IMG/VR virus record: IMGVR_UViG_3300036790_000386
Coordinates: 37,928 to 101,927 of that record
Reading direction: 5' to 3' (one strand)
Origin: a virus
Length of the DNA: 64,000 nt
Part shown: positions 1 to 64,000 of the stretch, piece after piece
Layout: every line of letters begins with the position of its first letter
How positions within the stretch are numbered: position 1 is the stretch's first letter
Position numbers and translations under genes: made by a program
Notes under the pieces: model-generated
Told to the model about the DNA's origin: nothing
What the model saw: the letters and a program-made list of their open reading frames with translations, nothing else
Databases searched by the model: none

Positions 1-651
1 GCTTTGAGTTACAGAATATGGAGCACTCTCATGTGCTCGGCCTAGTAAGGACAGAGCCATATGATGATCGCCCGATCCCAAGATAGCAGTTGTAATAAAA
101 CCGCCTGTAGCCTGAAGAAATTCACGACGAGCAATCCAAGCATAACCCGGATGAGCTAACTTGATGCTTTTTTTAACATGAGATGGAACATTTGGGCCTT
201 GAATAATGGCACGTCGATCTTTAATAGCTTTGCCAAAAGATTCATGTGTTTCAGCTACATTGCCATCAGGACCAAGATCTTGACAGGTTTCCCAAGCAGA
301 TGCAATATCGTGATCTTGAAGAATATCAATTGCATCACGAACCCAATGAGGATTTTGAAAAATGATATCTGCATCAAAGAAACCGATATAGTCAGAAGAA
401 TTATTTGAAAAAACGTAATCTAAGCCAACTTGAAATTGGCTTTCTTTTTGCCAACAGATTGTGGACGCAGAAACTGGAATGTGGTTAATTGCTGTTGAAG
501 TTAAAACGTGTTTTTCACCAACTCGATTGCATTCAACAACAGTTAAATCCACATTGGATTCAAGCATATGGCGTTCAAATTCAAGATAGCGAAGTAAACG
601 ATTTTTGTAGCCTATTGGATTGAAATATGTTGTTATAATTTGGAGACGCAT
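1..651 (-). CDS. Glycosyltransferase family 2-like protein (partial, C-terminus beyond window)
   Basis: The reading frame opens with ATG at 651 and stays open to base 1, giving 217 visible residues. The N-terminus (MRLQIITTYFNP) and the motif FFDADIIFQNP near residue 95 look like the nucleotide-sugar-binding half and DxD metal site of GT-A glycosyltransferases. The stretch ATGGFITTAILGSGDHHM is typical of the acceptor region of such enzymes. It is the most promoter-distal visible gene of the leftward operon, just after the nucleotide-metabolism genes. It may glycosylate a phage or host component; the substrate is unknown. The family call is fairly sure, the specificity is not. Confidence 0.7.
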   Translation of the reverse strand, partial: MRLQIITTYFNPIGYKNRLLRYLEFERHMLESNVDLTVVECNRVGEKHVLTSTAINHIPVSASTICWQKESQFQVGLDYVFSNNSSDYIGFFDADIIFQNPHWVRDAIDILQDHDIASAWETCQDLGPDGNVAETHESFGKAIKDRRAIIQGPNVPSHVKKSIKLAHPGYAWIARREFLQATGGFITTAILGSGDHHMALSLLGRAHESAPYSVTQS

Positions 652-659
652 AAAGTTTC

Positions 660-1127
660 CTAACCGTAGAGCAAGATAGAGCGTGTTAATACAAGCGCAT
701 CCGGTAAATTGTTAACCCTGTAGCTGATTGCTTCACGAATCATTGGATGTTCGTGTAAGTTATTTTCATCTTCCATAGCTACAATAAGAGGCTTGCGATA
801 AGCAAAAGCCCATGCAATTTCCATTACTGTGCCGATAGAAACGGTTGTCGCGCCGAGAAGGTTACATAGAATAAGATCAGAAGTAGAGCAGTCATAATGA
901 TCTCTAGTGTTAATGCCGCGATCGGTTGCTAAAGGATGACAGTCATATGACTGCGTTAAAACACCTTTGTCTTTTAAAAAGTTTTTCTTACGTAAAGGTG
1001 AAAATGCTTGTATTTCTGGCGAAATTGTCTCAAAGATCTTTTGAACACCTTCGCGCCAGTCTACAGCTTGTTCAAATGTCAGACCAGAAATTGGACCTGC
1101 TAAGTATACTTTAAATTTCTGGGTCAT
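660..1127 (-). CDS. Nucleoside 2-deoxyribosyltransferase-like protein
   Basis: 155 residues. The N-terminus has KVYLAGPISG, the signature beginning of nucleoside 2-deoxyribosyltransferases. Later motifs are DLILCNLLG and GTVMEIAWAFAYRKPLIV, where the glutamate of MEIAWA corresponds to the family catalytic region. Such enzymes exchange or hydrolyse bases on deoxyribonucleosides. The gene overlaps the preceding dNTP hydrolase gene by 17 bp, so the two are probably co-translated, fitting a nucleotide-pool module. Confidence 0.75.
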   Translation of the reverse strand: MTQKFKVYLAGPISGLTFEQAVDWREGVQKIFETISPEIQAFSPLRKKNFLKDKGVLTQSYDCHPLATDRGINTRDHYDCSTSDLILCNLLGATTVSIGTVMEIAWAFAYRKPLIVAMEDENNLHEHPMIREAISYRVNNLPDALVLTRSILLYG

Positions 1128-1668
1128 TGTTTGAACCTATGTTGTAATGTTTTGGTTTTTTGTCTTTATGTGACTCTTTGATACGCTTCACATGTGGAGT
1201 TAGTTTATTGACAAGTTTAATATATCCACCTTTAACATTGCGATCGTCGTTCATTTTGTCTGCGGCTTCTGCATCAATGATGATTGCAATACAAGCCAGA
1301 GCGTGAGCAAGATGAGGAACACCAGAATCCGAAGCAAATTCTTCGCCCTCAAACCAAGCATTAAGGTGACGTTTACAAGCATCGATATAGATAGAAGGTC
1401 TAACTCCGATGGCTCTGAAATTGCCTCGACCGTATTTTAATGCTCCGTCCAACATACCTAAACAACCCATCGCTGTAGCTGTTTCAGGCCAAAGATGTAG
1501 TGGTAATTTATCTGAACCAATTATATCTTTTGGATTTGTTGGTTTTAATTCAGGCACAGATAATTGAGCACGCAACTGGTGCTTTATAGGAATTCGACTT
1601 ACCAAGTTAGTTCCCCTATTTATTTGTATGTCGTTTATTGCCCTTTTAAAGAACATCTCTTTGGGCAC
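1111..1668 (-). CDS. dATP/dGTP diphosphohydrolase-like protein (DUF5664 type)
   Basis: 185 residues from a GTG at 1668; an in-frame ATG lies four codons later. The core (residues 46-135) contains NPKDIIGSDKLPLHLWP, ALKYGRGNFR, YIDACKRHLNAWFEGEEFASDSG and HLAHALACIAIIID. This is the helical metal-dependent pattern seen in phage dATP/dGTP diphosphohydrolases. It would convert dATP or dGTP to the monophosphate plus pyrophosphate, altering the dNTP pool during infection. The first 40 residues look unrelated to the fold. No purZ-like gene for modified-base synthesis is visible in this window. Confidence 0.7.
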   Translation of the reverse strand: MPKEMFFKRAINDIQINRGTNLVSRIPIKHQLRAQLSVPELKPTNPKDIIGSDKLPLHLWPETATAMGCLGMLDGALKYGRGNFRAIGVRPSIYIDACKRHLNAWFEGEEFASDSGVPHLAHALACIAIIIDAEAADKMNDDRNVKGGYIKLVNKLTPHVKRIKESHKDKKPKHYNIGSNNDPEI

Positions 1669-1712
1669 ATGCTATAAATAGAGGATTTGTTTGACTTTGT
1701 CAACAAAACTGA

Positions 1713-3122
1713 TCAGTGGCTTTCTTCAAACATTGAAGGATTTACAGTGTTACGCCCTACTTCACCATAATCTTGGTGTAGAATTATTGATTTCATATCT
1801 CGGATCGGGCGATAACCATTGTTATAATGCCAAGCATCTGGTGGCAATAAAACTCTAAAGCTTTCAACCGAGCAACCATTATAATCTTGTGATTGTTCAA
1901 TTGTAGACTGAGATTTACGATGGTGTATGTGGCCAGTCCACCAATAACGATGAATTGTTTTACCCCAAAGCTCAGATTGATCAGTAGCCATAAGTAGCGG
2001 TAAACGTTCCATCTTGACATCATGGCCGTGATGGGTGCCAATTAAGACTTTACCAAAGTTAAAGAAATGAAACGGTCTTGCACTTGTGTTAACAGTTACA
2101 CGGGGGTCGTTTTCATAGATATTTTTTAAGCATTCAGCTAAAAAAACTGAAGTATAAATATCATGATTGCCGATCTCAGTGATAATTGTAACATGGCTAT
2201 GTTTTCTCAAAGCTGCGCGGATTAAGTATCTGAGCGCTCTAATTGCGCTACGGATCATTTGAGGATATCTACCATCGGAATCAACTCTATTGCGATTCGT
2301 CGGGGTGACTGGCTCATGACTATCGTAATGAGTAAAATCACCAAGACATGCAATTAAGGCTTCTACGCAAGCAGGTGAATTATCAATAAGATAATCGATA
2401 GAATTGTATAGAAGCTTTTCGCTAAGCTCAATATTGAAATCGGTGCTGCTTTCTTCTTCTGTTGTTTTAAGACCTAAATGAAGATCACTGACAACATAAG
2501 CTGCCATGATTTTATTATTAAAGTCTTTAGGGCCGATTGAAATTTCAGCTTTTGGGAGTGCTTCAGCTAGAGTTTCTGAAAACTGTTTCCAAAGTTTTTC
2601 ACGATCTACATCTTCTAGTTTTTCTGAAACCCACTGTTGAGTTACTTTCCCTTGCTGATCATAAAGTGTTGCTGTTTTAACAATTTTCTTTGGATCAGGC
2701 AGCTGAACTGTTTCTTCTTTATCTCGGCCTTGAATTTTTGTTTTATTCCAATATTCTTGAACTTTTTTATTTCCATCATATTTGATAGAAGTTCCTCTAA
2801 GAGTTAAGCCATTAGGGATAGGATGAATTAAATCATATTGAGGTGCAAATCCCTGCTGTGCTGATAATCTTTCTTGTTCAGATTTTTTAGTTCTTTCAAA
2901 ATCTACGCTAGAGATGCCAACTGACGATAATTTGAAACGAGAAAGAACAGGAATTGGATCATTAACATCTAGTCCTGCATTTTTAATAAGGCGGATTCTA
3001 TCACATATTGACCTTCGATTAATATCTAATATTTTAGCAGCAACAAGTCTGTTATAATTGCTCTTTCTCAGAGTTTCAAGAGTGTATTTTAATACTTCTA
3101 GTGTTAAAGGTTTCCCTGACAT
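1713..3122 (-). CDS. HTH domain fused to calcineurin-like metallophosphoesterase
   Basis: 469 residues. Residues 8-48 form a Fis-like helix-turn-helix (RLVAAKILDINRRSICDRI). The second half carries the full metallophosphoesterase set: DLHLG, LGDFTHYD, TEIGNHD, THHGHD and WTGHIHH. All metal ligands are therefore present and the enzyme should be an active phosphoesterase or nuclease. The linker contains KKVQEYWNKTKIQG. The DNA-binding head suggests action on DNA, but the substrate cannot be read from sequence. It lies between the lysis/tailspike genes and the nucleotide module. Confidence 0.8.
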   Translation of the reverse strand: MSGKPLTLEVLKYTLETLRKSNYNRLVAAKILDINRRSICDRIRLIKNAGLDVNDPIPVLSRFKLSSVGISSVDFERTKKSEQERLSAQQGFAPQYDLIHPIPNGLTLRGTSIKYDGNKKVQEYWNKTKIQGRDKEETVQLPDPKKIVKTATLYDQQGKVTQQWVSEKLEDVDREKLWKQFSETLAEALPKAEISIGPKDFNNKIMAAYVVSDLHLGLKTTEEESSTDFNIELSEKLLYNSIDYLIDNSPACVEALIACLGDFTHYDSHEPVTPTNRNRVDSDGRYPQMIRSAIRALRYLIRAALRKHSHVTIITEIGNHDIYTSVFLAECLKNIYENDPRVTVNTSARPFHFFNFGKVLIGTHHGHDVKMERLPLLMATDQSELWGKTIHRYWWTGHIHHRKSQSTIEQSQDYNGCSVESFRVLLPPDAWHYNNGYRPIRDMKSIILHQDYGEVGRNTVNPSMFEESH

Positions 3123-3173
3123 TTATTAATCTCCACTAAAGCTACGCATGGTAGCAAGCGAAGTCAAAGCAAA

Positions 3174-3401
3174 CTAATGTATTTTATGAAAACTTAAATA
3201 GGCAAAGATAAATTCACCTACCCCAGCAAGTAATATAAAAAAGGCTCCCACTTTCATGAAAGCCCAAATAGCTCCTTTACCTAAAGATGCAATTTCTTTT
3301 AAGACAGATAGATCAGATTTAATTTGTTTTAGATCTTCTCTCATATCTTTATCGGATTGTTCTAAAAGTGCAAGGCGTTCACCATTTGTAAGATCATTCA
3401 A
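3174..3401 (-). CDS. Small coiled-coil membrane protein, XhlA/holin-like
   Basis: 75 residues if translation starts at the TTG at 3401, which has GGAGG five bases upstream; a longer frame from a TTG at 3413 exists but would place that Shine-Dalgarno inside the gene. An N-terminal amphipathic coiled coil (LLEQSDKDMREDLKQIKSDL) is followed by one C-terminal membrane segment (AFFILLAGVGEFIFAYLSF). This layout is that of XhlA-type haemolysin/holin-associated proteins. It sits after the tailspike, a usual place for lysis genes. A role in lysis is an inference. Confidence 0.55.
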   Translation of the reverse strand: MNDLTNGERLALLEQSDKDMREDLKQIKSDLSVLKEIASLGKGAIWAFMKVGAFFILLAGVGEFIFAYLSFHKIH

Positions 3402-3436
3402 TTTAGCCTCCAATAGTTATTATTTATTTTAAATAA

Positions 3437-4312
3437 TTAAGAAATATTTATATTTCCAGCGCTGATATGTGAACCTGAGACAGCAATAGATTGAAAAGCA
3501 TAGCTGCCTACAATTGTAATTAGATTGGGACTGCTATTGTTAATACTAGATCCAAATTCACAACCACTAAAACCTGTAGTACGATGTTGTATAATTTTAA
3601 TTGGAGAACTAAAGACGCATCCATTAAAAAATGTTACTGCTGCTGTATTATTTCCGTCTTCAATTTCGACACTGCTTGTGTAGTTTCCAGTAAAATCACA
3701 TTGTGTAAAATGATTTTCACTCAATGCTTGACCTGAAACAGGAGATCCTTGCAAGAAACCACAATTAGCAGTATCACCTTCAGAATCAAATTTAACCCGA
3801 TGCCACCAATTAGCTCCATTTGAGGTAACTTGAGCGCTCCCAGTAGAATAACCAGCAAAGACATTTTCAAAGTAACAATCAATACCTTCAGTAAAAATTG
3901 CAGAGAATCCATAAAAGGCTGTAACGTCACGAACAAGACAACCAACACAACCAAGAGAAACAGTAAGCGAATTAGTTTCTGGATTTGGTCCTTGATAACC
4001 AAAAATACCGCAATTTTTTATTCCTGAATATAAAGAATTTGGAGCAAATTGCACAGTATTTGTATTGGAGCTTGCACCACTTTTGTTGGTGCTGGTAAAA
4101 ACTGTTACTTGTTGACCATCGCCTTCAAATATAACATCAGTTGGGATTACAATGCCTTCTGGTATAAAGAAAGTTTTAGCAGAATTAAAGCCTGTATAGA
4201 CCTTACCTCCCCCATTAGCTAATGCAGCATTAAATGCATTTTGAATTGCTGCACTATCGTCAGTATTGCCATCACCAACAGCTTGAAAATCTTTTAATGT
4301 AATTATACTCAT
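3437..4312 (-). CDS. Tailspike with right-handed beta-helix (pectate-lyase superfamily)
   Basis: 291 residues. The N-terminus ITLKDFQAVGDGNTDDSAAI is the standard opening of phage tailspikes with a pectate-lyase-type parallel beta-helix. The rest is rich in N, S, T, G and short hydrophobic rungs, as expected for such a helix. It is short for the family and lacks an obvious separate head-binding domain, so it may attach to another fibre. It follows the glycine-rich fibre gene and probably recognises or cleaves host surface glycan. Confidence 0.75.
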   Translation of the reverse strand: MSIITLKDFQAVGDGNTDDSAAIQNAFNAALANGGGKVYTGFNSAKTFFIPEGIVIPTDVIFEGDGQQVTVFTSTNKSGASSNTNTVQFAPNSLYSGIKNCGIFGYQGPNPETNSLTVSLGCVGCLVRDVTAFYGFSAIFTEGIDCYFENVFAGYSTGSAQVTSNGANWWHRVKFDSEGDTANCGFLQGSPVSGQALSENHFTQCDFTGNYTSSVEIEDGNNTAAVTFFNGCVFSSPIKIIQHRTTGFSGCEFGSSINNSSPNLITIVGSYAFQSIAVSGSHISAGNINIS

Positions 4313-4340
4313 ATATAGCTCCCGTGGAGTATAGTTAAAT

Positions 4341-6020
4341 TTACCACCTTATAATAACAAGTCCATTCGCACCTGAACCCCAAACTGATGAACTTCCAGC
4401 ACCAGCAGCACCACCCCCACCTGGAATTGTTGCGGCAGCTATAGCAGAAGTATTTGCTGTACCTCCCAATCCGCCACGAGGTGCATTTCCTCCTGGTGCA
4501 TTTGAATTAGATCCATCTAAGTCTGTTCCACTTTGGCCTGAAAGATTTAAATAACCACCAGAACCAGCACCACCAGGACCAGGACCAGCAGTGCCCCCTG
4601 TACCGCCAGTTGCTGAGCACATAGCGCCAAAGCTACTAGTTCCACCGTTAGCTGAAACAGTAGATCCACCAAGACCAACAGTTACAGTGATATGTGCTCC
4701 GGAAGTTACAGTAAAGATTCCTAAAGAATAACCACCAGCAGCGCCGCTAGCTCCATTACCGCCAAGCCCTGCACCACCACCACTCCACAATTCAACTTCT
4801 ACAACGGTAACACCAGAAGGAACTGTAAAAGTTCCACTATTGGTAAATACGCTATAATTTGCAAATACACCTGTAGCAACATATAGATTAGTTCCAGTTA
4901 CAGATCCAGTTACATCTAAAGTACCACCAATTGTTGTATTATCAGTAACCCCAAGAGAGTTGAGTGTTGTTGTACCTGCTACACTAAGATTTCCATTAAG
5001 TGTAGTATTACCAGTAACACTTAAACTAGAAGATAGATAAACAGCACCAGTGGTATTAAGAATTCCACTAAGTGTAGTATTACCAGTAACGCTTAGAGTT
5101 CCACCGACTGTTTGATTTAGTGTAACAGCAAAATTTCCAGAAGCACCCATAGTTGAAGCATCTGCTGCTACGATTCGAAGATTTGAGCCATCTGGTTCTA
5201 CTGCAATCCAACCTTTATTTGGAATAGTGATTGATGTTTGACCGTTGCTTGTAGTACCAATAAAGGCACCTGTTTGTGCTGTAACAATACTAGAATAACC
5301 GCTATAATTACCTATAACAACCGGACCATTAGCTGAATTAACGAAGCCGGTGGTAAAAGTTACAGTTAAACCATTGGCGCCTACATTGATATTTTTACCA
5401 CCATCACCAGCTATAACAGAATAATTTTGAGTGATAGTTACAGCACGGTTAGCGTAACCTTTTGCTGTAGTAAATCCTGGAGCAAAATTAGTTAGTTGCC
5501 ATTCTGTACCATCAAATACAAAAGTTGCATAACCATTTGCAATAAGTTCAGTGCCTATCAATGCTGTTTTAGCAATTGTAGTTACAGCTGCATTGCCATT
5601 ACCCATCCAATTTAAAGTTGTAGCTCCATTATTAGTTGCAGCAATTTGAACAGTAACAGCTAAACCAGCAACTGGAGCGGGGAAAGAAAGACCAGCTACT
5701 GGAACTGCAACAACAATTGCATTAGCTGTACCTGAATCTATAAAACTATCACCGAGAAGAAGTGATTGCCAAAATTGAGACCAAAAATCATCAAGAACGC
5801 CGTTGTCTAAAATATTTTGGTTTAATACATTGCCCATATAATTGGCAATTGCAGCTGAGACAAAGCTCGGCTGGCGAACAGCTTTGTTAACTTGAGTAGA
5901 TTGTGCAGTGCCTGTAACAAAGCCATTGGTGACAACGGTGTCAACTGCCCAATTAGCTTGCGACTCAACACCAGCACCATCACCAATAGCAAATGGCAAA
6001 AAGTCAATTTCAAGAGTCAT
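4341..6020 (-). CDS. Large tail fibre with glycine-rich tip
   Basis: 559 residues. The first 180 residues (IDFLPFAIGDGAGVESQANW through GTEWQLTN) are paralogous to the whole 177-residue protein encoded at 6676-7209. The middle has repeated units of the type SVTGNTTLSG/NGNLSVAGTTTL, and the last 110 residues are glycine-rich and end in GLVIIRW, an ending seen in many phage fibre tips. Probably a receptor-binding fibre: baseplate-attachment head, repetitive shaft, variable tip. The repeated shaft units could support recombination that changes host range. Confidence 0.75.
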   Translation of the reverse strand: MTLEIDFLPFAIGDGAGVESQANWAVDTVVTNGFVTGTAQSTQVNKAVRQPSFVSAAIANYMGNVLNQNILDNGVLDDFWSQFWQSLLLGDSFIDSGTANAIVVAVPVAGLSFPAPVAGLAVTVQIAATNNGATTLNWMGNGNAAVTTIAKTALIGTELIANGYATFVFDGTEWQLTNFAPGFTTAKGYANRAVTITQNYSVIAGDGGKNINVGANGLTVTFTTGFVNSANGPVVIGNYSGYSSIVTAQTGAFIGTTSNGQTSITIPNKGWIAVEPDGSNLRIVAADASTMGASGNFAVTLNQTVGGTLSVTGNTTLSGILNTTGAVYLSSSLSVTGNTTLNGNLSVAGTTTLNSLGVTDNTTIGGTLDVTGSVTGTNLYVATGVFANYSVFTNSGTFTVPSGVTVVEVELWSGGGAGLGGNGASGAAGGYSLGIFTVTSGAHITVTVGLGGSTVSANGGTSSFGAMCSATGGTGGTAGPGPGGAGSGGYLNLSGQSGTDLDGSNSNAPGGNAPRGGLGGTANTSAIAAATIPGGGGAAGAGSSSVWGSGANGLVIIRW

Positions 6021-6039
6021 GGTTTATTGGCCCTTTGGG

Positions 6040-6663
6040 TTACATTGGCAACCAAGTTGCTGTTGGCGTCCCAGTATAAGTCACAATAATTTTATCATTT
6101 TGACTTACAGTTACGCAACCAGTTGTTGTGCCACAAGTAAAAGCAGCAGCGGAACCGCGCTTAATTTGAACAGTTGTTAGTGTTGTGCCTGCAAGATATA
6201 AAGAACCATATGCAGATGCAGTAAAAGTAAAAGGTGAACCAGTTAAAGATATAGTAGAAGGAGCAACTGGAACTGAAGGATTACCTAATCCAATGATTCC
6301 CCAATTAGCATTTGTTCCGGTTGAATTTGTAAGAACTTCTGCTTCAACGACTGCATATTGCGTGAGATTGAAAACAGCAGTTGTACTACTATTGATGGAA
6401 GCTCCACTAGCAGGAACTACTGTTGTTCCAGTGCTAGTAGTTGTTAATTGAACTCTAGAACCAACAATAGCAGTTGTATTTAGAGATATAACGAGATTAA
6501 CGCTAGTCATCTCTACTAGATTGCCAATATCTGTTAACGTTATAAGATAATTAGCAGATCGTGTATTGACTGTAACAGCGCGAACATATGTTGGATTTAC
6601 AGCAACAAAGCCACTTCCATTGACAATAATAGTTTGATTGTCGATGCTAACTGTACTTGACAT
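6040..6663 (-). CDS. Virion-associated fibre or adhesin-like protein
   Basis: 207 residues, rich in T, V, S and G, with no recognisable catalytic motif. It has beta-strand-like alternation (YLITLTDIGNLVEM, SRVQLTTTSTGTTVVPASGA) and a C-terminal half that looks like a small beta-sandwich. It lies between two genes that share a fibre head module, with 12-19 bp spacing, so a structural role on the fibre is likely. The family was not recognised. Confidence 0.45.
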   Translation of the reverse strand: MSSTVSIDNQTIIVNGSGFVAVNPTYVRAVTVNTRSANYLITLTDIGNLVEMTSVNLVISLNTTAIVGSRVQLTTTSTGTTVVPASGASINSSTTAVFNLTQYAVVEAEVLTNSTGTNANWGIIGLGNPSVPVAPSTISLTGSPFTFTASAYGSLYLAGTTLTTVQIKRGSAAAFTCGTTTGCVTVSQNDKIIVTYTGTPTATWLPM

Positions 6664-6675
6664 TAGAATTTCCTA

Positions 6676-7209
6676 TTAAGAAATATATTGCCACTCAGTG
6701 CCATCAAAGCAGAAGCGATAAATACCACCACTAAGAATTGTTGTACTGGATAGCGCGCCTTTAGCTTGAGTTGTTACAGCAACTGCGCCATGACCCATCC
6801 AATTAAGAGTTGTTGCACCTGTATTAGAAGCAGCAATCAACACTAAAATTGAAGTACCAGCAACTGGAGCGGGGAAAGAAAGACCAGAAGGTTCTGTAAT
6901 AACGATGGTATTGGCTGAACCAGAATCTGTAAAATAATGGCTTTGCAGCATTGTTTGCCAAAACTGTACTTCTAAACCTGCAACACTGCCATTATCAAAA
7001 ACACTAGCATTAAGAATTTGAGAGGCTAAATTTGCCCAAGTAGCTGCAACAACAGATGCCTGACGAATAGCTTTATTAACCTGGATAGAAAGAGTAATTC
7101 CAGATTGAAATCCATTAGTAACTACAGCATCTGATACCCAAGCAGCTTGTGATTCTACGTTTGCACTTCCACCAATAGCAAATGGAAGAAAATCAACTGT
7201 ATTTGTCAT
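6676..7209 (-). CDS. Tail fibre head protein (paralogue of fibre N-terminus)
   Basis: 177 residues. It aligns over its whole length with residues 1-180 of the large fibre encoded at 4341-6020: VDFLPFAIGG/IDFLPFAIGD, QVNKAIRQ/QVNKAVRQ, LSFPAPVAG in both, GATTLNWMG in both, and FDGTEWQ in both. It is either a stand-alone attachment protein or the remnant of a fibre that lost its distal part. Start ATG at 7209. Confidence 0.6.
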   Translation of the reverse strand: MTNTVDFLPFAIGGSANVESQAAWVSDAVVTNGFQSGITLSIQVNKAIRQASVVAATWANLASQILNASVFDNGSVAGLEVQFWQTMLQSHYFTDSGSANTIVITEPSGLSFPAPVAGTSILVLIAASNTGATTLNWMGHGAVAVTTQAKGALSSTTILSGGIYRFCFDGTEWQYIS

Positions 7210-7219
7210 AAAAATTTCC

Positions 7220-8035
7220 TTAAGTAGTGGAAACTAAACTAACCCAAGCGCCATGATCTAAACCTGACACAGTAACATTTTCAGCATCAAGCCCAAATAA
7301 TGGAGTTCCACCTAAAATACCACCTGGATAGACTGAAGGCATAGCCAAATAAACTGTAACACCAGCTGTGCCTAAAGCAATTGCACTACTTGAAAAAATA
7401 GCAGATACAATCGCATTTGGTTGTTGACCAGTTAAAATAAACATCATTTGCATATTGCCCATATCTTGAATTGCAATATAGGACAATTCACCAAATAAAG
7501 GTGCAATAACAGTTGAAACTACACCATTAACTGTTGCGACTAAAGTTAAAGGTGTTTTACCAGTTTGAAGAATAACTACTGGAACATTATCAGCGCCAAA
7601 AATTTGATCCCAAGAATTATAGGCTTGTTGAATTGTACCGTTCCAGTGATTTGCTACAACTTTCGCTTCAAGTAAAAGTCTATAATCACTATCATCAAGT
7701 TCAACAAGACCTGATTCTGGTGCTCCAGTAGTAAACCAAATTGCCTGATTAAACCCTAAACCAACTATATTAAAACTAAAATAAGAATTAATAGCTTCGC
7801 TTAGAAATCGTGTTACACCGATCCAAAGACCAACAGTATCAAGTTGTGTTCCAACTGCTTGGTCTAAATCAAAATTTGTAGGTAAGCTAAGTAAGACAGC
7901 TGTAAGATCAGCAAATGGTTGAACACAAGCAGATATCGTAGCCATAAAATTTGGCTGATTTTGATTTTGAGATGGTATTAAATTTGTATATGTAGTTATT
8001 GGAGCCGGCACAGTTGCATTTAATGATAAACTCAT
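7220..8035 (-). CDS. Baseplate wedge protein, DUF2612-like
   Basis: 271 residues from ATG 8035, which overlaps the stop of the baseplate J gene by four bases (ATGA); an upstream TTG is less likely. The region LPTNFDLDQAVGTQLDTVGLWIGVTR and the later LLLEAKVVANHWNGTIQQAY match the pattern of DUF2612/gpI-type baseplate proteins that connect wedge to fibre. Translational coupling with the J-like gene fits joint assembly. Confidence 0.7.
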   Translation of the reverse strand: MSLSLNATVPAPITTYTNLIPSQNQNQPNFMATISACVQPFADLTAVLLSLPTNFDLDQAVGTQLDTVGLWIGVTRFLSEAINSYFSFNIVGLGFNQAIWFTTGAPESGLVELDDSDYRLLLEAKVVANHWNGTIQQAYNSWDQIFGADNVPVVILQTGKTPLTLVATVNGVVSTVIAPLFGELSYIAIQDMGNMQMMFILTGQQPNAIVSAIFSSSAIALGTAGVTVYLAMPSVYPGGILGGTPLFGLDAENVTVSGLDHGAWVSLVSTT

Positions 8036-9477
8036 GCAACCACCACCGTAACACTTGCAGCTGTGCAAGAAGCCTCATAATTAAATGGAACGGTTAGATC
8101 TGCAACTCCATAAACAATAGCGCCAATTGAAACTGTGTTAGAAACAGGAATAGCTGGACTAAATGTTAAAATATTACCATTAACATTTGAAATAGTTGTT
8201 TGATATGTTGTACCGCCAGTTAACGTTATGAAAATTACTTCACCATCAACGTAAAGAGAGCCTTCACCGACAGTGATTGTAGTTGCAGAACCAGCAGCCG
8301 TCGCAGTCGTAACCATAAAATCAGTTCTTGCTTGTGCCACCGCATATGGCACAACTAAACTATAAGTATCTGAAATTAAGTCTAATGCTGATTGAAGTGA
8401 TCCAGTAGCTGTAGTTGCTGCATCACCATCAAGATTAGCTGGACCCCACAAACGACCACAATAAGAATTTTCACCAATAGCAAGCTCATTAACAGCATAA
8501 GCTATTGCAGCTTGAATATTAGATGCTGCATTTGAAGTATAACCTGTCAATGGATTAAGATTGACTAGAACTGCCACTGGTACATAAGCAAGTACAAAGA
8601 AATTAATTGTACTTGGGACACCAATAGAATCGTAAACTATTTCAGTTGTTGTTCCATAGGTTGAAACACCTGGTGATTTATATAGTGCAATTGTTTGAGC
8701 AATTTGTGTAGCACTTCCACCTGCAACAACAGCCGTAATTGAATGAGGCGGTGTTCCATTGGCATCTGTACTACCTGTATCGTTTTTATACATCGCAACA
8801 GCAGTAATGCCGGCAAGATTTTCAAGACCCCCTTGAATACCAGCTAAAACTGTTTGAGCTGGAAGTGAAACTGATCCACTCTGACGTTGACGTAGAGTAG
8901 CGTCTATTTCAACAGCAGTGCCAACAGAAACTGTATTAGAACCATTAGTTACAGTTTGCCATCCTGGAATTGGAGTTAAAATAATAGTTAAAGAATTGTT
9001 TGGCAGAGTTACATTGCCAGAAGTTGTACTTGTTGCTGTAACTTCGATTGTACCTGAATTTGGAATTACAGTTCCATTTGGAATTGACCACTGAGTTCCA
9101 AGATTCAAATTATCACCAATCAAAGCATTATCAATAGGTGTTCCGGCTTGACCTACAAGAGTAACAATAACTGAAGAATTTGATGAACTTTCACGTTGTA
9201 AACCATTAATTTTGACAACAGAAGAAAGACCAGCACCTATAGCTGTTGCTGGGCTGAATTGATTGTAAACAAAAATTGCAGTATCATTGCAATCATGAAT
9301 TGCTTGAGCAATAATACCTAACCACTGGCCATCTTGGCTATCTGGGCCAAGATAAACATCTGAACCATAAATGGATTGAAAACTGGACTGAAGAGATGCC
9401 AGAATCTGATCCATCGTTGGAGCAGAGATGCCGGTCGAACTGACAGTTGCAGCTAACGTTGTTAATGTCTGGCTCAT
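8032..9477 (-). CDS. Baseplate J-like protein (gp6/gpJ family)
   Basis: 481 residues. The order of motifs is that of gpJ-type wedge proteins: N-terminal ISAPTMDQILASLQSSFQSIYG, then SPATAIGAGLSSVVKINGLQR, then VEIDATLRQRQSGSVSLPAQTVLAGIQ, then the C-terminal NSYCGRLWG and VPFNYEASC regions. It forms the baseplate wedge core together with the gp25-like and DUF2612 proteins encoded on either side. Confidence 0.85.
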   Translation of the reverse strand: MSQTLTTLAATVSSTGISAPTMDQILASLQSSFQSIYGSDVYLGPDSQDGQWLGIIAQAIHDCNDTAIFVYNQFSPATAIGAGLSSVVKINGLQRESSSNSSVIVTLVGQAGTPIDNALIGDNLNLGTQWSIPNGTVIPNSGTIEVTATSTTSGNVTLPNNSLTIILTPIPGWQTVTNGSNTVSVGTAVEIDATLRQRQSGSVSLPAQTVLAGIQGGLENLAGITAVAMYKNDTGSTDANGTPPHSITAVVAGGSATQIAQTIALYKSPGVSTYGTTTEIVYDSIGVPSTINFFVLAYVPVAVLVNLNPLTGYTSNAASNIQAAIAYAVNELAIGENSYCGRLWGPANLDGDAATTATGSLQSALDLISDTYSLVVPYAVAQARTDFMVTTATAAGSATTITVGEGSLYVDGEVIFITLTGGTTYQTTISNVNGNILTFSPAIPVSNTVSIGAIVYGVADLTVPFNYEASCTAASVTVVVA

Positions 9478-9486
9478 TATCTCTTC

Positions 9487-9870
9487 TCAGGTAGTTGCTG
9501 GCGCAATAGTCTGAATAGATGGAAATGTAGTTGTGCCAAATACAGTATTTATATTTGAGCCTGAAACAGAATATGTTCGTGTAGATGCTGTATAATTGAC
9601 ATTCCAATTTTCAATATTAATTACACCAGGAACCGCCAATACAGCAGTCTTTAAAATTAATGCACCCATAGTTAAATTGCCATAACCAGCAATTTGAGTA
9701 TTATACGGGATGCCCGCTGAAAGATTTAAAAACCACTCTGTTTGCCATAATTTTAAACTGGTGCCAACGATTTGAGATACAGCAGCTGCACTATCAATAA
9801 GATAATTTGCTGAACCTTGCCCAAATGTCATATCACCAGTTGAGCTTAATGTTCTGACCCTAAGAACCAT
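9487..9870 (-). CDS. Baseplate wedge protein gp25/gpW-like
   Basis: 127 residues. DMTFGQGSANYLIDSAAAVSQIVGTSLKLWQTEW is followed by AVLAVPGVINIENWNVNY, the usual pattern of the gpW/gp25 lysozyme-like wedge family that nucleates sheath polymerisation. It lies next to the J-like gene, as in most contractile systems. Confidence 0.8.
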   Translation of the reverse strand: MVLRVRTLSSTGDMTFGQGSANYLIDSAAAVSQIVGTSLKLWQTEWFLNLSAGIPYNTQIAGYGNLTMGALILKTAVLAVPGVINIENWNVNYTASTRTYSVSGSNINTVFGTTTFPSIQTIAPATT

Positions 9871-9903
9871 TGAATACCACGCTGCTGCTTAAATAGATGT
9901 AAT

Positions 9904-11523
9904 TTATAATTCTGCACTTGCTGTTACTGAGCATTCCATTAAACCTGCTCCTGAAGAGGTTATTAATGCTTGCAATATACATCCAGTATCAGATTCAAAA
10001 TTTACAGCACCTGTAGATGCATTAGTGTAAGCTGGAGATATTATACTAACACTAGGAGTTCCTCTCATCATCGCAGGCCACGTGAACCATTGAAAAATAC
10101 CACCACCAGGTCCATTATAACCTGGTACGATAACAGTTCCAAATTCACAATAATACCTTTGGCACGAAATAAATTCAGTTGCAATGCTACGCCGTTCAAA
10201 TGATGTAGCAACTGTACCTTTTTCAAGTTGAATATCTGTAGCGCCAATTTCGTTATTAATAGTTTCAGGCCAATTTGTACTTGTTGAACTACACAAATAA
10301 GAACCACTTTGCCATGAACCAAAAATGGATGTGGCATAAGTTCCAATAGTGTACGCACCTATAACAAGAGTCAAGCCTGTTGAAGATGAATTAGGAACAT
10401 TTGCTCCTGATGGTATAGATGTTACAGGAATTACTACTTTTTGAAACGCCCCAGATCCTGTATAGGAGAAGTTTTGAACAAACGAGTTTGTGCCAGTCCC
10501 ATCAAGCAAAGCAACGCTATATGTACCATTTACCGTTGCGTAAAAAATAAACGAAATAACAACTGGCTGACCAACAAGATCATAGCAGTTGGCTCCTTCA
10601 ATTCTCTGCTCTATGCCTCCAACATAATTTGTTCCAGTGAAACCAGAACAAGCAGAAATAGCTTGCAAATATATAAAATTGTGCGTTGTTACGCTGCCAT
10701 AACTGCCACCACTTGCTTGACTTTGATAAATGGTCCCAGATACTGCATTATTAATTCCAATAAACCTATCAGGACCACCATAAGCTGTTGTACCGTTGGG
10801 AAGTGAAACCGTACTTCGCTGAGCTACTCGACAATCACCGTTAATAATTCTATTTTTTAAAGTATTGAACTGGCTAACAGTTAAGCCCTGACCACTCGCA
10901 GTACCTGGTGCAATTTGAACAGTACCACCCCCTGAAATAAGATTCCAAGTAGAAGAAGTTGAACTATATTGCAACAATGCTGTATTGCTTGCAACAATTT
11001 CACCTCCTTGCAAAGTAGAGCCACCCATAGTTATGTTCTTAGCATCGCCGCCTGCATTAAATGTTGATGCTCCTATATTTGTATTAGCTGGATTAAACGA
11101 AACAAACATTCCATCAGTATAAGTTGTAATTGCAGGAGTTAAAGCAACAACATAAGCGTTAGCTGAGCCTGAATCTGTTGCTTGATAATTATATGAATTT
11201 TGTTGAATAACATTATTGAAATTAGTTAAAATTCCAGCAGTAACATCAGAATAAATTGTATCTCCTTCAACCCATTCTTGTGCAGTTGAACCTTCTTGTC
11301 CACGAAGAACAGTAAGATTTAAACCTGATATTGCTGTAACCCAAACAATTTCAAATATGCCAGCAGTTGCTGGATGAATAATTGTTAGAGATAAATAAGA
11401 TCCTGAAGGTATTGCCGGAAATCCAGAAACACTTGCTACAGAAACTGTAGTAACAGCATCATTAATGCCGGAAGTTAAATCTGTATCAATATTAGTTCCA
11501 AAAACAAAAACTTCTGTTGTCAT
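9904..11523 (-). CDS. Tail fibre/appendage protein with carbohydrate-binding-like C-terminal domain
   Basis: 539 residues. The first 100 residues (SYLSLTIIHPATAGIFEIVWVTA, VLRGQEGSTAQEW) form an attachment domain common in phage fibres. The C-terminal half starts with NRIINGDCRVAQRS and includes FERRSIATEFISCQRYY, a signature of phage distal fibre domains that bind surface glycans. The gene is inserted between the spike and gp25-like genes, so the protein probably attaches near the central baseplate. Confidence 0.7.
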   Translation of the reverse strand: MTTEVFVFGTNIDTDLTSGINDAVTTVSVASVSGFPAIPSGSYLSLTIIHPATAGIFEIVWVTAISGLNLTVLRGQEGSTAQEWVEGDTIYSDVTAGILTNFNNVIQQNSYNYQATDSGSANAYVVALTPAITTYTDGMFVSFNPANTNIGASTFNAGGDAKNITMGGSTLQGGEIVASNTALLQYSSTSSTWNLISGGGTVQIAPGTASGQGLTVSQFNTLKNRIINGDCRVAQRSTVSLPNGTTAYGGPDRFIGINNAVSGTIYQSQASGGSYGSVTTHNFIYLQAISACSGFTGTNYVGGIEQRIEGANCYDLVGQPVVISFIFYATVNGTYSVALLDGTGTNSFVQNFSYTGSGAFQKVVIPVTSIPSGANVPNSSSTGLTLVIGAYTIGTYATSIFGSWQSGSYLCSSTSTNWPETINNEIGATDIQLEKGTVATSFERRSIATEFISCQRYYCEFGTVIVPGYNGPGGGIFQWFTWPAMMRGTPSVSIISPAYTNASTGAVNFESDTGCILQALITSSGAGLMECSVTASAEL

Positions 11524-11525
11524 TA

Positions 11526-12275
11526 TTATGATCCAGGGACAGGAGGTGCAGTTGTACCAGTACCAGGTTTAACACCATTGTGATCATGATTCTGTAGAGT
11601 AACAGAACCACCTGTACCGCTACCTGCTGTAACATCGCCACTTGCTGTAACGTTACCATTACTATCAACACTAAAAAATCCACCAGGAAATGCTAAACTA
11701 AAACCAGCAGGAGTTAAACTCATAGTAGCTGCGCTATCTGGAAGTGTTGCTACTAAACCTGATTTGCTAAAAGTTACTGAAGCTGTGCCATCATCAGAAC
11801 GAAGCTGAACTGTAGTATCACTAACATTATTAAGCAATCTAGTTGAATTGCGACCGCCTAGCTCAAAAAAGCCATCTGAAAGATCATGCTTGCGAAGAGA
11901 ACCAGAATTATTTGAGGCTAGTGTTGGTTGAACTCCACCAAGAAGCCACCAGTTATCAATACACCTAGATGAAAATGAAATTGTTCCTTCGTCACCTACA
12001 GCGACTGGAAACGTCATTGTATAACCACCACCGGATGGAAACTTAATCGGAACCATTGGCATAAGTGGCATTGGAAATGGAACCCAACTTACATTGCCGC
12101 TAGCGTCAACTTGTCTCAATAATGGTGTTATTGTAGATTGAACTGTAACATGCTGGCCATCATCTTCAATTGCTGTAACTATACAAGGCAACTTTGTCCA
12201 CATTCTACTTTGGAGATTGTCCAAAGCAGCATTCATTGCATTTTGTGGGTCTTCCCAGCGTTCATAATTTAACAT
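11526..12275 (-). CDS. Membrane-puncturing spike, Gp138/gp45-like
   Basis: 249 residues. The N-terminal OB-like part (LPCIVTAIEDDGQHVTVQS, PIKFPSGGGYTMTFPVAVGDEG) is that of Gp138-type baseplate spikes. The triple beta-helix part (SDDGTASVTFSKSGLV, GGFFSVDSNGNVTASGDV) ends in HDHNGVKPG, near the C-terminus. In related spikes an HxH motif at the apex binds an iron ion. It overlaps the hub gene by one base. Confidence 0.8.
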   Translation of the reverse strand: MLNYERWEDPQNAMNAALDNLQSRMWTKLPCIVTAIEDDGQHVTVQSTITPLLRQVDASGNVSWVPFPMPLMPMVPIKFPSGGGYTMTFPVAVGDEGTISFSSRCIDNWWLLGGVQPTLASNNSGSLRKHDLSDGFFELGGRNSTRLLNNVSDTTVQLRSDDGTASVTFSKSGLVATLPDSAATMSLTPAGFSLAFPGGFFSVDSNGNVTASGDVTAGSGTGGSVTLQNHDHNGVKPGTGTTAPPVPGS

Positions 12276-13372
12276 TAGGAACCACCACCATTTATTCCAG
12301 AATATGGTTGAACTTGCTGATAATTTTTTGGATTAGTTGAACCACCAACAGGAACAGCAGAAATAACAACTAAATCAGAATACCAATCATTTCCGCGAGA
12401 GTCGCCTCGATGCTCTACAACAAGAATAATATAAGTTCCATCAGCAGAAACATCCATAATGTAGTCAGAAATTCCAGGACCAGGAAAAATTGGCTCTTGA
12501 ATTCCTTGAATGCTATTGCCTTGCGCAGCTAATGTTTGATTAACTATTGTATTGTTAATTATAACTGGCCGTCGAATTCCATAAGAAGGATTTAAAAGTG
12601 TTCTAACTTCCAATCCATCAGATGTTGTTACTGGAAACCCAACCATACCAGTTAAAGAATTAATAATAAAAGCTGTTGTATCTGAAATCGATACATTAGA
12701 TGGAACTAAAACAAACTGTCCATTCTGTATAGACCACTCCATTGGCTGGCCACCAACGTATACAGACTTAGCTGTATTATCTAAAATTGGAGCAGACAGC
12801 CCATATTGAACAGTTGGTCGAGGTTGTATAGGAAGCACAGGGGCAGCAAGAACTTGACTACTAGGAACAGTTGTATCCCAAGGAGTTAAAGACTGAGCTA
12901 ATGCTTTAATTCTTCCTTGTGGTGTATTTGCAGATCCTATAAGTGTGCTTGATATAGTTGCATTATTGTAGGGTCTATCACCATCAGCTGCATCAATTTC
13001 TAAAAAGCTATCAACAGCCGTTTCGCCTCCAAATTTAATTTGACGAATTGTTCCATCGAAAATAACACCAAAACGGCCATTTAGATAACCAGCAGAAAGT
13101 GTAACTCTACGATACTGATTTTTAATCATAGTTACTAAATTATTACTAACATTATAAATTTTAATACTACAATAATTTGGAATACTTGCAGTTGTTTGAT
13201 GTACTTCAAAGACAATATGAAGCTGTTCTTCACCTGGAGCATCAGACCCAGCAGAAATTTGTGTTGCTACATTAGCTCCAGCCGCTGAATCATAAACAAC
13301 TACTGACCATTTTCGTAACCATTGGTCTGATACAGTTGAAGTTGATGTTGGAGTTGAATATGCTTGTGACAT
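12275..13372 (-). CDS. Baseplate hub protein (gp27/gpD-like)
   Basis: 365 residues. Located directly before the spike gene, with features of hub proteins: VVYDSAAGANV, IVFEVHQTTASIPNYCSIKIYNVSNN, VTLSAGYLNGRFGVIFDGTI, followed by a long variable region and a C-terminal DYIMDVSADGTYIILVVEHRGD. Its start codon lies eight bases downstream of the first copy of the repeated hairpin element, so the element forms most of its leader. Confidence 0.7.
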   Translation of the reverse strand: MSQAYSTPTSTSTVSDQWLRKWSVVVYDSAAGANVATQISAGSDAPGEEQLHIVFEVHQTTASIPNYCSIKIYNVSNNLVTMIKNQYRRVTLSAGYLNGRFGVIFDGTIRQIKFGGETAVDSFLEIDAADGDRPYNNATISSTLIGSANTPQGRIKALAQSLTPWDTTVPSSQVLAAPVLPIQPRPTVQYGLSAPILDNTAKSVYVGGQPMEWSIQNGQFVLVPSNVSISDTTAFIINSLTGMVGFPVTTSDGLEVRTLLNPSYGIRRPVIINNTIVNQTLAAQGNSIQGIQEPIFPGPGISDYIMDVSADGTYIILVVEHRGDSRGNDWYSDLVVISAVPVGGSTNPKNYQQVQPYSGINGGGS

Positions 13373-13379
13373 TCAGTTT

Positions 13380-13460
13380 CCCGCGCGCGTTGCGCGCCTC
13401 GCCGCCTTCGGCGGCTCGCACAAACACAAAGAAGAATTAAGATTTATTACACCAGGCCCC
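13380..13460 (-). repeat. Structured repeat element, copy 1 (leader of hub gene)
   Basis: On the minus strand the order is GGGGCCTGGTGTAATAAATC, a T/C-rich spacer, TTTGTGTTTGTGCGAG, hairpin GCCGCCGAAGGCGGC, GAG, hairpin GCGCGCAACGCGCGC. It then runs within about eight bases into the ATG of the hub gene at 13372. The 3' GTGAAATTATAA tail found in the other copies is lost here. The gene upstream ends at 13464, so the element fills the whole intergenic space. Confidence 0.8.
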
Positions 13461-13463
13461 GAA

Positions 13464-13766
13464 CTAAATTTGTCCAAAATCAGTGGTGAAGTATAAATAG
13501 CCATTTGACCCAAAACTTGCGTAAGTTAGCGGAGCATCTGGATCATTTGCAGTTTGAACAAAAAAATCACCGCCGCCTGCAATATCTAAATAGCCATATT
13601 GTCGAAGAAGACCAATACCTGTAACAAGAGCAATACCTGCGACGATTGGGTTGTTAGATGAATCATTGATATCCATAATCCACTCTTGGCCGATATTATT
13701 CCATACAATTTTGAGATTGTAGGTTTCACCTCCGAGGGAGATTGTGAATTGTTGTGGAACACCCAT
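13464..13766 (-). CDS. Baseplate central plug/DUF6983-like protein
   Basis: 100 residues, all beta in appearance: QFTISLGGETYNLKIVWN, WIMDINDSSNNPIVAGIALVTG, LYFTTDFGQI. This matches small proteins placed between the Dit-like and hub genes of contractile phages of this type, described as a baseplate plug. Located one base after the Dit-like gene. Confidence 0.6.
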   Translation of the reverse strand: MGVPQQFTISLGGETYNLKIVWNNIGQEWIMDINDSSNNPIVAGIALVTGIGLLRQYGYLDIAGGGDFFVQTANDPDAPLTYASFGSNGYLYFTTDFGQI

Positions 13767-13767
13767 A

Positions 13768-14493
13768 TTAACCTACATTTGGAAAAGTGTTACTAGATAA
13801 AGGTACCGTAGAAGCACCTGTTTGAATTGGAATTGTTTGAGCATTTGAGGGGGATGAAGTGGGTGCTGTAAATACACTGTTATAGGAAGAGGAGTTTAAA
13901 GCTGAAGGTGGAGTAGTTGTTTGAGCACCATTATTAGTTGTTGGTAGAGATGATTGAGGATTTGATTGGTTAGCTGGGTTAGACGAGATTGTTGTTGTTT
14001 GTGTGTTGACAATGAAGACTTGTTGAAGACTCATTTCAACGCGAAGCGCCCATTCGGATGTTTCATCCGTTTCGACAACTAAGCTTTGCATGAGTATGTT
14101 TTGATAAACACGCTTGCCTGTATAAAGAGTGAATGGTGCACGATCTGCTTGAAATTTAAGCAAATCTAAATAGATAGAATTAATATAATAGGGATCAAAG
14201 TTAAATGGAGCAGAGTTTGACCAACCTAAACGAAGTTGAACTTGAGCCGGGCGTTTGTAAGCGTGATCTGAGATGTTTGCGCCGGCTTCGATTGGGTGTT
14301 CAGTTATATAAAGTTCATCTCTGTGTTCTTCGCTTTCTGTTACGTCTGCAACAAAGTATAAGCCTCCAGATGGGCCGCCTGGAGATTCTGGGCCAATGGC
14401 CCGAAAAGGTACTGATGGCGTTAGAAAGACGGGGCCGATAACGGTGCCGCCAATACCTTGACCTGTGTTTGCGGTTGTTCCAGCACCTGACAT
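13768..14493 (-). CDS. Dit-like baseplate/tail protein
   Basis: 241 residues. The central segment ITEHPIEAGANISDHAY, PAQVQLRLGWSNS and YTGKRVYQNILMQSLVVETDE is the pattern of Dit-like proteins that link tube to baseplate. The N-terminus is glycine-rich and the last 90 residues are a low-complexity S/T/N/P tail, probably disordered. It is encoded directly after the tape measure. Confidence 0.7.
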   Translation of the reverse strand: MSGAGTTANTGQGIGGTVIGPVFLTPSVPFRAIGPESPGGPSGGLYFVADVTESEEHRDELYITEHPIEAGANISDHAYKRPAQVQLRLGWSNSAPFNFDPYYINSIYLDLLKFQADRAPFTLYTGKRVYQNILMQSLVVETDETSEWALRVEMSLQQVFIVNTQTTTISSNPANQSNPQSSLPTTNNGAQTTTPPSALNSSSYNSVFTAPTSSPSNAQTIPIQTGASTVPLSSNTFPNVG

Positions 14494-14494
14494 T

Positions 14495-16639
14495 TTATGT
14501 CACTTGTGAATAAAAATTACGGTAGAGAGTTGAATTGGTTCTGCCAACCGCCTTAGCAACCTTTGAGCCAATTTCAGGCCCATTGACGCCATGAACGTGG
14601 ACTTCGGTATGTGGACTAAAGGCATAATGTGTATTTCCCATACCAGATATTGGAGCAAGACCATTAATGATATGTTTACCAAGATTGTGTAAAGGATCTA
14701 AATTAGGGGCAGCTTGGTGCTGGTTAGTTTTATCAAGATGGGATGCTGGTTTATATTCTGTTGCTTTAGCTTCAGGGATTATACCAAAAGCTGTATGAAG
14801 TTGTTTGGTAACAAAATTTGTTAGAGAAGCAGCATATTGAGTGAATGCTGGATCTTTAGCGCGCTCATATTGTTCCATAGCACGAGCAGCATCTGGTGCA
14901 GTTTTTGAAGTTTTAATAGCTGTTAGTGCTGCATTTTCAGTGCTGTTCATCTCATGCCAGATAAGTTCAAGCTGTTTGTTGAGGTCACCGCCTGTCTGTG
15001 TAGCTGCTGATCTACGAGAACCTAGCCACTGAGCTATACCATATGCACCGGATAGTGGATTAACTGCATTTGGGTTTAAGTTGGATTCTGCGTCTAGGCG
15101 AGCTACAACACCAACAGATTGATCTTTTGTTAATCCTTTGGATTCAAAGAATGCAACAGCTTTTTGAATATTTAGATCTTCTTGTTTAGACCCAATTTTT
15201 TGTCCAGCATTAGCTGGAAGTTGATCTTTTTCTTGTGGAGTTGCTGGTCCGGTAGCTGGACTAATCCCTAAAGATTGTTCAAGAGCTTTAGCAAGAGTTT
15301 GAACTTGATCTTCAAGCGCAGTTTGAGTGCTACCTGATTTTGGTTTAAGTTGAACAAATGGGATATAGCTTCCGACGCCGCGAAGCCAATTTAGAAAAAT
15401 AGGCCAAATTCCATCAGCAGCTGCAATTTCAACGTTAGGAGATTGAGTGACACCAGTAAGCCAAGTGTGCATTGGGTCCCAAATATAAGTTTTGATCCAA
15501 GCATTATCTTGTTTGGCTCTGTCAGCTGCTTGTTTGTCGAATTCTTGTTTATTTTGATCTAAATCACTTAAATTAGATTTAAAAGTATCTGAAAATAATT
15601 TGATCCATGGGCCAAAAATTGCAGCAGGAATTTTATTTATTTGCGCTGTTACTCCGCCAGGTGCTAGTGCTGCTTCAGTTTTATCGTGTGGTTGAAGCGC
15701 CCCAGATGAATAACCTAACATGTTTAAGAGTGCAGCAGTTTTGTTGCCAAAATCCACTAAAGATTGTATGAAATGCGTTAATTGATCAAATGCGTGTGGA
15801 AGCTGATCTGCAAGACCGTTGATTTGTGTTGTGTGTGTAGAAATATAATCGTTTAATTGGCCTAATAGGTGAATTAAAGTTGGAAAAGATTTTAGAGTAA
15901 AATCTGCAAGAGTAGCTTGCATTTGAGCATCAAGTGTATCGAGTTGACGCTGCAAATCTACTGCATTTTTTGCTCCACCTTGTGTTCCAAGATTAAGACC
16001 TGTTAGAGTCTTATGGTATTGCTCTATATATGGCGCTGTTTGATTAAGATTTTGGCCTAATTGACGAATAATATCAGGATCAATATTGAGAGTACTAAGG
16101 AGTGAACGCTCTGCGTATTGCTGTTGTTTGGTGAGACTGTTGTACCATTTAGCTAGATCGTGCAGAGCCTTTTCAGGATCTGTTTCATTGCCAATAATTT
16201 GCTTTAAGAGAGCATCTTTAGGTTGGTCGCGTAAAGCTTTAGAGACAGCTAAAAGTTGATCAGTTAAACCATTAACGCCAAGGCCAGCCAGTTGCGATTG
16301 CAACTGGATTTCCATTAAATCTTGAATGGGAACTTTGAAGGTAGAGTTTAGTTGCTGAGCAGTATAATAAAAACCTGTAAAGGTCTTCATTGTACTATCG
16401 ATGGCTTTAGCTATGCCACCAAGTGCTCCGCCAACGCCTATAGCATAAGTACTAAAACCTAAGAGACTTAAATCTAGAATTCCCTTCAAAATCTTTGAAG
16501 AGTCTCCAGTTTTGCCTACAAAAGCTTTAAAGCCTGCCGTGATATTGTCTTCACTTTTGGCTAAAGAACTGTCGTCTACGACGTATTTAATGGAAACGAC
16601 AAATTCTTTAATTACCTCACCGCCCGTAGTTGCTGGCAT
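14495..16639 (-). CDS. Tape measure protein with tail lysozyme domain
   Basis: 714 residues. The N-terminus has hydrophobic helical segments (LLGFSTYAIGVGGALGGIAKAI), the middle is helical with many Q, and about residues 480-590 form a phage tail lysozyme domain: VAFFESKGLTKDQSVGVVARLDAESNLNP, GAYGIAQWLGSRR, ELIWHEMNST. The glutamate in DAESNL is the likely catalytic residue. It sets tail length and opens peptidoglycan at entry. Its ATG overlaps the stop of the -1 extension of the upstream chaperone gene. Confidence 0.85.
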   Translation of the reverse strand: MPATTGGEVIKEFVVSIKYVVDDSSLAKSEDNITAGFKAFVGKTGDSSKILKGILDLSLLGFSTYAIGVGGALGGIAKAIDSTMKTFTGFYYTAQQLNSTFKVPIQDLMEIQLQSQLAGLGVNGLTDQLLAVSKALRDQPKDALLKQIIGNETDPEKALHDLAKWYNSLTKQQQYAERSLLSTLNIDPDIIRQLGQNLNQTAPYIEQYHKTLTGLNLGTQGGAKNAVDLQRQLDTLDAQMQATLADFTLKSFPTLIHLLGQLNDYISTHTTQINGLADQLPHAFDQLTHFIQSLVDFGNKTAALLNMLGYSSGALQPHDKTEAALAPGGVTAQINKIPAAIFGPWIKLFSDTFKSNLSDLDQNKQEFDKQAADRAKQDNAWIKTYIWDPMHTWLTGVTQSPNVEIAAADGIWPIFLNWLRGVGSYIPFVQLKPKSGSTQTALEDQVQTLAKALEQSLGISPATGPATPQEKDQLPANAGQKIGSKQEDLNIQKAVAFFESKGLTKDQSVGVVARLDAESNLNPNAVNPLSGAYGIAQWLGSRRSAATQTGGDLNKQLELIWHEMNSTENAALTAIKTSKTAPDAARAMEQYERAKDPAFTQYAASLTNFVTKQLHTAFGIIPEAKATEYKPASHLDKTNQHQAAPNLDPLHNLGKHIINGLAPISGMGNTHYAFSPHTEVHVHGVNGPEIGSKVAKAVGRTNSTLYRNFYSQVT

Positions 16640-16889
16640 TATTTTCTCCTACTAGGTGACGTAACTGAAGGTTTTGATGCGCGATATTGATTTTCAATTT
16701 TTGCATCAAGGTAGTCATTGGCATCTGCAAAATCACACAGACTGTAGTTAGAATCATTCATGTTCTCCCATCTAAGCATTCCTGCTTCAACAGGTCGCAT
16801 AAGAAAATCTAGGCCAGTGCCGGAATCAACTAGATTTACCGTGGACGCACTTGGGAAGCTAAAACTCCAGCTGCGCCCTGGCCTGGAAA
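16639..16889 (-). CDS. -1 frame extension of tail assembly chaperone (GT product)
   Basis: An open frame in -1 relative to the chaperone gene runs from the slippery T run to a TAA at 16641-16639, adding about 82 residues. It contains LVDSGTGLDFLMRPVEAGML and WENMNDSNYSLCDFADANDY. It has no good start of its own and its stop overlaps the tape measure ATG. This is the classical G/GT arrangement: a minority of ribosomes slip and make a fusion of about 197 residues that binds the tape measure. Confidence 0.75.
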
Positions 16890-17231
16890 AAAACCGCCGA
16901 GGTTTTCCTTAAGAACTGCAACAACAATCTGAAAGATATCTTGTGCTTTTAGATCATCAAACATCAGTTGGTTTGTATGCTGGGCTGTTAAAGGTGACCA
17001 GACACCATCGGCAATCTTCTTGGAAACGATAGCCAAGCAAGGATCTACAATGGCGTCTACATCAGCGTCAGACATTTTAGCAACGTGTTCAGTGAACGCA
17101 GCGATAACTTGATCTTCTTCGCCTTTGAAAGCTAGAGAGAGCGGCGCAATGCGTCGCGCAATATGTAATTGTTGTTTTGGTGTAAGTTTTCCAATCCTGT
17201 ATGTAGTGCTCTCAATAACAATCTCAGCCAT
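16836..17231 (-). CDS. Tail assembly chaperone (G product)
   Basis: 131 residues, mostly helical: RIGKLTPKQQLHIARRIAPL, VIAAFTEHVAKMSDADVDAIVD, DDLKAQDIFQIVVAVLKENLGGFFPGQG. Position between tube and tape measure genes and the T7 slippery site at codons 113-115 identify it as the short chaperone of the frameshift pair. Start ATG at 17231. Confidence 0.8.
   Translation of the reverse strand: MAEIVIESTTYRIGKLTPKQQLHIARRIAPLSLAFKGEEDQVIAAFTEHVAKMSDADVDAIVDPCLAIVSKKIADGVWSPLTAQHTNQLMFDDLKAQDIFQIVVAVLKENLGGFFPGQGAAGVLASQVRPR
16887..16893 (-). promoter_or_regulatory. Predicted -1 ribosomal frameshift site T TTT TTT
   Basis: On the minus strand GGT TTT TTT CCA provides a perfect X XXY YYZ heptamer in the zero frame (phase checked against the ATG at 17231). 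The -1 frame downstream is open to 16639. No stem-loop was worked out downstream. Confidence 0.75.
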
Positions 17232-17244
17232 TTAAACGCTCCAA

Positions 17245-17742
17245 TTAAAGCACCGACGCCACAGCGGCATTGATGAGGCCAACAAGGCCCTGACCCAACT
17301 CAGGCACGATATAGCCGGTGAATTCCCATTCATTCATGTTGCCTTCTGTTGCATAAACAACATCTGGGTGTTTAGCGAATGCCATATAGACACCGCCAAT
17401 ATTGTCACCCTGAACAGAGTTATTAATAGAAATGACGTTTTTACCCCAAAGAGCAGAACCACCAATACGTTGATAGTTGTAAAGAGAAGAAAGCATCCCG
17501 TTAACTGGAGATGCTTTCAGAAGACGGACAGTGATGGAACCAGTCATACCAGCGTGAAGGCTGTGCATGATAGAACCATCAGCGCCTGTAACGATTGTAT
17601 CCTTTGGATCTGTGTGAGCAAAAGTAATACCTTCAGCAGAAACGCCAGCACCATTTGCAAGACCAAAGTTTCCCCCTGGTCCTGTAATAGTGGCATTAAC
17701 GTCCTGAAAGGAATAGGTATATGCACCACTTGCAAGTGTCAT
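17245..17742 (-). CDS. Tail tube protein, DUF3277-like
   Basis: 165 residues. YSFQDVNATITGPGG, MHSLHAGMTGSITVRLLKASP and GGVYMAFAKHPDVVYATEGNMNEWEFTG follow the DUF3277 tube family. It lies right after the sheath gene, as expected for a contractile tail. Forms the inner tube. Confidence 0.8.
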   Translation of the reverse strand: MTLASGAYTYSFQDVNATITGPGGNFGLANGAGVSAEGITFAHTDPKDTIVTGADGSIMHSLHAGMTGSITVRLLKASPVNGMLSSLYNYQRIGGSALWGKNVISINNSVQGDNIGGVYMAFAKHPDVVYATEGNMNEWEFTGYIVPELGQGLVGLINAAVASVL

Positions 17743-17778
17743 TTTAGTTACTCCAAACTAAATTGAATTAAAGCTACT

Positions 17779-19641
17779 TTATTGGTTAATCAACATATTC
17801 ACGATGATATCGTGAACTGCTCCAGCTTCTTTTCCGAGAATCTGGATAGTCGGAGAAACACGAATATCACGCTGAGCCGCCGATTGAGTAGAAATTGGAG
17901 CAGCCCAAACATAGTAGCCGTTAGAAAGAGTTTGACCAGTTTGAACAGGACCAACAGCAGCTGAAGTCCAAGTACCTGCGGCAAGATAGCCATTGTTAAC
18001 AAATGCCTGGCAAGCGTTCTGGCAAACAGTTACCAGTTGAGCAATGCCTGCATCGGTCTGTGGAATTTTGGTGCCAGTAGAAACCATAAAGTTGAAGAGA
18101 TCAGTCTGAATGTAATTAACAAGACCATCAAGACCAAAAATTTCATCAACGAAAGCGCCAGCAGCCATTGTACCATTAACAACAATAGCAACACCATTGT
18201 TAAAAAGAGCATAATAGTTATAACGCTTGGCGTTAAGCGTAGCAGCGTTGTTTGGAGAAAGCGTTTCGTAACTGAAGCCAGAAAGCTGCTGCCACATTAA
18301 GGTAAGCATGGAATCTTCAGCAGCGAAGTTAACAGTTAGAAGCTTGCCATAGAGGCCGCCTACACCATATGGATTCTGAGAACTATACATATAGAACGTG
18401 CGCTGATAGCCTTGCGCATGAAGCTCTGAACCAATATCACTGGAACTTTCAGCATTAAGTGCTGAAGCTTCAGATGTAGTTAAACCAAAGATATGCGGAT
18501 TGCCGGTAGTAGCTGTACTTGCTTCAATATATGCTGCAATTGTAAGAGCATCAGCATCTGTAAAGTCTTCATTATTGGTGCCTGCTGCAAATTCAAGACC
18601 ATACCAATAGACGGTAAGATTGTCGAGAATTTCAACAGCTGCAAGTGGAGTTTCAGCTGCAACACCTGAAGAAGCATAACTTGCAAGTGCACTAGTACAA
18701 AGAAACTGAGACGAGATATCTGTACCAGTGCCAGCATTCGTCATGAAACTGACAGAAGAAGTTGTGCCAGTGGTGCCTGAAGTCAGAATGAATTCTGCTG
18801 CATTCAGATTCCAGAGGAAAGTGGCGCTTGTGCTGCCAGCAGTTGTAGCAGTATTGGTATTTGGAAGAGCAGCGCCAGAAATTAAGCCAGAACCTGGAAG
18901 TTGAAAGTGAGTTCCAATAGCAATTGGTGAAAGATTCTGTAAAGTTTCAGCACCAGTTGAGGATGCAATATAGCAATTCCAAGTTGTGACTTCTGGACCA
19001 TTTGCAGCTGGACTTGCAACTACAGGAACATTGTCAATAAGAATAAGCTGGCTCGCCTCAGCTGATGGCAAAGTTTCACCGTTAGCTGTATTATATGTTG
19101 TTTTAACATAGTACGTTGTTTGTGCAAGCGAACCACTGGTAGCGGAGGTAATAACAGGCAAAGCTGGAACAGTAACACCAGCAGACTGAATAGCAGATTG
19201 AACGGTGGAAGCAACGCCATTCAGATTGGTCTGAGCGCTGAAGTTCAGGCTAGAGATAATAAAGCTGGAACCATCAATCGAAACTTTAAAAGAACCAGCA
19301 GCAATTGAGGTCCAATTTGCTATTACTTGGTCAGCAGAAGACAAAGGACCAGATACAAGATCACCACTGGAAGCAGAAGATGCCCAACGACCAATATAAA
19401 GATATGTTGGTGATGGTGTTTGGTCAAAATAGATTTCAGCTGCAAGATATTCAGGTGTTGTGCCTGAAAAATCGTTTCCAACTTCAGCAAGAGACTGATA
19501 AAATCTAATACGCTGATAAGTGTCGATTACGTTACTATCACCAACAATCAGAAGCGTTTGCAGATTAAGAAAACTTGCTCCGATTGGAGTCAGCGATGCT
19601 GTTACATCGACAACTTGGGTAACAGGAAGACCCTGGGTCAT
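17779..19641 (-). CDS. Tail sheath protein, DUF3383-like
   Basis: 620 residues. The N-terminus LPVTQVVDVTASL and then TLLIVGDSNVID, RIRFYQSLAEVGNDFS, EYLAAEIYFDQTPSP and LYIGRW are characteristic of DUF3383 sheath proteins. The middle holds an inserted domain (roughly 150-290), including YYVKTTYNTANGETLPS, which looks fibronectin-like. The C-terminal region NGYYVWAAPISTQSAAQRD is the conserved sheath core. The family is usually nearer 500 residues, so the insertion is an enlargement. Confidence 0.85.
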   Translation of the reverse strand: MTQGLPVTQVVDVTASLTPIGASFLNLQTLLIVGDSNVIDTYQRIRFYQSLAEVGNDFSGTTPEYLAAEIYFDQTPSPTYLYIGRWASSASSGDLVSGPLSSADQVIANWTSIAAGSFKVSIDGSSFIISSLNFSAQTNLNGVASTVQSAIQSAGVTVPALPVITSATSGSLAQTTYYVKTTYNTANGETLPSAEASQLILIDNVPVVASPAANGPEVTTWNCYIASSTGAETLQNLSPIAIGTHFQLPGSGLISGAALPNTNTATTAGSTSATFLWNLNAAEFILTSGTTGTTSSVSFMTNAGTGTDISSQFLCTSALASYASSGVAAETPLAAVEILDNLTVYWYGLEFAAGTNNEDFTDADALTIAAYIEASTATTGNPHIFGLTTSEASALNAESSSDIGSELHAQGYQRTFYMYSSQNPYGVGGLYGKLLTVNFAAEDSMLTLMWQQLSGFSYETLSPNNAATLNAKRYNYYALFNNGVAIVVNGTMAAGAFVDEIFGLDGLVNYIQTDLFNFMVSTGTKIPQTDAGIAQLVTVCQNACQAFVNNGYLAAGTWTSAAVGPVQTGQTLSNGYYVWAAPISTQSAAQRDIRVSPTIQILGKEAGAVHDIIVNMLINQ

Positions 19642-19680
19642 TTTAGATACCTTTCACCAATTCTTTAATTAAAAGTTGAT

Positions 19681-20370
19681 TTAGGGACCAGGGACAACAA
19701 CAGTTGTCTCTCCTGTCATTATACTACTATTACCATCAGAGACTGAAGCAGAAATAGTAGCACCTAAAATATTTAAAATAGGATATTGACGCAGAATTGC
19801 GCGAGTAAATTTGTAGTTTCTATCAACTCGTCTTAACCAAGTATTTTTAATCAGCTGAGGAACAATTGTCTTTTTGTAATAACTGACAACACCCATAGAA
19901 GTTAATTGAAGAATTTCACGATTCTGTGGGATTTGAAGACCGTCTCTCAGCGCTGCATCATATTGATCAGCATTGGGGCCGTAAAATGAAACCAATAGAT
20001 TAAATGTTTCATATTGCTCCATGATATCACGACCACCATTTGCTCCATCGTGCATCACAACAGCCCAACCTGGGATAAGATCTTGTTCAGTTACGCCAAC
20101 AGCAGCCCATGTAACATTAGAAGGTGGAAGCACTGGAGGTTCTGGCTGCCAACGAGGCCAAACTAGAGTAGGATCTAGTGTAGAAATTCCTGCAACAAGC
20201 TGTTGCATAAAATCATCTAGATCCTGCCCCTCCATTGGCTTTGTGCCGTCAGAGTAGCCAGCATCAAGACCAAGACCAGGAACATCGAATTGAAAGCGAA
20301 AAAGACCAGGGCCTGGAGCAACAAATCCCTGTTGAGCCGATGTTTGAGCAATAACAGGGGTATTTGCCAT
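19681..20370 (-). CDS. Neck/tail terminator protein gp12-like
   Basis: 229 residues from ATG 20370; a longer frame begins with TTG inside the preceding gene. LVWPRWQPEPPVLPPSNVTWAAVG and VVMHDGANGGRDIMEQYETFNLLVSFYGPNA match the phage neck terminator gp12-like family. It lies between the neck genes and the sheath and probably caps the tail. Confidence 0.7.
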   Translation of the reverse strand: MANTPVIAQTSAQQGFVAPGPGLFRFQFDVPGLGLDAGYSDGTKPMEGQDLDDFMQQLVAGISTLDPTLVWPRWQPEPPVLPPSNVTWAAVGVTEQDLIPGWAVVMHDGANGGRDIMEQYETFNLLVSFYGPNADQYDAALRDGLQIPQNREILQLTSMGVVSYYKKTIVPQLIKNTWLRRVDRNYKFTRAILRQYPILNILGATISASVSDGNSSIMTGETTVVVPGP

Positions 20371-20371
20371 T

Positions 20372-20824
20372 TTAGTACTCCAGTACAACCAATTCTTTGC
20401 TAGTGCTGATACCTAGAAGTTTAGTTGTAGTATTACGTTTGACAGCAGCAACAACTAGCGGATCACTAGAAGCAAGAAGCTTCTGAAGCGCGATGTGAGC
20501 AGCAAGCGTAACATTACGATTTTCAGCAGATGCTCGAATTTGCGCTGCTGCGAGAGTGTGCTTTACATGAGCTTCAGCATCAGATGAAGAACCAACGGCT
20601 CCAGCAATAAAACGTTTCTTACGAGCTTCGTTCAGAAGTGGCGCAGCTTTCAGTCGTTCCAGATGCCTTTTACTTGCAAGAGCAGCTTCTGCTTTCTTTT
20701 CCAATTTTTCGACTTCCAAAAGTAGTGAACGTTTCCCTTCAAGATTCGATGGAGCAGCGTGGATTTCTGCCAGCTTTTCATGCCACACCGCAGCAGGAAG
20801 CATTTTTGGACGCAACATATTCAT
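20372..20824 (-). CDS. Hypothetical helical protein in neck cluster
   Basis: 150 residues, strongly helical and rich in A, K, E and L (LEGKRSLLLEVEKLEKKAEAALASKRHLE). No family was recognised. It sits between the stopper-like and terminator-like genes with a 2-base gap to the next start. A structural or assembly role is a guess from position. Confidence 0.45.
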   Translation of the reverse strand: MNMLRPKMLPAAVWHEKLAEIHAAPSNLEGKRSLLLEVEKLEKKAEAALASKRHLERLKAAPLLNEARKKRFIAGAVGSSSDAEAHVKHTLAAAQIRASAENRNVTLAAHIALQKLLASSDPLVVAAVKRNTTTKLLGISTSKELVVLEY

Positions 20825-20842
20825 TCTCCATTTTAAAATGCA

Positions 20843-21259
20843 CTAAGAATCAACTCCTTGAGGGGAATTGTCAATATAATCAAGTGAAACAGCGATCACC
20901 TTAACATAGCCAGGATTATAGTTGGAGTAGTCATCTAATGCTGTGACTAGATATTTATCGTTATTCCAAACTATAATATCAGGGCCATAGATATTTGGAT
21001 CATTAGGTCTTATCGCTGGACCCCGTAAAAGAAAAGGAGTTGTAATTGACAATGCTTTATATTCAGTTTGCATGTCAGTTTCGCGCCGCAAAGAGTCAGG
21101 CACAAATGGTGTTACAGTCCCACGAGCCGCAATTGGAAGAGATTGTTTAAAAACAGCTCTACCATTAGAATTAAGTGTTTGTGTTTGTCTGATAACTAAA
21201 AAGAAATCAAGAGTTTCAGGAGAAAGAATTGCATCCTTCATATCAAAAGGAACAACCAT
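20843..21259 (-). CDS. Head-tail connector/stopper-like protein
   Basis: 138 residues with a beta-rich profile: FFLVIRQTQTLNSNGRAVF, GTVTPFVPDSLRR, IYGPDIIVWNNDKYLVTALDDYSNY. The last part (requirement for a value in a defined field, VTALDDY) resembles phage head-closure/stopper proteins. Position after the gp10-like gene supports this. Family certainty is moderate. Confidence 0.5.
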   Translation of the reverse strand: MVVPFDMKDAILSPETLDFFLVIRQTQTLNSNGRAVFKQSLPIAARGTVTPFVPDSLRRETDMQTEYKALSITTPFLLRGPAIRPNDPNIYGPDIIVWNNDKYLVTALDDYSNYNPGYVKVIAVSLDYIDNSPQGVDS

Positions 21260-21268
21260 AGCAACTCC

Positions 21269-21880
21269 TTAAGGAATAATGTTGCGCCCAACTCTACGAA
21301 GCAGAGTTTGCGGACTAGCTGGAAGAATTTCTCTAAGTTTATCTGAGAGAAATACTCGTTGATTATTTCTATCGATCATATATGAAAGCGCATTGCGCAT
21401 TCGTCCGGTTTCAATAAGTGGTGTTGTTAAAGATATTCCAGCACGTAAACGATACCAAAGCGTTGCACCTGCAAGACCTCTAACTGCGCCAAATAAAATA
21501 TAAGCGCGTACAGCATTTCTACCAGTGCGCCCCATAATAATTAAGCTATCTCTAGGTGAACCTTTCGTTAAAACTTCTCTTATCGCTGGTCCCAAGAGTC
21601 TGATTATCGTTGGCATAGCAGAATAAATACCAGGTATCAGAGTTGGCCGAGGTGGAATATTTAACGCTGGATCGCCATATTCATTTATGTAAGCAAGTTC
21701 AGGATTAGTTGCAGTAACACCTTCACGACGAAGTTCGTCAGTAGCCATTACTTCACGTTCGCGGTATTCATATGGATAACCAATTTTAACTTGATATTGC
21801 TCAAGTTCTGAAAGCGCAGATCGAATCAAAGACATTTTATCAATAGTAACTTTTGTTCCGATCTGCGTTATAACTTTCAT
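21269..21880 (-). CDS. Neck protein, gp10/virion morphogenesis-like
   Basis: 203 residues from ATG 21880, which shares its A with the stop of the upstream DUF4054 gene (TAATG). VKIGYPYEYREREVM, ELAYINEYGDPALNIPPRPTLIPGI and PLIETGRMRNALSYMI are typical of HK97-gp10-like and Mu-gpG-like neck proteins, in which a conserved IPPRPF/L motif precedes helices. Probably part of the head completion complex. Confidence 0.7.
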   Translation of the reverse strand: MKVITQIGTKVTIDKMSLIRSALSELEQYQVKIGYPYEYREREVMATDELRREGVTATNPELAYINEYGDPALNIPPRPTLIPGIYSAMPTIIRLLGPAIREVLTKGSPRDSLIIMGRTGRNAVRAYILFGAVRGLAGATLWYRLRAGISLTTPLIETGRMRNALSYMIDRNNQRVFLSDKLREILPASPQTLLRRVGRNIIP

Positions 21881-22422
21881 TAATAAATTCCTGAACCTGG
21901 AGAACCTGGAAGCCAAGGAGGTGGACCAGCCCAACCTGGGCCATTTTGTCCGCCAGTTGGATCACAGCCAATACCAATTTGAAGTGGAACTGCACCAACA
22001 ACACGAGCAAGACGAATAAATCGTCTGCCATACATTGTTAGGTTCCAATGGCCTGCATCTTTTTCAATACCACCATTAGAGTCATAGTTTACATTAACAC
22101 CATTTACAGTACGACCACTAATAGCACCGCCAACTGTGCCTGGAGTTGCATTAATAGAAGATGCATCTTGAGACTGAACTTCAAGAGCAAGGTTATGAGC
22201 AGTAAAAAGCTCAATACCATGATCCTGTAGAGAGCGAGGGCTAGAAGCTCCAGGTGGAGTATAGGTTCCTGGAGTTGTATCCCAAAAAGAAGTTCCATAA
22301 GCAGTTTGAGTCAGCATAAGATAAGCAATGCTGATCCAATATTGAACAGAAGATTGAAGAAATCTACCTTGGTTCGAAAATTCAGGATAATCTGCTACAA
22401 AATCTTCGTAACCGACGGTCAT
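21880..22422 (-). CDS. Head-tail adaptor, DUF4054-like
   Basis: 180 residues. VGYEDFVADYPEFSN, VQYWISIAYLMLTQTAYG and LQDHGIELFTAHNLALE follow the DUF4054 adaptor family, which binds the portal. The C-terminal GPPPWLPGSPGSG tail is proline/glycine-rich. First gene of the neck group after the capsid block. Confidence 0.75.
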   Translation of the reverse strand: MTVGYEDFVADYPEFSNQGRFLQSSVQYWISIAYLMLTQTAYGTSFWDTTPGTYTPPGASSPRSLQDHGIELFTAHNLALEVQSQDASSINATPGTVGGAISGRTVNGVNVNYDSNGGIEKDAGHWNLTMYGRRFIRLARVVGAVPLQIGIGCDPTGGQNGPGWAGPPPWLPGSPGSGIY

Positions 22423-22425
22423 TGG

Positions 22426-23088
22426 TTAATCTTTCCCGTAAGACTCCGGTGGAACACCTGGACCTTCGACTGGATAGTCAGAAGGCAAAGAAGAAGGTGT
22501 TGAGGTGAAAGTCTCTGTTTCGCCCCAATAACGTTTATTTGCTGAGTTGACCTCAGAGAGGGACAAATCTTTCTTTTCGTAGGATGGTGCCACCGATGGT
22601 TTATCATAGCCAGACTTGCTTATTGACTTATCACTTGGTGAATTTATAAGTCCCATATTTGGGCGATATAGAGGATCTTCAATGCCTTTTGGCTCCAAGT
22701 AGCTGTGGACATTCTGACCTTCACCCATAGCACTCGGCATGGCTGATTCTGTTGGCATATCCATTCTAGAAGCTTCCATTGGATTTTCCAGCATAGAATG
22801 TTCGCCTTGAACAATTGGTCTCTCGCCTGGTTGCCAATTTTCAGGCTGACGATCCCCCCAAAATTCAGCATTTTTTTGATTTAATCCGCCAAGTGTTTCT
22901 GAACTTGGTTGTGTCTGACGAGTTCCATATTCAGGGACAGCTTTCATAGGCCCACCTGCACTTTCATCTGAATGGCGAGCTTTATTTAAAGCTGCTGCCA
23001 CAGCTTGTTTCTGAGGATGACCACTGTGAACCATCTCAGAAATATTGTGTGAAATAGTTTTTTGAGATTTTCCTTTACTCAGTGGCAT
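22426..23088 (-). CDS. Hypothetical protein with phage KSQKTIS motif
   Basis: 220 residues. The N-terminus KGKSQKTISHNISEMVHSGH and PQKQAVAAALNKAR is a motif found in many small phage proteins near structural genes. The remaining 180 residues are low complexity, rich in P, S, E and G, and look disordered. Function unknown; its place between capsid and neck genes suggests a minor virion or assembly protein. Confidence 0.5.
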   Translation of the reverse strand: MPLSKGKSQKTISHNISEMVHSGHPQKQAVAAALNKARHSDESAGGPMKAVPEYGTRQTQPSSETLGGLNQKNAEFWGDRQPENWQPGERPIVQGEHSMLENPMEASRMDMPTESAMPSAMGEGQNVHSYLEPKGIEDPLYRPNMGLINSPSDKSISKSGYDKPSVAPSYEKKDLSLSEVNSANKRYWGETETFTSTPSSLPSDYPVEGPGVPPESYGKD

Positions 23089-23099
23089 CTCTTAATTAC

Positions 23100-23402
23100 C
23101 TATTTGGTTGTTGTTTTTGTTGGTTTCAGCATTTCAGCTTGACGCTGAGCTTCTTTTGCTTCCTGTACTGCGGTATCTTCCGGCTTTACTGGTAAAGAAG
23201 CTGCAAGTTGATTATCTTCTGGATTTGGAACAGATGCTGGTTTGATTTTACCATCAACTGGAACTCTCCGACCAACAAAATCAAAAATTTTATTATGAGC
23301 AAGAATTTCGTCATCAACTTCCTGTTTACCAGGACCGTACCATGTAAAAACATTGGCCGGATGTTGGATGCGAACTTTTTTCGGGAAAAAGTATTCAGCC
23401 AT
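23100..23402 (-). CDS. Hypothetical protein in capsid-neck interval
   Basis: 100 residues from ATG 23402, overlapping the end of the upstream gene by eight bases. FPKKVRIQHPANVFTWYGPGKQEV looks like a small folded beta domain; the C-terminal half is charged and probably disordered (QEAKEAQRQAEMLKP). No family recognised. Confidence 0.45.
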   Translation of the reverse strand: MAEYFFPKKVRIQHPANVFTWYGPGKQEVDDEILAHNKIFDFVGRRVPVDGKIKPASVPNPEDNQLAASLPVKPEDTAVQEAKEAQRQAEMLKPTKTTTK

Positions 23403-23802
23403 CAAACTTTACTCCTTGATAGGGATTAGAAATTTTAAACTCAGCTTCATCAATAAGGGTTGAAGTACCTCTATATGGCCAAGCACGTTTAATCGCCTCT
23501 GCAATTTCTTCTCTATTAACTGACGGGCACTCACGCAGCAATGCTATTACTGCGCGGCGCAAGTTCAGTTCGGTTAGATCTTCTCGTACAACTTTGATCC
23601 AGCCAAGTCGTGGAATCACCAATACAATTAGCTTTGGAAAATCAATTCCTTTTCTCTTTGCATTTTTACGGTGTTCTTCAATAAACTCCTGAATAGATAG
23701 AAGTTCATTGCTGTCTAGATCTTCACCTAACCAAGAAGATAGTCCCTCAGTTAGGCCGACCAATTCCATACACACAGCTGGATCATCTTCATCTTGATGC
23801 AC
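23395..23802 (-). CDS. Hypothetical protein following capsid gene
   Basis: 135 residues from a GTG start with GGAT upstream. Features: an acidic N-terminus (HQDEDDPAVCMEL), ELLSIQEFIEEHRKNAKRKGIDFPKLIVLVIPRLGWIKV, and a C-terminal helix REEIAEAIKRAWPYRG. No family recognised. Position directly after the capsid suggests head completion. Confidence 0.45.
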   Translation of the reverse strand: MHQDEDDPAVCMELVGLTEGLSSWLGEDLDSNELLSIQEFIEEHRKNAKRKGIDFPKLIVLVIPRLGWIKVVREDLTELNLRRAVIALLRECPSVNREEIAEAIKRAWPYRGTSTLIDEAEFKISNPYQGVKFDG

Positions 23803-23829
23803 GTTAAAATCCTAACCAGTAAGTCAGTC

Positions 23830-24930
23830 TTAGATACCATCGCGATATGCGACAGTTTCAGGATACACAACTTCCAGCACGCCAAGACGGCAGAAATATG
23901 TGGACTTGTGATAGATACCATCGTACTGGATAGGTGTACGCTGAAGCAGAGTCATTGGATAGCGAAGGCGCTCTGGATCTTTGGTGTAGGCAACCATACG
24001 ATCGACTGTACCAAGAGTACCAACAGTACCACCAATACCGGCACCAATCAGCCACTTCAATGGAAAGATCTTCAACTTGGCAACGCCTGAAGAAGTCAGC
24101 AGATTGTTTTCAAGAAGATAACGCAGAATAGATACGTTACCAGCAGCAGAGACAATCTGAGTAGAAACATAGGAATACTGAGCAGGAGGCAGAAGCAGGC
24201 GGTTGGGTGGGAATGCCCAGCCAGAGGTTGCCCATGTATTATTCAGAATTTCATTAACGTCATTCAGAATTTCTGGTGGAGTCTTGTTAACCCATTGAGT
24301 GGCATTAGTAGCACCAACAGCAACAGTAGCAACATTGGAAACTTGACCAAGATTTGCACTGGAGTTGTTATAATTAACAACACCATATTCAGCAAACTCA
24401 GTATCGCCGTAATACACCATTTCGTCAATGTCCATCTGGTGCTTCAGCTGCATACCGAAGAACTTTTGCTGATCAATAGGACGACCAACAAGAGCAGATG
24501 ACTCAAGTTCAAGAATGGTATACTTCAGTTCCATTGACCAGGGACGCAGAGCATGGGGAATCTTAGCAATATCAACTGAGATACCAGTAATCTGCGTAGT
24601 ATCTTTGCCGACCCAAGATTTACCGTTGCCAATGCCAACGCCAGAGGTACCGATGTTTGCGCCTGCCGCAGAACCATAGGTGGACAGTGTAAAGCTGGAC
24701 ACCTCGTTTGCAATGGTCACATCTTCTCGAAGATCAATATCACGACCCCAAGTAACAGCAGCCAGTGGTTCATGCAAACGCAGGTCTAAGCGCTCAAGCT
24801 CGCCAACTAGAAATGAACCAGTGGAGTCAGCAACCTTGCCATCTGCCATCTTAACACGCATTGGCAAAGTTTTGCCTCGCATATTACCTTGCGCATCATG
24901 CGAATATTCGCGTCCATCAAAAGTCATCAT
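23830..24930 (-). CDS. Major capsid protein, DUF2184-like
   Basis: 366 residues. Recognisable DUF2184 features: PLAAVTWGRDIDLREDVTIANE, DIAKIPHALRPWSMELKYTILELESS, KHQMDIDEMVYYGD, NRLLLPPAQYSYV and LRYPMTLLQRTPIQYDGIYH. Builds the HK97-fold shell. Preceded by the cement and the protease/scaffold genes. Confidence 0.85.
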   Translation of the reverse strand: MMTFDGREYSHDAQGNMRGKTLPMRVKMADGKVADSTGSFLVGELERLDLRLHEPLAAVTWGRDIDLREDVTIANEVSSFTLSTYGSAAGANIGTSGVGIGNGKSWVGKDTTQITGISVDIAKIPHALRPWSMELKYTILELESSALVGRPIDQQKFFGMQLKHQMDIDEMVYYGDTEFAEYGVVNYNNSSANLGQVSNVATVAVGATNATQWVNKTPPEILNDVNEILNNTWATSGWAFPPNRLLLPPAQYSYVSTQIVSAAGNVSILRYLLENNLLTSSGVAKLKIFPLKWLIGAGIGGTVGTLGTVDRMVAYTKDPERLRYPMTLLQRTPIQYDGIYHKSTYFCRLGVLEVVYPETVAYRDGI

Positions 24931-24959
24931 AATTAAATTCCTTTGCCTTTCAATTGGTC

Positions 24960-25490
24960 TTAAAGATTGAACGCGATTTCAGCAATGCCATTAGAGTCCG
25001 CACCTGAATTAAAATAAGTCTGACCATCAGCGCTCAAACCAATGCAACCAGCAGCGGAAGTTGCTTCAAATCCACCCTGTGTATGCACGCCCGAAGAAGC
25101 CGAGCACCAAACATAAACAGTACCGCCCTTGACTGGAGTACCGACAACTGGAGCCATAATATAGCCAGATTTCAGTACGTCCATTGCATTGGCTGGAGTT
25201 GGCCCATTGCCTGAAGTAAAGCCCTGAGCAAAATCAGCTTCACCCCAGTTTTCAGTTGCAGTAACCTGCTGAATAGGAAACTGACGAACCACAACACCAG
25301 AAACAGAAGAAGTACCTGTATCACCAAGCTGCATGACACGAAATGTACCAGTTGCAGTATAGATACCGCATGTGCCAAAATAAATAATAGGATAAGTAGA
25401 GTCATTAATATTAGGCTCGATAGAAGCTGGATGCGTGCGGTTCACGTCACCTGCAAACCCCGCTCCCATACGATATTGAAACGCAACCAT
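24960..25490 (-). CDS. Capsid cement/decoration protein
   Basis: 176 residues. The opening FQYRMGAGFAGDVNRTHPASIEP is the hallmark of structural cement proteins that bind between hexamers and pentamers. GTVYVWCSASSGVHTQGGFE and the C-terminal beta-strands agree. Encoded 29 bp before the capsid start. Confidence 0.75.
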   Translation of the reverse strand: MVAFQYRMGAGFAGDVNRTHPASIEPNINDSTYPIIYFGTCGIYTATGTFRVMQLGDTGTSSVSGVVVRQFPIQQVTATENWGEADFAQGFTSGNGPTPANAMDVLKSGYIMAPVVGTPVKGGTVYVWCSASSGVHTQGGFEATSAAGCIGLSADGQTYFNSGADSNGIAEIAFNL

Positions 25491-25526
25491 TTTAAATACC
25501 TTTCCTTACGAATGGAATAATTGAAA

Positions 25527-27179
25527 TTAGCGAGTCGAGCCGCCGGTGCCCCAGATTTCGCTGGATTTTTCGTCGATACGCTTACGCAGATCGGCAAGAG
25601 AAGAAACCGTCCCAGCTTGATGGGCTGCCGAGTGTGGATTACCGCCAGTAACCTGAACAAAGGCTTGATTATTACGGTCACGGTAGACAGAAGCCAACGC
25701 ACGATAAGTTGTTCCAATGGAATCGCAAGTCATGCGTCGCATGTCGGCTCCACCAGTAATATTTTCCAAATCAGTAGCTTTCTCCATATCATGAGAAACA
25801 TGATTCAAAATACGGCGACGGAAACCGCAAATAGCGGTAACAGCCGAAACTGGATTTGAACGAGAATCAAAAGTTGGAACGCGAACACCTGGAACAATGA
25901 TTTCAGCATCAGCTACAACTGCTTCCCAAAGACTCTGGAGACGTACAGCAGCATCAGCAGCGCGACGACGCTTATCACCAACTCCAGCATTAACTGCTGA
26001 AGAAGAACCGGCTGGAGCTTCTGCACCAAATCCGCGTGGAATTTTCTTTGACGCAACTGTCACCGGACCTGGATGATCGCTTTCAATTGCAGTGCCTTCG
26101 TTGTAATCAGCGCCTTCATAGATACCTTTATTAGGCTCATGATTATACTGAGGTGTTTCACGATGCAAATTAGCTTCATCTCCGAAATTACCCATACCAT
26201 CACCTTCGGTGTCTTCTCCGCCACCTTCGGCCCCAACTTCAAGCTCTCCACCTTCATTGCCTTCTTCACCAATACCAAGAGCTTGGCAAATTTGGCCTAC
26301 TTGGCTTTTTAGTGCTTCAACATCAGCTGCAACTGTCGCAAGATCAGCAGTTGGAGCAGCTGGTGCAGCAGCAGGCGCTGCCGCTGGAGTAGGTAAAGTA
26401 GAAGTATTTGGAACTGTAGGCGGCATAGCATCTTCTCCTGCAGAATGTGGGTGTAAATGAATATGAGTATGATCGCCGTCACCAGAAGTAAGTTCTGCTG
26501 CTTTCTTCTGACCTTCAACGGCCAAATTTGCTAATTCGCCGGCATCGGTGGTCTTTGTAGCTTTAGACAAAAGTTCACCGATCCAACCAAATTTATTCTC
26601 AGCTGGCATTGATTGATTCTCCACTTGAGTTGGTGCACTGTCGTAAATTCGACATTTTGGTCCACACCGAGCAGAATCAACCAATGCGACATGATTGCCG
26701 ATTATATTAATCTGCCTCGCTTTACCCGGACCCATTTGCTCGTATTCAGCATCATAGCCACAAGATAGCTCTCTCTTAGATTTATTGAGAACCATATCAA
26801 TAGCTAATTCATCAGTAATCAAAAGATCCGCTAGAACTACATCATCTTGTACTCCAGTCCCTCGGCGTGGATTTAAAACTACTCCGACAGCTAAATCACG
26901 CCAATTTTCAGGTGTAACATCAACTACTGAGCCATCTTGAGTTGGATGCTCAATAACAAATGGTTTACCTGAATAAGAGGCTAAAGACTCTGGTTTAAAT
27001 ACTTCTTCAGGCGGACGATCAACATGAATAAAACCATTACCATCTGGCTGAAATGGCATTTCGTCTGAAGTATAAAGTTGAACTCCTGTACGCGCTATAA
27101 TCGTATCTTTACACAGCAGAAAACCTTCTGGTGTTTTGAACATTTTATCGCTAAGTTGCTCAGTGAAATAAAATCGCAT
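25527..27179 (-). CDS. Prohead protease/scaffold, DUF2213-like
   Basis: 550 residues. The first 180 residues (EGFLLCKDTIIARTGVQLY, GKPFVIEHPTQDGSVVDV, NKSKRELSCGYDAEYEQ, IIGNHVALVDSARCGPKC) are DUF2213, a prohead-protease-related domain with HP, RELSCGYD and NHVALV motifs. The middle contains GDGDHTHIHLHPHSAG, an alanine/proline linker and an acidic stretch EGNEGGELEVGAEGGGED. The C-terminal part would act as scaffold. Confidence 0.75.
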   Translation of the reverse strand: MRFYFTEQLSDKMFKTPEGFLLCKDTIIARTGVQLYTSDEMPFQPDGNGFIHVDRPPEEVFKPESLASYSGKPFVIEHPTQDGSVVDVTPENWRDLAVGVVLNPRRGTGVQDDVVLADLLITDELAIDMVLNKSKRELSCGYDAEYEQMGPGKARQINIIGNHVALVDSARCGPKCRIYDSAPTQVENQSMPAENKFGWIGELLSKATKTTDAGELANLAVEGQKKAAELTSGDGDHTHIHLHPHSAGEDAMPPTVPNTSTLPTPAAAPAAAPAAPTADLATVAADVEALKSQVGQICQALGIGEEGNEGGELEVGAEGGGEDTEGDGMGNFGDEANLHRETPQYNHEPNKGIYEGADYNEGTAIESDHPGPVTVASKKIPRGFGAEAPAGSSSAVNAGVGDKRRRAADAAVRLQSLWEAVVADAEIIVPGVRVPTFDSRSNPVSAVTAICGFRRRILNHVSHDMEKATDLENITGGADMRRMTCDSIGTTYRALASVYRDRNNQAFVQVTGGNPHSAAHQAGTVSSLADLRKRIDEKSSEIWGTGGSTR

Positions 27180-27185
27180 TGGAAT

Positions 27186-27521
27186 TTACTTTCTACCAGC
27201 TTCCGCTTTATGTTCAAATTTCTTAGTACCAAATTTCTTGCGGCCAATAGACGCCGCAAGACCAGCAGGATCAGAAATCCCTTTCTCATGACTCAACTTA
27301 GATTCAAGCTTTTTAAATCCAAGATGTTCATCTTGATTGTGACCGATACCTTTAAAAGTATCGCTAGCACCAGGCACTGCGGTTGTTGGCATAGCATGTC
27401 CACCACAACCGCAATCATGAACCGCCGGCTTAGCGACGTTCTTTGGCATTGGTGCACTATTCATAGGTGCACCACCTAGTTTGCCATTATAGAAATGAAG
27501 ATGAATATGGTGTTCTGCCAT
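27186..27521 (-). CDS. Small His-rich protein with HHIHLHF N-terminus
   Basis: 111 residues. MAEHHIHLHFYNGKLGG opens the protein; HDCGCGGHAM in the middle may bind metal; the C-terminus is basic (GRKKFGTKKFEHKAEAGRK). The HxHxHF start recurs in the gene at 34236 and inside the DUF2213 protein. Function unknown; 6 bp from the protease gene. Confidence 0.5.
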   Translation of the reverse strand: MAEHHIHLHFYNGKLGGAPMNSAPMPKNVAKPAVHDCGCGGHAMPTTAVPGASDTFKGIGHNQDEHLGFKKLESKLSHEKGISDPAGLAASIGRKKFGTKKFEHKAEAGRK

Positions 27522-27526
27522 CTAAC

Positions 27527-27994
27527 TTAATGATAATAAACATCAAGATGAGTAGCAGCGGTCAAAGTTGTATGATCACCATCAGCAATAGCAGAAGTCA
27601 CACAATACCCTGTAAATGGGCCAACACCATACTGGTCATTCAGAATTGTGCGGCTAACACCGGAAGGAATAACAACCAAAGCAGACACAGTTGTCAAGGA
27701 ACAAGTTGGCGCCGCAGTTGTGCCAGAATAGAAATGCACAAACTCTTGAGCACCAGCTGTTGCTTGAATATCATAAACTGCATTACCTGTCGTAGACAAA
27801 AGACTGGTAATTGTAACACCAGAAACTGCAACAGTATCCTGAATTTTCAACCCTGGACCAGTCGGTACAAGACCAAAATTCTGCTGAGGAGAACCAAGTG
27901 CTGGTGGAGTGTATGCATAAGCACTTGCTAGGCCAAAGCTGGTTGTAAGAGCCGCCATAGCAGCACCCACGCCAAAATTAAGAATTTTCGACAT
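27527..27994 (-). CDS. Secreted or virion protein, paralogue B
   Basis: 155 residues with a signal-peptide-like N-terminus (KILNFGVGAAMAALTTSFGLASAYA). It shares YTPPALGSPQQNFGL, AAPTCSLTTVSALV, ILNDQYGVG and a final DVYYH with the neighbouring gene at 28028. Probable beta-sandwich. A Sec signal is unusual for a capsid-region protein; it could instead be a virion decoration with an N-terminal hydrophobic helix. Confidence 0.55.
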   Translation of the reverse strand: MSKILNFGVGAAMAALTTSFGLASAYAYTPPALGSPQQNFGLVPTGPGLKIQDTVAVSGVTITSLLSTTGNAVYDIQATAGAQEFVHFYSGTTAAPTCSLTTVSALVVIPSGVSRTILNDQYGVGPFTGYCVTSAIADGDHTTLTAATHLDVYYH

Positions 27995-28027
27995 AAAGAA
28001 TTCTCCTTTTGATCAGATTGGCGCTAC

Positions 28028-28507
28028 TTACTTGTAGTAAACATCTACATCATCGCCAGCAAGCAATGCTGTTGTGTCGCCATTAGCTGCAAGACCTGTT
28101 GCACAGAAACCAACACCGCCAGCAAAGCCAACACCATACTGGTCATTTAAAATGACACGCGTTGTTGCCGACGCTGGAAGCTCAACAAGAGCAGAAACTG
28201 TTGTCAATGAGCAAGTTGGCGCTGCTGTAACCCCAGCATATAGATGCAGCCAAACAGGTGAAGTACTAGGCACAAAACCTTCAACATCAAAAACAGTACC
28301 AGTCGAAGATTTAACAAGTACGGACATAACAGAAGTTGTGCTGACATTGTGAGTAACACTGAGACCAGAACCAGCAGGCTCAAGACCCATATTCTGCTGA
28401 GGCGAACCAAGACTTGGTGGTGTATAAGCATATGCGTTTGCAGTGCCCAAACCAACGGTAAGTGCTGCAACCGCAACGCCTTTACCAAAATTAAGAATCT
28501 TCGTCAT
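28028..28507 (-). CDS. Secreted or virion protein, paralogue A
   Basis: 159 residues, tandem duplicate of the next gene downstream: same signal-like start (MTKILNFGKGVAVAALTVGLG), YTPPSLGSPQQNMGL, AAPTCSLTTVSALVELP, VILNDQYGVG and terminal DVYYK. Two cysteines are shared with the paralogue. Function unknown. Confidence 0.55.
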   Translation of the reverse strand: MTKILNFGKGVAVAALTVGLGTANAYAYTPPSLGSPQQNMGLEPAGSGLSVTHNVSTTSVMSVLVKSSTGTVFDVEGFVPSTSPVWLHLYAGVTAAPTCSLTTVSALVELPASATTRVILNDQYGVGFAGGVGFCATGLAANGDTTALLAGDDVDVYYK

Positions 28508-28534
28508 AATTTATTGCCCTTCAAATGAAACTCA

Positions 28535-28795
28535 TTAAACCCATGTGTTCCAATTTACAATAGAACCGCTTTTTGGATAAACTACAGGAAGCCCACTTAG
28601 TCCACGATTCCCTAGTAAGGTTGTAATTGGAAGAGTTCCACCAAAAGAATTTTGACCTTGGCCTGAACTCCGTGGAGTATTTCTGGGAATCTGCTGTATA
28701 TTGACAGCATTGAAACTCTTCTTTTCTGGAAGAATAGTGCGACTACGTAACCCTGGCCTACCAATAAAAGTCAAAGGACACGAGGGATACACCAC
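28535..28795 (-). CDS. Hypothetical basic protein
   Basis: 86 residues from a GTG at 28795, with AAGGAG about nine bases upstream. Rich in R, P, G, S and T (GRPGLRSRTILPEKKSF, IPRNTPRSSGQGQNSFGG). No domain recognised. Lies between the lipoprotein and the paralogue pair. Confidence 0.4.
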   Translation of the reverse strand: MVYPSCPLTFIGRPGLRSRTILPEKKSFNAVNIQQIPRNTPRSSGQGQNSFGGTLPITTLLGNRGLSGLPVVYPKSGSIVNWNTWV

Positions 28796-28804
28796 ACAAA
28801 CTCC

Positions 28805-28978
28805 TTATCGATGAAAGAAAGGATGAAAATAAAATGGAGGCACAACATAAACAGGAGGTGCAACATAAATAGGCGCGGAACCATAATTACACTCTGTTCC
28901 AACAAACGAAGTCTCACATTCTGCAACACAACCAGACAAAGCCAAGCTAAAAACAAGTAATACAAGAATTTCAGCCAT
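28805..28978 (-). CDS. Small outer-membrane-type lipoprotein
   Basis: 57 residues from ATG 28978, which has AAGGAG upstream. MAEILVLLVFSLALSGC is a lipoprotein signal peptide with a clear lipobox (LSGC). The mature part is short, has two more cysteines (AECETSFVGTEC) and a Y/P/F-rich tail (YVAPPVYVVPPFYFHPFF). It overlaps the end of the PSD-like gene. Could be an Rz1-like spanin or a superinfection-exclusion lipoprotein; neither is proven. Confidence 0.55.
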   Translation of the reverse strand: MAEILVLLVFSLALSGCVAECETSFVGTECNYGSAPIYVAPPVYVVPPFYFHPFFHR

Positions 28979-29732
28979 ACTCAGGCTCCTTGGTGCCATT
29001 TTGTATGTCTCCTAATTCAATTTTATCGGACATACTCAAAATTTCAAAAAGAGCGTCAATTCCAGCTTCAACATGTACGCCATTTTTAATCAATGGCTTC
29101 ACTTTAGAGGCTGGAATAATCAAATCAACCTGACTTCCACTTCTCAAAAAACTAAAACGCTCATTCTGATGGAAATAAGCATTCTGTTTAGTCGAAAATG
29201 GTGTAATTGTATTAACTTCATCATCTGCAATTTGAACTACATAGTATTTGAAGCCTAAAACAGGGCAAAAAACTGTATTCACAAACCTTGCGTTATAGAC
29301 TTCATAGCCGGAATACTTAAAATTAACAATATCTTTTAAAATATCATTTTCAGTCATAAGCATCGGCGCGTTATAGCTCAAAATTGAAGGCAAAGCACGG
29401 TAATAGACAATTCCGTTTGTCGGCATACGATTAATATGCACATCGTAATAAGTCATAAAAATTCCAGCTACAAAATAGCTTTTTTCTTCAAGTTCTTCAT
29501 CAACTATTTCACTAATTTTGTGATGTTTTCCTTTGAATTCTATAGAACCGTCAGCTGAAACTTCTGAAAGATAAAGCAAAACACCATCAGCAGGTGAATA
29601 CAACACTGACGAGTCCATAATTCGGCTTCTGTATGGATCGCGAAAGAACAAAACCTCCGACATGAGCCTTTCAGAAACTGGATTAAATGCTTCACTGGTC
29701 TCTTTTGCCCAATCTTCAAGATTTTTAGCCAT
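28971..29732 (-). CDS. Phosphatidylserine decarboxylase-like protein
   Basis: 253 residues from ATG 29732; a longer frame from TTG 29759 overlaps the upstream gene more. Motifs of the family: LYSPADGVL (Asp 49), YYDVHINRMPTNGIV (His 99) and FLRSGSQVDLIIP (Ser 200). These are the Asp-His-Ser residues needed for self-cleavage to a pyruvoyl enzyme. The usual LGST is changed to SGSQ. It has no membrane helix. It overlaps the DDAH-like gene by eight bases, so the pair is co-expressed. Substrate may be a lipid or a small amine precursor. Confidence 0.7.
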   Translation of the reverse strand: MAKNLEDWAKETSEAFNPVSERLMSEVLFFRDPYRSRIMDSSVLYSPADGVLLYLSEVSADGSIEFKGKHHKISEIVDEELEEKSYFVAGIFMTYYDVHINRMPTNGIVYYRALPSILSYNAPMLMTENDILKDIVNFKYSGYEVYNARFVNTVFCPVLGFKYYVVQIADDEVNTITPFSTKQNAYFHQNERFSFLRSGSQVDLIIPASKVKPLIKNGVHVEAGIDALFEILSMSDKIELGDIQNGTKEPEYG

Positions 29733-30645
29733 CTTCAGATCTGCCTGGTTGAAAATCAAAGTAATTTAAATGCATTACAAGACAAGAAAGAGCAGCACCA
29801 GACTTACCAAATTCAGAAATATTAAAAACAACAGAATCCATACTATTGTCAGCAGCAAATTTTCCAACAAAATCGACCAAATCACGTTCGACCTTGTATT
29901 TATCATCCGAAATCTTTAACTTTGAAATAGAAGAACCAACAACAACAAGACGCCTAACCCTAAGACAGTTTGTTGCTCCAGCTGCAACCAATTCTGAAGG
30001 AGCAGAAATGACTTCAGTGACTTTTTCAAGCTCTTTAAGTTCTTTTGCATCAATCTCTCCTATGGCTACAACTGTTTTCTCCTTTGTTAAAGGAAACAAA
30101 ACGCAGTCAAGGTGATATGCTTCAGGATTTTTAAGTCTAATTCCTATAATATTCATATTATAAGTTTCTTCAAACCATCTAATAGCAGCTGCATTTGTCC
30201 TCATGCCATAAGACATAGCATAATTATTGCCACCAAGATATTTACAGTCTGCTTCTCCTTCAAAATACTTTGGTGCAAGATCAACTACATCTTTAATTCC
30301 AAGCATTTTTAAGAATTCAAAGCCTGGTCTTGTTTCACCTTGACGCGGCGGTGAACGAAAATTCGCCACCACCACAGTGTACTCTGGCAAATGAGGCAAA
30401 ACCACACCAAGATTGGCCACAAAAGGTTGGTCCTGAAGACCAGCATATGAAGGAAGCAAATAAACAAGAGAAATAGAAGACAAAAAATTATAAAAATCGA
30501 GAAACTGCCGTAAAGCAATTGACTTATCAATCTTTCTCTCAGTTGGAGAAAGCTCTTGCATGAAAACATTATTAGGGCTTCCAGAGTCTAAAAAGAATGG
30601 AGGACTCATTAAGAAGCAAGGATAATTTACTTTATTAAAATCCAT
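29725..30645 (-). CDS. Amidinotransferase-fold enzyme, DDAH-like
   Basis: 306 residues. Pentein-fold guanidine-modifying features: LQDQPFVANLGVVLP, a glutamate in YFEGEADCKYLGGNNYAMSYG (about residue 131), AYHLDCVLFPL (His 178) and SGAALSCLVMHLN (Cys 288). Together these give the usual Glu-His-Cys active site, so it should be catalytically competent on arginine, methylarginine or a related guanidine. It is translationally coupled to the PSD-like gene. The role in a phage is unknown. Confidence 0.7.
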   Translation of the reverse strand: MDFNKVNYPCFLMSPPFFLDSGSPNNVFMQELSPTERKIDKSIALRQFLDFYNFLSSISLVYLLPSYAGLQDQPFVANLGVVLPHLPEYTVVVANFRSPPRQGETRPGFEFLKMLGIKDVVDLAPKYFEGEADCKYLGGNNYAMSYGMRTNAAAIRWFEETYNMNIIGIRLKNPEAYHLDCVLFPLTKEKTVVAIGEIDAKELKELEKVTEVISAPSELVAAGATNCLRVRRLVVVGSSISKLKISDDKYKVERDLVDFVGKFAADNSMDSVVFNISEFGKSGAALSCLVMHLNYFDFQPGRSEDG

Positions 30646-30878
30646 TAGCGTTCCCAGCCCTTATATCTCTCATAAGCATCATACCAATTATTTAAGGCAC
30701 GCTTCCAATTAGAATGTAAAACTCGCAGATTATAGCTTAAATGATCAACTTGCCATCTTAACGCTATTGCCCTTGACCATCCATATTCTTTAACAAGAGC
30801 TTCAGTAAATTCACTGTCTGCTCTTTGAAGTAATACATACGCTTCTGATAATGTTTGCTTTGTTTGGGGCATTCTCAT
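30645..30878 (-). CDS. Hypothetical helical protein
   Basis: 77 residues from the ATG at 30878, which shares its A with the stop of the preceding gene. Tryptophan-rich and helical: ALVKEYGWSRAIALRWQVDHL and WKRALNNWYDAYERYKGWER. No family recognised. Stop and start are overlapped on both sides, so it belongs to the DDAH-PSD operon. Confidence 0.45.
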   Translation of the reverse strand: MRMPQTKQTLSEAYVLLQRADSEFTEALVKEYGWSRAIALRWQVDHLSYNLRVLHSNWKRALNNWYDAYERYKGWER

Positions 30879-31366
30879 CAACCCATAAAAAAGGGCTTGA
30901 CGTAAAATTTTCCAGGATATGCAAAATTAAATTTACTATCCTCAAACAACTTAACAAATTTTCCTTGCTCTTCTAAAGACAAATGATGAAAGTAAAATTT
31001 AAAAGTATTAAACTGAGAAGCTTTACCAAAGAAAGGACGTTTATAAAAATTATTTATCATTTCTTCATCAGTAATATCTTCAGGAGCATATAACGATTTT
31101 ACCAATTCACCTTTGGCATTCTTTCTAAAGACTGGACCTGAACTAGATCCAATTTCAATAGTTTCACCATATTGTAGATTTGGTAAATTAACATAGGCTT
31201 TATAATTCTTATCTGTTGGAACTATTTTGTGACCAGCTTCAACTGCCCACAAAAATCTACCTGAACTAATTCCACCACAATAAGAACAAATATGTTCAAT
31301 GCTCCATTTATCTTTGTTTATAACACCACTTATAGCATTTTCAATTCTACGAGGGCAGGTAAACAT
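30878..31366 (-). CDS. Conserved phage protein with Cys-containing N-terminus
   Basis: 162 residues from ATG 31366, chosen because GGGAG lies eight bases upstream; a GTG at 31381 is also possible. MFTCPRRIENAI with SIEHICSYCGG could form a zinc site. The C-terminus TFKFYFHHLSLEEQGKFVKLFE and YPGKFYVKPFF is a pattern seen in phage proteins near portals. Its leader carries copy 2 of the repeated hairpin element. Confidence 0.5.
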   Translation of the reverse strand: MFTCPRRIENAISGVINKDKWSIEHICSYCGGISSGRFLWAVEAGHKIVPTDKNYKAYVNLPNLQYGETIEIGSSSGPVFRKNAKGELVKSLYAPEDITDEEMINNFYKRPFFGKASQFNTFKFYFHHLSLEEQGKFVKLFEDSKFNFAYPGKFYVKPFFMG

Positions 31367-31392
31367 TGAAGTTACTCCCACGAAAAATTAAT

Positions 31393-31486
31393 TTATAATT
31401 TCATGCCGCCTTCGGCGGCCTCGGGCGCTTACGCGCCCTCGCACAAACACAAAAAGAAAAGATAAAATTTTATTACACCAGGCCCC
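31393..31486 (-). repeat. Structured repeat element, copy 2
   Basis: Minus strand order: GGGGCCTGGTGTAATAAAAT, TTTGTGTTTGTGCGAG, hairpin GGGCGCGTAAGCGCCC, GAG, hairpin GCCGCCGAAGGCGGC, then TGAAATTATAA. It ends about 25 bases before the start of the gene at 31366. The GC-rich stems differ in sequence from copies 1 and 3 but keep pairing. Confidence 0.85.
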
Positions 31487-31489
31487 AAA

Positions 31490-31606
31490 TTAACCAGTCA
31501 CAACATCAGAGTTAGCCGAGGCTTCTGCCGCTGCAAGGATGTTATTAACAACATTGCCAACGTTAACAACATAGCAAAGAGCAAGAATTAAGAAAATTGA
31601 GCGCAT
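31490..31606 (-). CDS. Small exported or membrane peptide
   Basis: 38 residues: MRSIFLILALCYVVNVGN, then VVNNILAAAEASANSDVVTG. It is almost a bare signal sequence or single membrane helix. Its stop lies four bases upstream of the conserved GGGGCC of repeat copy 2. No family recognised; the small size lowers certainty. Confidence 0.45.
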   Translation of the reverse strand: MRSIFLILALCYVVNVGNVVNNILAAAEASANSDVVTG

Positions 31607-31610
31607 GATT

Positions 31611-31820
31611 TTACTCTGAAATTGTATACAAGCAGTTACCACAAAATCGCTCTTTCATTAGCGGTTTGAAGTTCTTTTTGCATAAGGGACAAATTTTAGA
31701 TTCAATTGTAGGTTTTGCCTTGGAGGCTGCAACTGAAGCTGCATTATATGCTTCAGTTGCTTTAGTTTTAAGATGTTCAATCGTTTTTGGAAACTTTCTA
31801 TTAGACCGCTTTATTGACAT
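31611..31820 (-). CDS. Small zinc-ribbon protein
   Basis: 69 residues. KICPLCKKNFKPLMKERFCGNCLY is a four-cysteine zinc ribbon (CxxC, 13 residues, CxxC). The N-terminus is basic and alanine-rich. It overlaps the 3' end of the portal gene by 20 bases in another frame. Probably nucleic-acid or protein binding. Confidence 0.6.
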   Translation of the reverse strand: MSIKRSNRKFPKTIEHLKTKATEAYNAASVAASKAKPTIESKICPLCKKNFKPLMKERFCGNCLYTISE

Positions 31821-33981
31821 TGCCGATCTCCAACCAGCGCTTTAAGCCAGGGATATCAGTCTCACGAATTGAGAGAATGTTGCCGCCACCAGGATATGAA
31901 TTTCTGTACGCTGCAACAGCATCGGCGGAAGATTTAAAGCCAAGCATAATCTTGTGTTCATCAAAACTATTAGCATCGGCCCCAGATGTATTCATCTTGC
32001 CTTGGTTAACAATCCAAGCACGAGTTGAATCCGCATGCGGCCCCACGAAACAGTCCATCCCTTCACCAAATCCTTCGGCGGATCTGGTGTTTCTGATGTA
32101 TCCATAATCAGCTGCCAAAGGAGGAAACCCATCAAATCTAATCTGACCAATAAAGTTTTCTAAAAAGATAGGCAAACCTTGAAAATCAATTAAAGGCATA
32201 TTGTTAATAGCAGTAGCTACGTCATCGATGGCTTCTGTAAGCGAAGAAGTTGAACCGTTATTCATGATTCCTTTAGGGGATTCATATTTTTCATAAGTTG
32301 CATTAATGGTGCCTGGGTTTTCAATAGGAAGACCAGGACCTTCATTTACACCAAACGGACCTGTAGCAATATCATCAGTTGCGTCTGGCTTAACTTCAGG
32401 AGCAGCAGATGGAATTGGTGTTGATTCGCCAGACAACTTATTTAAGTGGCCCGGTTGAACGCCAGGAGCACCTGTTGGAGAACCATTATTAGGCGATTGA
32501 GTGCTATTTGCACCAGGCTCAGTTGGCGCTGTAGCTGCCATTGTTAGACTTGGCGGCATTTTACCTTTAGCCGCAGCAATTTCAGCATCAGTAATATTGG
32601 TCCACAAGCCATTAACAATAGATGCTTGTTTCAGTTCCTTCATGGCTGTAGATGCGTCAACTAGGCCAGCTTCCCAAGCAGAGAGTACGGCAGATGTTGT
32701 CTGAGCAGAAGCTGTTGCACGTTCTGTTTCAGAAAGCTGCCAAAGAGGATTGAAAACAAAATTAAAATCTTCAGGAATTGGAATACCTTCTGATTTTGCC
32801 ATCGCACGGTATGTGCGATCAATCATCGGGCGAAGTTCACGTTCCTGACGCTGGCGGATGCCGTCATAGTAGTTGCGCATGTCAGATTCGCCAGTTGAGT
32901 TTAAGCCGGCGGGAGACTGACCAAAAAGACGAACCAGTGGAATTTGCAGAGCACCCGAAATCTGCTGCCCAAAGTGAATAAGAGCATCAGCAATGCCGGA
33001 GAAAGATGTTCCAGCGCTAACTTGCGCAGCAAAATCATCTTCACTATCGATAAGTGTTATACCTTCAATACCTTGGTAACGGCGCATCATTTCAACGTAC
33101 TGTTGAAGCTGATTTACCTGCATGCCACCAGCAGCTACAATTTCTCTGAGGCGAGCAATCTTGAGCGTACGAATATATGATTTGTAAACAAGCTGTGCTG
33201 CGCCATTAGTTGCGGAGTCAAATGCGATAAGGCGATCGTAGAGTCTTTCCACAACGGAAATGCCCCACATATTCTCCATAACTCGTTGCCAGTAGGGAAG
33301 TCTAACACCTTCGTGACGCAAGACTCTTGAATGGTGGATACGCATACCTTCAAAAGAGACACCCGAACCTGACGCGATAACCCAGTAAGATCTTGGTACA
33401 AGCGAATCGTCCCCAACACCGCGAATCATATGTTGAAGATCTGGTTCGACCATCCAACGATCAAATACCATTAAGCCACGAAAAGAGCCACGACCGATGC
33501 GTTCAATATCAAGAGGATTACGTGGGTCTTGACCATCAATCATAATGGCAGATAAAGCTCCACCATAAAGACGACCCCAACGAATTGTATCGTTAATAGC
33601 GTACCAAATGCCCCACTTAGTAGCAGCCGCTTCAAGTTTTTTAATCGCGCCTGGAGGCATCTCAGAAGTAATAGTGATGCCCATCTTAGTCATATCATCA
33701 GCAATAGCATCAATCGCTACACCAACGATCCATGATCCTCTATGAATCCATTCTAAAAGAGTTCTGTCCCGCGTAACAGGAAGAAATCCATAAGTAGAAT
33801 CTGAAAGTGCGTTATTGGTACCAAGGCCAAGATTTAATGAAAAATTTTGGAAAGTATCACCGACTTTAGCACTAATTAATCCATCGGGATTGACGGTAGT
33901 CCCTTGTGCGCGAGTCTGTTGTTTATCAGACCGCGCTGAAACTCTATAACGAGGCTTTGTTGGTTTCTCTTCTTCAGCCAT
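31801..33981 (-). CDS. Portal protein (DUF1073) fused to inorganic-pyrophosphatase-like domain
   Basis: 726 residues. Residues 50-480 are a DUF1073/phage portal: TLLEWIHRGSWIVGVAIDAIADDMTKMG, WGRLYGGALSAIMIDG, RIHHSRVLRHEGV, GTSFSGIADALIHFGQQISGALQIPLVRLFGQSPAGLNSTGE. A linker of about 90 residues rich in P, S and T follows. The last 150 residues (AADYGYIRNTRSAEGFGEGMDCFVGPHAD, WIVNQGKMN, FDEHKIMLGFKS) match the InPase-like domain that is often fused to phage MuF-type proteins. Portal ring plus an enzymatic or effector tail. Larger than the usual 450-500-residue portal. Confidence 0.85.
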   Translation of the reverse strand: MAEEEKPTKPRYRVSARSDKQQTRAQGTTVNPDGLISAKVGDTFQNFSLNLGLGTNNALSDSTYGFLPVTRDRTLLEWIHRGSWIVGVAIDAIADDMTKMGITITSEMPPGAIKKLEAAATKWGIWYAINDTIRWGRLYGGALSAIMIDGQDPRNPLDIERIGRGSFRGLMVFDRWMVEPDLQHMIRGVGDDSLVPRSYWVIASGSGVSFEGMRIHHSRVLRHEGVRLPYWQRVMENMWGISVVERLYDRLIAFDSATNGAAQLVYKSYIRTLKIARLREIVAAGGMQVNQLQQYVEMMRRYQGIEGITLIDSEDDFAAQVSAGTSFSGIADALIHFGQQISGALQIPLVRLFGQSPAGLNSTGESDMRNYYDGIRQRQERELRPMIDRTYRAMAKSEGIPIPEDFNFVFNPLWQLSETERATASAQTTSAVLSAWEAGLVDASTAMKELKQASIVNGLWTNITDAEIAAAKGKMPPSLTMAATAPTEPGANSTQSPNNGSPTGAPGVQPGHLNKLSGESTPIPSAAPEVKPDATDDIATGPFGVNEGPGLPIENPGTINATYEKYESPKGIMNNGSTSSLTEAIDDVATAINNMPLIDFQGLPIFLENFIGQIRFDGFPPLAADYGYIRNTRSAEGFGEGMDCFVGPHADSTRAWIVNQGKMNTSGADANSFDEHKIMLGFKSSADAVAAYRNSYPGGGNILSIRETDIPGLKRWLEIGNVNKAV

Positions 33982-33984
33982 AAT

Positions 33985-34224
33985 TTATTCAGACTTTTCA
34001 ATCTTGTTAAAATCTACGTAGAAGAAATCACCATTTTTAAATTCTTTAAAAACAGTGGAATTGGTCACATACATTTCAATTGCACCAGATGATGTAGCTT
34101 CCATAAAGCGCTGGTCTTCAGGAATCAAAGGATCGTATTGAGGTACGAATTTAAAACTTTTTCTAGCTAAATAACCATGATAATCGGTAGTAGAAATAAG
34201 TTGGAATTTCGCACGAACAGCCAT
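33985..34224 (-). CDS. Hypothetical small protein
   Basis: 79 residues: FQLISTTDYHGYLARKSFKFVPQYD, SGAIEMYVTNSTVFKEFKNGDFFYVDF. It looks like a compact beta protein. No family recognised. Three bases from the portal gene. Confidence 0.45.
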   Translation of the reverse strand: MAVRAKFQLISTTDYHGYLARKSFKFVPQYDPLIPEDQRFMEATSSGAIEMYVTNSTVFKEFKNGDFFYVDFNKIEKSE

Positions 34225-34235
34225 GTTTAGTTTCC

Positions 34236-34493
34236 TTACTTATTACTAGACTCAATAGATCTACCAGATTCGCTTTTGTGTTTGCGCCAGCGTGCTTTGG
34301 CAGCTTTGATAGCAATTTGTTTTCGACGGCCTGGTGCTAGTTTTGAAGCGCGAGCCATGCCACCAAAGTGCCCTAAAGTAGCTGCTGCTTCTCGGGCAGA
34401 AGCTTCAACATCAGTATCAACAACTTTAACTGAAAAAGGAATTTCAGTAAAACTGTTATCACTAAAGTGAATATGGATATGCTTGGTTGCCAT
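34236..34493 (-). CDS. Small basic protein with HIHIHF N-terminus
   Basis: 85 residues. Starts MATKHIHIHFSDNSF; residues 33-70 (LGHFGGMARASKLAPGRRKQ, IAIKAAKARWRKH) are a basic motif of the GGxARAxxLxPxRRxxIAxKAAxARW type found in many small bacterial and phage proteins thought to bind nucleic acid. Between terminase and portal genes. Confidence 0.5.
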   Translation of the reverse strand: MATKHIHIHFSDNSFTEIPFSVKVVDTDVEASAREAAATLGHFGGMARASKLAPGRRKQIAIKAAKARWRKHKSESGRSIESSNK

Positions 34494-34521
34494 AGGATTC
34501 TCTCAGAAAAAGATCCGATAT

Positions 34522-37500
34522 TTAAATGTGTTTGTTTAAGGCTCGCGTACCTTTAGGTACGATCCAAGTTCCTGGCTTTAAGACTCTTTCTTCAAGATCG
34601 CACGGAAAAGTAATTTTTGATGGAGAAGATAAAAATAGAATTTCTTCATCAGCTTTCGGCTGTTCACGTCCACGACGAATTCTAATTTCATTCATGAGAT
34701 GAACTACCTTTGCAACCTCTACTCTTTCTTTCCAACTTTCATATCTTGCAGTTTGTATTGCAAGCTGTTGTTCTTTGTCAATTTTAGCTTTACGTGCAAG
34801 TTTCTGCCATGTGGCCCATGTGCCACGACATGAAGTGACAATAAGACCAGCAACACACCTAGCAAGGTAATCAGATCCAGAGGAAAATACAGAATCGCGA
34901 CCTGCTTTAGTTATTGAACGTTCAAGATCGCCCATTTGATTGAGCATCTTAGCGTTTTCTAAGAGTTCTACTTCACCAGCCGCCAAAATTGGCATGAAAT
35001 CACGATAGATTTCAGGAAGCGTTAAAGAAGTTGGACTATAGATGATACCGTGAACGGAGAAATATTCTTTGGGCCAATTTCCACCAAAGTGATCACCTTC
35101 AATCTTTGCGATGCCATAGCTGCGCATAATAGAGCATATGTCAGCAATAGTTTTTTCAAGACTTTCTTGAATCGAATAATCTTTAACAAAATCTAACATC
35201 GCTACATTATCTTCAGCCATATGTGCGATAGCAAATGCTGGCCTCTCTGACGTTGACCCCGGTACGGCGAAGAAAGCAGAGTAAACTATGTTATTTGAAG
35301 GTGGCAGTTCAAGCCGGCCTTCAACTACGCAACGACCAATAACCCCACGCGAAGCATAAGAGGATTTAGTGAAGCTAGCTTTAATTTCATTCCACTTATA
35401 GCGCGCAAACGCCAAAGAGCAAACACAATCATCGTAAAGACCCTCGGGTGCTGTATATTTGATACCAGCGCGAGTGATTTCATAAGTGAAATCCTGCATT
35501 TCAGATTTAATCGGACCATCAGGAAAATGCACTTCATGAGTCTGAACCGACATCGCCAAACCTTCCATGAGGTTTTGCTTGGATGACGGATTTAAAATAT
35601 AACCTTCAAAGTTTTCGTAACCACCTTCTTGGAGTGACTCTAAAACTGGATCACCTAGCCCTGAACCATCAACAACACAAGGAGTGAGGTCACCAACGAT
35701 TTCTCTAACGAGTTTAACTGACTCTTTCCAAGATTTATTTTTCCAGCGATCAAAGTGGCAAACATAGCCATCTCGATCAAGACCAATGATAACGAACCAA
35801 GTTTTTTTACGAGCTAGATCAACTCCCCAAGCCACAGGAGACTCAGAACTAAGATTAGCAACACAGCGTAAAATATGGTCTTCACCGAATGGATTACCGT
35901 AATCGTCACTCGGCTCTGCAAGATAAAGTTCACGAAATACCGCATCTGGAAGTTGCTCTTTTAGGGATTTAACTTCAGAGTCTGACATAACACCACCTTC
36001 GATGGCGTCAAAAATTGTCAGTTTTGCGTAATGTAAATCGCTATCTTCTTCGTCCATCGTGGACTCAGCAAGACGCGCCATATTATAGAACCAGTTACGC
36101 TTTCCTTTAACGTTACCAATAATGATAGCAGCGCCTTGAGTCGCTGAAAGCGTAGAGCGAACAGCGTGCCAGGATAATTCCTTTACACGCGAAGCTTCAT
36201 CAATAACAGCACCATAAACATCTTCACCGAAAAGAGAATCAGGATTATCACCTGATTTAAACCAAAGAACAGCGCCATTCATTAAAGTTATTGTTTTGCG
36301 TTGTTCGTTAGTCATATAGCTGCCAGGAGTTAAATAGGTCTTCAACCGGCGAAAGGCAATATCAGCTTGATCTGAAATTGGAGCAACCCACCAATAGTTT
36401 CTATTGGTTGGGCCAAGCAAAGCCATTTCGGTAATCCAAACAATGGAACCGACGGTGTTATGTGTTGGTACGAAACCATTTGTAAGATACAGGTGTCTTG
36501 TATCTTCAACTTCAATACATTGCGCCTCCGCAATTCTAGAAAATTCAATTTTATTGAAAAATCTATTTCCAGTCTTCTTCATAGGCTTCATTAATTGAAG
36601 TTTACGAGGAAGCCTAAATGGAATAAGATTAGATGGCAAAATTAAAACTTGACGATAACGACCTCTACCGTGGCGCAATGTTCCAATTGGACTGCAATAT
36701 GACGCAGACTCATCATAAGTCTGTTTAACCATACCTCCTAAAGATTCTACAAGTTCTTTCACATCTTTTGCAAGTTGTTCAGAACTTTGTTCTAAGATTG
36801 GTTGGCCATGTTTATTTACTGATCCATCTGAATCCATAATTCCCTGAAGAATAGAAATTCTAATTTCCGTGGAATTATAAAGATAGGATATCGGAATAAA
36901 TTTCTGGTGAGAATAACAACCCCACAATTTCAGATTTTTTAAATAGCTGGCTATGTGTTGTTTTGCCTCTCTTATTTTAGCGGCAAATTTTCCACATGTA
37001 ATATGATAATCATACTGGTCTACGTGCCGCAAAAAATGGCCAGCAGGTAAGACTTTTTTAATTTCTTCTAAAATTTCAAAATCAGCAGAAGAAACTCTCA
37101 CAACTTCAGTTGTAAAATTGCCATCGCCAATAAGAATCCCTAAAAGATAAGGATCAATATCTATAGATTTAATTTCAAATTCAACTGGAGCACAATCAGG
37201 AACATATTGATACCTGAGCCAGCTACTTTTAAGATCTAAAAGTTCAGAAACTGCCCTAATTCTTGGTTTACCTTGATTATTATGAACTTCCCAAAGATGT
37301 TCTTTGTCGCATTCAACAATAGTTCCATCAACAAAAGTTATAGCATAAATCTCGCGCAAACCTTGCGGATGTATGGCTACAATTTTAGTAGCTTTACCAT
37401 TAGCTCCAAAAACAAAATCACCTACTTTCAGGTCTCCCATAAGTTTGGGACCTGCTGGTGTATAAATTTTTGAATCTAAAGGTTGAGCTTTACCTGCTTT

Positions 37501-37590
37501 TGAAGTTGCTTCAACTAGGGTAAATCGTTTGCCCGAAAATAGAGCGGCCTCTTGTTTCGGATACAACCCTGGTCTTGAATATTCAGGCAC
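34522..37590 (-). CDS. terL: Terminase large subunit with intein and degenerate second nuclease domain
   Basis: 1022 residues from a GTG. The Walker A motif EATSKAGK/T is interrupted after Lys34 by an intein (residues 35-378). The ATPase continues with WWVAPISDQADIAFRRL and Walker B AVIDEA (461-466). The packaging nuclease has WGVDLARKKTWFVIIG (Asp591), CVVDGSG (Asp641) and GLYDDCVCSLAFA (Asp720/721). Beyond it, residues 768-918 look like a second terminase nuclease fold (AFAIAHMAEDN, IEGDHFGGNWPKEYF, AAGEVELLENAKMLNQMGDL, GSDYLARCVAG) in which expected metal ligands are missing. Cleaves and translocates DNA into the prohead. Confidence 0.9.
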   Translation of the reverse strand: MPEYSRPGLYPKQEAALFSGKRFTLVEATSKAGKAQPLDSKIYTPAGPKLMGDLKVGDFVFGANGKATKIVAIHPQGLREIYAITFVDGTIVECDKEHLWEVHNNQGKPRIRAVSELLDLKSSWLRYQYVPDCAPVEFEIKSIDIDPYLLGILIGDGNFTTEVVRVSSADFEILEEIKKVLPAGHFLRHVDQYDYHITCGKFAAKIREAKQHIASYLKNLKLWGCYSHQKFIPISYLYNSTEIRISILQGIMDSDGSVNKHGQPILEQSSEQLAKDVKELVESLGGMVKQTYDESASYCSPIGTLRHGRGRYRQVLILPSNLIPFRLPRKLQLMKPMKKTGNRFFNKIEFSRIAEAQCIEVEDTRHLYLTNGFVPTHNTVGSIVWITEMALLGPTNRNYWWVAPISDQADIAFRRLKTYLTPGSYMTNEQRKTITLMNGAVLWFKSGDNPDSLFGEDVYGAVIDEASRVKELSWHAVRSTLSATQGAAIIIGNVKGKRNWFYNMARLAESTMDEEDSDLHYAKLTIFDAIEGGVMSDSEVKSLKEQLPDAVFRELYLAEPSDDYGNPFGEDHILRCVANLSSESPVAWGVDLARKKTWFVIIGLDRDGYVCHFDRWKNKSWKESVKLVREIVGDLTPCVVDGSGLGDPVLESLQEGGYENFEGYILNPSSKQNLMEGLAMSVQTHEVHFPDGPIKSEMQDFTYEITRAGIKYTAPEGLYDDCVCSLAFARYKWNEIKASFTKSSYASRGVIGRCVVEGRLELPPSNNIVYSAFFAVPGSTSERPAFAIAHMAEDNVAMLDFVKDYSIQESLEKTIADICSIMRSYGIAKIEGDHFGGNWPKEYFSVHGIIYSPTSLTLPEIYRDFMPILAAGEVELLENAKMLNQMGDLERSITKAGRDSVFSSGSDYLARCVAGLIVTSCRGTWATWQKLARKAKIDKEQQLAIQTARYESWKERVEVAKVVHLMNEIRIRRGREQPKADEEILFLSSPSKITFPCDLEERVLKPGTWIVPKGTRALNKHI
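36457..37488 (-). mobile_element. Intein with LAGLIDADG homing endonuclease in TerL
   Basis: 344 residues in frame. It begins AQPLDSKIYTPAG (Ala1 instead of Cys/Ser, seen in several phage inteins), has a splicing block B (GTIVECDKEHLWEV), two LAGLIDADG-type helices (YLLGILIGDGN at 148-158 and ILQGIMDSDGS at 247-257) and the terminal block LYLTNGFVPTHN followed by Thr379 of the host protein. Splicing would restore KAGKTVGSIVW and so the ATP-binding loop. Confidence 0.9.
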
Positions 37591-37601
37591 TTAAATCAAC
37601 A

Positions 37602-37694
37602 TTACATTTGCGCAAGCAAATGAAAAAATGACCAATAAGCGACATAAGCGACAACAATAAAAACAACTACTGCAATCAGAGTTAATTTAAACAT
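37602..37694 (-). CDS. Small single-span membrane peptide
   Basis: 30 residues: MFKLTLIAVVVFIVVAYVAY then WSFFHLLAQM. One hydrophobic helix covers most of the peptide. Lies between a terminator and the terL start, 11 bp from terL. Could aid lysis or membrane association; short length limits certainty. Confidence 0.45.
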   Translation of the reverse strand: MFKLTLIAVVVFIVVAYVAYWSFFHLLAQM

Positions 37695-37735
37695 ATTATA
37701 CTGCTTTCGACTCTTGATGCTGATTCTTAATAAAT

Positions 37736-37776
37736 CAATAAAAAAGCGGAGAACTGCGCACTGGCAATCCTCCGCT
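37736..37776 (-). terminator. Rho-independent terminator-like hairpin upstream of terL
   Basis: On the minus strand AGCGGAG and CTCCGCT pair over seven bases around an 18-base loop and are followed by a run of T. It separates the DUF6362-like gene from the small membrane peptide and terL. The interval 37783-37957 holds no convincing gene. Confidence 0.6.
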
Positions 37777-37957
37777 AAAGGTCAACAGGGAGAGGAAACT
37801 AACGCACGAACCGCAACAAGAAAACCAACAAGCCGATATGGAAAAGAAGAAGCTTTCGCCTACAGATTTTCCCAATCTACAAATTGAACTTATACCAGAG
37901 TGGGAAAGGTGGCAATAAGATATGAGAGAAATCTTCAAGACAAACACTAAAAGTAGT

Positions 37958-38431
37958 CTAAGCGACATACGATCCTGCCATGAAATTAGCAATTCTTTTC
38001 GCCTGTTCTGGTTCAATTGAATAAGCAATGGTAAGTAATCCTGTATTATGTAAAGTTGCAATTCTTTTTCGGTTAGTTTTTAAAAGCTTAGCTAAACGAA
38101 CCCAAGAGTAAAGATGTTTACCTGATACTGGAGCTACTAAAGCTCGCGCATGAAGTATGCGGCGTACAGTTGGATCAGGCACAAGAAGAACTAAATCTAA
38201 GATATCATCAATGAATTTAATTTCGTGTCCACCTGGTGGATTTGATTTTAAATTTGAACCTGATTGTTCTAAATCTGATGTAGGCCAACAAGCAGTTGGT
38301 ATTGTAGGCCCTGGCTTTGATACCGGCATACAAAGAAGTTTTTCACCAGCCCATCTAAGCCATGTGTCTACTTCGTAGATTTGGACTATTAATTTTTTAT
38401 TTTTTGGTCCATCTGTCGGCTGCGTACCCAT
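37958..38431 (-). CDS. DUF6362-like phage protein
   Basis: 157 residues. WLRWAGEKLLCMPVSKPGPTIP then CWP, and RRILHARALVAPVSGKHLYS with WVRLAKLLKTNRKRIATLHNTGLL resemble small phage proteins of the DUF6362 type found near terminase genes, which end in a helix-turn-helix-like segment. The HTH (AKLLKTNRKRIATL) suggests DNA binding. Its start lies inside the end of the upstream small gene. Confidence 0.45.
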   Translation of the reverse strand: MGTQPTDGPKNKKLIVQIYEVDTWLRWAGEKLLCMPVSKPGPTIPTACWPTSDLEQSGSNLKSNPPGGHEIKFIDDILDLVLLVPDPTVRRILHARALVAPVSGKHLYSWVRLAKLLKTNRKRIATLHNTGLLTIAYSIEPEQAKRIANFMAGSYVA

Positions 38432-38574
38432 GTTTTTGCTCCAGGGTAAAAATCAACTAACAATCCAAAAGTAGATGATTTAGTTGCATAATAACAAGCG
38501 GAACTTCCATTCAAATATTGAACTAAGATATAATCAGTTCCATTTTTACCATAATATCTTGCGACAATTTTCAT
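38389..38574 (-). CDS. Hypothetical small protein
   Basis: 61 residues: KIVARYYGKNGTDYILVQYLNGSSACYYA then a basic C-terminus. It has a KTR/SH3-like beta pattern but no recognised family. The ATG at 38574 directly follows repeat copy 3, so the whole leader is the repeat element and no separate Shine-Dalgarno is visible. Confidence 0.45.
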   Translation of the reverse strand: MKIVARYYGKNGTDYILVQYLNGSSACYYATKSSTFGLLVDFYPGAKTWVRSRQMDQKIKN

Positions 38575-38664
38575 TTATAATTTCACGCGCGCGTTGCGCG
38601 CCTCGCCGCCTTCGGCGGCTCGCACAAACACAAAGAAAAAATGGATTAAATTGTAACCAGGCCC
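38575..38664 (-). repeat. Structured repeat element, copy 3
   Basis: Minus strand: GGGCCTGGTTACAATTTAAT, TTTGTGTTTGTGCGAG, hairpin GCCGCCGAAGGCGGC, GAG, hairpin GCGCGCAACGCGCGC, GTGAAATTATAA and then immediately the ATG of the gene at 38574. Nearly identical to copy 1 in the hairpins but retains the 3' tail. Confidence 0.85.
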
Positions 38665-38708
38665 AAACTTTTAATAGATTATGTTGGTGCTGAGGTTAAG
38701 TGTTAGTT

Positions 38709-39125
38709 TCATTTGCAAAAGATAGTCATCTTGTTATTGTTTATGTTGAGGGAAATTTGTTTGATAGCAGATTCGCCGAAAAGTATAAATGGCATATCTG
38801 TATCGGTCATGGTAGCGGTGATATTGTATAAATTGCAGTTGCCTAATTTGAGTTCTTTTACTGTAACAAAGTATTCTGGAATTCGTGCGCCGTCTGCGGT
38901 GGAAGCTGACTGTGAAGAAAGAGCAGGAATGCTGATGTTTAAAGATTTTGCAAGATATAATGGAATATTGAGATAGGAGGCGCCAGAGTCAATTAGAAAA
39001 ACAACAGGTTTGTTGTTGATGGATGCATCAACAAAATAGACGCCTACATCTGGGTCTGGGGGAATGGAAAGTGAGGAACAAGAAGCTAAAGAGAGAAGGA
39101 GAAGAAATGGCTTTAAAATTTTCAT
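38709..39125 (-). CDS. Retropepsin-like aspartic protease lipoprotein
   Basis: 138 residues. The N-terminus KPFLLLLSLASC is a lipoprotein signal with lipobox LASC (Cys16). VVFLIDSGASYLNIPLYLAK carries the DSGA catalytic motif (Asp46) of clan AA proteases; the single domain would have to dimerise as in retroviral proteases. The second conserved region is FILFGESAIKQISLNINNNK. A membrane-anchored periplasmic protease is unusual cargo next to a small terminase. It adjoins the nuclease gene by one base. Confidence 0.7.
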   Translation of the reverse strand: MKILKPFLLLLSLASCSSLSIPPDPDVGVYFVDASINNKPVVFLIDSGASYLNIPLYLAKSLNISIPALSSQSASTADGARIPEYFVTVKELKLGNCNLYNITATMTDTDMPFILFGESAIKQISLNINNNKMTIFCK

Positions 39126-39653
39126 TTATGTTATCTTTGAATGGATCAACCATTGTAAAATGTTGGTTGAATTAGGCTTAGCTTCTGCAAGTGATTTTAT
39201 TGTTTTTACTTTTACATCTAGTGATAGATGTTTGCAGATTTGAATTCCGATGGGATCGTAGTTTAGTTTGAAGGCACAACGAACTACGGGAAGATAAAGG
39301 TTAGTTAGTTTTAAAGTTCCATCTGGGTTATATTTAAGTTTGCATTCAATGACTAAAAGAGGTAGAGGCTTGTCTGTAGTGTAGTTGGGGACAAGGATGA
39401 AGTCAGGAGCGCAGATAAGGCCGGCGTTATAAGTGAACCAGGTTTGATACCAGATGTCATATCCGGGAAATGTTGTCAGTTCTTTGTTTAGTTTACGTTC
39501 GTAGTTGAGGCCCACGGCGCCTAAAGTTGAGGTGGCTTTACTTGAGGCGAAGCCGGGCGGTTTAATTTGGTGGGCATCTGTTATTAACATGCGGATCTTT
39601 TTCCACCGGGGCGCAGATTTTCGCTTCCTTCGTTTGGGCAAGATTAAATTCAT
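39126..39653 (-). CDS. PD-(D/E)XK-fold nuclease-like protein
   Basis: 175 residues. After a basic N-terminus, VGLNYERKLNKELTTFPGYD, CAPDFILVPN and LLVIECKLKYN give the pattern E52...D84...E103-x-K105 of PD-(D/E)XK nucleases. Residual specificity unknown; Holliday-junction resolvase or restriction-like functions are possible. It overlaps the small terminase gene by four bases. Confidence 0.65.
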   Translation of the reverse strand: MNLILPKRRKRKSAPRWKKIRMLITDAHQIKPPGFASSKATSTLGAVGLNYERKLNKELTTFPGYDIWYQTWFTYNAGLICAPDFILVPNYTTDKPLPLLVIECKLKYNPDGTLKLTNLYLPVVRCAFKLNYDPIGIQICKHLSLDVKVKTIKSLAEAKPNSTNILQWLIHSKIT

Positions 39654-40333
39654 TTATTTTCTGGATCGTTAGATTTCTCAACCAAAGATTTAATTGGAGT
39701 TTGGTCATCTGTGAAATCAAGATCGATTGGAGGCTTGACGTGCTCAATAGTTTTTTCTTGAGGTTTTTTATTGGATTCAGCAAAGCGCGGTGCTCCGATA
39801 TTGAGAGTTATTTGAGTTGGATTGGTTGTAATTTGAACTGAAGCTTTTGGAGGAGAAACTGTTCTATCTCCTCCCATTTCAACGATTTTGCGAAGTTCTC
39901 CGACTGGCATTGCGGTGCGAAGTTCTTCGTCTTCTAGCCTGTGATTAAGTTCATCAAGAGCTGTTTCAGCCGCTGATTTAAGTTTTTCGTGAATTCGTTC
40001 ACCGTCTTCGATTTGGGCGGTAGTCATTTGATCGTTATAGTAGGAGAGAAGTTCTTGAAAAGCCGGATCTGCTTGGAGTTTAGAGATTCTGGAGGTGCTG
40101 GAAGAGCAGAGTTTAGCAACTTCCATTGCTTTATAGCCTTGAGCTAGTAGTTGGGCCATACGATGGTGAATGGCTCTGATTGATTGGAGTGGTTTGTGAG
40201 ATAGAAGAGAACCTGTACCTACTCTTAAGATGTCGTCTGGCGTTAGTTCGCGCACTAATTCAAAGCTGAGGCTTTTGAAAGCTCCGCGCTTAGGTAGGAG
40301 GCTGCTGAAATCGAAGCTTTCGTTGTCTGACAT
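39650..40333 (-). CDS. Terminase small subunit-like protein
   Basis: 227 residues. Residues 58-90 form a helix-turn-helix (RMAQLLAQGYKAMEVAKLCS, ISKLQADPAFQELLSYY), as in small terminases that bind pac/cos DNA. A helical middle (residues 100-150) could oligomerise. The C-terminus is acidic and disordered (DLDFTDDQTPIKSLVEKSND). Location upstream of terL supports the call. Confidence 0.6.
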   Translation of the reverse strand: MSDNESFDFSSLLPKRGAFKSLSFELVRELTPDDILRVGTGSLLSHKPLQSIRAIHHRMAQLLAQGYKAMEVAKLCSSSTSRISKLQADPAFQELLSYYNDQMTTAQIEDGERIHEKLKSAAETALDELNHRLEDEELRTAMPVGELRKIVEMGGDRTVSPPKASVQITTNPTQITLNIGAPRFAESNKKPQEKTIEHVKPPIDLDFTDDQTPIKSLVEKSNDPENK

Positions 40334-40342
40334 ATTTGGATT

Positions 40343-40516
40343 CTAGTTTTCTTTTGGTTTGAAAGAGCCTGTGAGCAAGAATTTTAGAAAGTCTTCTGGA
40401 GTATAGGCTGCGTTGGAAGCGATGCTGAGTTCGGCTGCTGTGACACGAAGCTGAAGGATGTTGGAGGCTTCAGTTTGAGTTAGAAAGATTAGTTCTGGGT
40501 TGGAGTCGTTTTCCAT
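40343..40516 (-). CDS. Hypothetical small protein
   Basis: 57 residues: MENDSNPELIFLTQTEASNI, later LRVTAAELSIASNAAYTPEDFLKFLLTG. GGAA precedes the ATG. Helical, phage-like; perhaps a regulator of packaging or of TerS. No family recognised. Confidence 0.45.
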   Translation of the reverse strand: MENDSNPELIFLTQTEASNILQLRVTAAELSIASNAAYTPEDFLKFLLTGSFKPKEN

Positions 40517-40548
40517 TTTAGTTTCCTTCGGTTTTAGTGGGTTTTTGT

Positions 40549-40606
40549 CCGCTTTAGCATTCTGTTCGCTTTAGCGTTTTGGCGCGCTATGCTTTAGCGC
40601 GCTATT
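40549..40606. repeat. Clustered CGCTTTAGC repeats
   Basis: Within this stretch the core GCTTTAGC/CGCTTTAG occurs about four times with varying spacers, flanked by a GGCGCGC palindrome. The same core in reverse complement (CTAAAGCG) is clustered at 42581-42666 and forms an inverted repeat at 48727. The interval 40517-40829 holds no gene apart from this cluster, a hairpin and A/T-rich sequence. Confidence 0.55.
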
Positions 40607-40743
40607 TTTTGGTATGTATTGAAAATCTTGATAATTTTATTTTTGAAAATTTTTGTATGTCCTTAAAAAGTATGGTTTAAGAAATAAGTCTGTGGGGGCC
40701 GCCCGAACAACTTTAAAAAGATTTTCGCTCTAAACCTTCTTAA

Positions 40744-40766
40744 TGACCGCTCTCGCGGAGCGGTCA
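40744..40766. terminator. Strong hairpin downstream of small gene
   Basis: TGACCGCTC and GAGCGGTCA form a perfect 9-bp stem with a five-base loop. It lies downstream of the leftward gene at 40830 but lacks a clear T run on that strand, so it may be a processing or RNA-stabilising hairpin instead of a true terminator. Confidence 0.4.
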
Positions 40767-40829
40767 CTATAAAAACCATCAACAAAAGAATAGTATCAAG
40801 CCGCCGGCGGAGTGTCAAGTGAAAATCAA

Positions 40830-41075
40830 CTACACAGCAGATTTTAATTTAACAATATAATTTTTCAAATCGCACGGCTTTATGCTGCACATGTTGATAA
40901 CCTGTTGAACCGCTTTAACATGAGACGTGTTCAATTTAATCTGTTGACCGTCGATGAAAAGCAACTCGCCATCAACACCACGCACTTTAACAGCTTGAAT
41001 ATCTAAACTTGTATGCCAAGCGATGACAACGCCATCTATTAGTAAATCAGACAAGTGAGACATGTTTTGTGACAT
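40830..41075 (-). CDS. Hypothetical small protein
   Basis: 81 residues: LLIDGVVIAWHTSLDIQAVKVRGVD, ELLFIDGQQIKLNTSHVKAVQQV. Beta-rich start and helical end. No family recognised. Part of the first leftward group. Confidence 0.4.
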   Translation of the reverse strand: MSQNMSHLSDLLIDGVVIAWHTSLDIQAVKVRGVDGELLFIDGQQIKLNTSHVKAVQQVINMCSIKPCDLKNYIVKLKSAV

Positions 41076-41085
41076 GATCTAGCTC

Positions 41086-41271
41086 CTATTGCTGATTAAA
41101 CTGGCAGGCGCAAACCATACGATACTTCAATAAAGCCGCGCGCTTGCTGTAAACAGAATTATCAGCCATCGGCTTGTATTCTCTGCTGACACTAAAAGAG
41201 AGCGTCAGCCTGCCAAGTTTAACAAATCTTAGGCCGCCAACTTTGCGCGTGGAAAAATTGAAAATGCCCAT
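41086..41271 (-). CDS. Conserved small phage protein (DUF-like, RFVKLGRLT motif)
   Basis: 61 residues from ATG 41271, chosen over an upstream TTG because AGGAG lies ten bases before it. MGIFNFSTRKVGGLRFVKLG then RLTLSFSVSREYKP is a recurring motif in small proteins of phages infecting Gram-negative bacteria. Function unknown; basic and beta-rich. Confidence 0.5.
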   Translation of the reverse strand: MGIFNFSTRKVGGLRFVKLGRLTLSFSVSREYKPMADNSVYSKRAALLKYRMVCACQFNQQ

Positions 41272-41464
41272 TTGACTTGGCTCCTTTTGATATAAGAACC
41301 TTAAATCAAACAATTTAACTAATCAAGCTTTAAACTAAAGAACCAATAAAATTTTTATTGTTTTTATTATCAGTTTTTTAATTTAAAATAGATGTAGGTT
41401 TTTAAATTAAAATAGACACAGGATTCTCAGACTGTTACAATTGAAAAAATCTAAGAAAAATAAA

Positions 41465-41500
41465 CTACAAAACAACAATAAAGCGGCGCTCTCGCGCCGC
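41465..41500 (-). terminator. Rho-independent terminator
   Basis: Minus strand GCGGCGC-GAGA-GCGCCGC stem (7 bp, 4-base loop) followed by TTTATTGTTGTTTT. It closes the transcript of the gene at 41520-41741. The interval 41314-41464 is A/T-rich and without a gene. Confidence 0.75.
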
Positions 41501-41519
41501 CCTAATCCAGCATCAAACC

Positions 41520-41741
41520 TTACCAGTGAAACAAGCCGTCAAAGCCCAAATCAGGATATAGAGGCTCACAAGGCTCCTGCGGAGCCTTCTCATACATCCG
41601 AGGTTCCTGCGTAGCTTTCTCATACACAGACTCTCGCTTCAATTCTTCCTTGCGTGCCTTCTCACGAATGACAACACAACTCTCAATCAAATCTCTGTCT
41701 TTTTTCGACAATCCGTCAAAAATTTCGCGTAACGTTCCCAT
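41520..41741 (-). CDS. Hypothetical small acidic/charged protein
   Basis: 73 residues. GTLREIFDGLSKKDRDLIESCVVIREKARKEEL is followed by a twice-repeated YEKATQEPR/YEKAPQEPC unit. No family recognised. Bracketed by terminator hairpins on both sides, so probably its own transcript. Confidence 0.4.
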   Translation of the reverse strand: MGTLREIFDGLSKKDRDLIESCVVIREKARKEELKRESVYEKATQEPRMYEKAPQEPCEPLYPDLGFDGLFHW

Positions 41742-41798
41742 AATTTCAGTCTCCTTTATGCAAAACTATGTTGCGAGACAAAAAATAAAAGAAAGAAT

Positions 41799-41848
41799 AA
41801 GGCGCTCAAGGCGCTCAAGGCGCTCAAGGCGCTCCCGAAGGAGCGCCC
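41799..41848 (-). terminator. Terminator hairpin with tandemly repeated 3' arm
   Basis: Minus strand GGGCGCTCC-TTCG-GGAGCGCC is an 8-bp stem with a UUCG-like loop. After it come three more copies of TTGAGCGCC (four 9-base AAGGCGCTC units on the plus strand) and then TTATTCTTTC. Each repeat can replace the first 3' arm in pairing. It lies just after the gene at 41865. Confidence 0.65.
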
Positions 41849-41864
41849 TAAACCAAATCAACCC

Positions 41865-42470
41865 TTACAGGTCATCAAGCGCCAAGGCATCACTCTTTTC
41901 AACCTTAACCGCAGCCTTCGCCGCATACTCTGCCCGAACCTGAGCCTCCAGTTCCGCAAGGCGACCCGCATGCTTCGGCGACCCACCGATATGCGCCTTC
42001 ATAGCATTGCGCTTATCAAGGCTACCCTTACCCTTGGGCACCGGCTTGCCAATCGCAGCCGAAATCTCATCCAACAGCGCATCAAGCGCCTCATCACGAA
42101 TAGCCTCATCACTCGGACCACGCCCACGTGGCGCACCCAACACATAATTATCATAATACTCAGCAGCGCTCGCCTCATCCCAAGTCTTCTTATTGCGCTT
42201 AGCAAGCGAAATCATATTCGAAGTGCAACGCGAGCGAATGAAATTCGAATAATGGCCGGCTTCGTCGCCCGTCATAACATGCCCTTCGGCATACTTATCG
42301 GGAGCCACAACCGTCAAAACCTTATCAACGCCATCAACGTTAACGGTAAACTTAATCGTTGCAACGCCGCTCTCGTCGAAATCCTCTTCGCCAAAATTCT
42401 CACCCAAATCAGCCGCAGTCTCCTCAACAGCGACTTCAGTCTCAGTCTCATGTTCATGTTTGCGCGACAT
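41865..42470 (-). CDS. Hypothetical phage protein, possible recombination/ssDNA-related
   Basis: 201 residues. Acidic N-terminus (HEHETETEVAVEETAADLGE), a middle VATIKFTVNVDGVDKVLTVVAP and a C-terminus rich in A, K, E (GGSPKHAGRLAELEAQVRAEY). NFIRSRCTSNMISLAKRNKK is a helical basic segment. No family recognised with confidence. Richer in G/C than its neighbours by eye. First large gene of the leftward side, so possibly expressed early. Confidence 0.45.
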   Translation of the reverse strand: MSRKHEHETETEVAVEETAADLGENFGEEDFDESGVATIKFTVNVDGVDKVLTVVAPDKYAEGHVMTGDEAGHYSNFIRSRCTSNMISLAKRNKKTWDEASAAEYYDNYVLGAPRGRGPSDEAIRDEALDALLDEISAAIGKPVPKGKGSLDKRNAMKAHIGGSPKHAGRLAELEAQVRAEYAAKAAVKVEKSDALALDDL

Positions 42471-42580
42471 ATTAGTTTCCTATAACAAAAATTGAAATTC
42501 CATTTAGCGAGCTAGCCTTAAGTCTCTCGCCATAAAAAGAAACCTAAGCTAAACAAGAAAGTATTGCAAGCAAAAAAGAA

Positions 42581-42666
42581 CACTAAAGCGCGCTAAAGCG
42601 CTAAAGCACTAAAGCGAACACAAACAAAATTAAAGCACGCTAAAGCGTTAAAACAACACTAAAGCA
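42581..42666. repeat. Clustered CTAAAGCG iterons
   Basis: The core CTAAAGC(G/A) occurs about seven times between 42581 and 42666, in one orientation, with spacing from 0 to 17 bases. The interval 42471-42832 has no gene; besides these repeats it holds a terminator and a candidate -35 TTGCAA on the minus strand near 42564. The pattern resembles origin iterons or multiple operator sites. Confidence 0.6.
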
Positions 42667-42775
42667 GGCAGAGGCAATCCAGCAAGCCAGCACAAAGCAA
42701 AATTGCCCCTATATATAAGGACAAGCTAGGCCGGCCTAGAAACGCCTAGAAAACCCTTCCTTTCCAGCCTGCCCT

Positions 42776-42805
42776 AGACAAAAAGAAACCCAGCCTAAGC
42801 CGGGT
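42776..42805 (-). terminator. Rho-independent terminator
   Basis: Minus strand ACCCGGC-TTAG-GCTGGGT (7 bp with one G-T pair) followed by TTCTTTTTGTC. It terminates the short transcript of the gene at 42833-43066. Confidence 0.8.
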
Positions 42806-42832
42806 CCTTTCCTTTCACGCTACAGCCTAGAA

Positions 42833-43066
42833 CTATGCGGCCTTAAGCCGCCTCTTCCCCGGCTTTCCTGGCTTCCTCTTCTCTGCCTCCTGGCGCTCTC
42901 TTTCTAGCATCGCATTGTGCCTCTTCGTTTCCTCGCTCTCTTCCCACTCTTCCACCCTTCCCACCAAACAATAAACAGGCAACAGCACACTAGCAACACT
43001 TCCACAATAAAACGATCTATAAACAACCTCATTTTCCAAAACAAACGCTGGCAATCTATAACCCAT
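42833..43066 (-). CDS. Hypothetical small protein
   Basis: 77 residues. YRLPAFVLENEVVYRSFYCGSVASVLLPVYCLVG is hydrophobic and may span the membrane once; the C-terminus is highly charged (EETKRHNAMLERERQEAEKR). First leftward gene behind the promoter at 43151 and closed by its own terminator. Could be an early host-takeover peptide; no family recognised. Confidence 0.45.
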   Translation of the reverse strand: MGYRLPAFVLENEVVYRSFYCGSVASVLLPVYCLVGRVEEWEESEETKRHNAMLERERQEAEKRKPGKPGKRRLKAA

Positions 43067-43150
43067 AACCCTAATCCTTCATTTAAACTTCATTAAAACC
43101 AAAAGCACAATAAACCAATCTTTAACAAAACACAAGTTAAACCCAACTAA

Positions 43151-43183
43151 ACTATAATGATAGAAAGACTAACCTTCAAGGTT
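43151..43183 (-). promoter_or_regulatory. Leftward sigma70-type promoter with overlapping inverted repeat
   Basis: Minus strand TTGAAG, 17 bases, TATAGT. The perfect palindrome AACCTTCAAGGTT (43171-43183) covers the -35 box and could be an operator. It drives the small gene at 42833-43066. Confidence 0.6.
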
Positions 43184-43714
43184 AGAACAACACAACCCAA
43201 CAAATCATCCAAAATTTAAAACAAAACACCAGCACGAAAGCTGACCCATAAATTCAAAACCAAGCTAAACCTTTGAAATCATTACAGAAAACAGCCCTAA
43301 TCGCTCAATATATAGGTTGATGTTTAGTACAATTGACACTAGGGCATAGGCATGTGTGAGCGAGATTTGAGACACTATAATCTATCTTTCTATATATATA
43401 TCTATATTATATCTTCTTTTTTTTTTTTAGATAGTTTTTTAAAAGCAACTCCCTCCTACCGTGCTAACTCTGCCTTAGTCTCACGTGTCTCATTATCTAG
43501 AATTCATGCATATGCCACCCTTTCAATTGTACTAAACATCGACCTATATATCTACCTCAAAACCCTCTTTTCCCTAACCTTTTCAAAGGCTTACGGGTCA
43601 AAAAAATAAATGACCCAGCTTTGGCACTTGTGCGCTTGCTAAGCCTTCGCGCTTGTGCTAATTTCTCCTTTAAATACATACACTTAGAAAAATTTCTCTT
43701 ACTCTTTAAACCAC
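43184..43714. other. Divergent intergenic region without convincing gene
   Basis: About 530 bases of A/T-rich sequence between divergent promoters, with a run of ten or more T near 43412 and TATATA stretches. An 85-codon frame at 43352-43609 has composition unlike a protein (FYIYIYIISSFFF). The region may hold control sites or an origin; nothing firmer is visible. Confidence 0.4.
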
Positions 43715-43743
43715 TTGCAACAAATCTAAATGAAGCCTATAAT
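43715..43743 (+). promoter_or_regulatory. Rightward sigma70-type promoter for the AAA+ operon
   Basis: TTGCAA, exactly 17 bases, TATAAT. About 50 bases separate the -10 box from the ATG of the AAA+ gene, and that leader has a small hairpin (TGCCAGATGGCA). Confidence 0.7.
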
Positions 43744-43795
43744 TTCAAGGCTTAGTTAACTCTAACGTGCCAGATGGCACAACAAGGTTTAAGCC

Positions 43796-45148
43796 ATGAG
43801 CGACACAACAGATTTAAGCCAAGAACAAAACCTAATTAAAGAACTAGCCAGACTAGAGCACGCCATTGGCGTGCCATCTTGGCAAGGTCTTTTAGCAAAC
43901 ATTACCGCTAACAATAGATTTAGCGTTCAAGCTTGGCTGACAACTAAAAAATTAAGCTATTCTGGCGTTTTTAAAGCACGCGATGCTTCATTGTTGCGAG
44001 CATACAATAACTACAATTATTTCAACGTTTGGCTTTCAAACGAACAAAATAGAACTCCAAAAACAACTAGCTCTCATTCAAATCAAACTCTAGATTTCTT
44101 TGACTTAGAATTTGACACAACAGCAGCTAGCAAAAAATCAACCTCTAATTCAAATGCCCTAGACGTTGAACAAATTGAAACAATCGCGCGCGAAGCAGCT
44201 AAGCATACAATCAAATTAGACGTCCCCGCGCTTGTTGCTGCTGAACTAGAGAATAAAAATGTTACAATAAGCGCCAACGTTAAAGCCCAAATCAAGGCTC
44301 TAGCGATAGCTGCTGCTATTGAACAAATCGAAGCTAACAAACAACCATCAACAATCGAAATTTATAACCCAGAAACGGAAACAAGAAAAAATATCGGCGT
44401 TCAACACTTCAAATTCCCTACTCTATTGCGTGCTTGCTGTGCTCGGCTTCCTAACGGTTTCCGGCCCAATGTTTGGCTGACCGGCCCAGCCGGTTCTGGA
44501 AAAACAACGGCTGCTGAAAAGGTTGCAGAAGCCTTAAATATGCCATTTGCAAGCAACGGCTCCTTAGACGCAGACTACAAGGTAGTCGGCTTTAAGGACG
44601 CAAACGGCAATTTTCAATCAACAGAATTTTTGTCAATTTTTGAAAACGGCGGAATTTATTGCGCCGACGAAATTGACAACTGGCATAGCGGAGCGCTTTT
44701 AGCCCTTAACGCTGGCCTAGCAAACGGCTTCATAGCCACGCCCCGAGGCATGATTAAACGCCACCCAGATTGCATTGTAATCGCATGTGCAAACACTTGG
44801 GGCTTAGGCGCTAACTCAGAATACGTAGGAAGAGTAAAGCTTGACGCAGCCTCTTTAGACCGCTTCTTTCCTAAAATCGATTGGCCGATTGACGAGCAAC
44901 TAGAACGCGCAATCGCCACCAAACTTAAATGGTGCAATCTTGTTCAAGCAACACGCTCTAAAGCAAAAAAACACGGCTTAAAAATTCTGATCACACCGCG
45001 CGCAACCTTTGCCGGGTGCGCTCTCTTAGAAGCCGGTTTCACGCTCTATGAAACAATCAATATGACACTGGCCGCAGGCCTATCCTCCCAGCAACTAACC
45101 TCTATCGGCCTGTCAGATGTAGCAGACTTAGAAGAATATCGGGATTAA
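43796..45148 (+). CDS. MoxR/CobS-like AAA+ ATPase
   Basis: 450 residues. Walker A GPAGSGKTT (230-238), Walker B IYCADEID (287-294), sensor CIVIACANTWG near 330, and SEYVGRVKLDAASLDRFFPKIDW before the C-terminal lid, as in CobS/MoxR ATPases. The first 200 residues are helical with a low-complexity segment. First gene of the rightward operon and followed after four bases by the VWA-like gene. MoxR ATPases usually remodel targets with a VWA partner. Confidence 0.8.
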   Translation: MSDTTDLSQEQNLIKELARLEHAIGVPSWQGLLANITANNRFSVQAWLTTKKLSYSGVFKARDASLLRAYNNYNYFNVWLSNEQNRTPKTTSSHSNQTLDFFDLEFDTTAASKKSTSNSNALDVEQIETIAREAAKHTIKLDVPALVAAELENKNVTISANVKAQIKALAIAAAIEQIEANKQPSTIEIYNPETETRKNIGVQHFKFPTLLRACCARLPNGFRPNVWLTGPAGSGKTTAAEKVAEALNMPFASNGSLDADYKVVGFKDANGNFQSTEFLSIFENGGIYCADEIDNWHSGALLALNAGLANGFIATPRGMIKRHPDCIVIACANTWGLGANSEYVGRVKLDAASLDRFFPKIDWPIDEQLERAIATKLKWCNLVQATRSKAKKHGLKILITPRATFAGCALLEAGFTLYETINMTLAAGLSSQQLTSIGLSDVADLEEYRD

Positions 45149-45152
45149 AGCC

Positions 45153-45968
45153 ATGTTGAAAAGATATGATAGCATTGCCGATTTAACTCAAGCTGCAATA
45201 AATTTCAATATCCGCAATAACTACGCATTCAAATCTAACTCAGATATGGGCTCATCTTGGTTCAATAACGAAACCATTGAACAGTGTTTAACCTACGCTG
45301 CTTTTGGTAACGACAATCTTGTTCCAGAAGCAGAACGCTACATCGAACAACTAAACACAGACATGGAAGTCAAGCGGCCGGAGTGGATACCTTCACCAGC
45401 CGGCGCTTTCCCTTCCGTGCCAGACTATTGCCGTGGCTTGCCTTGTTCAATGCGTCGGCAATCATTCGAACCAAACGACAACGCCAAAATAAACATAATT
45501 GTCACAACGACATGCAGCGGTGGCATTGACGCCAAAACACAAGCCAAACGCGGCGCGGCAATTCTAGCCCTAATCATAAAGCTAGCAGCTGCGCGCCCCA
45601 TTGCCCTTTACCATCTTGCTACAACGCACGGCGTAGACAATGGCGAAACTCTTCTCTTAACCGAACTAAACACCGCGCCACTAGACCTCGCCAGCGCCTG
45701 CTACGTGTTAACATCCGCTGGCTTTGACCGCTACATAACTCACCACGTCGCCTATCACTTAAACGGCTTCAATGGCTCTTGGCCTAAGAACTACGAGGGA
45801 AAAGAAGAGCAATTTTATCGTGAATTGATACCACGCCTCGGCTTCAATCCAGCCGACACAATTTTCGTCAAACCCACCTACTTAACTGATCCAATTGTCT
45901 CTAAGCCGCTTTTGTGGGTGACTGAACAAATAGAGCGTTTCAACAATCTAATTGAAGAGGAACAATAA
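45153..45968 (+). CDS. VWA-like partner of the AAA+ ATPase (degenerate MIDAS)
   Basis: 271 residues. RPEWIPSPAGAFPSVPDYCRG precedes KINIIVTTTCSGGIDAKTQAKRGAAILALIIKL, which has the strand-loop-helix outline of a von Willebrand A domain, but the DxSxS metal site is replaced by TTTCSGG. Later ARPIALYHLATTHGVDNGETLLLTE fits the next strand. It resembles phage proteins of the DUF7192 type that travel with CobS-like ATPases. The pairing is the best evidence; the VWA call is inferred. Confidence 0.5.
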   Translation: MLKRYDSIADLTQAAINFNIRNNYAFKSNSDMGSSWFNNETIEQCLTYAAFGNDNLVPEAERYIEQLNTDMEVKRPEWIPSPAGAFPSVPDYCRGLPCSMRRQSFEPNDNAKINIIVTTTCSGGIDAKTQAKRGAAILALIIKLAAARPIALYHLATTHGVDNGETLLLTELNTAPLDLASACYVLTSAGFDRYITHHVAYHLNGFNGSWPKNYEGKEEQFYRELIPRLGFNPADTIFVKPTYLTDPIVSKPLLWVTEQIERFNNLIEEEQ

Positions 45969-45969
45969 A

Positions 45970-46239
45970 ATGACCTCAAACACGGACAAAAAATTAAAAA
46001 TGACCCCCGATATAAATACAGAGCTAGAAAGGCAAATTGCCGAAAAAATCCTAGCTAACGCTATCCAGGCCCGCAAGGTTCAAGCTTTTGATATGATATC
46101 CCTAATTTTGAGAGGCGACACCTATCTAGCAGCTGCTAGCTACAAAAACACAGCACAAACTATAGAAAGCATACATAACCACACAAATAGAGACATAAAG
46201 AAGTATAAAGACGAATTTTTAAAAAGATATCCAGACTAA
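45970..46239 (+). CDS. Hypothetical helical protein
   Basis: 89 residues from ATG 45970, one base after the stop of the preceding gene; an upstream TTG is unlikely. Helical and charged: ERQIAEKILANAIQARKVQAFDMISLILRGDTYLAAASY, IKKYKDEFLKRYPD. Third gene of the AAA+ operon. No family recognised. Confidence 0.45.
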   Translation: MTSNTDKKLKMTPDINTELERQIAEKILANAIQARKVQAFDMISLILRGDTYLAAASYKNTAQTIESIHNHTNRDIKKYKDEFLKRYPD

Positions 46240-46278
46240 AGACGGATTACATAAAACTGGCACTGGCGAAAACAATTC

Positions 46279-46388
46279 GGGGCTGGTGTCAATTTTATAC
46301 AATCTTCTTTTTGTGGTTGTGCGAGCGCGACTTGTCGCGCGAGGCCGCCGTAAGGCGGCGGGAAATTAAACGAAAGTGAAATTATAGA
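46279..46388 (+). repeat. Structured repeat element, copy 4
   Basis: Plus strand: GGGGCTGGTGTCAATTTTAT, TTTTTGTGGTTGTGCGAG, hairpin GCGCGACTTGTCGCGC, GAG, hairpin GCCGCCGTAAGGCGGC, then GTGAAATTATAGAACGGAG and the ATG at 46404. This is the only copy in the plus direction, and again it lies in sense just upstream of a gene. Stem bases differ from the other copies but pairing holds. Confidence 0.85.
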
Positions 46389-46403
46389 ACGGAGAAACCT
46401 AAA

Positions 46404-46925
46404 ATGACTAAAACCAAAAAAAGAGCTAAATTAAAAAATCATACAATAAATGGGACAAAGGATCTTTCTATGAAACCGTGTTCAGTTATTGGTAAAATTC
46501 TCACACCACTAGAACAGTCTACTAGACTGAAGCTAGAATCAATTCTTGAGGAACAGCGTCAAAAAGAAGCCGCACTCATAAAGCTTGAAATTGTTGTCAC
46601 TTTATCCCTCGACACAGGACAACTTATTTTCGACAATGGTAGACATTTAATTGAACACGAACCTGACGGTCCAACAGGCCAATATTTATTGGCTGCGTTA
46701 AGAAACCAGAAAAAACTATTCGATAAACAGCGCTCAGAGAGAATTTCAAAGCATACATCTATTTCAAAACATGACCCACAAATAGAAGTACAAACAAAAC
46801 TTGTTATTTCAAATTACGTCAATCTTGGGTCAGGCAAAGGTAAAGTAAGAATAGAAGAAAAGGTTTCTGGTTTAAAAAAACAGCCAATTGTAACGTTAGC
46901 TTTAAGTGACCTTTTAGAACTTTGA
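46404..46925 (+). CDS. Hypothetical protein behind repeat copy 4
   Basis: 173 residues, basic N-terminus (MTKTKKRAKLKNHTINGTKD), then EQSTRLKLESILEEQRQKEAAL and beta-strands (VRIEEKVSGLKKQPIVTLAL). GGAG lies ten bases upstream of the ATG. No family recognised. Confidence 0.45.
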   Translation: MTKTKKRAKLKNHTINGTKDLSMKPCSVIGKILTPLEQSTRLKLESILEEQRQKEAALIKLEIVVTLSLDTGQLIFDNGRHLIEHEPDGPTGQYLLAALRNQKKLFDKQRSERISKHTSISKHDPQIEVQTKLVISNYVNLGSGKGKVRIEEKVSGLKKQPIVTLALSDLLEL

Positions 46926-47041
46926 TTAATAAATGTAGACATTGTGAGGCGCACCCTAACTTGCGCCTCCATATGTGTATGTTTGTTGATGCTTACCGCC
47001 AAGCTTCTTATTACCTCACACCAATTATAAGGAACAATCAA

Positions 47042-47329
47042 ATGAAACAAGCAATAACAACAAGCCATCATACAACCTCCGACGGTAACACTAGAATAAC
47101 AGTTAAATGCTGGAGCGGTAAATTAACCGTTAACTATAATCAAGGTTTATGTTCTGAAATAAATCATTGGAATGCTGCGAAAGCTTTAATTCTAAAAATG
47201 GGCTGGGTTAGCGCTGATTTCTCTGGTAATTGGTTATGCGGTGAAACTCCAGAAGCAACTGGCTATGTTTATGTTTATGATGACGGAGACGATAAATATA
47301 CCAGATATGTTTATGATGATTCTGTATAA
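47042..47329 (+). CDS. Hypothetical small protein
   Basis: 95 residues from ATG 47042 with AAGGAAC upstream; a longer frame reaches back to 46922 but starts inside the preceding stop. TRITVKCWSGKLTVNYNQGL, WNAAKALILKMGW and a repetitive acidic tail YVYVYDDGDDKYTRYVYDD. No family recognised. Confidence 0.4.
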   Translation: MKQAITTSHHTTSDGNTRITVKCWSGKLTVNYNQGLCSEINHWNAAKALILKMGWVSADFSGNWLCGETPEATGYVYVYDDGDDKYTRYVYDDSV

Positions 47330-47387
47330 AAATTATTGATGCTCTAACTGCCAATATAATCTCAATCTATAACAGAAAGCCAATAAC

Positions 47388-47648
47388 ATGATCTATCCCA
47401 TTGTTAACCTTAACGGCACCAGCCGATCCGAACTCTTCGATCTCAATTACGAAGCTCTAAGAGTAATCGAAAAAGCTTTAAACACGCTTCAAAAAGCAGC
47501 ACCGCATTGGAGTGACTATCCCAACGGTGACTACCGTGGCGCAAGAGCCGAACATGATGAGCGATTCTTAAAGCTCTCCCACATGCAAAGCGATTTCACG
47601 GACCTCTGCATGAAACTTCACCCCAACAACAAATCTGACGGCGGTTAG
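47388..47648 (+). CDS. Hypothetical protein, family shared with 50053
   Basis: 86 residues. ELFDLNYEALRVIEKALNTLQKAAPHWSDY, RGARAEHDERFLKLSHMQSD. It shares order and residues with the protein at 50053-50301 (ELFYGYHTAMIAVETAIEAIQDAAPHPRDY), so they are paralogues. Helical hairpin; function unknown. Confidence 0.5.
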   Translation: MIYPIVNLNGTSRSELFDLNYEALRVIEKALNTLQKAAPHWSDYPNGDYRGARAEHDERFLKLSHMQSDFTDLCMKLHPNNKSDGG

Positions 47649-47656
47649 AGCTTAAC

Positions 47657-47697
47657 GAGACCGGCCACATGGCGTAGCCATTTCTAGTCCGGTTTTA
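47657..47697 (+). terminator. Terminator-like hairpin
   Basis: ACCGG...CCGGT encloses a second stem ATGGC/GCCAT, and the outer stem is followed by TTTATTAAA. It lies 10 bases after the stop of the gene at 47388. Confidence 0.45.
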
Positions 47698-47742
47698 TTA
47701 AACCCTATGCTTGCTGCTAACCTACAACAACCGGAGCCAATC

Positions 47743-48021
47743 ATGACCGAAGAGTACAATTCAATTGCATTAACACCTGCTAAAACAGCTAAGCTTAAAA
47801 TCGGAGATAAAATTGTTTGCATTAAATCAGGTGACTTCAGATACTCTCTTGAAGTTGATAAAGTTTATGAAATCATTGGTTTTTATGAAACTAAAAATGG
47901 AAGACTAAAGTATCCTGCAATTAATATAAGTGGTACTTATCCGTGGAATTTTATTCTCAATGATATTGATTGTGGTTGCTTCTCAAATTTTGACTCCGAT
48001 GCTTGCCGGCAAGGGGATTAA
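47743..48021 (+). CDS. Hypothetical small protein
   Basis: 92 residues from ATG 47743 with CGGAG upstream. KLKIGDKIVCIKSGDFRYSLEVDKVYEIIG, with LKYPAINISGTYPWNF, looks like an SH3-like barrel of a type common in small phage proteins. Cysteines near the end (DCGCF). Function unknown. Confidence 0.45.
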   Translation: MTEEYNSIALTPAKTAKLKIGDKIVCIKSGDFRYSLEVDKVYEIIGFYETKNGRLKYPAINISGTYPWNFILNDIDCGCFSNFDSDACRQGD

Positions 48022-48249
48022 ATGACAAAAGAAGAAATTTTCAGAGCAATTCAAAATGAACAACGAATAGGTTTAATTATTATTGCAGATTTAATTAATT
48101 ATAACTCTGATGCAAAAACAGTTAATCAATTGTTGCGTTTCTACAAAGAAGTTAAAGAAGCAATGGAACAAGTAGAGCGTAATCTTGAATATTTTTTAAA
48201 AATGCTTGAAGATAAAAAGGAACAAATAAATGAAACAAACATTTTATAA
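48022..48249 (+). CDS. Hypothetical helical protein
   Basis: 75 residues; ATG immediately follows the previous stop. Coiled-coil-like throughout (FYKEVKEAMEQVERNLEYFLKMLEDKKEQ). No family recognised. Confidence 0.4.
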   Translation: MTKEEIFRAIQNEQRIGLIIIADLINYNSDAKTVNQLLRFYKEVKEAMEQVERNLEYFLKMLEDKKEQINETNIL

Positions 48250-48487
48250 AAACATTGCAACTGCTGTTTCAAATTTAGGAAAAGCAAATAAAAGTGTAAT
48301 CGCAATTCAAACTGATCCAATCTTTTTTTCTTACGAGCGAACCAAACAATATAAAACAACAACAGACAATTTAAGAGCATACCCAATACTAAGACTTTTA
48401 GCCTTGATTGCTTTTATCTTTGTGCTTCTATGTTTTTCACTTTCTAGTGCGTTGCTTGTGACTGTTTTGATTTTGCGCCAATTCTAA
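48230..48487 (+). CDS. Small membrane protein
   Basis: 85 residues, overlapping the preceding gene by 20 bases. The C-terminal half is a long hydrophobic segment (ILRLLALIAFIFVLLCFSLS, ALLVTVLILRQF), probably one or two membrane spans with a soluble N-terminus. AAGGAA precedes the ATG. Confidence 0.45.
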   Translation: MKQTFYKNIATAVSNLGKANKSVIAIQTDPIFFSYERTKQYKTTTDNLRAYPILRLLALIAFIFVLLCFSLSSALLVTVLILRQF

Positions 48488-48505
48488 ACAAAAAGGAAAT
48501 AAACA

Positions 48506-48718
48506 ATGGCTGACGATAACATAAATATTATCTATATTGATACAGGTGAACGTCGAGATAAAACCTACCTCACTGATGGTGTTTATGTAGATCATGATGA
48601 CATGCAAATGTGGCTTTCAGCGGAACGCGACGGTAAACTGCATGAAATTGCAGTAGATCATAATGTTCTTAATGCATTGTTGAATTACGCAAGACGTTTA
48701 GGTTATTTCGGCACTTAA
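48506..48718 (+). CDS. Hypothetical small acidic protein
   Basis: 70 residues: NIIYIDTGERRDKTYLTDGVYVDHDDMQMWLSAERDGKLHEIAVDH. AAAGGAA lies before the ATG. Beta-rich then helical. No family recognised. Confidence 0.4.
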   Translation: MADDNINIIYIDTGERRDKTYLTDGVYVDHDDMQMWLSAERDGKLHEIAVDHNVLNALLNYARRLGYFGT

Positions 48719-48726
48719 AGTTTAAT

Positions 48727-48756
48727 GAAACTAAAGCTTTTATTCGCTTTAGTTTC
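48727..48756. repeat. Perfect inverted repeat with CTAAAGC core
   Basis: GAAACTAAAGC and GCTTTAGTTTC form an 11-bp perfect stem around an eight-base loop, between the genes at 48506 and 48784. The core is the same CTAAAGC found in the clusters near 40.6 and 42.6 kb. It has no following T run, so a protein-binding site is as likely as a terminator. Confidence 0.5.
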
Positions 48757-48783
48757 GGTCAACTACAGACAAGGATTTAGGAT

Positions 48784-49134
48784 ATGAAAGCCTTAATTCT
48801 AATTTGCGGTTTAACGGCTATATCTATTCAACCAACACTAGCAACAACAACACAGTACAATCCAAACAACACAAGTGACTGGTGGGTTGAGTCGGATGTT
48901 GCTTTTGAATGTGTTCATCCTGCTTTAAGCCCAAATGATCTTTTAAAGTTTGAACAAACTCACGGCATGCATATACTAGCTGCCGGTGGTGGCAATGTTT
49001 TAAACGTTATTTATTGGTCACCGGGCGCAAATTCTGATCAAGATAATACTATGTATTTTCATAATCAGTCTGATTGTTTATATTACTATAATATACCTCA
49101 AACTCAACTGCCAGTGCAGCCATTAAATCAATAA
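48784..49134 (+). CDS. Secreted protein of unknown function
   Basis: 116 residues with a Sec signal peptide (KALILICGLTAISIQPTLATT). The mature part has NTSDWWVESDVAFECVHPALSP, a second cysteine in HNQSDCLYYY, and is probably disulfide-linked in the periplasm. AGGATTTAGGAT precedes the ATG. No family recognised. Confidence 0.5.
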   Translation: MKALILICGLTAISIQPTLATTTQYNPNNTSDWWVESDVAFECVHPALSPNDLLKFEQTHGMHILAAGGGNVLNVIYWSPGANSDQDNTMYFHNQSDCLYYYNIPQTQLPVQPLNQ

Positions 49135-49222
49135 TGCTTGCCGATAAGTGTATAAGTTATATTTTATTGTTTATTCAGATAACTAGCTCATTTTTATATC
49201 TGATATGCTAAATTTGATTAAC

Positions 49223-49317
49223 TTATAATTTCACGGCCGCCTTCGGCGTCCCTCGCGCTCTTTCAGAGCGCTCGCACAAACACAAAAAGAAGATAGAATT
49301 TTATCACACCAGGCCCC
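49223..49317 (-). repeat. Structured repeat element, copy 5 (antisense to surrounding genes)
   Basis: Minus strand: GGGGCCTGGTGTGATAAAAT, TTTTTGTGTTTGTGCGAG, hairpin GCGCTCTGAAAGAGCGC, GAG, hairpin around GACGCCGAAGGCGGCC, GTGAAATTATAA. It is the only copy facing against the neighbouring genes, and no minus-strand gene follows it. The stretch 49135-49439 holds this element, a short GGAGC/GCTCC inverted repeat near 49390 and no gene. Confidence 0.8.
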
Positions 49318-49439
49318 AACGCAGTAGTTTAAATGGCTCTATATGAAATTGTAATTCATATTTAAATCCTTCTTAAGGCTTAATTTACTGGAGCCAAAGT
49401 GCTCCAGACTATTAAACCTTAATTTGAGCGGAGATATAA

Positions 49440-49661
49440 ATGCTTAAGAAGTTAACACCAGATCAAACTGAAAGTTATAAATATTTTCTTCAAACTTATG
49501 AAGCAATGTATAATACATCAGTAACATTTGTAGAAAGAACAGAAGCCTTCTTTTGTGCAATTCACAAAGATAACAAACTTCCATGGTGGCTTGCACATTG
49601 TAAAGCTGTAACAGATGAATATTATCAGTACAACGTGCATAACCTCTATCCTGGAGATTAA
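49440..49661 (+). CDS. Hypothetical small protein
   Basis: 73 residues: ESYKYFLQTYEAMYNTSVTFVERTEAFFCAIHKDNKLPWWLAHCKAV. GCGGAG lies nine bases upstream of the ATG. No family recognised. Confidence 0.4.
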   Translation: MLKKLTPDQTESYKYFLQTYEAMYNTSVTFVERTEAFFCAIHKDNKLPWWLAHCKAVTDEYYQYNVHNLYPGD

Positions 49662-49666
49662 AAACA

Positions 49667-49855
49667 ATGGGACTTTCTAAAGCAGATAAAACAAGATCAA
49701 TATGGATGATTTCTTTTGAAAATTTTGTTATCTGTTTACTCCCAGAGCAGCGAGGTAAGGTTGAATGGGATAGTGCAGTGTTTTTCTACAACAGTGGTCT
49801 AACACCGTTACAAGCCGCAGACAAATATGTTTTATCAAGGAGCAAAAAGCCATGA
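49667..49855 (+). CDS. Hypothetical small protein
   Basis: 62 residues: SFENFVICLLPEQRGKVEWDSAVFFYNSGLTPLQAADKYVLSR. GGAG is in the end of the previous gene. It overlaps the next start by four bases. No family recognised. Confidence 0.4.
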   Translation: MGLSKADKTRSIWMISFENFVICLLPEQRGKVEWDSAVFFYNSGLTPLQAADKYVLSRSKKP

Positions 49856-50016
49856 CCAAAAAAGATTTTGAGCTAATTGCCAAAACGATTCAGAATATGA
49901 CTCTTGAAATTGATGACAAGGTAATAGTAGCGAGAGCATTTGCAATAGCGCTAAAAGAAACAAATGTTAATTTTAAAATTGACTTGTTTTTAGATGTAGC
50001 TCTCAAACAAGGCTAA
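49852..50016 (+). CDS. Hypothetical small helical protein
   Basis: 54 residues: MTKKDFELIAKTIQNMTLEI then VARAFAIALKETNVNF. The FELIAKTIQ...VARAFA...LK.TN..F pattern is that of small phage proteins widespread in Gram-negative phages. Starts ATGA over the preceding stop, with AAGGAG upstream. Confidence 0.5.
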   Translation: MTKKDFELIAKTIQNMTLEIDDKVIVARAFAIALKETNVNFKIDLFLDVALKQG

Positions 50017-50052
50017 TCAATTAACACTCATGCTTGCCGCTAAGGGGTATCA

Positions 50053-50301
50053 ATGCAAGTTCCATCTATTCATAATAACAGCACCGATAAACAAGAATTA
50101 TTTTATGGTTATCATACTGCGATGATAGCGGTGGAAACTGCGATTGAAGCAATACAAGACGCTGCACCTCATCCAAGAGATTATTATGTACAAGAAGCTG
50201 GAAGCTTTAGATCAGCTTTGCATGAGCACATGGAACGTTTAAATAAATTGTACCAAATAAAAGGAGAATTGAGTTTAATTATTATTGCAATTCAGCCATA
50301 A
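50053..50301 (+). CDS. Hypothetical protein, paralogue of 47388
   Basis: 82 residues. QELFYGYHTAMIAVETAIEAIQDAAPHPRDYY and RSALHEHMERLNKLYQIKGEL match the protein at 47388 in register. The ATG follows GCTTGCCGCTAAGGGG, a motif that recurs before other genes of this region. Confidence 0.5.
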   Translation: MQVPSIHNNSTDKQELFYGYHTAMIAVETAIEAIQDAAPHPRDYYVQEAGSFRSALHEHMERLNKLYQIKGELSLIIIAIQP

Positions 50302-50312
50302 GGACAGCAAAA

Positions 50313-50546
50313 ATGATAATAGCAGATATTGATGGAAGAGAAATCACTTACAGTGAGGATACTGAATTTTTAATTCAAATTGGTAAAGGATCAAAAGGTA
50401 AATACAGAACCAAATATAAAATTATAGGAAATCTATATCAAGCTTATTTTTATTATAAAAGTATCAACATCGGTAATGGTTATAAGAAGCGACTATTAGT
50501 TCCAATATTTAATAAGCCATCACTGTTAAAACAGGTCAGTTTTTAA
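50313..50546 (+). CDS. Hypothetical small protein
   Basis: 77 residues, beta-rich: IIADIDGREITYSEDTEFLIQIGKGSKGKYRTKYKIIG. AAGGAC lies upstream. The stop overlaps the next ATG (TAATG). No family recognised. Confidence 0.4.
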   Translation: MIIADIDGREITYSEDTEFLIQIGKGSKGKYRTKYKIIGNLYQAYFYYKSINIGNGYKKRLLVPIFNKPSLLKQVSF

Positions 50547-50719
50547 TGCAAAACACAAAAACATATATCACAATATTTAACTATTTAGTTGGAGTTTTAC
50601 CTAATTTATCGAAAGATAAATGTTCTATGTTGGCTTCACAGTTAACAGCTAGATTGGCAATAATGGAGCCAATTAATGAAGTTAAAGCTGACGCCACTCT
50701 GGCTTGTTGTCTATTTTGA
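50546..50719 (+). CDS. Hypothetical small protein
   Basis: 57 residues: MQNTKTYITIFNYLVGVLPN, then SKDKCSMLASQLTARLAIMEP. Translationally coupled to the preceding gene. No family recognised. About 130 bases without a gene follow. Confidence 0.4.
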   Translation: MQNTKTYITIFNYLVGVLPNLSKDKCSMLASQLTARLAIMEPINEVKADATLACCLF

Positions 50720-50850
50720 ACTAATAGCGGTTATTATGGCTATATTTTACATTCTTTATTTGTTTCTATGACTTTGAATATACCAGAGAATTTAAATATT
50801 CTCTGGCGTATTGAGGGCCTAAAGAAATAATATAAATAAAGGAAATTGAA

Positions 50851-51075
50851 ATGCACTCATTTTTTGAAGACAGGAAAATTTTTTACAAGGAAGATCATCC
50901 TAAAATTTTTGAAAGAGTTTTTTCTGAAATGATTAATTCTGGTTTAAGGACTCTTTTAGAGGCTCAAACAGCAATCATTGCCATTAAAGGTACTATAGAG
51001 AAACCAACTGAAATTATCTTCTATGATGAAGATGAATATCAAATCATTAATATTGTAAGATGTCGAATACATTAG
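50851..51075 (+). CDS. Hypothetical small protein
   Basis: 74 residues: SFFEDRKIFYKEDHPKIFERVFSEMINSGLRTLLEAQTAIIAIKG. AAAGGAAA precedes the ATG. Helical then beta. No family recognised. Confidence 0.4.
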   Translation: MHSFFEDRKIFYKEDHPKIFERVFSEMINSGLRTLLEAQTAIIAIKGTIEKPTEIIFYDEDEYQIINIVRCRIH

Positions 51076-51117
51076 TTGATTAATGTTTGTCGGTTAGGGA
51101 CACAAGGGGCTTAACAA

Positions 51118-51198
51118 ATGAAACATAAACCAAATTTATTTATAACTATTCTTATAGTTTGGTTAGTGATTTATGGGATAGTTGTATTGTTGATTTAA
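51118..51198 (+). CDS. Tiny single-span membrane peptide
   Basis: 26 residues: MKHKPNLFITILIVWLVIYG then IVVLLI. Basic start followed by one hydrophobic helix. AAGGGGC lies upstream. Very short, so uncertain. Confidence 0.4.
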   Translation: MKHKPNLFITILIVWLVIYGIVVLLI

Positions 51199-51217
51199 TA
51201 AAAAGAAAAAATATCTA

Positions 51218-51382
51218 ATGAAAAAAGAATATATCAAAGCTATAGTTAGATTAAATATCTGGGATAGTGTTAAAGATTATGGTATTCCATATTCAGTGAT
51301 TTCAGATATAGCAAATAAAGTTTTACTAGATATGGAACACTCTCAGTTAACTGTGGAGAGAAAAGATGATAAACAACCCTAA
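51218..51382 (+). CDS. Hypothetical small protein
   Basis: 54 residues: MKKEYIKAIVRLNIWDSVKD, then SVISDIANKVLLDMEHSQL. Its 3' end overlaps the next gene by 17 bases. Helical; no family recognised. Confidence 0.4.
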   Translation: MKKEYIKAIVRLNIWDSVKDYGIPYSVISDIANKVLLDMEHSQLTVERKDDKQP

Positions 51383-51527
51383 AGATAAGCTTCAAATAAG
51401 GAAAATAATCATAAATACAATTTTTGAAGAGTCTGGTAGTGTAACTTATAAAGCAAGTGAGCGTATCGCAATTCAAATTCTTTATGCTCTTGAAAAATCA
51501 GGCTTTAAAATAATTAAAGCTCTATAA
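51366..51527 (+). CDS. Hypothetical small protein
   Basis: 53 residues: INNPKDKLQIRKIIINTIFEESGSVTYKASERIAIQILYALEKSGF. Overlaps the preceding gene in another frame and has GGAGAG upstream. Its layout (helix, SVTYKASERIA, helix) resembles the preceding small protein, hinting at a tandem pair. Confidence 0.4.
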   Translation: MINNPKDKLQIRKIIINTIFEESGSVTYKASERIAIQILYALEKSGFKIIKAL

Positions 51528-51543
51528 GAAAAGGTAATTTAAT

Positions 51544-51678
51544 ATGAGTCGCGTCAATTTAGCTAATATACCTACAGTAGATGTTGCTGCCTGTTTTATT
51601 TCTATTTTCTTTGTGTTTATGCTTTTTGTAGTCATCGCTGCTTTAGCAGCTGATAGTAATGATGATGATGAATGTTAA
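51544..51678 (+). CDS. Small membrane protein
   Basis: 44 residues: MSRVNLANIPTVDVAACFIS then IFFVFMLFVVIAALAADSND. One membrane span with an acidic C-terminus (DSNDDDEC). It overlaps the next frame by 20 bases. Confidence 0.4.
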   Translation: MSRVNLANIPTVDVAACFISIFFVFMLFVVIAALAADSNDDDEC

Positions 51679-51847
51679 TATTTGTTCTTTGAGAGAAGCA
51701 ATTCTTTCAGTAATTTGTGTATTTGGTTTTCTTTCTGCAATGACATATCTTGTTATTGAAGGAACTGAAACAAGCAGACAAATAAAAGCTTTATGTCATA
51801 TTAGAAAGAAGAAACAGAATGGATTTCAAAAAACCGCTAGAAAATAA
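51659..51847 (+). CDS. Small membrane protein
   Basis: 62 residues: NICSLREAILSVICVFGFLSAMTYLVIEG followed by a basic tail (IRKKKQNGFQKTARK). One membrane span. It overlaps both neighbours, like many genes here; the start within the ATGATGATGATG run is uncertain. Confidence 0.4.
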   Translation: MMMMNVNICSLREAILSVICVFGFLSAMTYLVIEGTETSRQIKALCHIRKKKQNGFQKTARK

Positions 51848-52016
51848 GAAGCAAGAGGCAGCGGCTCAGTTGTATAATGTGACGCGACAAATACACACTT
51901 GTCATAACTCTGATATAGAATATGCTCGTTGGTGGGCTGTTTATCATCCTGGCGAGGTAGAGATGATGTTTAATGCTGTGCTTGCTAGTTACTCTAACTG
52001 GTTTCAAACCAAGTGA
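51819..52016 (+). CDS. Hypothetical small protein
   Basis: 65 residues: KKPLENKKQEAAAQLYNVTRQIHTCHNSDIEYARWWAVYHPGEVEMM. Helical with a tryptophan pair. AAGAAGAAA upstream. No family recognised. Confidence 0.4.
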   Translation: MDFKKPLENKKQEAAAQLYNVTRQIHTCHNSDIEYARWWAVYHPGEVEMMFNAVLASYSNWFQTK

Positions 52017-52031
52017 GTTGGAGTCAAAAGA

Positions 52032-52736
52032 ATGATCAAAACATCAGCAGATCGTATCGCAAAGCTTGAGGAAGCTGTAATAGACGCATTGAGTCATCTG
52101 GTTGCTGCGACTTCTTTACTAGAACACGGTGGGAAGAAAGCAGCACCATCTGATAAAATGTTCCAGCAAATGTTGCTTGACTATAACAACTCAATAAAAC
52201 GAGTTCGTAACATTCTCCAGCAGTCGCAGCAAGAGTCAACTCCATATGCAGGCCCCGCACGCGATGGCATCGAAGCCCAAAGAGGTTATAACGATATATT
52301 TCCAGGTGATTCTTATCCACCTGAAAATAAGCTGAAAGCAAGAGACGGCATCGAGGTCCAAAGAGGATTAAATGATGTTTTTCCCGGCGGCACTTACACG
52401 CTGCTGGGTGAAGTGAAAAAAATGTCGGAGTCTGATAAGCCCCTGGCGCTTATACCAGAAGGTCTTTACGAAGCTTCAATCGTCTCTGTGTATCTCACCA
52501 GATCAGGATATGGTGAATGGACTGGTATCAAGGTGTATATTCCTAAAATCTATCGGCATGTTACTGCAATGGCGCGCGGTGATTTAAGCAAACAGTGGGA
52601 TGCTGTTCATGCTGCTAATCCACTACTGATCGTTCGCATCATTCACCGTATGTCAACTCGACACCCAGACAGGATTTATACTAATGTCTTGATCGAAGAA
52701 GTGCGACACCGGCCGCAGGCAGAAGATTCATCATGA
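52032..52736 (+). CDS. Hypothetical protein with internal repeat
   Basis: 234 residues. N-terminal coiled coil (ADRIAKLEEAVIDALSHL), then two copies of a 20-residue unit, ARDGIEAQRGYNDIFPGDSY and ARDGIEVQRGLNDVFPGGTY, about 30 residues apart, then a domain from GEVKKMSESDKPLALIPEGL that includes YEASIVSVYLTRSGYGEWTGIKV and looks OB-like. Function unknown; possibly a nucleic-acid-binding regulator. Confidence 0.5.
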   Translation: MIKTSADRIAKLEEAVIDALSHLVAATSLLEHGGKKAAPSDKMFQQMLLDYNNSIKRVRNILQQSQQESTPYAGPARDGIEAQRGYNDIFPGDSYPPENKLKARDGIEVQRGLNDVFPGGTYTLLGEVKKMSESDKPLALIPEGLYEASIVSVYLTRSGYGEWTGIKVYIPKIYRHVTAMARGDLSKQWDAVHAANPLLIVRIIHRMSTRHPDRIYTNVLIEEVRHRPQAEDSS

Positions 52737-52924
52737 ACAACCTTTGGTACAACATCAACGCCGTCTGCCAAGCCGTCATCTTCTTTATCGGTGGCATCCT
52801 CTACACCCATTTCCAGGGAACTTTCATCGGATACTTTATCGTAGGTATCGCTGGAGGCTACTGCTCATGTTTCCTTCGCTTCAAATTCTTCAATCGCTAC
52901 CCACGCCGCCATCGGAGTTTTTAA
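52733..52924 (+). CDS. Small membrane protein
   Basis: 63 residues with hydrophobic stretches VCQAVIFFIGGILYTHF and FIGYFIVGIAGGYCSCFL, then a basic end (FFNRYPRRHRSF): two spans with a cytoplasmic positive tail. ATGA overlap with the preceding gene. Confidence 0.5.
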   Translation: MNNLWYNINAVCQAVIFFIGGILYTHFQGTFIGYFIVGIAGGYCSCFLRFKFFNRYPRRHRSF

Positions 52925-52945
52925 CGATATATTTCCTGGAGATAA

Positions 52946-53497
52946 ATGTCCGCCATGACTGATTTAACAATAAAAGATACTATCATTAGACTTATTGCCA
53001 CTTATGATGGGATGACAGTAGAGCATGCAGTAAAACATCTAACTTTGACTAAAGCCGACTTACTTCCACCATGGCGACGTGTTGTAAATGAAGTTAATCT
53101 TATTTTTAAAGAGCAACATATAGCTCTTATATATGAAAATGAACGTTTGCGTGCTGCACTTAGCGTCAGCAAAGATCCTTGCATTTATTGCAAGTTGCCA
53201 GCGGAAGATTTCAATAAATGCGAATTTGGATTTCCTGGTTGCTCTCGTGCTGATGATATTCTTGGTTGTCCTCATCTTGGGGCAGCGCTGAATGCTGAAA
53301 TTAATCTCAAATGTGCAAAAGAGGTGGCCGAGAAACTTGGGCGTATGAAAGCTCTCGAAGAAATTTGTAGTCTAATGTTACCAGGCGCAGATCGTGCATT
53401 TGTTGAATTACTAATCACTCAAACTCAAAAAGATATTATTCAACTTGAAGGAACACAAGATGACAAAGCGGATGGAAATGGATATATTTCACAATAA
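52946..53497 (+). CDS. Zinc-binding phage protein with CxxC...GFPGC motif
   Basis: 183 residues. CIYCKLPAEDFNKCEFGFPG then CSRADDI is a motif that recurs in phage proteins and probably binds one zinc. Helices before and after it (VVNEVNLIFKEQHIALIYENERLRAAL). The 5' flank carries GATATATTTCCTGGAGAT, almost the same DNA as part of the internal repeat of the gene at 52032. Confidence 0.55.
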   Translation: MSAMTDLTIKDTIIRLIATYDGMTVEHAVKHLTLTKADLLPPWRRVVNEVNLIFKEQHIALIYENERLRAALSVSKDPCIYCKLPAEDFNKCEFGFPGCSRADDILGCPHLGAALNAEINLKCAKEVAEKLGRMKALEEICSLMLPGADRAFVELLITQTQKDIIQLEGTQDDKADGNGYISQ

Positions 53498-53693
53498 TCT
53501 TCGTATCTTGCTGAATATTGAATTTCAAGAACTAGTCCAATTTAAAGTTTTCAATGAAGAAGACATAGATGTAAATTCAAAATGGACTGCCTTTCAACGT
53601 AATCCGTTTAAATTCTTTATCCGTGCTGATACTGAATCAGCTAACAAGATTTGGGGCTTAATTCAAGCAAGACAGCCAAAAAATAGAGAATAA
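53460..53693 (+). CDS. Hypothetical small protein
   Basis: 77 residues from ATG 53460, inside the end of the preceding gene. DIFHNNLRILLNIEFQELVQFKVFNEEDID, WTAFQRNPFKFFIRAD. No family recognised. Confidence 0.45.
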   Translation: MTKRMEMDIFHNNLRILLNIEFQELVQFKVFNEEDIDVNSKWTAFQRNPFKFFIRADTESANKIWGLIQARQPKNRE

Positions 53694-53695
53694 CA

Positions 53696-54118
53696 ATGGT
53701 AAAAGAAATTGAACTTACAGATACACCATCATTGGATGTGTGGCTTGCCCAAACCGTGCTAAAAAATCGTCAAATACCAAGGCGTGCTTGGCTCATATGG
53801 CGAGGCAAGATGGATGTATATATAAGAGTAACTGCTCGTGTTTTTGATCATGGCAACGAACGCATGTGCTGCATAGATATAGCCAATGTGCTCACTATCG
53901 AGAGTTACCGGGGGCAAGGACTCTTTTGGGCTTTGATTGAACACATTAAAGCTTCCTACCCGCACGAATACATTGTTATAGAAAGCATTCATAATAAACG
54001 TCTTTTAAGTAGTCTCTTAAATAAACAAGCTGAATTGTTGCCTTCTGATTTTTCAAAAACATCTGTGTTTTTGCGCCCAATTTCAGAGCCTATTAAGTGT
54101 TCTTTTTCTAGACTTTAA
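53696..54118 (+). CDS. GNAT-like acetyltransferase
   Basis: 140 residues. MCCIDIANVLTIESYRGQGL followed by FWALIEHIKASYPHEYIVIES has the strand-turn-helix of GNAT motif A, with RGQGLF in place of the usual R/Q-x-x-G-x-G/A acetyl-CoA loop. It is shorter than most GNATs. Target unknown. Confidence 0.5.
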   Translation: MVKEIELTDTPSLDVWLAQTVLKNRQIPRRAWLIWRGKMDVYIRVTARVFDHGNERMCCIDIANVLTIESYRGQGLFWALIEHIKASYPHEYIVIESIHNKRLLSSLLNKQAELLPSDFSKTSVFLRPISEPIKCSFSRL

Positions 54119-54145
54119 CATACATACAATACTAGGATTTTTTTA

Positions 54146-54379
54146 ATGTCAAAAGAAAGTAAAGTTTGCTACCGTAACAGGCGCGTTGTGATTAGCAATC
54201 AAAGTAGGCCAGATTGCGGAGAAACAGGGCGTATCATAGAGGTATTTTCAACATTTGCGACCGTTAAACTTACGCCAACGGCAAATGTTTTGAAATATGC
54301 TTTAACCAATAAAGATAATTGTTTTATAGAATACAGAGACATTGATATAATGTGGGAAGAGCTTTGTTTGTTGCCTTAA
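54146..54379 (+). CDS. Hypothetical small protein
   Basis: 77 residues: VCYRNRRVVISNQSRPDCGETGRIIEVFSTFATVKLTP, a KOW/SH3-like barrel outline. No family recognised with certainty; translation-type KOW folds bind RNA or protein. Confidence 0.4.
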   Translation: MSKESKVCYRNRRVVISNQSRPDCGETGRIIEVFSTFATVKLTPTANVLKYALTNKDNCFIEYRDIDIMWEELCLLP

Positions 54380-54399
54380 TTTAGCGGAAAGATAAACCA

Positions 54400-54837
54400 A
54401 TGAAAACTCTTGCAGGTTGTATTGCTACAGTAGAAAGTTCAAATAATCTTGATGCAATTAAATTTGAACGAAGGTTATTTGACAATACACCACCTTGGAT
54501 TTTAGACCAAGTACCGACCATTCAAAAATACAATAAGTGTGATGAAACAACTGCAATAGCTATCGGTTGCACATCTTACGGTGAATATCAGTTGCTTGGT
54601 GCCAACGTCTACGCTAAAGGCGCAGATACGTCAATTATCAGTTGGTGTTATTTAGTTTCTGAGCAAGAGGCAATATTTGAGGCATTTATTAAGACTAAAG
54701 GCTACGAACCTTATGAAGACATAACTTTATGGAATGATCAAAAATTTATTGACTTTGCTACATTTTATAATGGACCAGATGATGTAGAAAACTATGTCAA
54801 AGCAATGAAAGCAACGATACCAAATGGAACTGAATGA
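54400..54837 (+). CDS. N-acetylmuramidase-like peptidoglycan hydrolase
   Basis: 145 residues. GCIATVESSNNLDAIKFERRLFDN, ATAIGCTSYGEYQLLGANVY-type sequence (actual residues TTAIAIGCTSYGEYQLLG) and FATFYNGPDDVENYVKAMKA mirror the three blocks of N-acetylmuramidases of the DUF3380 type, with the glutamate of VESSN as likely catalytic residue. Shorter than the family and lacking a cell-wall-binding domain. Being far from the holin-like gene, it may not be the main endolysin. Confidence 0.5.
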   Translation: MKTLAGCIATVESSNNLDAIKFERRLFDNTPPWILDQVPTIQKYNKCDETTAIAIGCTSYGEYQLLGANVYAKGADTSIISWCYLVSEQEAIFEAFIKTKGYEPYEDITLWNDQKFIDFATFYNGPDDVENYVKAMKATIPNGTE

Positions 54838-55057
54838 AGAAAAACACAGAAACTTTAAGCGTATATCTGCGGGGCGAGTTCAAGATATTACAAATAAACT
54901 TAGATTAATAGAAAATCTGAGTAGCTCAAATTATGATTTCACTGAAGACGAAATAGCTAAAATGTTCTCTGAAATCGATAGAATTTTATTTGCTGTTAAA
55001 GCTTCCTTCGTAAAACGCATAGAGCGCACGCACAAAGCACAACAAAGGAAAGAATGA
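54824..55057 (+). CDS. Hypothetical helical protein
   Basis: 77 residues: RISAGRVQDITNKLRLIENLSSSNYDFTEDEIAKMFSEIDRI. Overlaps both neighbours. Three-helix outline, a common phage type with unknown role. Confidence 0.45.
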   Translation: MELNEEKHRNFKRISAGRVQDITNKLRLIENLSSSNYDFTEDEIAKMFSEIDRILFAVKASFVKRIERTHKAQQRKE

Positions 55058-55515
55058 TGGTTGCCTTATTGAAAGTTCAGTTAAGCTACAAAGATAAAGA
55101 ATTTTATAAAGGTCTTGAGTCTGAAGTTTATCAGAGGCTCCGTAAAATCACGCAAGCAGATGGACTAACCTTGAAACAAGAAGATATCAGCTATGTTGGC
55201 TATATAAAAGCAATCATTGAAGATACTGATATAGACTTTTTTCATGATCTTGGTTTTAATGTTGAAATAACAAAGTGGAAAAGTTGTTATCCTATCCAGA
55301 TTGCTGATGCAATGGGCACCAATTCAACAGTTCACATTCATTTACCGAATTTAGGTATCATGATGATTGACGAAGTAACTAATCTCGATGATGCTTGCAC
55401 AGATAATCTTCAAGATCATCTTAATCTAGGCTGGCGTATTATTGCAATTTGCCCTCCCAACGGTGCGCGCCGGCCTGACTACATTTTAGGGCGCACTAGA
55501 ATTAAAGAAGACTAA
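55054..55515 (+). CDS. Hypothetical protein
   Basis: 153 residues; ATGA overlap with the preceding gene. DISYVGYIKAIIEDTDIDFF, DEVTNLDDACTDNLQDHLNLGWRIIAICPPNGARRPDYILGRT. The last part recurs in phage proteins as a segment that ends in RRPDYILGR-type sequence. Function unknown. Confidence 0.5.
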   Translation: MMVALLKVQLSYKDKEFYKGLESEVYQRLRKITQADGLTLKQEDISYVGYIKAIIEDTDIDFFHDLGFNVEITKWKSCYPIQIADAMGTNSTVHIHLPNLGIMMIDEVTNLDDACTDNLQDHLNLGWRIIAICPPNGARRPDYILGRTRIKED

Positions 55516-55550
55516 AGACTAAACCTTTAACAGAAAGAACACAACCAACA

Positions 55551-55910
55551 ATGACTTCAAAAGCAATTAAGAAATCAAACGTTATTACCTTTATGAAGCC
55601 GGTAAAGCCACGTTTCAAAGACAGAATTTTCTTTGACAAAGAAGATGTAACTGTTGGAACTTCTTTGGCGCGCACCAGCCGGCGTGAGCCTATTAGTTTT
55701 TGGCAGGTGACTTCAATTTTGTCGCTATTCCGCGATAAGAAGGAAGGTCAGGTAAACTTCAGAGCAACTGATAAGCGTAAGGTTGCTCGCAAAGTTTTAA
55801 GCATTCGCCATTTTGGTGATAGGCTAACCATCAAAAATGAAAAAACAGGTGAGATGAGAACTCTTTCATTTGCTTATATCGTTACATCGGCAATTTGGCG
55901 TCTCAATTGA
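55551..55910 (+). CDS. Hypothetical basic protein
   Basis: 119 residues: AIKKSNVITFMKPVKPRFKDRIFF, TSRREPISFWQVTSILSLFRDKK, a beta-rich C-terminus (RLTIKNEKTGEMRTLSFAYIV). Rich in K and R. No family recognised. Confidence 0.4.
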   Translation: MTSKAIKKSNVITFMKPVKPRFKDRIFFDKEDVTVGTSLARTSRREPISFWQVTSILSLFRDKKEGQVNFRATDKRKVARKVLSIRHFGDRLTIKNEKTGEMRTLSFAYIVTSAIWRLN

Positions 55911-55921
55911 TACCAATCTCT

Positions 55922-55960
55922 GCCACGCCCGAAGTCTGGGGCGTGGTAAACTTTATTTTA
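55922..55960 (+). terminator. Terminator-like hairpin
   Basis: CCACGCCC-GAAGTCTG-GGGCGTGG (8 bp) followed by TAAACTTTATTTT. The T run is imperfect. Confidence 0.55.
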
Positions 55961-55978
55961 AAAAGAGTTTAAAATTAA

Positions 55979-56101
55979 ATGTCAGATAGTATTGTGTGGC
56001 GATGCGTTGCCTGTGGAAGCAAGACTTTTAGTCATATTAAAAATTGTTCTTATTGTGGTGAATTTAAACCACCTGAACCAGCGCCGCCCCCAAAAAAGTA
56101 G
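55979..56101 (+). CDS. Tiny zinc-ribbon protein
   Basis: 40 residues. WRCVACGSKTFSHIKNCSYC is a two-CxxC zinc ribbon (CVAC and CSYC), followed by GEFKPPEPAPPPKK. No strong Shine-Dalgarno (AAAGAG upstream). The paired cysteines make it credible despite its size. Confidence 0.5.
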   Translation: MSDSIVWRCVACGSKTFSHIKNCSYCGEFKPPEPAPPPKK

Positions 56102-56113
56102 AAAGACAATTAA

Positions 56114-56521
56114 ATGCAAAATGGAAGTTCCCAGAATCTTAGAAAAGGCGCTACAGCAGTATTGCCCCGTGATTGGGCAACTGGTTATCTAGATGTTTTA
56201 GCAAAACAAGGCTACAGAGAAGAATATGAAAGCGCTGAAGAAAATTGGCAAGTAAACTACGAAGCTGGGAGATTTACTGCTAGTCAAATATTAGCTTTAG
56301 GCTTTAAACTTCCATTGCTTCTTCAGTGGAATTTGGATGGCAATGTCTGCATACCAGAGGAATTATGTTTTATAATTCAACAATGTGGTTTACACCTCAA
56401 TCCTAGTTTGGTTATACCATTTCCAGAGGATAAATTACCGAATAATTCTAATTTAAAATTTGGAAATATATTAAGAGATTTAAAGAAAATAACTCCAAGT
56501 AAAAAAAGGAAAAGGTTCTGA
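56114..56521 (+). CDS. Hypothetical protein
   Basis: 135 residues. WATGYLDVLAKQGYREEYESAEENWQVNY, ASQILALGFKLPLLLQWNLDGNVCIPEELCFIIQ. It has alternating helix and strand but no recognised family. Confidence 0.4.
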   Translation: MQNGSSQNLRKGATAVLPRDWATGYLDVLAKQGYREEYESAEENWQVNYEAGRFTASQILALGFKLPLLLQWNLDGNVCIPEELCFIIQQCGLHLNPSLVIPFPEDKLPNNSNLKFGNILRDLKKITPSKKRKRF

Positions 56522-56526
56522 TTAAT

Positions 56527-56784
56527 ATGCCAAGTTATCGTGCAATATTTTTAAATATGATTCAATCAACTCTACTAAATCAAGATTATGAAGCTGAAAA
56601 TGATAGTGCAGCTTTAGATTTTGCTCGTTCTTCTAGCAAGTTTCCAATTCTTCTTTCTCGTGTAGCTCGCTATGGTGATCCAGACCCAAAAACAGGACAA
56701 AGAAATCTGTTTGAAATCAAACTCTCACCACAGCGTAATACTGTAGCTGATATCACGATTATAGATCACGGTGAATTATCATGA
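56527..56784 (+). CDS. Hypothetical small protein
   Basis: 85 residues: PSYRAIFLNMIQSTLLNQDYEAENDSAALDFARSSSKFPILLSRVARYGD. The layout (basic beta-alpha, then RVARYGDPDPKTGQRNLFEI) is that of small phage proteins with unknown role. Overlaps the next start by four bases. Confidence 0.4.
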   Translation: MPSYRAIFLNMIQSTLLNQDYEAENDSAALDFARSSSKFPILLSRVARYGDPDPKTGQRNLFEIKLSPQRNTVADITIIDHGELS

Positions 56785-57038
56785 GTGAAAATGAAAAGAC
56801 TAACGTAAGAGCAACAGCAGCAGATGTGCGTAAAGAACTTTTAGGTTCAGCTTTATGCAACAACTTGCAAGATATTCTAAAGCAGCTAAATTATCTTTTA
56901 GCTGAAAGTGCTGTTGCAGCAGAGAAGCACACCAATTGTACTCTCTGTAATAGACCACACTACGATAACTTTGCGCTGCGCCTTGCGCGTAAAGATATAA
57001 CAGAAGCTGTTAAACAATTAAATAAGCTTCTGTCTTAG
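56781..57038 (+). CDS. Hypothetical helical protein
   Basis: 85 residues. ATAADVRKELLGSALCNNLQDILKQLNYLLAES, then NCTLCNRPHYDNFALRLARKDI. CTLC could contribute to a metal site. No family recognised. Confidence 0.4.
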   Translation: MSENEKTNVRATAADVRKELLGSALCNNLQDILKQLNYLLAESAVAAEKHTNCTLCNRPHYDNFALRLARKDITEAVKQLNKLLS

Positions 57039-57055
57039 AAAGAAAGAATAAAGCT

Positions 57056-57418
57056 ATGGCCATCACATTTGACAGATTAGACAATCTAGTCAAAGTAGTA
57101 AAGAACTATCAGTTTATGTTTGATATGCTGAGAGAACAAACTGATAGCATAACTAAATCTAAGTATCCAGCAGAGACAAAACTGAATATGCTGACAGAGT
57201 ATATTCAGACTCAAACTGTGCTTTCTCAAGAAATTTTAGAACTACAAATCAATGAACTATTTAAGCACAAAACTACAGTAAAACGTCTTAAAGAGGCTAA
57301 TTTAAGAGAAAGAAGAAGGCGTGGGAGTGAAGTGTTAACTATTGGTGAAGTTAAACGAAGTATCAATAAAGTTGAACAAGACTTAGATGATTCTGATGTT
57401 AATGATGAAGCATTTTAA
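57056..57418 (+). CDS. Hypothetical coiled-coil protein
   Basis: 120 residues, helical throughout: RLDNLVKVVKNYQFMFDMLREQTDSI, QTVLSQEILELQINELFKHKTTVKRLKEANLRERRRRG. Basic patch RERRRRG. No family recognised. Confidence 0.4.
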   Translation: MAITFDRLDNLVKVVKNYQFMFDMLREQTDSITKSKYPAETKLNMLTEYIQTQTVLSQEILELQINELFKHKTTVKRLKEANLRERRRRGSEVLTIGEVKRSINKVEQDLDDSDVNDEAF

Positions 57419-57426
57419 CAAGTTTA

Positions 57427-57475
57427 AAAGAGAGAAGTTGAAACAGAAAAAATTTCTCTCTTTGACCTTTTAAAA
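57427..57475 (+). terminator. Hairpin after coiled-coil gene
   Basis: AAAGAGAGAA and TTCTCTCTTT form a 10-bp stem with a 17-base loop, followed by GACCTTTT. Terminator-like and located between the gene ending at 57418 and the promoter at 57501. Confidence 0.5.
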
Positions 57476-57500
57476 GAATTTTCTCCTAGCTAACAAAGTC

Positions 57501-57529
57501 TTGACAGAGCCTCAGACATATCATAAAAC
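57501..57529 (+). promoter_or_regulatory. Candidate promoter of the HIRAN gene
   Basis: A perfect TTGACA with 17 bases to TAAAAC (a weak -10). About 70 bases upstream of the HIRAN ATG, after the hairpin at 57427. Confidence 0.45.
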
Positions 57530-57598
57530 AGAAGTCAGCCATGTGGGATTGTATGTCCCTTGCTGGCCTAACCCCAACAATTGAACGGCCAGGAAATC

Positions 57599-58018
57599 AT
57601 GAGCGATACCAGCAAAACTGCTTCTTTTCACCCAGCACAGGTAAAGACTTTGCCTATTGTAGGTGCTTTTTGGCGCCCTCCAGCGAAAACAATACTTGAG
57701 AATTTGGCTCTAGATACAAAGCTTCATTTAATCCCAGAGCCTGAAAATCAGTATGACATTAACGCTGTTGCGGTGTATGTTCACCACAAAGATATTCCGA
57801 TTGCTTCTCTTAAGGCTCTTGAATCTCAACTTCCAGGTTGTGGTCATTCGCTTGAGTCACTTGAAGATTTGGTGATTATTCACCTTGGTTATATTCCGAA
57901 AGAGTTAGCCAAAATTCTTCGTGAGCGTGGCTTTAATGGTGCCGAAGGCACATTTCAGACCGGCGCAAAAGGCGGACCATACGTTGAGTTTGTCGATCCG
58001 ACAAAGAAAGTAGAATAA
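57599..58018 (+). CDS. Stand-alone HIRAN domain protein
   Basis: 139 residues from ATG 57599 with AGGAAA upstream. LPIVGAFWRPPAKTILENLA, LHLIPEPENQYDINAVAVYVH and HLGYIPKELAKILRERGF are the conserved blocks of the HIRAN domain, which binds 3' ends of single-stranded DNA. No helicase or nuclease domain is attached. Last protein gene before the RNA island. Confidence 0.75.
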   Translation: MSDTSKTASFHPAQVKTLPIVGAFWRPPAKTILENLALDTKLHLIPEPENQYDINAVAVYVHHKDIPIASLKALESQLPGCGHSLESLEDLVIIHLGYIPKELAKILRERGFNGAEGTFQTGAKGGPYVEFVDPTKKVE

Positions 58019-58049
58019 GATAAAACAGTTTAATTTTAAAATAATTCAG

Positions 58050-58121
58050 TTTATGGTGAATTAGTTGCGAGAAGGGCCTGTGATTAATTCCGTAAGTGCA
58101 GCTAGCCCCTGTAACCATAAA
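58050..58121 (+). ncRNA. Structured RNA-like unit, 72 nt (possible Y RNA relative)
   Basis: TTTATGGT and ACCATAAA close an 8-bp stem; inside, GGGC/GCCC and CTG/CAG could pair. Length equals that of the next unit, but the TAGCGTAGA motif is absent, so its membership is unsure. Confidence 0.35.
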
Positions 58122-58128
58122 GTTTAAT

Positions 58129-58200
58129 AAATATGCAGTAGCGTAGATTAGAATTTCATCATTGTACGAAAGATTCTATTCGCTTAATCTCTGCATATTT
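58129..58200 (+). ncRNA. Y RNA-like unit, short hairpin form 1
   Basis: AAATATGCAG and CTGCATATTT form a perfect 10-bp closing stem. Just inside lie TAGCGTAGA (5' side) and CGCTTAATCT (3' side), then a second stem TAGAAT/ATTCTA with an 18-base loop. AGCG and CGCT can pair, leaving TAATCT bulged. No T-arm. The two motifs repeat in the tRNA-like units further on. Confidence 0.6.
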
Positions 58201-58265
58201 AAATCTGAAATATACGAGCCAAGTACATAAGCAATAACTAGATAGTCGCGAAAGTGGCAATCTTA

Positions 58266-58335
58266 TCAAGCGGTAGCGTTAGATTGCAGTTACTTCAATG
58301 GATGAAAACAACTGTAATTGATTATTCTCCGTTGA
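58266..58335 (+). ncRNA. Y RNA-like unit, short hairpin form 2
   Basis: TCAA(G)CGG and CCGTTGA form a 7-bp stem with one bulged G. Inside are TAGCGTTAGATT on the 5' side and TTGATTATTCT on the 3' side, and an inner stem TTGCAGTT/AACTGTAA. Same plan and nearly the same length as the unit at 58129, with diverged motifs. Confidence 0.5.
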
Positions 58336-58740
58336 CTGAACTAGTGACCATATAGCGTCTGTGTGAGTTGCCATAGCCTATAATCAATTAAGACGCATTG
58401 GAAATTTAATCTACAAATGTATAATAATAACATTAGTAATGAAACCAGCAAGCAACACAAAAATAAATCAACAATTGTTTGCTGGTTCTTTTCAAACACC
58501 AATTTTAAATAACGCTGCAATAGCGTTCCACAGCGAGAATTCACTACTATAGTCAGTGCTTCTCTCTGTAGACAATCCTTTGCAAAAATCAAATACCACA
58601 GTATAAAGCGGATTTTTTAAAAATCGGCTAACGTGACTAGAAATCCGATTCATATCTTAACATACGTGTAATCGCTGCGTAATCTTTAAGTCATTTTTCT
58701 CTAAATCAGCCTATAGTTGTATTTCATCCTGTAAAGTAAA
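58336..58740 (+). other. Non-coding stretch of the RNA island with several hairpins
   Basis: No convincing gene. Visible: GCGTCT/AGACGC paired across about 30 bases near 58355-58405, the large hairpin at 58443, AACGC/GCGTT near 58508, and CGGATTT/AAATCCG near 58605-58650. Any of these may be further RNAs, but they lack the shared Y RNA-like motifs. Confidence 0.35.
58443..58493 (+). terminator. Terminator-like hairpin inside RNA island
   Basis: AACCAGCAAGCAA and TTGTTTGCTGGTT pair over 13 bases with one G-T pair around a 19-base A-rich loop, followed by CTTTTC. Could end a transcript of the first RNA units. Confidence 0.55.
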
Positions 58741-58804
58741 ATTATAGAACGTAGTGCATCTATTGTACATACAATCCCTCTAGGCTTTCTGTAGAAGCTA
58801 TAAT
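58741..58804 (+). ncRNA. Structured unit of unknown type
   Basis: ATTATAG and CTATAAT close a 7-bp stem, with ATTGTA/TACAAT and CTA/TAG pairs inside. The shared TAGCGTAGA motif is absent. The first bases AAATTATAGAACG match the 3' end of repeat copy 4. Confidence 0.3.
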
Positions 58805-58856
58805 AACAGCCAGTTAGATATATGTTTCACTCCAACAATAGGCATAAACAAAACAA

Positions 58857-59063
58857 ATGGAATATAAAAAGATATCTCTAACTGACTTCAAAAATAAAGT
58901 TGGGCCAACTTTACAAGATGTAGAAAAGGCGCCAATCGCTTTAACTGCTTATGGCAGACCAGCTTACATGCTTCTATCGCTAGTTGAATACAACAGATTA
59001 AAAGAAGCTGAAAGCATTACAAATGAAATTTTCGGTAAAAACTTGAAAGAAAATAAAGTTTAA
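58857..59063 (+). CDS. Orphan Phd/YefM-type antitoxin
   Basis: 68 residues. KKISLTDFKNKVGPTLQDVE, KAPIALTAYGRPAYMLLSLV and EYNRLKEAE are the normal order of Phd/YefM antitoxins (DNA-binding N-terminus, toxin-binding tail). No toxin gene adjoins it. It sits among the Y RNA-like units. Possible roles: neutralising a host toxin or repressing transcription of the island. Confidence 0.7.
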   Translation: MEYKKISLTDFKNKVGPTLQDVEKAPIALTAYGRPAYMLLSLVEYNRLKEAESITNEIFGKNLKENKV

Positions 59064-59073
59064 AGATAAAATT

Positions 59074-59268
59074 TTGTGAGTAGCGTAGACTCTCGATTTC
59101 ATCGTAAACTTTTGTTTAATGCTGAAGTGGTTCGAATCCACCGTTAAATAAAGAAACCATTGATGAGAACCTCGTTCACAACGAAGTATTCAAAATGTGC
59201 TAACTTTTTTATTTAAACGGCTGCAAGCTTGGTGGGCAGCAATTTCGAGGTCGCATAATCTCTCACAA
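59074..59268 (+). ncRNA. YrlA-type Y RNA-like unit 1 (tRNA-like module, large)
   Basis: TTGTGAG and CTCACAA close a 7-bp stem. Inside are TAGCGTAGA (5') and CGCATAATCT (3'), then CTCGA/TCGAG. The module holds a T-arm (GTGG-TTCGAAT-CCAC, 59127-59141), an acceptor-like stem (GTTAAATAAA/TTTATTTAAAC, closed by an extra hairpin) and a D-arm (GCTG...CAGC around AAGCTTGGTGGG, 59220-59240). T-arm precedes D-arm, as in bacterial Y RNAs and unlike tRNA genes. About 60 nt longer than the other two. Confidence 0.7.
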
Positions 59269-59286
59269 CTTCAAATGGAAAACACT

Positions 59287-59376
59287 ATGAAAAAGTATTT
59301 TAATTGGATATTGCTCATTGTAAGCATATCTATAATAACAGGCTTTGTAAGTCACATTCACACCTCTTCGCATTAA
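59287..59376 (+). CDS. Tiny membrane peptide in RNA island
   Basis: 29 residues: MKKYFNWILLIVSISIITGF then VSHIHTSSH. A basic start and one hydrophobic helix, like a small toxin or membrane peptide. AATGGAAAAC lies upstream. Situated between two RNA units, which recalls type I toxin arrangements; this is only a suggestion. Confidence 0.45.
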   Translation: MKKYFNWILLIVSISIITGFVSHIHTSSH

Positions 59377-59378
59377 GC

Positions 59379-59510
59379 GGGAAGCCGCAGATCAACTTGT
59401 AAACTGAAGCGTAAAGATTAGTAAACTAGACGCAATCCAGCAGCATTGATAACTTGATAGTTCCATGTTTCATTGTGTTTGATCTACACAAATATCAAGC
59501 GCGGCTTTCC
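59379..59510 (+). ncRNA. Structured RNA-like unit with GGAAGCCGC closing stem
   Basis: GGAAGCCGC and GCGGCTTTCC close a stem of nine pairs with one bulge. Inside, AGATCAA pairs with TTGATCT, and GCGT pairs with ACGC around AAAGATTAG. AAGCGTAAAGATTAG is close to the TAGCGTAGATTAG of the Y-like units. Classification is uncertain. Confidence 0.4.
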
Positions 59511-59528
59511 ACCTAATATAAAGAAAAC

Positions 59529-59666
59529 TAATCAAGTAGCGTAGAAATGGATTTCTTCATGGTGACAATAGGTCGTTGGTTCAAATCCAACTAGCAAGGG
59601 ATACCTAGCTATAGCTCAGTCAGGTAGAGCGATTGTATAGAGCCTTTTCGTCTGATCTCTTGATTA
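59529..59666 (+). ncRNA. YrlA-type Y RNA-like unit 2 (tRNA-like module)
   Basis: TAATCAAG and CTTGATTA close an 8-bp stem with TAGCGTAGA inside on the 5' side and CGTCTGATCT on the 3' side. ACAAT/ATTGT forms the stem that replaces the anticodon stem. The T-arm is GTTGG-TTCAAAT-CCAAC (59575-59591). An acceptor-like stem TAGCAAGG/CCTAGCTA is closed by a GATA tetraloop instead of free ends with CCA. The D-arm is GCTC-AGTCAGGTA-GAGC (59614-59630). This is the clearest copy of the permuted tRNA mimic of Y RNAs. Confidence 0.75.
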
Positions 59667-59692
59667 AATTTAACTCCAACAAAAGTAACAAA

Positions 59693-59857
59693 ATGACAAA
59701 GAAAGAAGCTCTTAAATTAATTGACAACCACAAAAACAAACTTATTAATCCAACCGAAATGCTTTCTTGGGTATATTTGCGTGTCATCATTCTAAATCTA
59801 AATGATGAAGTCTGGAAAACAGCATATAACGAAGCTTTGAAAATTCTTTCAGCTTAA
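59693..59857 (+). CDS. Hypothetical small protein between RNA units
   Basis: 54 residues from ATG 59693. A longer frame to 59633 would run through the 3' part of the RNA unit and has no ribosome-binding site. KKEALKLIDNHKNKLINPTEMLSWVYLRVIILNLND. The N-terminal KEALKLIDNHKNKLINPTEML-type sequence recurs in small phage proteins. Function unknown. Confidence 0.5.
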   Translation: MTKKEALKLIDNHKNKLINPTEMLSWVYLRVIILNLNDEVWKTAYNEALKILSA

Positions 59858-59860
59858 CTG

Positions 59861-59996
59861 CTCAAGTAGCGTAGATTAGAGTTACTCCTTTACATGGACG
59901 GGTTGCGGGTTCGAATCCCGCTTAGAGTTGCTAAGCGTCTCTAATAGTTTAATTGGATAAAATACGTAAAAGACTCTGATCGAATAATCTCTTGGG
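59861..59996 (+). ncRNA. YrlA-type Y RNA-like unit 3 (tRNA-like module)
   Basis: CTCAAG and CTTGGG close a 6-bp stem (one G-T pair). TAGCGTAGA (5') and CGAATAATCT (3') lie just inside, followed by AGAGT/ACTCT. The T-arm is GCGGG-TTCGAAT-CCCGC (59905-59921), the acceptor-like stem TTAGAG/CTCTAA is closed by an 11-base loop, and the D-arm-like segment is TAGTTTAATTGGATAAAATA. At 136 nt it matches unit 2 in length and plan. Confidence 0.75.
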
Positions 59997-60006
59997 ACTA
60001 AAGTTA

Positions 60007-60093
60007 ACAGATAGCGTAAATTAGAGATACTTCTAAACACTCAGTCTGGAAACATGATTTTTCATGTAAAACTCTAATTGATTAAACTTCTGT
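60007..60093 (+). ncRNA. Y RNA-like unit, short hairpin form 3
   Basis: ACAGA/TCTGT closing stem, then TAGCGTAAA (5') and TTGATTAAACT (3'), an inner stem TTAGAG/CTCTAA, and an apical hairpin ACATGA/TCATGT. No T-arm or D-arm. Lies 10 bases after unit 3. Confidence 0.55.
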
Positions 60094-60195
60094 GAAGAGG
60101 TGGATTGACAACTGACACGAACCGACCACGCAAACGGGCACAGTGTTGGAATTGTAGATTAATTCCGCTTAAATCTTCATTAAAAATTGCTTAAA

Positions 60196-60272
60196 CTGCC
60201 TGTGGCGTAGCTTGGTAGCGCACTAGTTTTGGGTACTAGGGGTCGCAGGTTCAAATCCTGCCGGGCAGACCA
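60196..60272 (+). tRNA. tRNA-Pro (anticodon TGG), CCA encoded
   Basis: Acceptor CTGCCTG/CGGGCAG (one G-T pair), D-arm GCG-TAGCTTGGTA-GCGC, anticodon arm CTAGT-TTTGGGT-ACTAG with TGG, T-arm GCAGG-TTCAAAT-CCTGC, then A plus CCA. All arms are regular, in contrast to the permuted units just upstream. Confidence 0.95.
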
Positions 60273-60340
60273 ACTAAAGAGTATCGTGACGATTTTATGC
60301 CTCTTGGTGTGGCGAAATCTAGCATAAATAGGTGCAGATA

Positions 60341-60523
60341 ATGAGCGAAACTCTCGCTGCATTTTCAGATGCGGAACTGAAAGCGGAGCTTAGCCGGCGA
60401 AAAGAACTTAAGGACCAAGCGCATTGGGACACCCGGAAGGCCAATGCAAAATATCTCTGCCTCGGCTGCGGAACACCGGATAGCTGGCACACTCGCGGTT
60501 GCCCCATCGATACTTCTGGTTGA
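60341..60523 (+). CDS. Small zinc-finger protein
   Basis: 60 residues from ATG 60341 (a frame to 60332 exists). SDAELKAELSRRKELKDQAHWDTR is a helix, then CLGCGTPDSWHTRGC gives a Cys/His zinc site. Richer in G/C than the genes of 46-57 kb, and the first of a run of tiny, closely spaced genes. Confidence 0.55.
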   Translation: MSETLAAFSDAELKAELSRRKELKDQAHWDTRKANAKYLCLGCGTPDSWHTRGCPIDTSG

Positions 60524-60534
60524 AAGGACGAATT

Positions 60535-60666
60535 ATGAGGATCGTGGCGACATACCGACGCCAAGGCCATAGCGGGCAGGCGTGGCGGCTCCTGGAAAAC
60601 GGCGTCTGCCAGAGATGGTTTCCTCAGTTTTCGTTCTGGATTTACGCTAGAACATATGAAAAGTAG
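60535..60666 (+). CDS. Tiny basic protein
   Basis: 43 residues: MRIVATYRRQGHSGQAWRLL, then CQRWFPQFSFWIYARTYEK. AAAGGAC lies ten bases upstream. Aromatic and basic; no family recognised. Confidence 0.4.
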   Translation: MRIVATYRRQGHSGQAWRLLENGVCQRWFPQFSFWIYARTYEK

Positions 60667-60719
60667 TCCGCATCATGAGCATTTTAGCCCGAACCACCTG
60701 TGACAGAAAGATCAAATAA

Positions 60720-60833
60720 TTGAACCCATTCACGCCTTGGCAGCGTTTTACGTTGCGTGTGCTTATCTATTGGGATCGGTTCGTATGGGCGCTGTATCGG
60801 AAGCGCCAAGTTGATAGGAAGTACAATCCATGA
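60720..60833 (+). CDS. Possible tiny protein (TTG start)
   Basis: 37 residues: NPFTPWQRFTLRVLIYWDRF, then WALYRKRQVDRKYNP. No ATG in frame; the TTG is a guess. Its stop overlaps the next ATG (ATGA), as in the other genes of this cassette, which is the main support. Confidence 0.3.
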   Translation: MNPFTPWQRFTLRVLIYWDRFVWALYRKRQVDRKYNP

Positions 60834-61093
60834 GCAAAATAACCAATTTAAGGCAGCGAACGATTTCCGAGAAACATGTAGTAGGGATTGCGTGTGACGC
60901 CTGCCAAAAAGAAATTTCGGACGCGTATTTTGACGTTGTGACCAGTCACAGTGATTGGGGGAATGACAGTATCGACAGCGTTGAAAATTTCGATTTTTGC
61001 TCTCTCGAATGTCTTATGCCGCACATGTCTGCGTTTTTTAAAAAAGCCGGCGGAACAGAGCAATATGAAATTGAGAGAAAGACGTACAAATGA
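60830..61093 (+). CDS. Zinc-binding protein (Cys-rich)
   Basis: 87 residues. VVGIACDACQKEISDAYFDV and NFDFCSLECLMPHMSAFF give a CxxC...CxxxC arrangement, as in small treble-clef or MYM-like zinc proteins. ATGA overlaps on both sides. AGGAAG upstream. Confidence 0.55.
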   Translation: MSKITNLRQRTISEKHVVGIACDACQKEISDAYFDVVTSHSDWGNDSIDSVENFDFCSLECLMPHMSAFFKKAGGTEQYEIERKTYK

Positions 61094-61284
61094 GCCAACC
61101 AGAGCCTGGCATCATAAAAAAGATCTTTGATCGATTAGATGCTGGTTCTGCGCCAGGAGGTGGCGTTGCGTATTGCGCGCTTTGGCTGAGTGAGTTCAAA
61201 AAGACCATCCCATGGCAGTATTTTTTGAAGTGCGTACGTCGATGGGAATATCTTCGGAAAAATGCAAGGCAGTCCGTACCATGA
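61090..61284 (+). CDS. Hypothetical small protein
   Basis: 64 residues: SQPEPGIIKKIFDRLDAGSAPGGGVAYCALWLSEFKKTIPW, basic C-terminus. Coupled by ATGA at both ends. No family recognised. Confidence 0.45.
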   Translation: MSQPEPGIIKKIFDRLDAGSAPGGGVAYCALWLSEFKKTIPWQYFLKCVRRWEYLRKNARQSVP

Positions 61285-61457
61285 GCAAAAAGGACGGTGC
61301 AGAAAAGGCGTTGGATGCCATCCTGAACGACCCGTCTCTTAGGGAAGAGTTAGAGGGCTCCATAAAGGAGGGAAACCGGCCAGATACTGACAAGACAAAA
61401 GCGATTAGGGATGCGCTCTCTAAAATGCGGGAAGGCAGTAAAAGGAAGTTAAACTAA
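61281..61457 (+). CDS. Hypothetical small charged protein
   Basis: 58 residues from ATG 61281, which overlaps the preceding stop (a longer frame from 61212 would lie fully inside that gene). KKDGAEKALDAILNDPSLREELEGSIKEGN. No family recognised. Confidence 0.45.
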   Translation: MSKKDGAEKALDAILNDPSLREELEGSIKEGNRPDTDKTKAIRDALSKMREGSKRKLN

Positions 61458-61600
61458 TGAGCGCCACAGAATGGCTTATTGCGGGCGTGGTCATATTCAT
61501 GATTTTGGTGTGGGTCTTTAGCGAACCAAAATATCCAATGGGCGTTGGTGAGCGGCCGAAAACGTCCAAGCCAATACCCGCGAAAGGATACATCAAATGA
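61457..61600 (+). CDS. Small membrane protein
   Basis: 47 residues: MSATEWLIAGVVIFMILVWV is one membrane span, followed by a proline/lysine-rich tail. Coupled to its neighbours (TAATG, ATGA). Confidence 0.5.
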   Translation: MSATEWLIAGVVIFMILVWVFSEPKYPMGVGERPKTSKPIPAKGYIK

Positions 61601-61650
61601 GCCAAACTTTGTTGGAGGTCGGACAAACCTGGGTTGCTGATGGGTGTTAA
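61597..61650 (+). CDS. Possible 17-residue leader-like peptide
   Basis: MSQTLLEVGQTWVADGC, starting ATGA over the preceding stop and ending 10 bases inside the next frame. Kept because of the strict ATGA chain in this cassette; it may be only a coupling peptide. Confidence 0.25.
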   Translation: MSQTLLEVGQTWVADGC

Positions 61651-61915
61651 CATTTACATCGCCATCGAAGGATGGAATTCCTGCGCAAACGGCGGGATGA
61701 AAGAAATCTTTCGGAATGACGAGAAGTTCCCCAAGGTATATCGTCCATCTGTTCCAGGATCAGACCCTGGCGACTATGACGACGATTTCCGGCCATCCGA
61801 TTTCGTAAAATGGCGCGAATCAATCTTAGCGCAAAACATAAACGTCGAGATGTGGATGCGCGCCATAGACGCCATGGAAGCCGAGCCTGATCTATGGGCA
61901 GGGGCGTCGTCTTAA
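61640..61915 (+). CDS. Hypothetical acidic protein
   Basis: 91 residues from ATG 61640. VNIYIAIEGWNSCANGGMKE, PSVPGSDPGDYDDDFRPSDFVKWRES. Last gene of the cassette; the tRNA-Thr follows after 34 bases. No family recognised. Confidence 0.45.
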   Translation: MGVNIYIAIEGWNSCANGGMKEIFRNDEKFPKVYRPSVPGSDPGDYDDDFRPSDFVKWRESILAQNINVEMWMRAIDAMEAEPDLWAGASS

Positions 61916-61949
61916 CCGAATTCAACAACTGCCGCGCAGATAAATGAGC

Positions 61950-62024
61950 GCTGGATTAGCACAATGGCAGTGCAGTGGTTTTGTAAACCGAAGGTTGCGG
62001 GTTCGATTCCTGCATCCAGCACCA
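61950..62024 (+). tRNA. tRNA-Thr (anticodon TGT), CCA encoded
   Basis: Acceptor GCTGGAT/ATCCAGC, D-arm GCAC-AATGGCA-GTGC, anticodon loop TTTGTAA (TGT), T-arm GCGGG-TTCGATT-CCTGC, then A plus CCA. The first anticodon-stem pair is a mismatch, otherwise canonical. Confidence 0.93.
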
Positions 62025-62096
62025 AATTCTGCCAGAGACACCGATATCTGGGTAAGCAGAATAATTCGGTTATATCAACAGAGAGTAACTTAAAAT

Positions 62097-62462
62097 ATGC
62101 GTAAATTCTTTCTTGCAACTGCACTAGCTTCACTTTTTGGAACTGTCGCTCTTGCTTCGCCTCCTTCTTTCAATATCTCCAGTGGTAGTTCTCTTTCGCT
62201 TGGGTCTGGTTCTGAATCTATTTCAAGTGCTGAAGCAGGATCTCCAACGCAAACAACTTTTGCATTTTCTGGCAATATTGGCACGGGTACAACAACAATT
62301 TCCGCAGACAACCTTGGTGGAACTTCGACTTCGACTTCTTTCAATCTCGGCGGCAGTCTTGCATCTCCGGGTGCGAACGCCAATGAAAATGGTATCTCTT
62401 ATGGCCAAGCATCTCTGACAAATACTTTCAACACAAATCTTAACGGCTTCGCTCCTTTCTAA
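62097..62462 (+). CDS. Secreted low-complexity protein
   Basis: 121 residues with a Sec signal peptide (RKFFLATALASLFGTVALAS). The mature part is rich in S, T, G and N (SSGSSLSLGSGSESISSAEA). No family recognised. Its gene opens a short rightward run of two secreted proteins before the Ro60 gene. Confidence 0.5.
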   Translation: MRKFFLATALASLFGTVALASPPSFNISSGSSLSLGSGSESISSAEAGSPTQTTFAFSGNIGTGTTTISADNLGGTSTSTSFNLGGSLASPGANANENGISYGQASLTNTFNTNLNGFAPF

Positions 62463-62540
62463 CTATCAATCAAACAACACCAAACAAAGGATTCGGCCGG
62501 AAGAAGACTATCTCTTCCGGCTATCTCAGCAGGGGACCAA

Positions 62541-63161
62541 ATGCGTAAAATTGTTATTGGCTCTATTCTAAGCCTCCTTTTAGCTTCTCCTTCATTCGCT
62601 TCATCAACAACAACTTCAACTTCAGGCTCCGAATCAGTAGGTGCTGCCAGCATCATTCAAAATTCTACTGGCGCTAGTGGTGTTAACTATTCAGGTGGCT
62701 ACACAGTTCGCAATACTCCAGATCTTGGAGGACTAACAGCTATTCCATCTGCCAATTGCATGGGTGTTGATGGTATTGGTCTTGTTGGTCCAGGTGGCGG
62801 CCTCCAGCTTCTTGGTTCCAGACGTGATAGTGTTTGTACTTGGGAAGGTAAAGTTAATATGGCTGTTCATACCGGCCAACCCCAAGTTGGTCTTGTTATG
62901 TGGTGTATTAATGACCCAGATTATCGCAAAGCTCGCGAAATTTTAAATGAGCCTTGCCCGATTGCAAGTTATCCAAAAGGGCAGCAAGCTAAACTCCTAG
63001 AACAGATTGCTAAAGTTCAAACTCCAGCACCACAGCCCAAACAGACAGTAATCATCGAAATTGTTCCGGTGCCTATGTCAATCAATAAAAAAGTTACAGC
63101 TGATGATCTCAATAGAGAAATGCTTCAAGATATAAAAAACAGTAAGCAGCACAACGAATAA
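62541..63161 (+). CDS. Secreted protein with Cys pairs
   Basis: 206 residues; signal peptide RKIVIGSILSLLLASPSFAS. Then a S/T-rich stretch, SANCMGVDGIGLVGPGGGLQLLGS, DSVCTWEGKVNMA, QVGLVMWCINDP and NEPCPIASYPKGQQ, so four cysteines likely form two disulfides. The VGPGGGLQLLGSRRD-type block recurs in phage secreted/virion proteins of unknown role. Ends in a charged tail. AGGGGAC upstream. Confidence 0.55.
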   Translation: MRKIVIGSILSLLLASPSFASSTTTSTSGSESVGAASIIQNSTGASGVNYSGGYTVRNTPDLGGLTAIPSANCMGVDGIGLVGPGGGLQLLGSRRDSVCTWEGKVNMAVHTGQPQVGLVMWCINDPDYRKAREILNEPCPIASYPKGQQAKLLEQIAKVQTPAPQPKQTVIIEIVPVPMSINKKVTADDLNREMLQDIKNSKQHNE

Positions 63162-63189
63162 AAAAAACAACGCATAAACTAGAATCTTC

Positions 63190-63225
63190 ATGCCCAACGA
63201 AATTATATCTTAGTTGGGCATTTTA
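63190..63225 (+). terminator. Rho-independent terminator
   Basis: ATGCCCAAC and GTTGGGCAT form a 9-bp stem around a 14-base loop, followed by TTTTAA. It separates the secreted-protein operon from the Ro60 gene 28 bases on, so that gene may have its own promoter or read-through control. Confidence 0.8.
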
Positions 63226-63252
63226 ACCTATAGCAAAACTTAGGAAATTGAA

Positions 63253-64000
63253 GTGAAGAGCAATATAAAAAAGGAAACTGAAGTTAATTTTACACATGAA
63301 GGTGCGCGTGCAGCAAACATCAATGCAGAGCAGCAACTGCGCCGGTCTGTTATGAATTGCCTTCTCTTTGAGAAAGAATTCTACGAAGACGGTGTTGAAA
63401 TTGCTAATCGCATTAAATCTCTTGTTGCACAAGTTTCTCCGTCCAAGGTTGCAGCTATCGCAATCCAAGCCCGAGATGAAATGCATCTTCGCCATGTACC
63501 GCTCTACTTGGTTGCCTGCCTTGCAGGAGTTACCAGTGGCACAAATCTCGTATCCAACACGCTTGCACACGTTATTCAACGTGCTGATGAACTTTCTGAG
63601 TTTCTTGCCATTTATGCCAAAGTGAATGGAGTCAAGCCAAGCGAAATCAAACCGAAACTATCAAATCAAGTACGCAAGGGCCTTGCACAAGCTTTTACCA
63701 AATTCAGCGCTTACTCCCTAGGTAAATATAACCGAGACGCTGAAATCAAGCTTAGAGATGCGCTTTTTCTTTCACACGCTAAACCAAAAGACGCAGAACA
63801 AGCTCTCACCTGGAAGAAGCTAATAGACGGCACTCTTGAAACTCCTGATACTTGGGAAGTTTCTCTTTCCAGCGGAGCCGATAAAAAGGAAACATTTGAG
63901 CGATTAATTAAAGAAGGCAAGCTTGGCTATTTTGCCCTCATCCGCAATCTGCGCAACATGAGCGAAGCACATTGTGATTTTTCTTTGGTTCATGAAGCAA
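63253..64000 (+). CDS. rsr: Ro60/TROVE-domain protein (partial, C-terminus beyond window)
   Basis: 249 residues visible from a GTG with AGGAAA upstream; no stop before the window end. RRSVMNCLLFEKEFYEDGVE is the signature of the TROVE domain. Further matching blocks: AIQARDEMHLRHVPLYLVAC, HVIQRADELSEFLAIYAK, KGLAQAFTKFSAYSLGKYNR, TWKKLIDGTLETPDTWEV and YFALIRNLRNM. Ro60 forms a HEAT-repeat ring that binds Y RNAs on the outside and free 3' ends of misfolded RNAs in the hole. A C-terminal VWA domain would be expected beyond the window. Its genomic neighbours include the Y RNA-like cluster 3-5 kb upstream. Confidence 0.9.
   Translation, partial: MKSNIKKETEVNFTHEGARAANINAEQQLRRSVMNCLLFEKEFYEDGVEIANRIKSLVAQVSPSKVAAIAIQARDEMHLRHVPLYLVACLAGVTSGTNLVSNTLAHVIQRADELSEFLAIYAKVNGVKPSEIKPKLSNQVRKGLAQAFTKFSAYSLGKYNRDAEIKLRDALFLSHAKPKDAEQALTWKKLIDGTLETPDTWEVSLSSGADKKETFERLIKEGKLGYFALIRNLRNMSEAHCDFSLVHEA

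What the first reader, a model, noticed from the sequence alone, without database searches (positions are those of the whole stretch)
59529..59666. tRNA mimic with acceptor stem capped by GATA tetraloop
Unit 2 has a textbook T-arm and D-arm, but they come in reversed order and the acceptor stem TAGCAAGG/CCTAGCTA is capped by four bases, with no CCA. The place of the anticodon stem is taken by the stem with the shared motif. That is what the tRNA-like module of bacterial Y RNAs looks like, and it may attract tRNA-modifying enzymes or tRNA-targeting toxins.
Basis: partly seen in the sequence, partly recalled or inferred. Interest (0 to 1): 0.75.

Follow-up and report, generated by a model that had tools for sequence, protein, structure and literature searches.

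The report
Phage Y RNA mimicking rotated tRNA
A bacterial virus carries a small RNA shaped like a tRNA whose two halves are swapped and whose ends are sealed by a tiny loop, in a row of similar RNAs near the gene for the Ro-type protein that such RNAs are expected to bind; relatives in other phages and in bacteria often mimic even the anticodon arm.

Summary
Window 59529-59666 encodes T-arm, capped acceptor stem (TAGCAAGG-GATA-CCTAGCTA, 7 of 8 pairs) and D-arm in swapped order, without CCA, closed by an 8-bp stem. It is one of six units sharing a stem and internal-loop motif (58129-60093). The record encodes a Ro60/Rsr (TROVE) protein 3.6 kb downstream, cut by the window's end. A covariance model built from 33 related units of other phages and bacteria, none from the window, finds this unit at 68 bits, E 5e-17. 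In 80 genomes, model hits of 60 bits or more occur in exactly the 4 that have TROVE. Rfam's YrlA model scores it 29 bits against a cut-off of 69.

Unexpectedly, many relatives also carry a real anticodon arm: in 42 units chosen by length, U33 in 40, R37 in 41, covarying stem, 21 triplets. The window's unit is the other type: its Y stem continues the anticodon stem. Best mechanism: Rsr-bound tRNA mimic that docks tRNA-binding enzymes; boldest: anticodon-bearing decoys against tRNA-cutting defences. Function untested.

The parts
59529..59536 (+). closing stem P1, 5' strand (TAATCAAG)
   Evidence: pairs over 8 bp with 59659-59666
59537..59545 (+). 5' half of the shared Y-stem internal-loop motif (TAGCGTAGA), presumed Rsr site
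   Evidence: exact in four units of the array; counterpart GCGTAGA in other phage and bacterial units
59565..59569 (+). anticodon-stem position 39-43 (ACAAT)
   Evidence: 5 of 5 pairs with 59632-59636
59575..59591 (+). T-arm GTTGG-TTCAAAT-CCAAC
   Evidence: R1 and RF02553 alignments
59592..59611 (+). capped acceptor stem TAGCAAGG-GATA-CCTAGCTA
   Evidence: in relatives the acceptor stem covaries in 5 of 5 pairs and 72 of 106 distinct caps have 4 nt, 46 of them GNRA and 8 UNCG
59614..59630 (+). D-arm GCTC-AGTCAGGTA-GAGC
59632..59636 (+). anticodon-stem position 27-31 (ATTGT)
59648..59658 (+). 3' half of the shared motif (TCGTCTGATCT)
   Evidence: counterpart TCGNNTGTTCC in relatives
59659..59666 (+). 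closing stem P1, 3' strand
58129..58200 (+). array unit a: Y stem with a plain loop, no tRNA module
   Evidence: P1 10 bp, P2 8 bp, both motif halves
58269..58333 (+). array unit b: Y stem with a plain loop, no tRNA module
   Evidence: P1 5 bp, P2 10 bp
59074..59268 (+). array unit c: Y stem, T-arm 59126-59142 (4 of 5 bp), long acceptor stem read by eye, D-arm-like 59221-59239
   Evidence: R1 sees only its T-arm (9.4 bits, E 1.1)
59861..59996 (+). array unit e: permuted tRNA module; loop TTTACAT 59889-59895 resembles a tRNA-Val(UAC) anticodon loop
   Evidence: R1 67.0 bits, E 9.1e-17; only 3 of 5 stem pairs for the hairpin
60007..60093 (+). array unit f: Y stem with hairpin loop, no tRNA module
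63253..64000 (+). start of the Rsr/TROVE gene (459 aa in all; continues at the other end of the terminally redundant record)
   Evidence: PF05731 57.7 bits, cut-off 23

Best explanation
The unit encodes a phage Y RNA. The two ends pair into a stem whose conserved internal loop (5' TAGCGTAGA / 3' TCGNNTGATCT) is the presumed docking site for the Rsr (Ro60-type) ring protein encoded 3.6 kb downstream on the same strand. The other end is a rotated tRNA body: T-arm, acceptor stem closed by a tetraloop, D-arm, joined to the Y stem through the anticodon-stem position. Because the acceptor ends are sealed and lack CCA, it cannot be charged as a tRNA. It most likely acts as a handle on the Rsr ring that recruits or competes for tRNA-binding enzymes (PNPase and tRNA-modifying enzymes in the known bacterial systems); the other units give the same ring other effector heads. 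Shown here: anatomy, family membership by covariance model, linkage and co-occurrence with Rsr, covariation in relatives. Inferred: expression, Rsr binding and effector recruitment. I put about 0.93 on 'a Y RNA of an Rsr particle' and about 0.5 on the recruiting-handle mechanism.
For: Rsr gene with curated Pfam match. R1, made without window sequence, 68.0 bits, E 5e-17. R1 units at 45 bits or more in 31 of 41 TROVE-bearing viral and phage loci (19 of 29 not used for training) and at 46 or more in 64 of 80 bacterial TROVE loci (46 of 62 not used for training). In 80 genomes of one order, hits of 60 bits or more in exactly the 4 with TROVE, on the same contig just upstream (p 6e-7). Covariation in all five helices of 33 relatives (19 of 25 pairs changed on both sides; score 0.612 vs 0.192 shuffled, 0 of 500). 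Tetraloop caps. Published: YrlA mimics D, T and acceptor arms, its basal stem binds Rsr, its tRNA-like domain binds PNPase, and it is a substrate of DusA and TruB (PMC8394870, passages).
Against: No expression, binding or structure data for this phage. Own folding energy not significant. Rfam YrlA score far below cut-off (29.2 vs 69). P2 of this unit has only 4 of 6 standard pairs in the R1 alignment. The array lies 3.2-5.1 kb from Rsr, whereas in most relatives the units lie within about 1.5 kb. 10 of 41 viral loci with TROVE gave no such unit. The site of Rsr contact was not tested.
Confidence: 0.7

Rival explanations
1. Decoy: the same Y RNA serves mainly to soak up tRNA-cutting or tRNA-modifying host factors, for instance RNase toxins of phage defence; Rsr only stabilises or parks it.
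For: Arrays with several different tRNA modules per phage (CcrColossus locus L043: seven R1 hits between 1838 and 2926; window: three units with T-arm and D-arm-like elements). Many relatives keep an intact anticodon loop with 21 different triplets. The idea of YrlA as competitive inhibitor of an anticodon nuclease is in print (PMC7790460, passages).
Against: The window's unit lacks a free anticodon hairpin. In Salmonella no YrlA fragments were detected, so YrlA was not a substrate of the DNA-damage-induced nuclease (PMC7790460, passages). Bacterial chromosomes carry the same RNAs, so it is not only a phage trick.
Confidence: 0.2
2. Remnant of tandem tRNA genes: the 3' half of one tRNA followed by the 5' half of the next, with no function of its own.
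For: Tandem tRNA genes do give partial R1 matches (model positions 18-100) in several loci, and this is a plausible origin of the module.
Against: In relatives the two acceptor strands pair with each other and covary (93.9% of cells paired, 5 of 5 pairs changed on both sides), are capped by 4-nt loops in 72 of 106 cases, and sit inside a covarying Y stem; hits of 60 bits or more co-occur with TROVE in 4 of 4 vs 0 of 76 genomes.
Confidence: 0.04
3. A permuted tRNA gene that is cut and rejoined into a working tRNA, as in some algae and archaea (recalled).
For: Gene order of the halves is permuted as in those genes.
Against: Cap of only four bases, no CCA, no leader between the halves; the cut point carries a conserved Y stem; Rsr linkage.
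Confidence: 0.02

Closest known systems
YrlA bacterial Y RNA (Rfam RF02553; Salmonella YrlA, PDB 6CU1 as cited in PMC8394870)
   Same: Basal stem from the two ends, tRNA-like domain with T-arm, capped acceptor stem and D-arm in swapped order; stem in the anticodon position that continues the Y stem; Rsr gene nearby.
   Different: Sequence of the Y stem differs; 29.2 bits against a gathering score of 69. In 15 loci with such RNAs, Rfam reports no YrlA at its cut-off. Many relatives carry an anticodon hairpin for which the Rfam consensus has no room (structure line).
Phage Rsr/Y RNA loci (mycobacteriophages in Chen et al. 2014, as cited in PMC12282133, otherwise recalled; jumbo phages with TROVE, PMC7824862; Listeria phage CKA15, PMC12282133)
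   Same: A phage Rsr gene with candidate Y RNAs near by; in CKA15 highly transcribed regions lie upstream of it (passages).
   Different: The passages read do not describe arrays of several tRNA-like units or anticodon arms.
Deinococcus RYPER (Rsr-Y RNA-PNPase), as described in PMC8394870 and PMC7790460
   Same: Would work the same way: Y RNA as tether between the Rsr ring and a partner.
   Different: No partner is known here; PNPase binding not testable with these tools.

Membership tests
Y RNA of an Rsr particle (broad sense) | Rsr/Ro60 (TROVE) gene in the same genome, near by | tested here: met
   PF05731 57.7 bits, cut-off 23, gene starts at window 63253
Y RNA of an Rsr particle (broad sense) | Stem formed by the two ends with a conserved internal loop | tested here: met
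   P1 8 bp and both motif halves; six units; match over all 119 positions of R1
Y RNA of an Rsr particle (broad sense) | Physical binding to Rsr | not testable with these tools
   needs pull-down or cross-linking
YrlA, Rfam RF02553 | Score at or above the curated gathering score (69 bits) | tested here: not met
   29.2 bits for this unit, 29.1 for unit e; not filed under RF02553
YrlA, Rfam RF02553 | T-arm, capped acceptor, D-arm in swapped order, with the Y stem continuing the anticodon-position stem | tested here: met
   alignment to RF02553 positions 23-85
tRNA (Rfam RF00005 / ARAGORN) | Called as a tRNA, CCA end, open acceptor stem | tested here: not met
   no call at this unit; acceptor closed by GATA, no CCA
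Anticodon-arm-bearing class of these Y RNAs | Free hairpin with 7-nt loop, U33 and purine 37 between Y stem and T-arm | tested here: not met
   this unit 3 of 5 hairpin pairs but 5 of 5 for the YrlA-like stem

The most novel reading that the evidence does not exclude
Rsr-linked Y RNAs of phages and of many bacteria form a family in which whole tRNAs, anticodon arm included, are kept as rotated, sealed, unchargeable copies hung on a common Rsr-binding stem; phages line up several with different anticodons as decoys that absorb anticodon nucleases and other tRNA-directed defences, held by their own Ro ring.
Probability: 0.18. Interest if true: 0.87.

Novelty: new variant of a known kind. Interest (0 to 1): 0.6.

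Why it matters
It shows that a family of Rsr-linked tRNA mimics, seen here in many phages and bacteria, is missed by Rfam's YrlA model and partly called tRNA by standard tools. The anticodon-arm finding turns an open question, what the tRNA-like end of Y RNAs is for, into a direct test: 21 different anticodon triplets predict which tRNA-binding or tRNA-cutting enzymes should touch which Y RNA.

Tried and rejected
Single-sequence folding energy: not significant, not used as evidence. Exact motif pattern in viral contigs: 0 stretches with the short gap, 2 with the long gap; L041 has no TROVE match by tblastn and is taken as chance, L042 is a genuine unit beside a TROVE fragment. Nucleotide search in phages: only a 60-base match in the tRNA-Pro gene. 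R1 hits in the Microcystis phage (L048) overlap or adjoin tRNA genes annotated in tandem and were not counted. Agreement of anticodon with the rest of the tRNA body (isotype) was only looked at by eye: one unit looked consistent (L047 2561-2681, Glu-like), others did not (L043 2153-2304, L111 3110-3227); no claim is made. Whether the motif is the Rsr contact was not tested. Literature: ten searches turned up nothing on anticodon arms in Y RNAs in the listings and passages I saw, but the central papers (Chen 2014, Sim and Wolin 2018, Sim 2020) are not held, so I cannot say it is unpublished. Solved TROVE structures 9l5y and 9kop exist; no paper on them was found.

Full report
What is there. After the D-arm comes ATTGT, which pairs 5 of 5 with ACAAT just before AGGTC and the T-arm; this is the anticodon-stem position, and it runs on towards the stem with the shared motif. 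The folding energy of the unit alone is not special (z -1.09).

The array. A descriptor (closing stem of at least 5 bp next to TAGCGT, inner stem of at least 5 bp, 3' motif) finds six units on the + strand of the whole window, at 58129-58200, 58269-58333, 59074-59268, 59529-59666, 59861-59996 and 60007-60093, and one on the - strand elsewhere; a Markov-1 control gives 0.02 per 3 kb. Because the descriptor was written after seeing these units, it is a check on chance, not a discovery statistic. Three units (c, d, e) carry a T-arm and a D-arm-like element, three (a, b, f) carry plain loops.

The partner gene. The window is part of a 101,927-base virus record with a 127-base terminal repeat. TROVE (PF05731) is found at the window's end and continues at the start of the record; read across the join it is a 459-residue protein with 57.7 bits to TROVE, related by sequence to two solved TROVE proteins (E 5e-25). 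PHROGs profiles identify terminase, portal, major head protein, tail sheath, tape measure and baseplate proteins, so the record is a contractile-tailed phage.

Relatives. The protein led to 31 viral contigs, 84 of 50,697 phage records (nine of these were fetched) and, with an alignment of 11 phage proteins, 80 bacterial loci kept out of 181. A descriptor for the permuted module found 26 hits in the window and viral loci, a few of them visibly tandem tRNAs, and 78 hits in 57 of the 80 bacterial loci, mostly upstream of TROVE on its strand. From these I aligned 33 units chosen by hand for completeness and diversity, out of 71 extracted with usable length (78 extracted and 48 not extracted of 126 non-window units). 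All five helices covary: 93.8% of cells paired, 19 of 25 pairs with changes on both sides, score 0.612 against 0.192 in shuffles (0 of 500) and at most 0.138 when slid. The structure was drawn by me on this alignment, which favours it somewhat.

Membership. The covariance model R1 from these 33 sequences, none from the window, gives 68.0 bits (E 5e-17) at 59539-59659 and 67.0 bits (E 9.1e-17) at 59869-59991; the window's two true tRNAs reach only 25.6 and 24.8 bits over part of the model, and unit c only 9.4 bits. R1 finds units of 45 bits or more in 31 of 41 TROVE-bearing viral and phage loci and 46 bits or more in 64 of 80 bacterial ones; without loci used in training, 19 of 29 and 46 of 62. 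Ten viral loci lack such a hit. In 80 genomes of one bacterial order, TROVE is in 4 and R1 hits of 60 bits or more are in the same 4, on the same contig; three further genomes without TROVE have hits of 52.7-55.9 bits, one of them partial. Rfam's YrlA model gives 29.2 bits here against a cut-off of 69 and reports nothing at its cut-off in 15 loci of the family, while Rfam calls some of the RNAs tRNA. I therefore file the unit as an Rsr-linked Y RNA that is built like YrlA, not as a member of RF02553 as curated.

The sealed acceptor. Of 128 units, 110 had a recognisable capped acceptor (106 distinct); the cap has four bases in 72, of which 46 are GNRA and 8 UNCG.

The anticodon arm. Between the Y motif (UACUUC) and the T-arm many relatives have a hairpin. 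In the first set, a search blind to loop sequence found 16 perfect 5-bp hairpins with 7-nt loops among 55 units, 15 with U at position 33 and 16 with a purine at 37; shuffles give 3.0, 0.76 and 1.6 on average, at most 9, 4 and 7. In a second test I took all units whose motif-to-T-arm segment is exactly 25 nt, 42 distinct out of 128 units: U33 in 40, purine 37 in 41, A38 in 34, all five pairs in 27, four or more in 34; the inner two pairs form in 39 against a mean of 18.4 and a maximum of 28 when partners are exchanged. The innermost pair occurs as CG 27, AU 10, GC 4. Twenty-one different triplets stand in the anticodon position, UGU (8) and GUU (7) most often. Some near relatives are in the set, so the counts are not independent events. 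The Rfam YrlA consensus has only four unpaired bases there (structure line), and the review I could read describes YrlA as mimicking the D, T and acceptor arms (PMC8394870, passages).

Two classes. Of 97 units with a recognised D-arm and a long enough segment, 54 have the hairpin with at least 4 pairs (38 of them only that), 49 have the YrlA-like stem between the strand after the D-arm and positions 39-43 (33 only that; shuffled mean 15.5, maximum 26), 16 could form both and 10 have neither. The window's unit d is of the second class (5 of 5); unit e has a plausible anticodon loop but only 3 pairs in either stem.

How it works. From established work on Rsr particles (PMC8394870, PMC7790460, passages) the basal stem holds the Rsr ring and the tRNA-like end contacts a partner such as PNPase or tRNA-modifying enzymes. 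The same division is the best guess here; the sealed, CCA-less acceptor makes charging impossible, and several units with different heads would let one ring protein meet several partners. Steps shown: anatomy, family, linkage. Steps inferred: expression, Rsr binding, partners. Support that phage Y RNAs can be abundant comes from Listeria phage CKA15, where three highly transcribed regions lie within 2 kb upstream of an Rsr-like gene (PMC12282133, passages); the authors offer Y RNAs as one possible explanation.

Verdict. By itself the unit is a new member of a known kind in a phage context; the family it belongs to is a variant that Rfam does not cover and that contains a class with a full anticodon arm. 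I found no mention of that class in the open library (searches; listings and passages only), but the key primary papers were not readable here, and from memory Chen et al. 2014 reported Y RNAs near Ro60 in more than 250 bacterial and phage species, so priority is open.

Noticed in passing
window 58857-59060: A Phd/YefM-type antitoxin ORF (PF02604, 30.1 bits, cut-off 29.8) lies inside the Y RNA array between units b and c; no toxin partner was recognised.
   Followed up: partly
L043 2149-2216 (CcrColossus) and L046 2766-2840 (Brevundimonas phage Gurke): Deposited 'tRNA-Gln' and 'tRNA-Ser' annotations overlap strong R1 hits (93.4 and 94.8 bits): probably Y RNAs annotated as tRNAs.
   Followed up: partly
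window 59860-59929; L070 1589-1659; L111 3110-3172; ARAGORN calls in L011, L017 (2819-2887), L029, L030, L033 (3426-3497), L036, L046, L047: Rfam or ARAGORN calls parts of Y RNAs as tRNA genes.
   Followed up: partly
L012, L017, L035, L048: Tandem tRNA genes give partial R1 matches (3' half of one plus 5' half of the next), a plausible birth route of the permuted module.
   Followed up: no
L043 2641-2775 and 2816-2926, L045 2803-2938, L050 near 2741: Some units seem to mimic class II tRNAs, with a long variable arm or a Leu/Ser-like D-arm (read by eye).
   Followed up: no
L050 1700-2900 (Rhizobium phage RHph_TM30), L035 6900-8010, L033: Other phages have arrays that mix tRNA-like units and plain-loop units sharing the Y stem.
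   Followed up: partly
window 34522-37587 (-) and L007 10850-12784 (+): Terminase and DNA polymerase ORFs seem to contain intein-like insertions (by eye; PHROG hits to unrelated families over the insert of the terminase).
   Followed up: no
L007 7279-8775: A ParB-like N-terminus fused to a DNA methyltransferase.
   Followed up: no
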